A stretch of 25,687 bases of DNA from a virus, in IMG/VR virus record IMGVR_UViG_3300046000_000953, positions 1 to 25,687 of that record. The stretch is one strand, 5' to 3'. The notes under the pieces are model-generated. The model saw only the letters and a program-made list of their open reading frames with translations, did not search any database and was not told the DNA's origin. The position numbers and the translations under genes are program-made. Positions 1 through 25,687 of this stretch are shown here, in pieces; position 1 is the stretch's first letter; every line of letters begins with the position of its first letter.

Positions 1-1170
1 AGACTTCTACTAATGCCATAGATTGGACACCAAGAACTTCTGGGACCAATTTTGATTTAATTTCATTAACATATGGTAATGGAGTTTATGTATATGGAGG
101 TGATGGTGCAGTCTTAGGAACTTCTACTAATGCTATGAATTGGACTTTTATAGCATATGGGGATGCTTCTGTAATAAATTCATTAATATATGGTAATGGA
201 GTTTATGTATATGGAGGTGCTGGTGGAGTCTTAGCATCTTCTACTAATGCTATGAATTGGACACAAAGAACCTCTGGTACTGCTTCAACAATATTCGCAC
301 TAATATATGGTAATGGTCTTTATATATACAGTGCTTCTGGTGGGGGTATAGGATCTTCCACTAATGCTATAAATTGGACTCCAAGAACTTCTGGTATTGG
401 TTCTATCTTTTACGCACTAACATATGGTAATGGGATTTATTTATATGGAGGTGGGGCCTTAGGATCTTCCACTAATGCTATAAATTGGACTCTAAGAACC
501 TCTGGTACTACTTCATCAATATGGTCATTAACATACAATAACGGTCTTTATGTATATGGAGGTGCTGGTGGTGTCTTAGGATCTTCCACTAATGCTATAA
601 ATTGGACTCTAAGAACATCTAGTAATGAATATAAATTAAATTCATTAACATATGGTAATGGGGTTTATGTATATGGGGGTGATGGTGGGGTCACTGGATT
701 TTCCACTAATGGGATATATTGGACTCCAAGAGAATATAAGAATAGTACTAATATAACAAAATTAATATATCATAATAATCTTTATATGTATGGAGGTGCT
801 GTTGGGGTCTTGGGATCTTCCACTAATGCCATAAATTGGACTCCAAGAACTTCTGGTACTGCTTCTCAATTAAATTCATTAACATATAGTAATGGACTTT
901 ATATATATGGAGGTGCTGGTGGAGTCTTAGGATCTTCCACTAATGCTATAAATTGGACTTTAAGAACCTCTGGGGCTACTGCATCAATATACTCATTAAC
1001 ATATGGTAATGGTCTTTATATATACAGTGCTTCTGGTGGTGTCTTAGGATCTTCCACTGACGCTATAAATTGGACTCCAAGAACCTCTGGTACTGCTTCT
1101 ATAATATATTCATTAACATATGGTAATGGAGTTTATGTATATGCTGGTGCTGGTGGTGTCTTGGCATCAA
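1..1170 (+). repeat. Array of ~10 coding repeats, 117-bp period
   Basis: Recurring AACATATGGTAATGG-like blocks begin at about 68, 185, 302, 419, 530, 647, 764, 881, 998 and 1115. Every interval is 117 bp except one of 111 bp (419 to 530), where two glycine-rich codons are missing. Each unit encodes one 39-residue propeller-type repeat. Many units share long, nearly identical DNA stretches with each other and with the array in the next gene. Confidence 0.9.
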
Positions 1171-1268
1171 ACTATCCATATAATTATAATATATCAACAG
1201 ATTTTGTTTTACCAACTAGTAATAAAATATTAGAAATATCTAACTGGTCTTCTTATATAAAAATATAA
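1..1268 (+). CDS. Tail-collar/fibre protein with beta-propeller repeats (5' end missing)
   Basis: The reading frame is open from the left window edge (frame starts at base 3), so the methionine at 135 is internal and the true start lies outside. Nearly the whole visible protein is a tandem array of about ten 39-residue units of the pattern SLTYGNGLYVYGGAGGVLGS followed by S-T-N/D-A-I-N-W-T-x-R-T-S-G. The S-x-D/N-x-x-x-W core resembles the Asp-box (BNR) turn of sialidase-like beta-propellers. The last ~35 residues (YPYNYN, then TDFVLP, ending SYIKI) match the end of a phage tail-collar domain (F-x-LP then YIK). It is paralogous to the next gene, whose ATG follows one base after this stop. Likely a distal tail-fibre or receptor-binding component; the receptor is unknown. 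The collar assignment for the missing N-terminus is inferred from the neighbour. Confidence 0.75.
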   Translation, partial: TSTNAIDWTPRTSGTNFDLISLTYGNGVYVYGGDGAVLGTSTNAMNWTFIAYGDASVINSLIYGNGVYVYGGAGGVLASSTNAMNWTQRTSGTASTIFALIYGNGLYIYSASGGGIGSSTNAINWTPRTSGIGSIFYALTYGNGIYLYGGGALGSSTNAINWTLRTSGTTSSIWSLTYNNGLYVYGGAGGVLGSSTNAINWTLRTSSNEYKLNSLTYGNGVYVYGGDGGVTGFSTNGIYWTPREYKNSTNITKLIYHNNLYMYGGAVGVLGSSTNAINWTPRTSGTASQLNSLTYSNGLYIYGGAGGVLGSSTNAINWTLRTSGATASIYSLTYGNGLYIYSASGGVLGSSTDAINWTPRTSGTASIIYSLTYGNGVYVYAGAGGVLASNYPYNYNISTDFVLPTSNKILEISNWSSYIKI

Positions 1269-1269
1269 T

Positions 1270-2343
1270 ATGTCAAGTCTAAAAAATATAATCAAATCAT
1301 TAACAAATAATAATATAGGAAGAATATTATTTGATACTAAATTACCGGGAAATGGATATTTAAAATGTGATGGTAGTGTATTACCACAATCAAGATATCC
1401 TTTATTATATAATCAAATAGGACTTATTAAAAATAATTTTTTGGGGTACGCAAAAAATATTGGAACTATATCAATATTAAACACTTTAACATATGGTAAT
1501 GGAGTTTATGTATATGGAGGTGCTGGTGGTGTCTTAGGATCTTCTTATAATGCAATAGATTGGACTTTTAGAACTTCTGGAACAGTTTCTATATTATATA
1601 GTTTAACATATGGTAACGGTCTTTATGTTTATGGAGGTGCTGTTGGGGTCTTAGGATCTTCTACTGATGCCATAAATTGGACTTTAAGAACATCTGGAAC
1701 TATATCAATATTAAACACTTTAACATACAATAACGGTCTTTATGTATATGGAGGTGCTGGTGGTGTCTTAGGATCTTCCACTAATGCTATAAATTGGACT
1801 TTTAGAACCTCTGGGACTATATCAATATTAAACACTTTAACATATGGTAACGGACTTTATGTATATGGAGGCAATGGTGGAGTCTTGGGATCTTCTACTG
1901 ATGCCATAAATTGGACTTTAAGAACATCTGGAACTATATCAATATTAAACAGTTTAACATATGGTAATGGAGTTTATGTATATGGAGGTGCTGGTGGTGT
2001 CTTAGGATCTTCCACTAATGCTATAAATTGGACTTTTAGAACCTCTGGGACTGCTTCAATATTATATTCATTAACATATGGTAATGGAGTTTATGTATAT
2101 GGATGTAGTGGTGGAGCTATTGGGTCTTCCACTAATGCTATAAATTGGACTTTTAGAACCTCTGGGACTGCTTCTCACTTAACAGCATTAACATATGGTA
2201 ACGGTCTTTATGTATACGGTGGTCAAAGTGGAACAGTAGGCTCATATTATCCATATACATATAATACGCCAACAGATTTCGCATTACCAAACATACAAAA
2301 TGAAATCACCACAGAAGTTAAATATTACATAAGAGGCGACTAA
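1270..2343 (+). CDS. Tail-collar protein interrupted by a seven-repeat beta-propeller
   Basis: The complete protein has 357 residues. Residues ~17-52 read as the first half of a phage tail-collar domain (PF07484-like): G-x-I-L-F-D, then LPGNGYLKCDGS, then YPLLYNQIG. The last ~30 residues (TPTDFALPNIQ, then KYYIRGD) read as the second half. Between them sit seven 39-residue repeats (about residues 65-325) of the Asp-box-like propeller type found in the preceding gene. Seven repeats of this length would suit a seven-bladed propeller, which is an inference. The start ATG lies one base after the preceding stop, with no strong Shine-Dalgarno, so translation is probably coupled. The stop overlaps the next ATG by one base. 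Likely a virion tail tip/fibre protein that binds the host surface. Confidence 0.8.
   Translation: MSSLKNIIKSLTNNNIGRILFDTKLPGNGYLKCDGSVLPQSRYPLLYNQIGLIKNNFLGYAKNIGTISILNTLTYGNGVYVYGGAGGVLGSSYNAIDWTFRTSGTVSILYSLTYGNGLYVYGGAVGVLGSSTDAINWTLRTSGTISILNTLTYNNGLYVYGGAGGVLGSSTNAINWTFRTSGTISILNTLTYGNGLYVYGGNGGVLGSSTDAINWTLRTSGTISILNSLTYGNGVYVYGGAGGVLGSSTNAINWTFRTSGTASILYSLTYGNGVYVYGCSGGAIGSSTNAINWTFRTSGTASHLTALTYGNGLYVYGGQSGTVGSYYPYTYNTPTDFALPNIQNEITTEVKYYIRGD
1459..2243 (+). repeat. Array of seven coding repeats, 117-bp period
   Basis: AACATATGGTAATGG-like blocks start at 1488, 1605, 1722, 1839, 1956, 2073 and 2190, exactly 117 bp apart with no phase break. The units are very close to those in the preceding gene at the DNA level, including third positions. 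This points to recent duplication or gene conversion. Confidence 0.9.
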
Positions 2344-3302
2344 TGACAATTTTATATGATGAAAAAAACCTAAATGCATCAGGTGGAACAGAACAAATGA
2401 TGCGCGGAATAGAACAACGAATAAATCCAGAAATTCTCAAAGATTTCTCTATATCTCGTTCTATGAAGCATTTGATAGAGTCTCCAAGTGATAAAATAAG
2501 ACTCTATTGGACACACGAAGTACCAGCAATACCAGAAAATGATAGAATAGAATATGAATATGTTTCTAAATATCGCTGGACTGCTTTTAATAAAATCATA
2601 TGTGTTTCTAATTGGCAAATGAATGAGTATGTTAAACGATATAATATGAATTGGAGTGATTTAGAAAACTTTAAAGTTCTTCAAAATGCTATAGAACCAA
2701 TAGAAGAACATCAAAAACCAACTGATGTTATTCGACTAATTTATATTTCAAACCCAAATAGAGGTTTAGATATTCTTTATGAAGTCTTTGATGATATATC
2801 GCATAAATATGATAATGTAGTTCTAGAAGTGTTTTCGTCTGCTAAATTATATGGAAACGATCATGAAGATTTAGAATTTCAAGATTTATTTAATAATCTG
2901 AAAGCCCATCCTAAAATCACTTATCATGGTTCAGTTCCTAATAGTGAAATTAGAGAAGCATTAAAGAGAAGTCATATATTTGCTTATCCTTCAACTTGGG
3001 GAGAAACTTCATGTATTTCTCTAATTGAAGCTAAGAGTGCTGGATTACTTTGTGTCCATCCGAATAATGCTGCATTATTTGAGACTGCTTCTGGGACTAC
3101 GAATATGTATCAATATGTTCATCACAAGGGTACACATGCTGAAACGTTTCATAGAGAATTAATTAAGGCAATAGAACAATATAAGCGTGGTGATATTGAA
3201 CATTTAGAAATACAAAAGAAGCATACAGATTTAGTATATTCTTGGAAAACTAGAATACCTCAATGGGAAGAATTTTTAATAAACACAAGAGATAACTTAT
3301 GA
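2343..3302 (+). CDS. GT-B type glycosyltransferase (family 4-like)
   Basis: This is a 319-residue protein. The N-terminal half carries a glycine motif, GGTE, at residues 14-17. The C-terminal half is the typical nucleotide-sugar-binding domain: LIYISNPNRGLDIL at ~132-145, HGSVPNSEIREALKRS at ~195-210, then AYPSTWGETSCISLIEAKSAG with the family's E-x7-E pair at E221 and E229. It would transfer a sugar from an activated donor; the donor and acceptor cannot be read from the sequence. It overlaps the upstream collar gene by one base and the downstream gene by ATGA, so it belongs to the fibre operon. A role in decorating virion fibres or the host surface is inferred from context only. Confidence 0.85.
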   Translation: MTILYDEKNLNASGGTEQMMRGIEQRINPEILKDFSISRSMKHLIESPSDKIRLYWTHEVPAIPENDRIEYEYVSKYRWTAFNKIICVSNWQMNEYVKRYNMNWSDLENFKVLQNAIEPIEEHQKPTDVIRLIYISNPNRGLDILYEVFDDISHKYDNVVLEVFSSAKLYGNDHEDLEFQDLFNNLKAHPKITYHGSVPNSEIREALKRSHIFAYPSTWGETSCISLIEAKSAGLLCVHPNNAALFETASGTTNMYQYVHHKGTHAETFHRELIKAIEQYKRGDIEHLEIQKKHTDLVYSWKTRIPQWEEFLINTRDNL

Positions 3303-3781
3303 TAGTATATAGATATAGACCTGATATGGTTTATGATGAGCCAGTAGATTTACCCGGTCCATCAATTCCTCAATATCACACATTTCAAGCACCACCAGAG
3401 ATTCCTACTGGTTATTACGCTATTATGCAAGGTGGTTGGCAAATTGTTCAAGGCGAAAAACCAATATATCCCCCACCTCCACCAGTTCCAACACAAGAAG
3501 AAATTGCAGCGATTTTAATTGAAAATATTAAAACTACTACTCAAAAAGATTTAGATGATTTTGCAAGATCAAGAAATTATGATGATATTCTAAGTTTATG
3601 TACTTATGTCACATCAAACAATCCTCAATTTGCCGCTGAAGGACAACGTGGAGTAAACCTTAGAGATTCTACTTGGGCTACATTATATACTATCATGGGA
3701 GAAGTTTTGGCTGGTGTTAGACCTATGCCAGCATCATATGAAGAAATTAAACCAGAATTACCGGAGTTGACATGGGTGTAA
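3299..3781 (+). CDS. Tail fibre assembly-like protein (DUF4376-like C-terminus)
   Basis: This is a 160-residue protein. The first ~60 residues contain F-x-x-P-P-E-I-P-x-G and GGWQIVQGEKP, a pattern common at the start of phage tail-fibre assembly proteins, followed by a proline run (~residues 59-66). Residues ~78-160 (LDDFARSRNYDDILS, then FAAEGQRGVNLRDSTWATLY, ending ELPELTWV) resemble the DUF4376-type domain found at the end of many fibre or fibre-assembly proteins. The start overlaps the glycosyltransferase stop by ATGA, and the end overlaps the next gene by 10 bases. Chaperone versus structural role cannot be decided; family membership is by remembered pattern, not search. Confidence 0.65.
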   Translation: MIVYRYRPDMVYDEPVDLPGPSIPQYHTFQAPPEIPTGYYAIMQGGWQIVQGEKPIYPPPPPVPTQEEIAAILIENIKTTTQKDLDDFARSRNYDDILSLCTYVTSNNPQFAAEGQRGVNLRDSTWATLYTIMGEVLAGVRPMPASYEEIKPELPELTWV

Positions 3782-4086
3782 TTAAAAATGTTCTAATTGG
3801 ATTAGATCAAACATTTAATTGTCTTATTAAATTATCTGATGGTTGGGGGTGTCCTGATGAAATGTTGAGTGCTCGTGCGTGGAGACTTAGAGTTGAACAT
3901 CCTAGACTTAGAGTGTTTATTGATGGTATGTTTTTTTGGGATGTAGATCATTGTAAAGAATGTTATGAGATAGAAATGCATAAAGAACAATTTCCAAACA
4001 CTTATGTAAAACACCATAAATATAAGAGTAAAAAAGAAATTAAACAAGAAATGATTGACGCAGGAAAAAAAGATGGCACAACCTAA
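3772..4086 (+). CDS. Small conserved phage protein, function unknown
   Basis: This is a 104-residue protein. Its layout (a hydrophobic start MGVIKNVLIGLDQTFNCLI, then PDEMLSARAWR, then FIDGMFFWDVDHCKECYEIE, then a lysine-rich tail) recalls a family of small phage and prophage proteins of unknown function with the D-E-x-x-S-x-x-A-x-R and F-x-W-D-x-x-H-C core. It has a C-x-x-C pair (HCKEC). No clear signal peptide or transmembrane helix is present, although residues 4-20 are moderately hydrophobic. It overlaps the preceding gene by 10 bases and the gp13 start by 14 bases, so it is probably co-translated with them. I do not assign a function. Confidence 0.65.
   Translation: MGVIKNVLIGLDQTFNCLIKLSDGWGCPDEMLSARAWRLRVEHPRLRVFIDGMFFWDVDHCKECYEIEMHKEQFPNTYVKHHKYKSKKEIKQEMIDAGKKDGTT
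4062..4065 (+). promoter_or_regulatory. Shine-Dalgarno that sets the gp13 start
   Basis: AGGA lies seven bases before the ATG at 4073. This favours that ATG (protein beginning MAQPKTRKEF) over the TTG at 4055, which has no such site. Confidence 0.6.
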
Positions 4087-5035
4087 AACAAGAAAAGAAT
4101 TTAGAGAATATTGTCTAAGACGTTTAGGCTGGCCTGTGATCGAAATAAATGTTGATCCAGATCAACTTGAAGATCGTATTGATGATGCTATTTCATATTG
4201 GAACGATTATCATTTTGATGGTAACGAAAAGATCTATATGAAGCATATGTTTACTCAGGCTGATATTGATCGACGTTGGATTTATTGTCCTGATGCTATT
4301 AATTTTGTTACTCAAGTATTTCCTTGGGACGATTCTAGTGCTTCTATGAATATGTTTGATTTGCGTTATCAATTACGTCTTCATGATTTATATGATTTCA
4401 CATCAGTTTCTTATGTATCATATGAAATCACAATGCAACATCTAAGAACATTAAATTTATTATTCTCAGGTACTCCACAATTCCGTTTTAACCGTCACGA
4501 AAACAAATTACGTTTAGATATTGATTGGACAAGGGATGCTCAAGTTGGTAAGTATGTTATCATGGAGTGTTATAGATCATTGAACCCTAATAGTATCACC
4601 TTAACTGGTACTGTGTCAAGCAATTTAGCATTATCAAATACTTCTTTAATAGGCACTGGAACTATTTTTGATCAGGAACTTCTTGAAGGTGATATTATTA
4701 AATTGGGTGATGGTCGTGAAGTTCAGATTAATAGAATTTTAAGTCCTAATGTTGCTGTTACATATACTTCTATTGATACTCCTATTACTGATTTGTCATA
4801 TTCTAAAGAAGGTTTGACTGACATTTGGAATGATAGATTCTTGAAACAATATACTACAGCTAAGATTAAATATCAGTGGGGTGCAAATCTTTCTAAATTT
4901 GCTGGTGTTCAATTACCCGGTGGTGTCACTTTGGATGGTCCTAGAATCATGCAAGAGGCTCAGATTGAAATTGATAAACTTGAAGAAGAAATGCAAGTTT
5001 ACAATGTTTTGCCAAATGAAATGTTCATGGGCTAG
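4073..5035 (+). CDS. 13: Neck protein gp13
   Basis: This 320-residue protein is close to the ~309 residues of T4 gp13. The start MAQPKTRKEFREYCLRRLG, followed by PVIEINVDPDQLEDRIDDAI and YWNDYHFDGNEKIYMKH, is the characteristic N-terminus of gp13 neck proteins in marine T4-like phages. gp13 and gp14 form the neck (head completion) that seals the packaged head and receives the tail. A central stretch (~residues 175-235) rich in T, S, L and G looks like an inserted beta domain. The start at 4073 is chosen from the AGGA spacing. gp14 would normally follow directly, but here a homing endonuclease gene intervenes. Confidence 0.85.
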   Translation: MAQPKTRKEFREYCLRRLGWPVIEINVDPDQLEDRIDDAISYWNDYHFDGNEKIYMKHMFTQADIDRRWIYCPDAINFVTQVFPWDDSSASMNMFDLRYQLRLHDLYDFTSVSYVSYEITMQHLRTLNLLFSGTPQFRFNRHENKLRLDIDWTRDAQVGKYVIMECYRSLNPNSITLTGTVSSNLALSNTSLIGTGTIFDQELLEGDIIKLGDGREVQINRILSPNVAVTYTSIDTPITDLSYSKEGLTDIWNDRFLKQYTTAKIKYQWGANLSKFAGVQLPGGVTLDGPRIMQEAQIEIDKLEEEMQVYNVLPNEMFMG

Positions 5036-5039
5036 GAAT

Positions 5040-5771
5040 ATGGAAAAAGAAGCTTTTGTTTACTGTTGGACAGATCATAAAAAAGAAATGCTTTATGTTG
5101 GAGTGCATAAAGGTACTGTTGACGATGGTTACGTTTGCTCAAGTAAAATAATGATGGAAGAATATAAGAAAAGACCAGAAGATTTCACAAGGCAAATTGT
5201 GGCTAGTGGGACATATAAAGATATGTACAAATTTGAAACGAAGATATTAAGAACAGAAGATGTTGTTAATAATCCTCATTATTATAATATTAATATGAAT
5301 AATGGGTTTTATAAAAATAAAGGATTTCCTTTAACAGAAGAACATAAACAAAATATAAAAATTGCAGCTAGTAAAAAACCACATCCAATGTTAGGAGAAA
5401 AACATTCTGATAAAGCTAGGCAAAAAATGAGTATTTCTAGAAAAAAATTTATGTTAGAAAATAACATTACAATGAGTGGCGAAGATCATCCTATGTATGG
5501 TAGAAAACAATCAAAAGAGCATACTAAAAAAATAGGTGATGCTCTAAGAGGAAAAAAAAGACCTGAAGAGGTTTTAGAAAAAGTTGGGCATGGTAGATCA
5601 GGGGTTTATAAAATAACAAAACCAGATAGTGAAACTGTAGTTATAAAAAATTTGGCAAAGTTTTGTAAAGAAAATAACTTACATATAAGTAATATGTTTA
5701 ATAGGGGAAAAAGTAAAGGATATTGTTGCGAAAATTTACATATGAAAGAAATTGAAAATGCCAACCAATAA
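5040..5771 (+). CDS. Free-standing GIY-YIG/NUMOD3 homing endonuclease
   Basis: This is a 243-residue protein. Residues 6-35 (FVYCWTDHKKEMLYVGVHKG, then DDGYVCSS) fit a divergent GIY-YIG nuclease core, with VYC and YVG in place of GIY and YIG. E66 in YKFETKIL is in the position of the catalytic glutamate. Two NUMOD3-type DNA-binding repeats follow (HPMLGEKHSDKARQKM at 115-130; HPMYGRKQSKEHTKKIGDAL at 150-169). A helix-turn-helix-like end follows at ~203-230 (IKNLAKFCKENNLHISNMF). It sits precisely between neck genes 13 and 14, the classic place for an intergenic homing gene. The start follows an AGGA by only two bases, so initiation looks inefficient. The 3' end overlaps the gp14 start by 14 bases. 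It is very lysine- and A-rich compared with its neighbours, consistent with separate ancestry. Confidence 0.85.
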   Translation: MEKEAFVYCWTDHKKEMLYVGVHKGTVDDGYVCSSKIMMEEYKKRPEDFTRQIVASGTYKDMYKFETKILRTEDVVNNPHYYNINMNNGFYKNKGFPLTEEHKQNIKIAASKKPHPMLGEKHSDKARQKMSISRKKFMLENNITMSGEDHPMYGRKQSKEHTKKIGDALRGKKRPEEVLEKVGHGRSGVYKITKPDSETVVIKNLAKFCKENNLHISNMFNRGKSKGYCCENLHMKEIENANQ

Positions 5772-6639
5772 TTATTTTAATAATTTTCCAAAAGGCATTA
5801 CTAATGAAATGCTTCTTATTGAGGATCTCGTGGTGGAATCTTTACAAATTCACGGTATGGATATATTTTTCCTCCCTCGTGAAACTAGAGACTCAGTAGA
5901 CTTCCTATATGGTGAAGATACTCTCAAATGCTACACGAAGGCATATCCAATTGAAATGTATCTAGAAAATGTCACTGGTATGGAAGGAGAGGGAGATTTT
6001 ATTTCTAAGTTCGGATTAGAGATTAGGGATGAATTAACTCTCTTAGTATCAAGAAGAAGATTTGCTGCCACTGTGCCTCAAATAAGACCCAATGAAGGGG
6101 ATATTATCTATGTTCCATTGGTTCAGAATTTCTTTGAAGTGACATTCGTAGAGCATGAAAATAACCAAGCTATGTTCTATACTTTAGGTCGTGGTCGTGG
6201 TGGTAACGTGTATGTATATGCTCTTAAACTAAAACAATATGTATTCTCAAATGAAGTTATTGAAACAGGTATCCAAGAAATTGATGAACAAATCCGCGAT
6301 GAGTATCCAAGAGTGCGAATAAGTCTTAATAATGTTAATGGTAAATTCCTAAGAGATGAAGTGATTTATCAAGGCTCCACATACGAAACAAGAACAGCAG
6401 AAGCACTTGTTCATAACCTAGTTCCAAATTCTCATATTAATGCTTACAGAACTCAGGGTGTATTTACATCTGGTATGCTCACTGGAAAAACTTCTGGTGC
6501 TACTGCTGATATACTAATTTCTTCTGATACAGCAAATATGGATGATGTATTTGAGGATATTCAAGATAATAATCGTGTACAAGTAGAATCTGATGTTGTT
6601 TTGGATTGGACTGAAAAAAATCCATTTGGAGAATCTTAA
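5758..6639 (+). CDS. 14: Neck protein gp14
   Basis: This 293-residue protein (T4 gp14 is ~256) is the partner of gp13 in the head-tail neck. The N-terminus MPTNNYFNNFPKGITNEMLL, followed by EDLVVESLQIHGMDIFFLPR, is typical of gp14, as is the block FISKFGLEIRDELTLLVSRRRF. ATG 5758 is preferred to the TTG at 5752 because it gives the conserved MPTN start. No good Shine-Dalgarno precedes it. The start lies inside the last codons of the homing endonuclease gene, so gp14 translation may depend on ribosomes finishing that gene. The stop is followed immediately by the TTG of gene 15. Confidence 0.85.
   Translation: MPTNNYFNNFPKGITNEMLLIEDLVVESLQIHGMDIFFLPRETRDSVDFLYGEDTLKCYTKAYPIEMYLENVTGMEGEGDFISKFGLEIRDELTLLVSRRRFAATVPQIRPNEGDIIYVPLVQNFFEVTFVEHENNQAMFYTLGRGRGGNVYVYALKLKQYVFSNEVIETGIQEIDEQIRDEYPRVRISLNNVNGKFLRDEVIYQGSTYETRTAEALVHNLVPNSHINAYRTQGVFTSGMLTGKTSGATADILISSDTANMDDVFEDIQDNNRVQVESDVVLDWTEKNPFGES
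6628..6632 (+). promoter_or_regulatory. Shine-Dalgarno supporting the TTG start of gene 15
   Basis: GGAGA lies seven bases before the TTG at 6640, inside the last codons of gene 14. This spacing supports the unusual TTG start. Confidence 0.6.
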
Positions 6640-7395
6640 TTGTTAAATAATCAACATTTTTACCACCGTTCGATTCGTAAGATAGTAGTAACTTTTGGTA
6701 CTATGTTTAACGATTTAGAACTAATAAGGTTCATGAAAGATGGTTCACCTAAAGAACGTTTTAAAATTCCTTTGTTATATGGATCAAAAGAAAAATATCT
6801 AACAAGAGTAATGTCAGACCCAAATCTGACTAAATCAATCTCAGTTGTTGTTCCAAGAATATCTTTTAATCTTGATAGTATTTCTTACGATGCCTCAAGA
6901 AAACAAATAACGACGATTAGAAATTTCACACAAAATACTGCTAACACAGCTTTATCTAAAAGTCAATATGTTCCAGTACCATATAATTTTGTATTTTCTC
7001 TTTCTATAATGACAAGAAATACCGAAGATGGTACACAAATTTTAGAACAAATTTTACCTTTCTTTACGCCAGATTTTACAGCTACTGTAGACTTTATTAC
7101 TGAAATGGATCAAAAATATGATATTCCAATTATATTAGATTCAGTAAATTCGTCAACAGTATATGAAGGCGAAATGGATAATTCAACTAGACTTATTACA
7201 TGGGATTTAAACTTTACTGTCAAAGGTTATATTTGGCCTCCAGTTAAAGATTCTAATATTATTCGTGTAGTAAATACTAATATGATAGACATGGATAATA
7301 ATACCAAATTAGTAAATATCCATATCACACCAGATCCAATTAATGCATTACCAGAAGATTTATGGGGATTCTCTGAGACTATTACAGAATATTAA
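6640..7395 (+). CDS. 15: Tail completion / sheath stabiliser gp15
   Basis: This 251-residue protein (T4 gp15 is ~272) caps the head-proximal end of the contractile tail and joins it to the neck. The recognisable blocks are HFYHRSIRKIVVTFGTMFND, then KIPLLYGSKEKYLTRVMSDP, then SVVVPRISFNLDSISYDASR and the late TWDLNFTVKGYIWPPV. The start is a TTG directly abutting the gene 14 stop, supported by GGAGA seven bases upstream; no ATG near the N-terminus would keep the conserved FYHRSIRK block. Order 14-15-16-17 is as in T4-like core genomes. Confidence 0.85.
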   Translation: MLNNQHFYHRSIRKIVVTFGTMFNDLELIRFMKDGSPKERFKIPLLYGSKEKYLTRVMSDPNLTKSISVVVPRISFNLDSISYDASRKQITTIRNFTQNTANTALSKSQYVPVPYNFVFSLSIMTRNTEDGTQILEQILPFFTPDFTATVDFITEMDQKYDIPIILDSVNSSTVYEGEMDNSTRLITWDLNFTVKGYIWPPVKDSNIIRVVNTNMIDMDNNTKLVNIHITPDPINALPEDLWGFSETITEY

Positions 7396-7397
7396 TT

Positions 7398-7844
7398 ATG
7401 ACGAAATTGAATGAAAATCTATCTACACTTCTTGACATTACACCTATATCAATTGAAGATTATATTGATACCGATGAACCAAAAGAATTAGAAGTTATAG
7501 AAAATAATATTGAGAATGTAGTTTCAGATACCATTTCTGACGATACGGAATTCGCTCGTACTAACATTAAAAGTTTAATTGATAAAGGTAATATTGCTAT
7601 GGATCAATTACTTCATGTTGCCAAAGAATCAGAACATCCAAGAGCATACGAAGTAGTTTCTAATTTAATAAAGAATCTATCAGAATTAAATAAAGATTTA
7701 TTAGAAATACAAAAATATAAAAGAGATTTAGGTCCAAAAGAATATTCTGGAAGACAACAAAATATTAATGTTGATAAAGCAGTAGTTTTCACAGGTTCCA
7801 CAACTGAGTTGATAAAATTAATAAAACAAAACAAAGAAGTTTAA
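7398..7844 (+). CDS. 16: Terminase small subunit gp16
   Basis: This 148-residue protein (T4 gp16 is 164) recognises phage DNA and stimulates the packaging ATPase. The central helical block FARTNIKSLIDKGNIAMDQL, followed by HPRAYEVVSNLIKNLSELNK, is the conserved coiled-coil oligomerisation region of T4-like small terminases. The end, AVVFTGSTTELIKLIKQ, is a typical C-terminal signature. The N-terminal ~45 residues are acidic and poorly conserved. It lies two bases after gene 15 and six bases before the large subunit, so the three are one transcription unit. Confidence 0.85.
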   Translation: MTKLNENLSTLLDITPISIEDYIDTDEPKELEVIENNIENVVSDTISDDTEFARTNIKSLIDKGNIAMDQLLHVAKESEHPRAYEVVSNLIKNLSELNKDLLEIQKYKRDLGPKEYSGRQQNINVDKAVVFTGSTTELIKLIKQNKEV

Positions 7845-7850
7845 TATAAT

Positions 7851-9479
7851 ATGGCAGATATTGATGGATATAATGGTAATAGTAGTTTAAAACGTGTTGG
7901 TGAAGAGATTGTATACACAGAAGATCAAGCAGCAGAATTAATAAAATGTATTAATGATCCTGCGTATTTTATCAAGAATTATGTAAAAATTGTTAACGTG
8001 GATCATGGTTTAGTTCCTTTTGATATGTGGAAATTTCAAGAGGATATGGTGAACACATTCCACAAGAATAGATTCTCAATTGCTAAAATGCCAAGACAGG
8101 TTGGAAAAACGACAACTGCTGCTGGATATATGTTATGGTGTGTATTATTCCAAGAAAACTTTTCAGTAGCAATTTTAGCCAATAAAGGTTCTCTTGCTCG
8201 TGAAATTCTAGATCGTATCAAATACTCTTATGAATATCTTCCAAAGTGGCTTCAACAAGGTATTATAACATGGAATAAAGGTAATATCGAATTTGAAAAT
8301 AAATCTAAAATATTTGCTTATGCCACATCTGCTTCTGGTGTTCGTGGGGGATCATATAATTTGATTTTCTTGGACGAATTTGCTTTCGTTCAACACAATA
8401 TGGCGCAAGAGTTTTTCCAATCAACGTATCCAGTTATTTCATCAGGGAAGACAACAAAGGTTATTATTGTATCAACTCCAAATGGTCTTAATTTGTTTTA
8501 TAAAATGTGGACTGATGCCGTTGAAAAAAGATCTACCTATATCCCAATTGAAGTTCATTGGTCTATGGTTCCCGGAAGAGATGAAGAATGGAAAAGAGAA
8601 ACTATAGCAAACACAAGTGAAGAACAATTTAGACAAGAATTCGAAGTAGAGTTTATTGGTTCGTCAGCAACTCTTGTTTCAGGTAATAAATTAAGATCAC
8701 TAGCTTTCCACAACCCATTATCAACTAATGAAGGTCTTGACATATACCAAGAACCAATCAAAGGACATTTATATATTGCTACTGTGGACTGTTCAGAAGG
8801 TGTCGGTCAAGATTATTCAACGATTAATATGATTGACGTTACACATACACCATATCGTCAAGTAGCAAAATATCGCAACAATAAACTTCCATTACTTTTC
8901 TTCCCAACCGTAATTTTCTCTTTGGGAATGAAATATAACGAAGCATTTATTTTAGTTGAAACAAATAATATCGGTCAGCAAGTTGTTGATATTTTACACT
9001 ATGATTTAGAATACGACAACATTTTTAAATTAGAACAACATCACATAAAAGGCACAACAATTTCTTCTGGTTTTAAGCGTTCTACTAGCATTGGTATAAA
9101 GACTACCAAAACAGTTAAGAAAATTGGTTGTGCTAACTTGAAGACTATTATAGAAGGTGATAAGTTAATTATTGATGATTTTGACACTATTGCTGAATTG
9201 AATACTTTTGTACGTTTTAGAGATTCTTATGCGGCAGAAGAAGGTAATAATGATGACTTGGTTATGGGATTGGTTTTATTTGCTTGGTTAGTTGCTCAAT
9301 CATATTTTAAAGACTCTACAAATATAGATATCCGCAAAGTATTATTAGAAGATCAAGCAACATTCATGGAAGATAATTTGTCGCCTGTTGGAATTATTGA
9401 TAATGGTATGATGGAAGAGGTTATTATTGATGGGGATGATGTTTGGACTGAGCGAGGATCATATCGTTCAAATTTTTAA
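7851..9479 (+). CDS. 17: Terminase large subunit gp17 (packaging ATPase/nuclease)
   Basis: This 542-residue protein (T4 gp17 is 610) is the motor that pumps DNA into the prohead and cuts the concatemer. The N-terminal ATPase shows Walker A PRQVGKTT at 81-88, Walker B LIFLDEFA at 171-178 and coupling motif STPNG at 208-212. The C-terminal RNase H-like nuclease keeps the three acidic positions expected by comparison with T4: D313 (ATVDCSEG), E370 (LVETNN) and D468/D469 (NNDDLVMG). It appears intact, with no intron or intein. A late promoter follows in the gap before gene 18. Confidence 0.95.
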   Translation: MADIDGYNGNSSLKRVGEEIVYTEDQAAELIKCINDPAYFIKNYVKIVNVDHGLVPFDMWKFQEDMVNTFHKNRFSIAKMPRQVGKTTTAAGYMLWCVLFQENFSVAILANKGSLAREILDRIKYSYEYLPKWLQQGIITWNKGNIEFENKSKIFAYATSASGVRGGSYNLIFLDEFAFVQHNMAQEFFQSTYPVISSGKTTKVIIVSTPNGLNLFYKMWTDAVEKRSTYIPIEVHWSMVPGRDEEWKRETIANTSEEQFRQEFEVEFIGSSATLVSGNKLRSLAFHNPLSTNEGLDIYQEPIKGHLYIATVDCSEGVGQDYSTINMIDVTHTPYRQVAKYRNNKLPLLFFPTVIFSLGMKYNEAFILVETNNIGQQVVDILHYDLEYDNIFKLEQHHIKGTTISSGFKRSTSIGIKTTKTVKKIGCANLKTIIEGDKLIIDDFDTIAELNTFVRFRDSYAAEEGNNDDLVMGLVLFAWLVAQSYFKDSTNIDIRKVLLEDQATFMEDNLSPVGIIDNGMMEEVIIDGDDVWTERGSYRSNF

Positions 9480-9482
9480 TTT

Positions 9483-9490
9483 CCTAAATA
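9483..9490 (+). promoter_or_regulatory. T4-type late promoter for gene 18
   Basis: CCTAAATA lies just after the gene 17 stop and 44 bases before the gene 18 ATG. It shares the TAAATA core with the other late promoters here and would be read by the gp55-dependent late RNA polymerase. Confidence 0.6.
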
Positions 9491-9534
9491 CATTATAACA
9501 TAACATAATGACCTGTTAATACAAGGAGAAAAAC

Positions 9535-11208
9535 ATGGGATTTCAACTTTCACCCGGCGTAAATGTATCAGAGATTGATCTGACTACAATTGTTCCTGCC
9601 GTTGCAACATCTACTGGTGCAATTGCTGCTGCTTTTGCTTGGGGTCCAGTTGGCGAAATTGTCACTATTTCTGATGAAATTCGTTTAGCGGATAGATTCG
9701 GTAAACCTGACGTTAGTAACTATGAAAACTGGTTTACCGCAGCAAACTTTTTAGCTTACACAAATACACTAAAAGTCGTTCGTGCTTACAATTTGACTAG
9801 CACATTTAATGCTACTGCTAATGGCGTAGCAACAATTACTATCAAAAATGATGATGATTGGTTAGAAAATCATTCTAGTGGTGCTAATACATATGGTGCT
9901 TTTGCGGCTCGTTATGCTGGCGCACTAGGAAACACTCTAAAAGTTTCTGTTGCTGATGCTGCTACTTTTAATGCATGGACTTATAAAACAGAATTCCAAA
10001 CACAACCAACAACATCAGGATATGTAGCAGATAAAGGTGGTTCGTATGATGAATTACACGTTATTGTTATTGACGAAGATGGTGGATTCACTGGTGTTCG
10101 TGGCACAGTATTAGAAAAATTCGGTTTCGTTTCTAAAGCTGCTGACGCAAAAGATGATAGCGGAAATACAAACTATTATAAGAATGTTATTGCTGCTCGT
10201 TCTAGATATATTCATTGGATGAGTCACCCAACAGGAGCTACTAATTGGGGGAATTCTGCTAATACTACAGCATACTCAAATCTATCTTCAAATGTTACTA
10301 CTTCACTATCTAATGGTGCTGACGGTGTTGTTTCAACTGGTAATGTTACATTAGCATATGACCTTTTTAATAATGCAGAAACAGTAGATATTTCTTTAGT
10401 GTTAGCTGGTAATGCTGGTGAAGTTGTTATCGAACCTTTAATGTCAATGGTTGAAACTCGTAAAGATTGCGTTTTATTTGTATCTCCAGAAAAAGCTGAT
10501 GTTGTAGATAATTATGGTTCAGAAGTTACAGACGTTGTTGCTTTTAGAAACACACTAAATTCATCATCATATGTTGTTATGGATTGTAACTGGAAATATC
10601 AATACGACAAATACAATGATGTGTATCGTTGGGTTCCTATGAATGGTGATATTGCTGGTCTATGTGCTCGTACAGACTTAGATCGTGATCCTTGGTATTC
10701 TCCCGGTGGTCTAAATCGTGGTCACATCAAGAATGTTATCAAACTAGCATGGAATCCAAATAAAACAGATCGTGATAGTTTATATGTTAATGGTGTAAAT
10801 CCAGTTGTGTCATTCCCCGGTGAAGGTGTTGTCCTATTCGGTGATAAGACTCTATTGGCTAAACCAAGTGCATTTGATCGTATCAACGTTCGTAGATTGT
10901 TTATCGTGCTAGAAAAGGCTATTGCTAAAGCATCACGTTACTCACTATTCGAATTTAATGACCAATTTACAAGAGCGCAATTCGTATCTATGGTAGAACC
11001 ATTCTTACGTGACGTTCAAGGTCGTAGAGGCGTTACTGATTTCCGTGTTGTGTGTGACGAAACTAATAACACTGGTGAGGTTATTGACCGCAATGAGTTT
11101 ATTGGAGATATCTACATTAAACCAGCACGTTCTATCAACTTTATTCAACTTAACTTTGTGGCAGTTCGTACTGGCGTAAGTTTTGATGAAGTTGTTGGAA
11201 AGTTCTAA
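9535..11208 (+). CDS. 18: Tail sheath protein gp18
   Basis: This 557-residue protein (T4 gp18 is 659) is the contractile sheath subunit. The start GFQLSPGVNVSEIDLTTIVP and TSTGAIAAAFAWGPVGE are hallmark sheath N-terminal sequences. The C-terminal third, LFIVLEKAIAKASRYSLFEF through RDVQGRRGVTDFRVVCDETN to YIKPARSINFIQLNF, is the conserved core that packs on the tail tube. The shorter length than T4 suggests a reduced outer protruding domain, which is an inference. A strong Shine-Dalgarno, AAGGAG, precedes the ATG, and late promoters lie on both sides. Expected to be very highly expressed. Confidence 0.95.
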   Translation: MGFQLSPGVNVSEIDLTTIVPAVATSTGAIAAAFAWGPVGEIVTISDEIRLADRFGKPDVSNYENWFTAANFLAYTNTLKVVRAYNLTSTFNATANGVATITIKNDDDWLENHSSGANTYGAFAARYAGALGNTLKVSVADAATFNAWTYKTEFQTQPTTSGYVADKGGSYDELHVIVIDEDGGFTGVRGTVLEKFGFVSKAADAKDDSGNTNYYKNVIAARSRYIHWMSHPTGATNWGNSANTTAYSNLSSNVTTSLSNGADGVVSTGNVTLAYDLFNNAETVDISLVLAGNAGEVVIEPLMSMVETRKDCVLFVSPEKADVVDNYGSEVTDVVAFRNTLNSSSYVVMDCNWKYQYDKYNDVYRWVPMNGDIAGLCARTDLDRDPWYSPGGLNRGHIKNVIKLAWNPNKTDRDSLYVNGVNPVVSFPGEGVVLFGDKTLLAKPSAFDRINVRRLFIVLEKAIAKASRYSLFEFNDQFTRAQFVSMVEPFLRDVQGRRGVTDFRVVCDETNNTGEVIDRNEFIGDIYIKPARSINFIQLNFVAVRTGVSFDEVVGKF

Positions 11209-11216
11209 TATAAATA
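11209..11216 (+). promoter_or_regulatory. T4-type late promoter for gene 19
   Basis: An exact TATAAATA begins on the base after the gene 18 stop codon and lies 30 bases before the gene 19 ATG. Confidence 0.8.
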
Positions 11217-11246
11217 TACCAATAACTAACAATAAGGAAGAATAAA

Positions 11247-11792
11247 ATGGCATTTTCAGTAAATGACTTCAGATCACAAATGACAGGGGATGGTGCTCGT
11301 CCCAATCTGTTTGAAGTATCAATGCCATTCCCCGGTTTTTCAGCCGCAGGGAATGCACAACAAAAGCTTACATTTATGTGTAAAGCAGCAGCACTACCCG
11401 GATCAAATTTAGGGGCAGTTACTGTTCCTTATTTTGGTCGTGAATTAAAGTTTGCGGGAAATAGAACTTTTGATGATTGGCAATTGACCATTATTAATGA
11501 CGAAGATTTCGTTGTTCGTAATGCTTTTGAACGTTGGATGAATGGAATGAATAGCCATAATCTAAACATTCGTACTCCAGCAGCATTAGCACCAATCGGA
11601 TATACATCAGACGCAGAAGTTATTCAATACGGTAAAACTGGTAACGTTCTAAAGAAATATAAGTTCATTGGATGTTTTCCAACTAGCGTAGGACAAATTG
11701 ATTTAGGATGGGATTCTAATGATAATATCGAAGAATTTCAAGTAAATCTTGCCCTTCAATGGTGGGATTCAGTAGCTGACGGAGTGGTATAA
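11247..11792 (+). CDS. 19: Tail tube protein gp19
   Basis: This 181-residue protein (T4 gp19 is 163) stacks in rings to form the tube inside the sheath. Conserved blocks are FSVNDFRSQMTGDGARPNLF, then KAAALPGSNLGAVTVPYFGR, then LKFAGNRTFDDWQLTIINDE and the C-terminal QVNLALQWWDS. AAGGAAG lies seven bases before the ATG. The stop codon is embedded in the late promoter of gene 20, and a strong terminator follows at once. Gene 19 can therefore be made from its own short transcript as well as by read-through from gene 18. Confidence 0.95.
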   Translation: MAFSVNDFRSQMTGDGARPNLFEVSMPFPGFSAAGNAQQKLTFMCKAAALPGSNLGAVTVPYFGRELKFAGNRTFDDWQLTIINDEDFVVRNAFERWMNGMNSHNLNIRTPAALAPIGYTSDAEVIQYGKTGNVLKKYKFIGCFPTSVGQIDLGWDSNDNIEEFQVNLALQWWDSVADGVV

Positions 11793-11795
11793 ATA
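11788..11795 (+). promoter_or_regulatory. T4-type late promoter for gene 20, overlapping the gene 19 stop
   Basis: An exact TATAAATA contains the TAA stop of gene 19 (11790-11792) and lies 54 bases before the gene 20 GTG. Its last base is the first base of the following terminator stem. Confidence 0.75.
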
Positions 11796-11829
11796 GAAAT
11801 GGGGAGAAATCCCCTTTCTATTTTAATTT
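11795..11829 (+). terminator. Intrinsic terminator after gene 19
   Basis: The stem is AGAAA plus GGGG (11795-11804, with one bulged T at 11800) pairing with CCCC plus TTTCT (11811-11819), with a six-base loop. A T-rich tract, ATTTTAATTTTT, follows. It would stop transcripts coming from genes 18 and 19. Confidence 0.75.
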
Positions 11830-11837
11830 TTAAAATG

Positions 11838-11842
11838 AAGGA
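11838..11842 (+). promoter_or_regulatory. Shine-Dalgarno supporting the GTG start of gene 20
   Basis: AAGGA lies seven bases before GTG 11850. The nearby in-frame ATG at 11835 is closed by a stop after three codons and cannot be the start. Confidence 0.65.
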
Positions 11843-11849
11843 ATAATTT

Positions 11850-13529
11850 GTGGCTATAAAAATTTTCGGGTTTACGCTAGGTCGTGAAGGTGTTGTAGAT
11901 CAACAGAAACCATCACAACCTACTTTTACACTACCAACAACAGCATTAGATGATGGTGCGGTTAATATTACGTCTAATGCTCACTATGGGACATATGTTG
12001 ACTTGGAGGGTTCTGTTCGCAATGAATTAGAACTAATCACACGTTATCGTGAAATGGCTAATCATCCAGAGTTAGAAATGGCTATTGATGAAATTGTAAA
12101 TGAAGCTATTACTCGTGATGAATTCGGTAAGATCCTAGACATAAATCTAGACAAATTAAAACAACCAGAATCAATTAAAAAGAAGATCATAGAAGAATTC
12201 GGTAATGTTCAAAAGATGTTGAACTTTAAGAATTTAGCTGATGATCTTTTTAAACGTTGGTATATTGATGGAAGAATGTTCTATCATGTGGTTGTAGACG
12301 AATCCAATCCTAAAGATGGTATTCAAGAATTAAGATATATTGATCCACGTAAAATCCGCAAGGTTCGTGAGATTAATAAAGATAAAGATATGAAAACTGG
12401 TGCAATGATTATTAAGTCAATTGCAGAATATTATATCTATTCAGACAAAGGTACAACAACCCAAACATTCACAGCAAATGTTAATCAGGGTATTCGTATT
12501 GCAGTAGATTCTATTATCAATGTAAATTCTGGGTTAATGGATGCCAAGAATACATTTGTAATTTCATATTTACACAAAGCTATTAAACCACTAAATCAAT
12601 TAAGAATGATTGAAGATGCTGTGGTTATCTATCGTTTATCTAGAGCACCAGAACGTAGAATTTTTTATATCGACGTTGGTAATCTTCCTAAAGGTAAAGC
12701 AGAACAATATCTACGTGATGTTATGGTTAAATATCGTAACAAGATGGTCTATGATGCATCCACTGGCGAATTAAGGGATGATCGTAAGCATATGTCAATG
12801 TTGGAAGATTTTTGGTTGCCACGTAGAGAAGGCGGTAAAGGTACAGAAATTACTACACTACCCGCTGGACAAAATCTAGGTGAAATTGAAGACGTTGTAT
12901 ATTTCCGTAAGAAATTATTAAATGCTTTGAATGTTCCTATTTCTCGTTTGGAACCAGCAGAAGGTGGAATGATTGGTATCGGAAGAACTACAGAAGTTAC
13001 TCGTGATGAAGTTAAATTCGGTAAGTTTATCCAAAGACTACGCAATAAATTCTCTGGTATTTTCGAAGAAGCTTTAGGTACACAACTAGCATTAAAGGGT
13101 ATTTGTACAAGAGCAGAATGGGAAGATATTAAAGAAGATGTTATCTATGATTATAAGAAAGATAACAATTTCACTGAACTACGTGATTCAGAATTATTAC
13201 GTGAAAGATTAACATCACTAGGAATGATTGATCCATACATTGGTAAATATTACTCAATGGAATGGGTAAATAAAAATGTGCTTCAATTAAATGACGAAGA
13301 TATGGATTTAATGAAGAAACAAATAGAGACTGATGCTGCTAATGGAGTTACATCATTATCACAAGATCAAAATGCTCAACAACAAGCATTACAGCAACAA
13401 CAAGAGCAAGTAGATCCAGAACAATATCCACCAGAAGATAATTCTAGTGAAGATAATGAAACAGAATCACATACACCAATGTTAGACGCACAAGTTAATA
13501 AATATTCTGCTCTACTAAATAAGAAATAA
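11850..13529 (+). CDS. 20: Portal protein gp20
   Basis: This 559-residue protein (T4 gp20 is 524) forms the twelve-fold portal through which DNA enters and leaves the head. Clear blocks are LITRYREMANHPELEMAIDE with IVNEAI, then KRWYIDGRMFYHVVVDESNP, then LRYIDPRKIRKVREI, then DAVVIYRLSRAPERRIFYID and NALNVPISRLEPAEG. The C-terminal ~60 residues are Q-, E- and N-rich and look disordered. The start is GTG at 11850, supported by AAGGA. The gene has its own late promoter and lies behind a terminator, so it is expressed separately from the sheath and tube. Confidence 0.93.
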   Translation: MAIKIFGFTLGREGVVDQQKPSQPTFTLPTTALDDGAVNITSNAHYGTYVDLEGSVRNELELITRYREMANHPELEMAIDEIVNEAITRDEFGKILDINLDKLKQPESIKKKIIEEFGNVQKMLNFKNLADDLFKRWYIDGRMFYHVVVDESNPKDGIQELRYIDPRKIRKVREINKDKDMKTGAMIIKSIAEYYIYSDKGTTTQTFTANVNQGIRIAVDSIINVNSGLMDAKNTFVISYLHKAIKPLNQLRMIEDAVVIYRLSRAPERRIFYIDVGNLPKGKAEQYLRDVMVKYRNKMVYDASTGELRDDRKHMSMLEDFWLPRREGGKGTEITTLPAGQNLGEIEDVVYFRKKLLNALNVPISRLEPAEGGMIGIGRTTEVTRDEVKFGKFIQRLRNKFSGIFEEALGTQLALKGICTRAEWEDIKEDVIYDYKKDNNFTELRDSELLRERLTSLGMIDPYIGKYYSMEWVNKNVLQLNDEDMDLMKKQIETDAANGVTSLSQDQNAQQQALQQQQEQVDPEQYPPEDNSSEDNETESHTPMLDAQVNKYSALLNKK

Positions 13530-13542
13530 TACAGGAGTTTTT

Positions 13543-13719
13543 ATGAGTTCAAAAGAGTTTATCCAACAACTATCTGCTGGTAATGCATCAGAAGCAAAAG
13601 AAATGTTAAATACAATGTTATCTGGTATTGCATTTGAAGCATTAGAAGACAGAAAACAAGAAATTGCACAGGGGCTTTTTGGGGGTTCTGTTGTTGAAGA
13701 AAATAACACTACTGAATAA
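13543..13719 (+). CDS. 67: Small prohead core protein, gp67-like
   Basis: This is a 58-residue ORF with a good Shine-Dalgarno, AGGAG, five bases before the ATG. The sequence starts SSKEFIQQLSAGNASEAKEM and continues to FEALEDRKQEIAQGLFGG. The pattern of a short helix, then A-L-E-D-R-K-x-E-I-A, then a small acidic tail is that of gp67-type core proteins. Its place directly after portal gene 20 is where T4 carries gene 67. It is shorter than T4 gp67 (80 residues) because the long acidic tail is nearly absent. It would take part in the internal scaffold that shapes the prohead. Assignment rests on position and short motif similarity. Confidence 0.7.
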   Translation: MSSKEFIQQLSAGNASEAKEMLNTMLSGIAFEALEDRKQEIAQGLFGGSVVEENNTTE

Positions 13720-13721
13720 AA

Positions 13722-14324
13722 ATGAAATCTTTAGAGCAATTACGCCAATCATTATCCGAAGAGAAAAACTTTGGTAAAAGAGTTTATAGCTCAGATACTA
13801 AAATTAATCCTAATGGTAGAGTTGTACACGCAAGATTAATAAAAGTTGGCGATAGAGCACCAGATTCTATTGGTATTCAAGCACCAGATGTAATTACTGC
13901 TTCAAATGTTGATAGAACAGATTCAATTGTTGCTGATTATGAAAAACAAATGAAAAAACTTCAAAAAGCTGCTGGAGTTACACCATCAGTTCAAGAATCT
14001 GTTATTGATGAAATTCCACCATTTGTATTAGTATTGAAACGTAAAAATATTAGAATGTTTAATGGTAATGTAAAAATTGCTTTATATCATTGTGAAAAAA
14101 TAAATAAGTATTTTTCTGTTCCATTTGGTAATGATGTTCATAATGGTGGAATACAAGCAGAAGAAACATCAAAAGAACAAGAATTATTATCTAATGTTTT
14201 AGATATATTCGTAAATCTTTCAGAAGAAAATAAAGTTAAGATGTTGGAAATGGTTAATGGTGATAATGAGTCATTTAATAAGCTAAAATTATTTACAGAT
14301 AAATACATAAATGAATCCAATTAA
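13722..14324 (+). CDS. Head-cluster protein of unknown function
   Basis: This is a 200-residue protein that I do not recognise. It starts two bases after the gp67-like stop and overlaps the next gene by 14 bases, so it is co-expressed with prohead genes. The N-terminal ~95 residues are polar and probably extended (KSLEQLRQSLSEEKNFGKRV; many D, S and P). Residues ~103-143 form a compact-looking hydrophobic block: IPPFVLVLKRKNIRMFNG, then KIALYHCEKINKYFSVPFG. The end, LLSNVLDIFVNLSEENKVKM onward, is helical. There is no signal peptide or membrane helix. A structural or assembly role in the head is inferred from position only. Confidence 0.7.
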   Translation: MKSLEQLRQSLSEEKNFGKRVYSSDTKINPNGRVVHARLIKVGDRAPDSIGIQAPDVITASNVDRTDSIVADYEKQMKKLQKAAGVTPSVQESVIDEIPPFVLVLKRKNIRMFNGNVKIALYHCEKINKYFSVPFGNDVHNGGIQAEETSKEQELLSNVLDIFVNLSEENKVKMLEMVNGDNESFNKLKLFTDKYINESN

Positions 14325-14730
14325 TCTTATTATAAATGGAAAATTAGACGAAGCTAAAGCATTAATTAAAAATCGTCTAGATGAAATTGCTAAGAAATAT
14401 TTAAGTGAAGCCAAACAGTATATTGCTTCTGAACAATCTTTCTTAGATGAAAATTCTAATATTATTAAAGTTGGAAGAATAAGTAGAATAAGAAGAAGAA
14501 TTAGAAGAGATGCAAATGGACGAATATTTGTTCAGAAAAATGCAAGACGTTCATCTGTAAAAGGTTATGGAATTGTTGGAAGAGGTATTAGAAGAATAAC
14601 TACTCTACAACGATTAAAAAGAAGACAACAATTAAAGCGTTCATGGAGAACTACAAGAAGATCAAGATTATCTAGATCATTATTAAAGAGAAAAATATCC
14701 ATGCGTAGAAGACAATCAATGGGAATATAA
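14311..14730 (+). CDS. Arginine-rich prohead core-like protein (gp68 position)
   Basis: This is a 139-residue protein with two unlike halves. Residues 1-50 are helical and mixed or acidic (INGKLDEAKALIKNRLDEIA onward), resembling gp67/gp68-type core proteins. They contain four L-x-E motifs (L12-E14, L23-E25, L31-E33, L45-E47) of the kind cut by T4 prohead protease gp21. Residues ~54-139 are extremely basic, with about 26 arginines and 6 lysines in ~86 residues and almost no acid (examples RIRRRIRR, LKRRQQLKRSWRTTRRSR, SMRRRQSMGI). Length (T4 gp68 is 141) and position between 67 and 21 suggest the gp68 slot. I infer that the basic half may stay in the head bound to DNA after processing; sequence alone cannot prove it. 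Confidence 0.7.
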   Translation: MNPINLIINGKLDEAKALIKNRLDEIAKKYLSEAKQYIASEQSFLDENSNIIKVGRISRIRRRIRRDANGRIFVQKNARRSSVKGYGIVGRGIRRITTLQRLKRRQQLKRSWRTTRRSRLSRSLLKRKISMRRRQSMGI

Positions 14731-14733
14731 AAT

Positions 14734-15084
14734 ATGTCATCAGAAATTACAAATTCATTACGCTCTAGTTCAGTTATTCGCGTAACTGATGCTGGATCAT
14801 TAACGGTACAATTAGCGAATCTTTCTGCTTCTGCTTCTGAAACTGTTATTGCCGCTTCTATTAGAAAAGTTATTTGGTCAACAAATGGAAATATTAGTAT
14901 TGTTAGAAATTCTAATAATATATTAACTTTACATAATTCTGGTGTTATGTCATTTACAGAATTAGGTCATTCAATGGCTAATAATTCTACATCACCAATT
15001 GTTATAACAATTACTACTGGTGGAACAGTATTTTTAGAAGTAACAAAAGATTCAACATATAGTCCAGCACTAACAGGAATGTAA
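14734..15084 (+). CDS. Small beta-rich head-cluster protein, function unknown
   Basis: This is a 116-residue protein. Its sequence is S-, T-, N- and V-rich with alternating hydrophobics throughout (SSVIRVTDAGSLTVQLANLS; VIWSTNGNISIVRNSNNILT; PIVITITTGGTVFLEVTKDS), pointing to an all-beta fold. Similar short proteins occur in the head cluster of other marine T4-like phages as far as I recall, without established function. It lies four bases after the arginine-rich gene and three bases before gene 21. A minor capsid or decoration role is possible; nothing in the sequence fixes it. Confidence 0.7.
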   Translation: MSSEITNSLRSSSVIRVTDAGSLTVQLANLSASASETVIAASIRKVIWSTNGNISIVRNSNNILTLHNSGVMSFTELGHSMANNSTSPIVITITTGGTVFLEVTKDSTYSPALTGM

Positions 15085-15086
15085 AA

Positions 15087-15734
15087 ATGCGTTTAATAAC
15101 AGAAACAATAGATGATGTTAAATACCTAACTGAAGAAGTTAATGGTAAAAAAAGTTTATTCATTCAAGGAACTTTTTTAGTAGGTGAGCAAGTCAATAGA
15201 AATAATCGTATGTATCGTATGGACACTTTAAGAAATGAAGTTAACAGATACAACGAAGAATATATTAAAACAAATCGTGCTTTAGGTGAATTAGGTCATC
15301 CTGATACTCCTTCTATTAATTTAGAAAGAGTATCACATAAGATTACTTCATTATCAGAAGATGGTAATTCATTCTATGGTAAAGCATTAGTTTTAGATAC
15401 TCCTTATGGACAAATAGTTAAAAATTTCATTGATAATGATGTGAATATTGGTGTGTCCTCAAGAGCATTAGGTTCTCTTTCTATGACTAAAGAAGGATAT
15501 AACTTAGTTCAGGATGATTTTCGTTTAGCTACAGCAGCAGATATTGTAGCAGACCCATCAGCACCCGGAGCATTTGTAAACGGTATTATGGAGAATAAAG
15601 AATGGATGTTTGTTAATGGTAAATTCACTGAAATGGATTTTGATAATGCCAAGATACAAATTAAACAAGCATCAACAAAACAAATTGAAGGTGTTGCTCT
15701 AAAGATATTTGAGCAATATTTACGAAAATTTTAA
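15087..15734 (+). CDS. 21: Prohead protease gp21
   Basis: This 215-residue protein (T4 gp21 is 212) is the maturation protease that trims scaffold, core and capsid proteins during head assembly. The herpesvirus-protease-like catalytic pair is visible: H71 in the signature GELGHPDTPSINLERVSHKI and a serine in IGVSSRALGS (S124/S125). Other conserved blocks are FLVGEQVNRNNRMYRMDTL and AADIVADPSAPGAFVNGIME. The gene sits directly before the scaffold gene and has that gene's late promoter just after its stop. Likely substrates in this window are gp22, gp23 and the core-like proteins with L-x-E sites. Confidence 0.93.
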   Translation: MRLITETIDDVKYLTEEVNGKKSLFIQGTFLVGEQVNRNNRMYRMDTLRNEVNRYNEEYIKTNRALGELGHPDTPSINLERVSHKITSLSEDGNSFYGKALVLDTPYGQIVKNFIDNDVNIGVSSRALGSLSMTKEGYNLVQDDFRLATAADIVADPSAPGAFVNGIMENKEWMFVNGKFTEMDFDNAKIQIKQASTKQIEGVALKIFEQYLRKF

Positions 15735-15737
15735 TTT

Positions 15738-15745
15738 TATAAATA
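15738..15745 (+). promoter_or_regulatory. T4-type late promoter for gene 22
   Basis: An exact TATAAATA lies three bases after the gene 21 stop and 23 bases before the gene 22 ATG, with AAGGAG in between. Confidence 0.8.
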
Positions 15746-15768
15746 AGATATAAACAAGGAGATTCCGA

Positions 15769-16770
15769 ATGTCAACAAATAAATTAATGGAAGCAGCAGC
15801 AGATATTCTTTCTGGTAGCAAGAAAAGTGCTAATGCCATGCCACCACAAAAGCTACCCGGTGCTGAATCTGTAGATTTAGGTGGACCAACACCACAGAAT
15901 GGTAAGCCAACAGGTGATTCCCAAGAAATTGATGCAACTAAAGCAGCAAAAACTGCCGTAGCACCAAAAACAAAACCATCTGCTGCTTCATCAGCACTAC
16001 CATCTACAAAGTTATCTAAAAAGAATGACGAAGATTTAGATGAAGATTATTCAGAAGATATTGATGCCATTTTTGAAGATGGAACAATTTCCGAAGACTT
16101 TAAACAAAAAGCTGCTACTATTTTTGAGGCTCGTGTTGCTGACCGTATTTCTACTATTACAGAAGAAATCGAAACACGTTATGCTGGTATGTTAGAAGAA
16201 GCTATCGAAACAATCCAAGAAGACTTATCTACAAAGGTTGATGATTATCTATCTTATGTAGTAGAACAATGGCTAGAAGAAAATGCATTAGCTGTTGAGT
16301 CAGGATTACGCACAGAATTATCAGAAGAATTTATTGCTGGTCTACGCAATTTATTCGCTGAACATTATATCGATGTTCCAGCAGAAAAAGTTAATTTGGT
16401 TGACGAACTTTCAGAGAAGGTTGTCGAACTAGAAGAGAAATTAGACGAAGAGATTGAACGTGGTGTTGAATTTAAGAAAGCACTAGTCGAATCCCGTAAA
16501 ACAGAAATTGCTCGTGATGTATGCGAAGGTCTTACAGCAACTCAAGCCGAAAAAATGAAAACACTTGTAGAGAGTGTCGAATATTCCACAGTGGAAGAAT
16601 ACAAAGGTAAGCTTGAAACAATTCGTGAGAACTACTTCCCAACAGGCATGAAAAAAGCCAGTGTGCAACAACTACATGAATATGTAGAAGAAGAAACAAA
16701 GAAACCAGCTAGTGCTGATCCATTTGTTAATGCTGTGTCAAATGCAATTTCAAAAAATAGACAATTTTAA
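15769..16770 (+). CDS. 22: Prohead scaffold protein gp22
   Basis: This 333-residue protein (T4 gp22 is 269) is the main internal scaffold around which the capsid assembles and which is later degraded by gp21. After a short start (STNKLMEAAADILSGS) comes a low-complexity A, P, K and T segment (~20-80). A long acidic, coiled-coil-like region (~85-250; EDLDEDYSEDIDAIFEDGTI, VDELSEKVVELEEKLDEEIE) follows, then the conserved C-terminal block YFPTGMKKASVQQLHEYVEE. L6-M7-E8 before AAA is a candidate gp21 cut site. AAGGAG precedes the ATG, and the gene has its own late promoter. Confidence 0.9.
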   Translation: MSTNKLMEAAADILSGSKKSANAMPPQKLPGAESVDLGGPTPQNGKPTGDSQEIDATKAAKTAVAPKTKPSAASSALPSTKLSKKNDEDLDEDYSEDIDAIFEDGTISEDFKQKAATIFEARVADRISTITEEIETRYAGMLEEAIETIQEDLSTKVDDYLSYVVEQWLEENALAVESGLRTELSEEFIAGLRNLFAEHYIDVPAEKVNLVDELSEKVVELEEKLDEEIERGVEFKKALVESRKTEIARDVCEGLTATQAEKMKTLVESVEYSTVEEYKGKLETIRENYFPTGMKKASVQQLHEYVEEETKKPASADPFVNAVSNAISKNRQF

Positions 16771-16777
16771 TTAAATA
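16770..16777 (+). promoter_or_regulatory. Probable late promoter for gene 23
   Basis: ATTAAATA begins on the last base of the gene 22 stop and lies 19 bases before the gene 23 ATG. It keeps the TAAATA core but not the usual upstream bases, so it is less certain than the TATAAATA sites. Confidence 0.5.
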
Positions 16778-16796
16778 CAAATCAAGGAGATAATAT

Positions 16797-18122
16797 ATGT
16801 ATTTGTCAGAACAACTACAAACTAAATGGGCTAGTGTACTAGACCATGCAGATTTACCAGCAATCACTGATAACTATCGCAAGGCAGTTACCGCAGTTAT
16901 TTTGGAAAATCAATTTCAAGAAATGCAAAAAGCTGGAAGCATCCTAAACGAAGCTACTCCTACTAATTCCGCTGGTACAGGTGGTTTTGGTGGTACTGCT
17001 ACTGCTGGTGGTCCAGTTGCTGGTTTTGATCCAATTCTAATCAGCTTAGTTCGTCGCTCACTTCCTAACTTAATTGCTTATGACGTTTGCGGTGTTCAAC
17101 CAATGACAGGTCCAACAGGACTAATCTTCGCAATGCGTACAATGTATGGTACTGATCGTGTATCTGGATCTGGAACAGAAGCTTTCTTTGATGAAGCTAA
17201 TTCCGCATGGTCTGGTACTGGTACACAAGCTGCTCTAGCAGTTGGTGCATCTTCTAATACCACACAAACATTTGCACAAGATGGTACTCCCGGTGCTGCT
17301 ATGGCAACTGCTGCTGCTGAAAATCTAACATTCCAAGAAATGGGATTTAGCATTGAGAAGGTTACAGTTACTGCTAAGACTCGTGCTCTAAAGGCCGAGT
17401 ATTCTCTAGAACTAGCTCAAGATTTGAAGGCAGTTCATGGTTTAGATGCTGAAACAGAATTAAGCAACATTCTTTCTTCTGAAATTCTAGCTGAAATTAA
17501 CCGCGAAGTTGTTCGTACAATCTATGGCGTGGCTAAAGTTGGTTGCCAAGTTGGTACTACACAAGTTGGTACATTCGACTTAGATACAGATTCTAATGGT
17601 CGTTGGATGGTTGAAAAAGTTAAAGGTCTAGCGTTCCAAATCGAACGTGAAGCTAATACTATCAGCAAAACAACTCGTCGTGGTAAAGGTAACGTTATGA
17701 TCGTAAGTTCTGACGTTGCTTCTGCTCTAGCAATGGCTGGTATTTTGGACTATCAATCAGCGTTACAAGGTCAAGTTAGCTTAACAGTTGATGATACTGG
17801 TAATACTTTTGCTGGTACATTGTTTGGTCGTATCAAGGTTTATATTGATCCATATGCTCCTGTATCTTCTGCTCGTGAATTCGCAGTATTAGGTTACAAG
17901 GGTTCTAATGCATATGATTCCGGTCTATTCTATTGCCCATACGTTCCTTTACAAATGGTTCGTGCTGTTGACACTAACAACTTCCAACCAAAGATTGGTT
18001 TCAAGACACGTTATGGTCTAGTAGCTAACCCATTTGCTGGTGGTACTACACAAGGTTCTGGTGCATTAACTGCAAACAGCAACTTCTATTACAGATCATT
18101 TAAAATCGCCAATTTAATGTAA
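16797..18122 (+). CDS. 23: Major capsid protein gp23
   Basis: This 441-residue precursor (T4 gp23 is 521) has the HK97 fold and builds the head shell. Landmarks are the N-terminal helix MYLSEQLQTKWASVLDHADL, then IDPILISLVRRSLPNLIAYD-type sequence at ~80 (here FDPILISLVRRSLPNLIAYD), then GVQPMTGPTGLIFAMRTMYG and the late KVYIDPYAPVSSAREFAVLG. L50-N51-E52 followed by ATPTNSAG fits the gp21 maturation site, giving a mature protein of about 389 residues. AAGGAG lies just before the ATG. A strong terminator follows, as expected for an abundant late mRNA. No separate vertex paralogue (gp24) is present in this window. Confidence 0.96.
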   Translation: MYLSEQLQTKWASVLDHADLPAITDNYRKAVTAVILENQFQEMQKAGSILNEATPTNSAGTGGFGGTATAGGPVAGFDPILISLVRRSLPNLIAYDVCGVQPMTGPTGLIFAMRTMYGTDRVSGSGTEAFFDEANSAWSGTGTQAALAVGASSNTTQTFAQDGTPGAAMATAAAENLTFQEMGFSIEKVTVTAKTRALKAEYSLELAQDLKAVHGLDAETELSNILSSEILAEINREVVRTIYGVAKVGCQVGTTQVGTFDLDTDSNGRWMVEKVKGLAFQIEREANTISKTTRRGKGNVMIVSSDVASALAMAGILDYQSALQGQVSLTVDDTGNTFAGTLFGRIKVYIDPYAPVSSAREFAVLGYKGSNAYDSGLFYCPYVPLQMVRAVDTNNFQPKIGFKTRYGLVANPFAGGTTQGSGALTANSNFYYRSFKIANLM

Positions 18123-18170
18123 GCAAACTGTAAGGTTCACTAACTAATAATAAAAAATATAAGTTGGTTT

Positions 18171-18200
18171 AAGAGGAATCCGAAAGGGTTCCTCTTTTTT
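18171..18200 (+). terminator. Strong intrinsic terminator after gene 23
   Basis: An 11-bp stem (18171-18181 with 18186-18196, one G-T wobble) is closed by a GAAA tetraloop and followed by six T residues (18195-18200). This is a textbook Rho-independent terminator 50 bases after the capsid gene. Confidence 0.92.
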
Positions 18201-18203
18201 CGT

Positions 18204-18211
18204 TCTAAATA
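18204..18211 (+). promoter_or_regulatory. T4-type late promoter for gene 3
   Basis: TCTAAATA lies directly after the terminator T-run and 17 bases before the ATG at 18229, restarting late transcription. Confidence 0.7.
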
Positions 18212-18228
18212 GACAATAAAGGAACCCT

Positions 18229-18762
18229 ATGACAATCACTACAAGAAACCCAGCAAACCCAAATTTATTTCACGCAAATAAGTTTCAGTTAAGTTTTGCA
18301 AGACAACCAAATATTCAATATTTCTGTCAATCTGTTGTTGTTCCCGGAATTTCTATTGGTGATATTCCAAAATCAAATCCATTTGTCGAGATATATTCAC
18401 CCGGCGATAAAGCGATATATGATGTATTAAATATTACCTTTTTAGTTGATGAGGATCTTTTAGCATGGATAGAAGTACATGATTGGATGAGGGCTATGAC
18501 ATTCCCAGAAAATTATAGCGAGTATAGAAATCTTAACACAATAGCAAGACCAACAATAAGAGAAGGTTTCAGTCAATTCTCAGAAGCTACTCTAACACTT
18601 TTAACATCAGCAAATCAACCAAATTATGTATTCAAATTCCATGATGTGTTTCCTATAGCAATATCATCATTTGCTCTAAGCACAACATACTCACCAGACT
18701 CAATAGTAACAGCAGACGCAACATTTAGATATGCTTGGTATGACATTGAAAAATTGAACTAA
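18229..18762 (+). CDS. 3: Tail terminator/completion protein, gp3-like (tail-tube fold)
   Basis: This is a 177-residue protein. The sequence (ANKFQLSFARQPNIQYFCQS, VVVPGISIGDIPKSNPFVEI, SPGDKAIYDVLNITFLVDED, HDWMRAMTFPENYSEYRNL) has the layout of tail-tube-like proteins of the T4 gp19/gp54/gp3 group. Length matches T4 gp3 (176), and the position between 23 and uvsY is where gene 3 lies in cyanophage-type T4 relatives. gp3 caps the tail tube at its head-proximal end. The alternative is a gp54-like tube initiator, but that is normally much longer (~320). AAAGGAA precedes the ATG. The stop codon is embedded in the next late promoter. Confidence 0.65.
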   Translation: MTITTRNPANPNLFHANKFQLSFARQPNIQYFCQSVVVPGISIGDIPKSNPFVEIYSPGDKAIYDVLNITFLVDEDLLAWIEVHDWMRAMTFPENYSEYRNLNTIARPTIREGFSQFSEATLTLLTSANQPNYVFKFHDVFPIAISSFALSTTYSPDSIVTADATFRYAWYDIEKLN

Positions 18763-18765
18763 ATA
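18758..18765 (+). promoter_or_regulatory. T4-type late promoter for uvsY, overlapping the gene 3 stop
   Basis: ACTAAATA contains the TAA stop of gene 3 (18760-18762). It lies 18 bases before the uvsY ATG, with AAGGA at 18772-18776 in between. Confidence 0.65.
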
Positions 18766-18783
18766 GCGGATAAGGACTATATT

Positions 18784-19218
18784 ATGAAACAACTTGATGA
18801 CCTATTAGAAATGTGGAAAAAAGATTCTGTTATTGATAGAACAGAACCCGGTACAGCTTTGATCGATATTCCAAAACTTCATTCAAAATACTTAAATATT
18901 CTTTCAAGACACCGTTTGTTATCTAAAGAATCTGAGTTTAAGTATAATAAAATGAAACGTTTAAAGTGGGAATATTATACTGGAAAACTTGATGATGAAA
19001 CTTTGAAACAACGTGGATGGGAACCTTTTCCTTATGTGCTTAAATCAGAACTAACAACTTATATAGAATCTGATGATGATATTAACAAACATATCGCTCA
19101 GAAAATAATGCATGACGAAATTGTTGATGTGTGTCAGAGTATCATGAAGGAATTGAATGCTAGAACATTCCAATTGAAGGATTTTATCGCGTGGGAAAGA
19201 TTCATACAAGGTGCGTGA
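18784..19218 (+). CDS. uvsY: Recombination mediator UvsY
   Basis: This 144-residue protein (T4 UvsY is 137) loads the UvsX recombinase on gp32-coated single strands. Diagnostic blocks are LDDLLEMWKKDSVIDRTEPG, then DIPKLHSKYLNILSRHRLL, then RLKWEYYTGKLDDETLKQRG followed by WEPF, and the end FQLKDFIAWERFIQGA. The order gp3-uvsY-uvsW matches cyanophage-type genomes. Expressed from a late promoter overlapping gene 3's stop; the end overlaps uvsW by 8 bases. Confidence 0.93.
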   Translation: MKQLDDLLEMWKKDSVIDRTEPGTALIDIPKLHSKYLNILSRHRLLSKESEFKYNKMKRLKWEYYTGKLDDETLKQRGWEPFPYVLKSELTTYIESDDDINKHIAQKIMHDEIVDVCQSIMKELNARTFQLKDFIAWERFIQGA

Positions 19219-20674
19219 TCTAATAATTTATAAAAAGAATGAGGCTTATGTAAGGGTTGAAGGTGATGACAGTTTCCTCCAAGAATTATCTGAGTATTTC
19301 ACTTTTTATGTTCCGGGGTATAAATTTGTTCCATCCTATAAGAATAAAATTTGGGATGGAAAAATTAGACTTTTCAACACCAGAACAAAATTGGTGTATC
19401 ACGGTCTTGTTCCTTACATAGAGGAATTTTGTAAGGAACGTGAATATTCAATAGCAATAGACCCAAAAATAAAAATAACCGCTGAATTCTCTGTACACGA
19501 AGCGAAAGAATTTATATCTACGCTAACATTACCGCATGAAATCAGAGATTATCAGTTATCATCTTTTAATAAGGCTATAAGAGATAAAAGAATATTATTA
19601 TTAAGTCCAACAGGTTCTGGTAAATCATTCATATTATATCTGATAATAAAATATCTACAACAATCAAAACAACGTGGTTTACTTATCGTTCCTACAATAA
19701 CATTAGTATCTCAGATGTTCACTGATTTCAAATCTTATGGTTATGATTCAGAAGATAATATCCATATGATTCATGCTGGTAAAGAAAAAAATGCAGATAA
19801 ATTCTTATACATATCAACATGGCAATCGATATATAATTTGGATCAGAAATATTTTGAACAATTTGATTTTGTTATTGGAGATGAATGTCACCAATTTAAA
19901 GCCAAATCATTAACATCAATATTAGAGAAATGTATTAATGCTGAACATAGAATAGGCACTACAGGAACTTTAGACGGTATGCAAACTAATCGTCTTGTTT
20001 TAGAAGGATTGTTTGGTTCTGTATACAAGGCTACAACAACTTCCGAATTGATCGAAAAGAAACAATTATCAAGTTTTAATATCAAATGTTTGGTATTAAA
20101 GTACCCAGAAGAAACGTGTAAAAAGTTAAAAAAATCTGAATATCAAGACGAATTAGATTTCATTGTTCGTAACGTAGCAAGAAATAATTTTATTAAGAAT
20201 TTAGTATTATCGCTAAACGGTAATTCATTGGTATTATTCCAATTTGTGGAAAAACATGGTAAAGAATTGTATGCAAATATTAAAGAAAAATCCAAGAATA
20301 GGAAAGTGTTTTATGTATCTGGGGAAACAGATGTTGAGGTTAGAGAATCGGTTAGGTCTATTACAGAAAATGAAAGCGATGCTATCATTGTTGCTTCCTA
20401 CGGCACTTTTAGTACTGGTATTAATATCCGCAACCTACATAACATTATATTCGCCTCACCTTCCAAATCCAGAGTTAGGAACTTACAGTCGATAGGTCGT
20501 GTTCTTAGGTTGGGTGATTCTAAGTCAAATGCTGTTTTATATGATATAGCAGATGATTTTAGGGTAGATAAGTATGTGAATCACACGATCAAACATTTTA
20601 TTGAAAGAGTTAAAATATATGATGAAGAAAAATTTGAATATAAATTCTATCAGATTGATCTAAAAAATGGTTGA
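19211..20674 (+). CDS. uvsW: UvsW-type DNA/RNA helicase
   Basis: This 487-residue superfamily 2 helicase unwinds recombination intermediates and R-loops and drives branch migration. The N-terminal domain (residues 12-66: YVRVEGDDSFLQELSEYFTF, GYKFVPSYKNKIWDGKIRLF) matches the UvsW cap that binds nucleic acid. Helicase motifs follow in order: Walker A SPTGSGKS 132-139, IVPTITLVSQ 159-168, DECH 224-227, GTTGT 249-253 and QSIGRVLR 426-433. The start is GTG at 19211 inside the uvsY end, with no good Shine-Dalgarno, so translation is probably coupled. The stop overlaps the next gene by 8 bases. Confidence 0.93.
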   Translation: MRDLIIYKKNEAYVRVEGDDSFLQELSEYFTFYVPGYKFVPSYKNKIWDGKIRLFNTRTKLVYHGLVPYIEEFCKEREYSIAIDPKIKITAEFSVHEAKEFISTLTLPHEIRDYQLSSFNKAIRDKRILLLSPTGSGKSFILYLIIKYLQQSKQRGLLIVPTITLVSQMFTDFKSYGYDSEDNIHMIHAGKEKNADKFLYISTWQSIYNLDQKYFEQFDFVIGDECHQFKAKSLTSILEKCINAEHRIGTTGTLDGMQTNRLVLEGLFGSVYKATTTSELIEKKQLSSFNIKCLVLKYPEETCKKLKKSEYQDELDFIVRNVARNNFIKNLVLSLNGNSLVLFQFVEKHGKELYANIKEKSKNRKVFYVSGETDVEVRESVRSITENESDAIIVASYGTFSTGINIRNLHNIIFASPSKSRVRNLQSIGRVLRLGDSKSNAVLYDIADDFRVDKYVNHTIKHFIERVKIYDEEKFEYKFYQIDLKNG

Positions 20675-21074
20675 ATCATTTGGAATTAAAATACTAAGAC
20701 TGCAATCTGGTGAAGATCTTATTGCTGGTGTTGTTGCTGACGAACAAGATAATTTGATATTGAGCGAACCTTTGCATCTTGTTTTTAAAAGAACAGAAAC
20801 TGGTTCTATGATGTTGATGATACCTTGGTTGCCAGTAGAACTTATTGAGGAAAACCTAGCTATTATCAGAAAAATTGATATTCTTACTGTTGTTGAGCCT
20901 ACTATTAAATTGATAGACTCTTATGATAAGGTTGTTCAGTCAATCAAAGTTAGGTTACTGGAAATAGAGAAAGAGTCTTTGCTTGATGACTACGATGAAG
21001 TAGATGATGACCCTTACGAACCTTCAGAAGAAGATCTAGAGACTCTTATGGATTCTGAGAGAGTCTTACATTAG
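20667..21074 (+). CDS. Sm-like (LSm/Hfq-fold) protein with acidic tail
   Basis: This is a 135-residue protein. Residues 7-41 (IKILRLQSGEDLIAGVVADE, then NLILSEPLHLVF) match a Sm1 motif: R-L-x-x-G-E, alternating hydrophobics, then N-L-x-L-x-x-P. Residues ~64-90 (IRKIDILTVVEPTIKLIDSY) could be the Sm2 strand pair. The C-terminal ~35 residues (DDYDEVDDDPYEPSEEDLET) are strongly acidic. Sm-like proteins of cyanophage origin are known, which supports the call. RNA binding or ring formation is inferred. It overlaps uvsW by 8 bases and is the last gene of the late unit before the early gene 55 promoter. Confidence 0.65.
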   Translation: MVESFGIKILRLQSGEDLIAGVVADEQDNLILSEPLHLVFKRTETGSMMLMIPWLPVELIEENLAIIRKIDILTVVEPTIKLIDSYDKVVQSIKVRLLEIEKESLLDDYDEVDDDPYEPSEEDLETLMDSERVLH

Positions 21075-21118
21075 TATCTACTAGTATTATAGAAGTACTT
21101 ATGAAACCCAACACAGGG

Positions 21119-21147
21119 ATTGTAACACTGCTTTAAAATCTTGTCAA
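21119..21147 (-). promoter_or_regulatory. Leftward sigma-70 promoter, antisense to the late operon
   Basis: On the minus strand a perfect TTGACA (21147-21142) is followed by 17 bases and TACAAT (21124-21119), with an extended -10 TGT directly before it. Predicted start is near 21112. There is no ORF with a good start downstream on that strand, so the transcript would be antisense to the Sm-like gene and uvsW. Confidence 0.55.
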
Positions 21148-21163
21148 GTCTTTTTTTAATTAT

Positions 21164-21192
21164 TTGCATTTATTTTTTATTTGTGTTATAAT
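21164..21192 (+). promoter_or_regulatory. Sigma-70 early promoter for gene 55
   Basis: TTGCAT (21164-21169), 17 bases, then TATAAT (21187-21192) with an extended -10 TGT. The upstream flank is T-rich. Predicted start is near 21199, leaving a short leader with GAGGG before the ATG. This would let host polymerase transcribe 55-47-46-def early. Confidence 0.85.
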
Positions 21193-21216
21193 CCCTTAAC
21201 ATTTAGAGGGAAACAT

Positions 21217-21822
21217 ATGGCAAATTACATCAACAATCCTGATTTTTTAAAAGCACTAATCGACTATAAAGAGAAGTGTGAGGAAGCACAAGCTGCTGGA
21301 AAAGAAGACCCAATCATATCAAATTATATTGGGGAATGTTTCCTAAAAATAGCAAACCATCTATCAAGAAAACCAAACTTTGCATCATACTCTTTTAGGG
21401 ACGAAATGGTATCTGATGGTATAGAAAACTGTATCATGTACTTTAGAAATTTTGATCCAACAAGGGGTAGTAATCCATTTGCATATTTTACACAAATCAT
21501 TTACTATGCTTTTTTGCGAAGAATCACCAAAGAGAAAAAGCAACTATATGTAAAGTACAAAGCAACCCAACAATACGGAATTCTTGATGAAGGTGAAATG
21601 TATGAGGATGCAGAAGGAAATATGAAGCAATTTGAAATGTATGAAAATATTTCAGAATTCATTGAAACCTTTGAGGATGCTAAGAAGAAAAAGAAAAACT
21701 TAAAATCCAAAGGTATAGAAAAATTCCTAATCGAAGACACTGTTGAAGTTTATCCTATTGAGGAAATTATCGAAGAAGTTAAAGAGTTGGAAGATTTGGA
21801 TGACAGAGAGGAATTAGAATGA
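21217..21822 (+). CDS. 55: Late-transcription sigma factor gp55
   Basis: This is a 201-residue protein (T4 gp55 is 185) that directs host RNA polymerase to late promoters. The start MANYINNPDFLKALIDYKEK and the sigma region 2-like core (SFRDEMVSDGIENCIMYFRN, FDPTRGSNPFAYFTQIIYYA, FLRRITKEKKQLYVKY) are diagnostic. After a lysine run (KKKKKNLKSKG) comes GIEKFLIED, resembling the sliding-clamp-binding end of related gp55 proteins. A further ~25 very acidic residues follow. ATG 21217 is chosen because it follows GAGGG by six bases; an upstream in-frame TTG at 21181 lies within the promoter. Its stop overlaps gene 47 by ATGA. Confidence 0.92.
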   Translation: MANYINNPDFLKALIDYKEKCEEAQAAGKEDPIISNYIGECFLKIANHLSRKPNFASYSFRDEMVSDGIENCIMYFRNFDPTRGSNPFAYFTQIIYYAFLRRITKEKKQLYVKYKATQQYGILDEGEMYEDAEGNMKQFEMYENISEFIETFEDAKKKKKNLKSKGIEKFLIEDTVEVYPIEEIIEEVKELEDLDDREELE

Positions 21823-22901
21823 GTCGCATTTGCATTCTTGGTGATACTCATTTTGGGGTTCGTGGGGATTCTGTAGAATTTCATAATTATTTTAAAAAGT
21901 TTTATGAAATTGTTTTCTTTCCTTACCTTGTCGAAAATGAGATAACCACAGTCATTCAGCTAGGAGATTTGTTTGATAGGCGTAAGTTTATCAATTTCAA
22001 TTCTTTACATCTTGCACGTAAATATTTCTTTGATAGATTTGAAGAACTTGATATTAAATTGATAACTCTATTAGGGAATCATGACATTGCTTTTAAAAAC
22101 ACATTAGAAGTTAATTCAACTGAGTTACTACTACAGGGATATAAAAATATTGAAATCTTCAACGATTTTAAAACTTTGTGGTATAATGATGTACAGTTAG
22201 ATATTGTTCCTTGGATATGTGAAGAGAATTCAGACTCCATAAGCAAACAAATTAAAGCATCAAAATCACAAATTTGTTTTGGTCATTTTGAAATTAATGG
22301 ATTTGAAATGGATCGCGGAAATGTGTTCAAAGGTGGACATATGGACAAGAAAGATCTTTTGAAGTATGATATGGTAATGTCTGGTCACTTTCATCATAAA
22401 TCAGATGATGGACACATTTATTATCTTGGAACACCTTATGAAAATACATGGAGCGATTACAATGACCCAAGAGGCTTTCATATTTTTGATGTGAACACTC
22501 GTGCATTAGAATTTATTCAAAATCCATTTCAAATATTCCACAAGATTTCATATGATGATAAAGAACAGGATTCTAAATTCTGGAATTCTTTTAACTTTGA
22601 TTCTAAGAAAGACACATACGTTAAAATTGTGGTTGTTAATAAAACTGATCCATATTTATTTGATACGGTCTTGGATAAGTTGTATAAAGCTGGTGTGACT
22701 GATGTAGGTATTGTCGAAGATTTCACCGAGATATCTGTTGATGATGATGAAATGGATGAATCATTGAATCAAGCAGAAGATACATTAACAATTATGAATA
22801 AAGCTATCGATAGTATGCAACATGACCTTGATACAAACAAGTTGAAGAGTATGCTTAGAGAAGTCTTTGTAGAAGCTATTAATAAGGATAAAGCCGAATG
22901 A
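21819..22901 (+). CDS. 47: Recombination nuclease subunit gp47 (Mre11/SbcD-like)
   Basis: This 360-residue protein (T4 gp47 is 339) is the metallophosphoesterase partner of gp46, resecting double-strand ends for recombination-dependent replication. Phosphoesterase motifs run in order: GDTH 8-11, GDLFDRR 49-55, GNHD 86-89, then CFGHFEINGFEM and MSGHFHHK with the metal-binding histidines, and LGTPYENTW. The C-terminal end after ~300 is acidic and then helical and probably binds the gp46 coiled-coil base. ATGA overlaps join it to gene 55 upstream and gene 46 downstream, giving tight translational coupling. Confidence 0.95.
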   Translation: MSRICILGDTHFGVRGDSVEFHNYFKKFYEIVFFPYLVENEITTVIQLGDLFDRRKFINFNSLHLARKYFFDRFEELDIKLITLLGNHDIAFKNTLEVNSTELLLQGYKNIEIFNDFKTLWYNDVQLDIVPWICEENSDSISKQIKASKSQICFGHFEINGFEMDRGNVFKGGHMDKKDLLKYDMVMSGHFHHKSDDGHIYYLGTPYENTWSDYNDPRGFHIFDVNTRALEFIQNPFQIFHKISYDDKEQDSKFWNSFNFDSKKDTYVKIVVVNKTDPYLFDTVLDKLYKAGVTDVGIVEDFTEISVDDDEMDESLNQAEDTLTIMNKAIDSMQHDLDTNKLKSMLREVFVEAINKDKAE

Positions 22902-24610
22902 TAGAATTTTGTGATATAAAATACAAAAATCTCTTAGCCTCTGGTAATTACTGGACAGAGATAAAATTAAATGAAAATCAGAATACACTAATTATTGGTG
23001 GAAATGGTTCTGGAAAGAGTACCGTATTAGATGCTATTTGTTTGGCATTGTTTGGTAAGGCTTTTCGTAATATTAATAAGCCAGCATTACTAAACAGCAT
23101 AAACCAAAAAGATTGTGTCGTTGAAGTAAATTTTAAGACCAATGGAAAATCATATAAAGTAGTTCGTGGTATCAAACCAAACATATTTGAAATTTATCAG
23201 GACGGTATTCTATTAAATCAAGAAGCATCGTCAAAGGATTATCAGGAAATCCTTGAAAAGACTATATTAAAGTTTAATTTCAAATCATTCACACAGATTG
23301 TTATTCTTGGTTCAGCTTCCTTTGTTCCATTCATGCAATTGTCATCAACAGATCGCAGAACAATTATTGAGGACTTATTGGATATTCAGATTTTCTCTAC
23401 AATGAATAACATCATTAAAGACAAGATATCAAACAATAAGGATTTGATTGTTGAAAAGAAAAACAGTATTGAATTGATCCAACAAAAATATAATCTAGAG
23501 AAGAAACATCTGGATTCACTTCAACAAGACAATGAAGGAAAGATTATAGAATATCAAACAGAAATTGAAACTTCTAATGACACAGTTACTAAATTAATTG
23601 AAGAAAACGAACACTTCTTAACCGTGTGTGAAGGTTTACAAGTTAAAATTGATCAAAAGATAGATTCAGAAAATAAAATTAAAAAATTAACTAAGATCGA
23701 ATCTACCGTTGAAAGTAAAGTATCAAAACACAAGAGCGATATTACATTCTTCCAACATAATGATAATTGTCCAACATGTAGACAAACTATTGACTCAACT
23801 TTTAAAGAAGCTGAGTTAGGGAAACTACAATCAGAAGTTAATGAGTTTACAGATGGTTTGAAAAAATTAGAACTTAAACTTCTAGAGGAACAAGAGATTA
23901 TTAATGAAATTGTAGATAAACAAAAACAGTTTCAAAAGATTCAGATCAAGGTGGCTTCAAACAACACAGCTATTAAAGAAACTAATAGATATATTACAAA
24001 GATTAATGGTCAAATTGAAGGTATTAAAAACAGAAAGATAGTCAATGAATGTGATGAAATTGTTTTAACAGAACTAAGTGGTCAGTTAGACACTTTGAAA
24101 TTTGATTTGAAAGAATTGATTGATGAAAAAGTTTATTATGATACTGCTATTACATTGTTAAAAGATTCTGGTATTAAGACAAAGATCGTTAAACAATATT
24201 TGCCAATTATCAATAAACTTGTTAATAAATATCTCACTGCTTTGGACTTCTTTGTAAATTTTAACCTTGACGAATCCTTTAAAGAAACTATTAAGTCTAG
24301 ACACCGTGATGATTTTACATACAACAATTTCTCAGAAGGCGAAAAAACTCGTATAGATATGAGTCTAATGCTTGCTTGGAGGGCAGTGGCAAAATTGAAG
24401 AATTCTACAAATACTAATCTATTATTCCTTGATGAAATTTTTGATTCTTCATTGGATGCCACTGGTGCAGATTATTTGATGAACATTCTGCATATTTTAG
24501 AGGATGTTAATTTATTTGTAATATCCCATAGAGGTGATATTTTACAAGATAAATTTGCTAATATAATTAAATTTGATAAGGTTAAAAACTTCTCAAGAAT
24601 GACAAAATAA
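22898..24610 (+). CDS. 46: Recombination nuclease ATPase gp46 (Rad50/SbcC-like)
   Basis: This 570-residue protein (T4 gp46 is 560) is the SMC-like ATPase of the gp46/47 complex. Walker A GGNGSGKST lies at 34-42 and is followed by VLDAICLALFGKAFRNIN. Two coiled-coil arms (~180-285 and ~300-430) flank a zinc-hook CPTC at 291-294. The ABC signature FSEGEKTR starts at F478, and Walker B LLFLDE with D512 and E513 is followed by the D-loop SSLDATG. ISHRGD provides the H-loop. All catalytic elements are present. The stop overlaps the Shine-Dalgarno of the peptide deformylase gene. Confidence 0.95.
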   Translation: MIEFCDIKYKNLLASGNYWTEIKLNENQNTLIIGGNGSGKSTVLDAICLALFGKAFRNINKPALLNSINQKDCVVEVNFKTNGKSYKVVRGIKPNIFEIYQDGILLNQEASSKDYQEILEKTILKFNFKSFTQIVILGSASFVPFMQLSSTDRRTIIEDLLDIQIFSTMNNIIKDKISNNKDLIVEKKNSIELIQQKYNLEKKHLDSLQQDNEGKIIEYQTEIETSNDTVTKLIEENEHFLTVCEGLQVKIDQKIDSENKIKKLTKIESTVESKVSKHKSDITFFQHNDNCPTCRQTIDSTFKEAELGKLQSEVNEFTDGLKKLELKLLEEQEIINEIVDKQKQFQKIQIKVASNNTAIKETNRYITKINGQIEGIKNRKIVNECDEIVLTELSGQLDTLKFDLKELIDEKVYYDTAITLLKDSGIKTKIVKQYLPIINKLVNKYLTALDFFVNFNLDESFKETIKSRHRDDFTYNNFSEGEKTRIDMSLMLAWRAVAKLKNSTNTNLLFLDEIFDSSLDATGADYLMNILHILEDVNLFVISHRGDILQDKFANIIKFDKVKNFSRMTK

Positions 24611-24620
24611 GGAGATAATT

Positions 24621-25193
24621 ATGGAAAAAATGATAACTATTGACACTGGTACTGGTACGCTAATAGACGAACCACCACAAGCTTTACAATTATTCAATGA
24701 GCATTCACCGCTACTAAAAGAAGTGATGCCAGAATATAATGGTAAGCTTCCGAACAAGGATATGACTAAATTGGTAAAAAATCTTAAATTTACTAGAAAG
24801 TTGTATAGTGGTGTTGGGTTATCAGCAAATCAATGCGGTATAAAGGCAAGGGTATTTGTTCTTGGTACTGATGATTATGATCTTGTTTGTATTAATCCAA
24901 AAATTGTAAAACGCTCAGAAGATATTGTAAAAGATAAAGAGGGATGTTTGTCTTTTCCCGGTCTATTCGCCAACGTTGACAGATCTTCTTGGGTTGAGGT
25001 TGAGTTTAAGGACGAAGGTGGAAATTTGAAAACCATGAAGGTTGATGGTGTAACTGCTCGTTGTTTTGAACATGAGTTGGATCATTTGAATGGCGTTAGG
25101 TTTGTAGACCATCTAGGACCAGTTGCTTTGAAGTTAGCAAGACAAAAGCAACAAAAATTGATTAAAAGGACTGTTCGCTCAAAAAACCATTGA
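24621..25193 (+). CDS. def: Peptide deformylase
   Basis: This 190-residue metalloenzyme removes the formyl group from the first methionine of nascent proteins. All three family motifs are visible: GVGLSANQ at 64-71 (usual form GxGLAAxQ, here S-A), EGCLS at 107-111 with metal ligand C109, and HELDH at 151-155 with H151, E152 and H155. An N-terminal extension of ~20 residues precedes the usual domain start. Phage deformylases are known from T4-like cyanophages. AAGGAG lies six bases before the ATG and overlaps the gene 46 stop, so it is part of the 55-47-46 operon. Its own stop codon falls inside the -35 box of the next promoter. Confidence 0.95.
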   Translation: MEKMITIDTGTGTLIDEPPQALQLFNEHSPLLKEVMPEYNGKLPNKDMTKLVKNLKFTRKLYSGVGLSANQCGIKARVFVLGTDDYDLVCINPKIVKRSEDIVKDKEGCLSFPGLFANVDRSSWVEVEFKDEGGNLKTMKVDGVTARCFEHELDHLNGVRFVDHLGPVALKLARQKQQKLIKRTVRSKNH

Positions 25194-25218
25194 CATTAGT
25201 GAATCGGTGACATATAAT
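25190..25218 (+). promoter_or_regulatory. Consensus sigma-70 promoter for the metallopeptidase-like gene
   Basis: Perfect TTGACA (25190-25195), 17-base spacer and perfect TATAAT (25213-25218). The -35 box contains the TGA stop of def. The next ATG is 28 bases past the -10, with AAGGA at 25234-25238. Confidence 0.9.
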
Positions 25219-25246
25219 TGATCCATACACAAAAAGGAACATTTAT

Positions 25247-25687
25247 ATGTCATTCACCGTAGAATCTAAGTCTCAGTTAGCTAAATTGATGGCAACCGAG
25301 AACATTACAGTACAACACTGCAAAGTTCGTACTGCATCTTTTGACGTTAAGAATCGTGTTCTTAGACTCCCAATCTGGAAAGAAATGACAGGAGTTATGT
25401 ATGACCTATTGTGTGGTCATGAAATTGGTCATGCTCTATACACTCCATTAGAAGGTTGGCATGATGCTGTTGTAAAAAATAACAAAGGTAAAAATTACAA
25501 ATTCTTCTTAAACGTTGTGGAAGATGCACGTATTGAAAAGAAGGTACAACGTAGGTATCCCGGATTACGTTCATCTTTTATTCATGCATACGATGAACTT
25601 TTTGATCGTGATTTTTTTGGTATCAAACATTCTGATATCAATAAAAAAGTATTTGTTGATCGTTTAAATGTGTATACAAAATCTTCC
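25247..25687 (+). CDS. Zinc-metallopeptidase-like protein (3' end missing)
   Basis: The frame is open for 147 codons from ATG 25247 to the right window edge, so the gene is truncated. AAGGA eight bases upstream and a consensus promoter support the start. Residues 58-62, HEIGH in LLCGHEIGHALYTPL, form a zinc-binding H-E-x-x-H. Residues 89-107 (NVVEDARIEKKVQRRYPG) supply E93 and D94 as possible third ligands. This arrangement recalls the metallopeptidase-like N-terminus of CobT/VWA-type proteins found in T4-like marine phages. If so, a von Willebrand A domain would be expected beyond the window. Substrate and role are unknown. Confidence 0.75.
   Translation, partial: MSFTVESKSQLAKLMATENITVQHCKVRTASFDVKNRVLRLPIWKEMTGVMYDLLCGHEIGHALYTPLEGWHDAVVKNNKGKNYKFFLNVVEDARIEKKVQRRYPGLRSSFIHAYDELFDRDFFGIKHSDINKKVFVDRLNVYTKSS

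Follow-up and report, generated by a model that had tools for sequence, protein, structure and literature searches.

Antisense RNA in lytic phages and early promoters of sigma-70 type are both known kinds of element. In the Pseudomonas phage PAK_P3, most antisense RNAs map to the structural region (15 of 20); the antisense RNAs are stronger early in infection, and the authors of that report propose that early antisense RNAs shut down late genes at this stage (PMC4933390). Among T4-like cyanophages, S-PM2 makes the antisense RNA CfrI (PMC2984593, PMC5931967), and in S-PM2 and Syn9 sigma-70-like promoters serve the early genes, presumably transcribed by the host polymerase in unmodified form (PMC2984593). 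The latter source, a review, states that T4-like cyanophages lack the T4 regulators Alt, ModA, ModB, MotA and Asi, and it regards the way in which their early and middle transcription is controlled as unclear. Strand-specific data sets exist for S-PM2 (PMC5931967; ArrayExpress E-MTAB-5840, with libraries that pool 1-9 h) and for P-HM2 (PMC5082946, with counts for sense and antisense). The Escherichia coli RNA GadY is transcribed from a promoter in the spacer between two genes and overlaps the 3' end of one of the pair in antisense (PMC7368042).

The locus described here differs from each of these systems. It lies in a 25,687-base virus record, a T4-like phage fragment of cyanophage type (hereafter, the whole stretch, the window), in which a leftward sigma-70-type promoter (P_L) stands between an Sm-like gene and gp55, the gene for the late sigma factor. 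The PAK_P3 RNAs were measured, and 19 of the 20 are intragenic, whereas P_L is one predicted promoter at a fixed junction across many phages, known from sequence; by analogy, PAK_P3 provides a precedent, backed by measurement, for antisense transcripts that cover late genes early in infection. CfrI, as described in the sources cited, sits at psbA and a homing endonuclease gene, with which it is co-expressed, and not at gp55. GadY triggers cleavage of a two-gene mRNA; P_L is not known to cause anything of the kind, and a conserved RNA body was not found there. Compared with the early promoters of T4-like cyanophages, P_L differs in pointing away from any gene and in carrying a conserved block across the start site. 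What appears to be new is that one antisense promoter with no ORF is maintained at a single junction across the group, often sharing its -35 element with the promoter of the late sigma factor. A literature search by title and abstract found no description of an antisense promoter at the gp55 junction; the search did not cover the Syn9 transcriptome paper, the likeliest place, so a description may be there. P_L, present in 129 of 148 sampled loci, is a specific and testable candidate piece of early and middle transcription control in cyanophages, with exact positions. If the antisense reading is true, it would show that lytic phages can retain antisense transcription as a conserved element of their programme, and that such transcription need not be noise.

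Two divergent promoters between the Sm-like gene and gp55

Genes in this part of the window all run rightward, in the order gp23 (16797), tail tube (18229), uvsY, uvsW, Sm-like, gp55, gp47, gp46 and peptide deformylase. The Sm-like protein matches PDB entries 7xm1, a TIP60 mutant (E 1.2e-4), and 3by7 (E 6e-4), the latter of which we take to be an Sm-like protein of cyanophage type. The label that PHROG and GenBank give to the family, methylamine utilization, may mislead; the sequence matches are to 3by7 and the TIP60 cage protein. Just after gp23 lies a strong terminator-like hairpin of 11 pairs (18171-18196, plus strand).

Direct reading of the sequence and a promoter scan both bear out the initial annotation in its claim of two divergent sigma-70-type promoters at 21119-21192 (Table 1). 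The leftward promoter had been described as TTGACA-17-TACAAT with an extended -10 TG, and this description holds: P_L agrees with the sigma-70 hexamers (TTGACA, TATAAT, 16-18 nt apart) at 11 of 12 positions. It ranks second among the promoter-like sites listed for 16001-25687, and the RNA start predicted from its geometry falls at the same position as in the initial annotation. The rightward promoter, P_R, had been given as TTGCAT-17-TATAAT serving gp55. Its extended -10 element stands, and its -35 element is less secure, TTGCAT matching at only 3 of 6 positions and the scan favouring TTTGCA with an 18-nt spacer (4 of 6). Since neither -35 candidate matches well, P_R is better named an extended -10 promoter. 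The window P_R uses a -35 element other than the quasi-palindrome CTTGTCAAG; the -35 elements of P_L and P_R start 22 bp apart here, with no shared core. At the end of the peptide deformylase gene the window also contains a perfect rightward TTGACA-17-TATAAT (12/12; 25190-25218, plus strand).

Table 1. Features at and near the junction (window coordinates, except for Syn9)
Feature	Position	Strand	Basis or remark
Late-promoter-like CTAAATA, 25 nt before uvsY	18759..18765	+	Relaxed form of core NATAAATA
uvsY	18784..19218	+	phrog_231
uvsW helicase, second gene under predicted leftward RNA	19211..20674	+	phrog_16 DNA helicase, E 8.4e-97
Sm-like gene (T4-GC139 type), first gene under predicted leftward RNA	20667..21074	+	phrog_527, phrog_471
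Initiation block CCCTGTGTTGGGTTTCAT, local form of conserved AACTCTGTnnGGGTTCAAGG	21101..21118	-	By eye against relatives' profile; altered
Predicted leftward RNA start, 6-7 nt beyond P_L -10	21112	-	Inferred from promoter geometry
P_L -10 hexamer TACAAT	21119..21124	-	Sequence and scan; counterpart in 129/148 relatives
P_L extended -10 (TGT), TG one base upstream of -10	21125..21127	-	Sequence and scan
Quasi-palindrome CTTGTCAAG	21140..21148	.	Supplies both -35 elements in about half of relatives with both promoters
P_L -35 hexamer TTGACA	21142..21147	-	Sequence and scan; 17-nt spacer to -10
A7 tract immediately before P_L, placed like an UP element	21151..21157	-	Sequence; role inferred
P_R weak -35, TTGCAT (17-nt spacer) or TTTGCA (18-nt spacer)	21164-21169 or 21163-21168	+	Sequence and scan
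P_R extended -10 TGT-TATAAT for gp55	21184..21192	+	TATAAT at 21187-21192
gp55 late sigma factor	21217..21822	+	phrog_234, E 1.1e-59; start ATG 21217
Syn9 P_L	123705-123733	-	Promoter search; leftward

Promoter-like sites are not enriched in the region, since 41 were found in 16001-25687 against 45.3 expected. The pattern TTGACA-N16-18-TACAAT occurs once in the window, where 0.09 occurrences are expected, and is present in 9 of 100 shuffled windows. Judged from the window alone, P_L could be due to chance, and the case for it is modest; for this reason relatives were gathered.

Conservation of the leftward promoter in relatives

Loci were collected by the gp55 of the window (80), of P-TIM68 (80) and of Syn1 (80) and from 12 named phages, making 253 with the window itself. 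Of these, 250 had 150 nt upstream, and they yielded 148 k-mer-distinct representatives, which are still related by descent. P_L was scored as present at 10.5 or above, that is, with at least 10 matches and a 17-nt spacer, or at least 11 matches and a spacer of 16 or 18 nt, no more than 150 nt from gp55. The initial annotation had named conservation in relatives as a check on the promoters; with that check run, a minus-strand promoter at threshold was found within 150 nt of gp55 in 129 of the 148 non-redundant loci, as compared to 1.55% of dinucleotide shuffles. Applied to 31 further 150-nt bins of these loci, the search gave 0-9.4%. When spacers of 14-20 nt were allowed with no preference, the 17-nt spacer was best in 119 of the 130 relatives that reached 10 matches. 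An unscored block over the predicted RNA start, AACTCTGTnnGGGTTCAAGG, is also conserved in the relatives with P_L: counted from the start of the -10 element, T (97%), G (80%) and T (80%) occupy +11 to +13, and T (90%) occupies +20. The near-fixed letters of the -35 and -10 elements in the P_L alignment are so partly by construction, since that score served to select the loci and the -10 element had to contain A2 and T6; the shuffle comparison, the free spacer and the unscored block are not. We conclude that conservation in relatives lifts P_L above chance and that the leftward promoter, judged by this conservation, is real.

Among the 15 named phages that have an Sm-like/gp55 spacer, 14 carry P_L (MED4-213, P-TIM68, P-RSM4, Syn1, ACG-2014f, DSL-LC02, HTVC008M, Mosig, S-PM2, P-SSM2, P-HM2, Syn9, DLP6 and C48C1); the hosts are cyanobacterial, Pelagibacter and Stenotrophomonas, and the HTVC008M promoter is perfect (12/12). 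Melnitz falls below the threshold, with TTGACA 6 nt from its -10 element. No P_L at a score of 9.5 or above was found in the more distant Ochrobactrum OC, Yut2, Vibrio D481, Rhizobium AF3 and T4, which have another arrangement upstream of gp55. The 19 representatives below threshold consist of five with an inserted gene, four with gp55 displaced, five freshwater loci with TTGACA 4-5 nt from the -10 element, three with weaker P_L matches only (L073, L121, L122), Melnitz, and L106, which is counted as lacking P_L in the total of 129 (its gp55 start is mis-set) but carries it.

Rearranged junctions show how P_L behaves when its neighbours part. In fourteen loci the Sm-like gene and gp55 are separated by an inserted gene; P_L lies on the Sm-like side in eight of them (L005, L019, L029, L039, L050, L052, L054, L059) and at gp55, not at the Sm-like side, in L033, and full-score P_L was not found in the remaining five (L017, L018, L023, L053, L074), three of which (L017, L018, L074) have a shortened form at the Sm-like side. 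Where gp55 is displaced by a large cluster, P_L is absent from the Sm-like end in all four contigs, staying at gp55 in L080 and being lost there in L070, L075 and L078; P_L is therefore not indispensable. In a freshwater group, TTGACA lies only 4-5 nt from a leftward -10 element, upstream of gp55 in L040, L041, L045, L048 and L076 and upstream of the inserted gene in L017. At this spacing it is useless as a -35 element; the -10 element is extended in all of these loci but L076. As the plus strand of these loci retains TGTCAAG, the box may serve a second purpose there.

P_L is commoner than P_R at equal score (129/148 vs. 104/148, the P_R counts including marginal matches), and 97 representatives have both at 10.5 or above. 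Fourteen loci have P_L with P_R below 9.5, although two of them (L248 and L243) may hold a weak P_R that the score misses, and seven have P_R without a full-score P_L; these loci do not support P_L as a mere mirror of P_R. Eleven of the 14 loci with no scored P_R, all of them in the freshwater set, have the P_L -10 element only 46-58 nt before the gp55 start. In contrast to the window, the relatives do contain divergent pairs with a shared core: in 49 of the 97 pairs the -35 elements are offset by -1, TTGTCA rightward and TTGACA leftward being drawn from one TTGTCAA, and in 65 of the 97 they start no more than 10 bp apart. On a FastTree phylogeny of 96 UvsW proteins, the distribution of P_R takes 10 changes and that of P_L takes 6 (counted by starred branches, at least 7 and at least 4); eight rows of this tree were scored as without P_L, of which three (L005, L050, L059) actually have it beside Sm-like.

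The predicted leftward RNA and its surroundings

The P_L -10 element lies a median of 28 nt from the Sm-like stop codon (n = 126), so a leftward RNA would be antisense almost from its start. Placed 7 nt beyond the -10 element, the predicted minus-strand start falls near 123,698 in Syn9, 84,439 in S-PM2 and 120,709 in P-HM2. The earlier claim that this promoter has no ORF to serve agrees with what we find, no evident ORF being present in the window or in relatives. The nearest minus-strand ORF of at least 60 aa leftward of P_L has its reading-frame start at 20085, and shorter ones in 20300-21115 measure 22-32 aa, the 32-aa one beginning upstream of the predicted RNA start. P_L and its predicted RNA thus have cis-antisense geometry and no evident ORF. 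A leftward small protein was considered and rejected: an ATG ORF of at least 20 aa is found in the first 250 nt in 66 of 121 relatives as compared to 59 of 95 in the control, and it is preceded by an SD-like site in 1 of 121.

The position of the late promoters is in accord with the late/early boundary that the initial annotation had placed at the junction. Late-promoter cores precede the tail-tube gene and uvsY, and in 129 relatives the 60-nt stretches ahead of gp55 contain none. PMC2984593 gives the core as NATAAATA; besides the copy at uvsY (Table 1), CTAAATA is found at 18205 (plus strand) before the tail-tube gene, 24-25 nt ahead as for uvsY, and TATAAATA occurs in the window at 11209, 11788 and 15738. 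A T4-type late promoter, with a TATAAATA-like -10 element, was sought as [AC]TAAATA and was found in none of 129 P_L leaders and none of 129 60-nt stretches upstream of gp55. The absence of the late core from P_L is as expected of an early antisense promoter.

No terminator-like hairpin was found in the 180 nt before gp55 at any of 148 loci, and leftward of P_L terminator-like sites within 1 kb were found in 2 of 116 loci as compared to 6 of 103 in the control. Because terminators are absent before gp55 and rare leftward, both head-on polymerase collision and an antisense RNA that covers Sm-like and uvsW are possible. To our knowledge, cyanobacteria are without Rho, a lack that would let antisense RNA run far.

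In three clades, no consistent excess of synonymous constraint was seen in the Sm-like and uvsW codons, a result that fits plain cis-antisense RNA but lends it no positive support. A functional RNA body inside these two genes was rejected, there being no consistent drop in synonymous diversity; single 20-codon bins fall to 0.70-0.77, mostly at places not adjoining P_L.

Possible roles of the leftward promoter, and its copies elsewhere

We give an even chance to the reading that P_L is an early host-polymerase antisense promoter that opposes the late uvsY-uvsW-Sm-like operon and goes off as gp55 takes over. The initial annotation had likewise proposed early antisense RNA across the Sm-like gene and uvsW that lowers late-gene expression, a proposal that the present findings support in part. 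According to this reading, P_L would be a functional sigma-70-type promoter, read early by unmodified host RNA polymerase, and its RNA would begin about 20 nt beyond the Sm-like stop codon and run antisense to Sm-like, to uvsW and perhaps to more of the late operon. Acting through duplex RNA, opposing polymerases or both, this transcription would keep RNA that leaks early from the late operon from use or completion. gp55, made from the divergent P_R or from upstream, would then redirect polymerase to late promoters, whereupon P_L would lose polymerase and the late operon would be released. Transcription from P_L, its early timing, its reach to uvsW and the repression of late genes are steps that we infer. 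The model is based on the conservation of P_L, its position and direction, the absence of an evident ORF and of late-promoter cores, and the near lack of terminators; the conservation in particular suggests antisense RNA that restrains late genes early in infection. Further points in its favour are the place of P_L at the Sm-like side in 8 of 14 inserted-gene loci, its occurrence without scored P_R in 14 loci and a copy in L385 that is again antisense; in addition, P_L leaders lack the late-promoter core that 5 of 6 gene-driving copies elsewhere carry. Points against it are the 19 of 148 loci below threshold, the 7 loci having P_R without full-score P_L, the placement in L033 and the losses at displaced gp55. 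The model provides no explanation for the initiation block.

Promoter competition and polymerase collision are the main rivals, and either could act together with antisense repression. If polymerase at P_L excludes polymerase from an overlapping P_R, P_L would set the dose or timing of gp55 and the leftward RNA would be a by-product. This accords with the 49 of 97 pairs whose -35 elements share bases (offset -1) and the 65 of 97 whose -35 elements start within 10 bp of each other; however, P_L occurs without a scored P_R in 14 loci (weak ones may be present in L248 and L243), an inserted gene separates P_L from gp55 in 8 of the 14 loci having one, and the conserved block spans the RNA start and first transcribed bases, which occlusion does not need. 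On balance we consider competition unlikely. We consider it distinctly unlikely that P_L marks a boundary at which polymerases moving leftward keep rightward transcription from running on into the early gp55-gp47-gp46 genes. The lack of terminator-like hairpins in the 180 nt before gp55 (0 of 148) and the head-on placement of P_L at the 3' end of the late operon favour such a boundary, but read-through should peak late, when, we infer, a host-sigma promoter should be weakest. The initial annotation had offered a block on late read-through into gp55 as one role of the leftward promoter. Collision as such is possible, with no terminator before gp55, but a block is unlikely to be the sole role, because 8 of 14 inserted-gene loci have P_L next to Sm-like and far from gp55.

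Three further explanations carry much less weight with us. A regulatory RNA with a sequence-specific role of its own, its conserved 5' end being the active part, could account for the conservation of the initiation block and for the sharing of the block by copies before other genes. Those copies, however, suggest that the block belongs to the promoter type, and terminators that would give a short RNA are rare (2 of 116), no common fold was seen by eye in 14 leaders, the window has no Rfam match and there is no consistent synonymous constraint downstream; on the terminator, fold and Rfam results a short structured RNA or small regulatory RNA gene was rejected, and we hold the explanation to be highly improbable. 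R-loops prime replication at T4 origins. The leftward RNA might do likewise near the genes for UvsY and UvsW, which P_L adjoins, and the detrended skew minimum is on gp55 in P-TIM68; a single origin has been predicted for Syn9, in a passage that does not give its place (PMC2984593). In the other five of six genomes the skew minimum is elsewhere, in HTVC008M 19 kb away with the gp55 value near the minimum, and this indirect evidence, with the minimum at gp55 in only one of six genomes, does not favour a replication origin at P_L; we find it very hard to credit. Hardest of all to credit is that P_L is a chance occurrence or a functionless evolutionary leftover: promoter-like sites in the window are indeed no commoner than in shuffles, but the count of 129 of 148 against 1.55% of shuffles, the unique position and the conservation of the unscored block contradict a chance origin.

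Another reading, which we regard as doubtful, is that P_L and P_R act as a self-timing toggle shared by the T4-like phages that infect cyanobacteria, Pelagibacter and some other bacteria. Overlapping -35 elements would force polymerase to choose between the late sigma factor and antisense transcription into the late operon, and the sigma factor would then take polymerase from both promoters and open the late genes.

The promoter and its block also occur together at other places. A scan of viral contigs for the promoter plus block matched at least 120 stretches, and of 80 classified among the matches listed, 73 are divergent at gp55, 3 are antisense to Sm-like without gp55 in reach and 4 are elsewhere. 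A late-promoter core is just downstream in five of six gene-driving copies elsewhere (S-PM2, Syn1, DSL-LC02, L354 and L380; not L386). A host-derived promoter was rejected, the promoter plus block having one match in genome contigs, on a 4.4-kb MAG contig with a relative of the S-PM2 baseplate lysozyme gene. A second P_L-type copy follows the baseplate lysozyme gene in S-PM2 (162737; L311), in Syn1 (16507; L312) and in L434, which holds a relative of that gene. The S-PM2 and Syn1 copies read into small genes (T4-GC 49 in the former; 649 then 49 in the latter) and have a late-promoter core downstream of the promoter. In L385, a P_L-type copy (3971-4014, plus strand) is antisense to the 3' end of a ferrochelatase-like/2OG-oxygenase block, 17 nt beyond the stop codon of the ferrochelatase-like gene.
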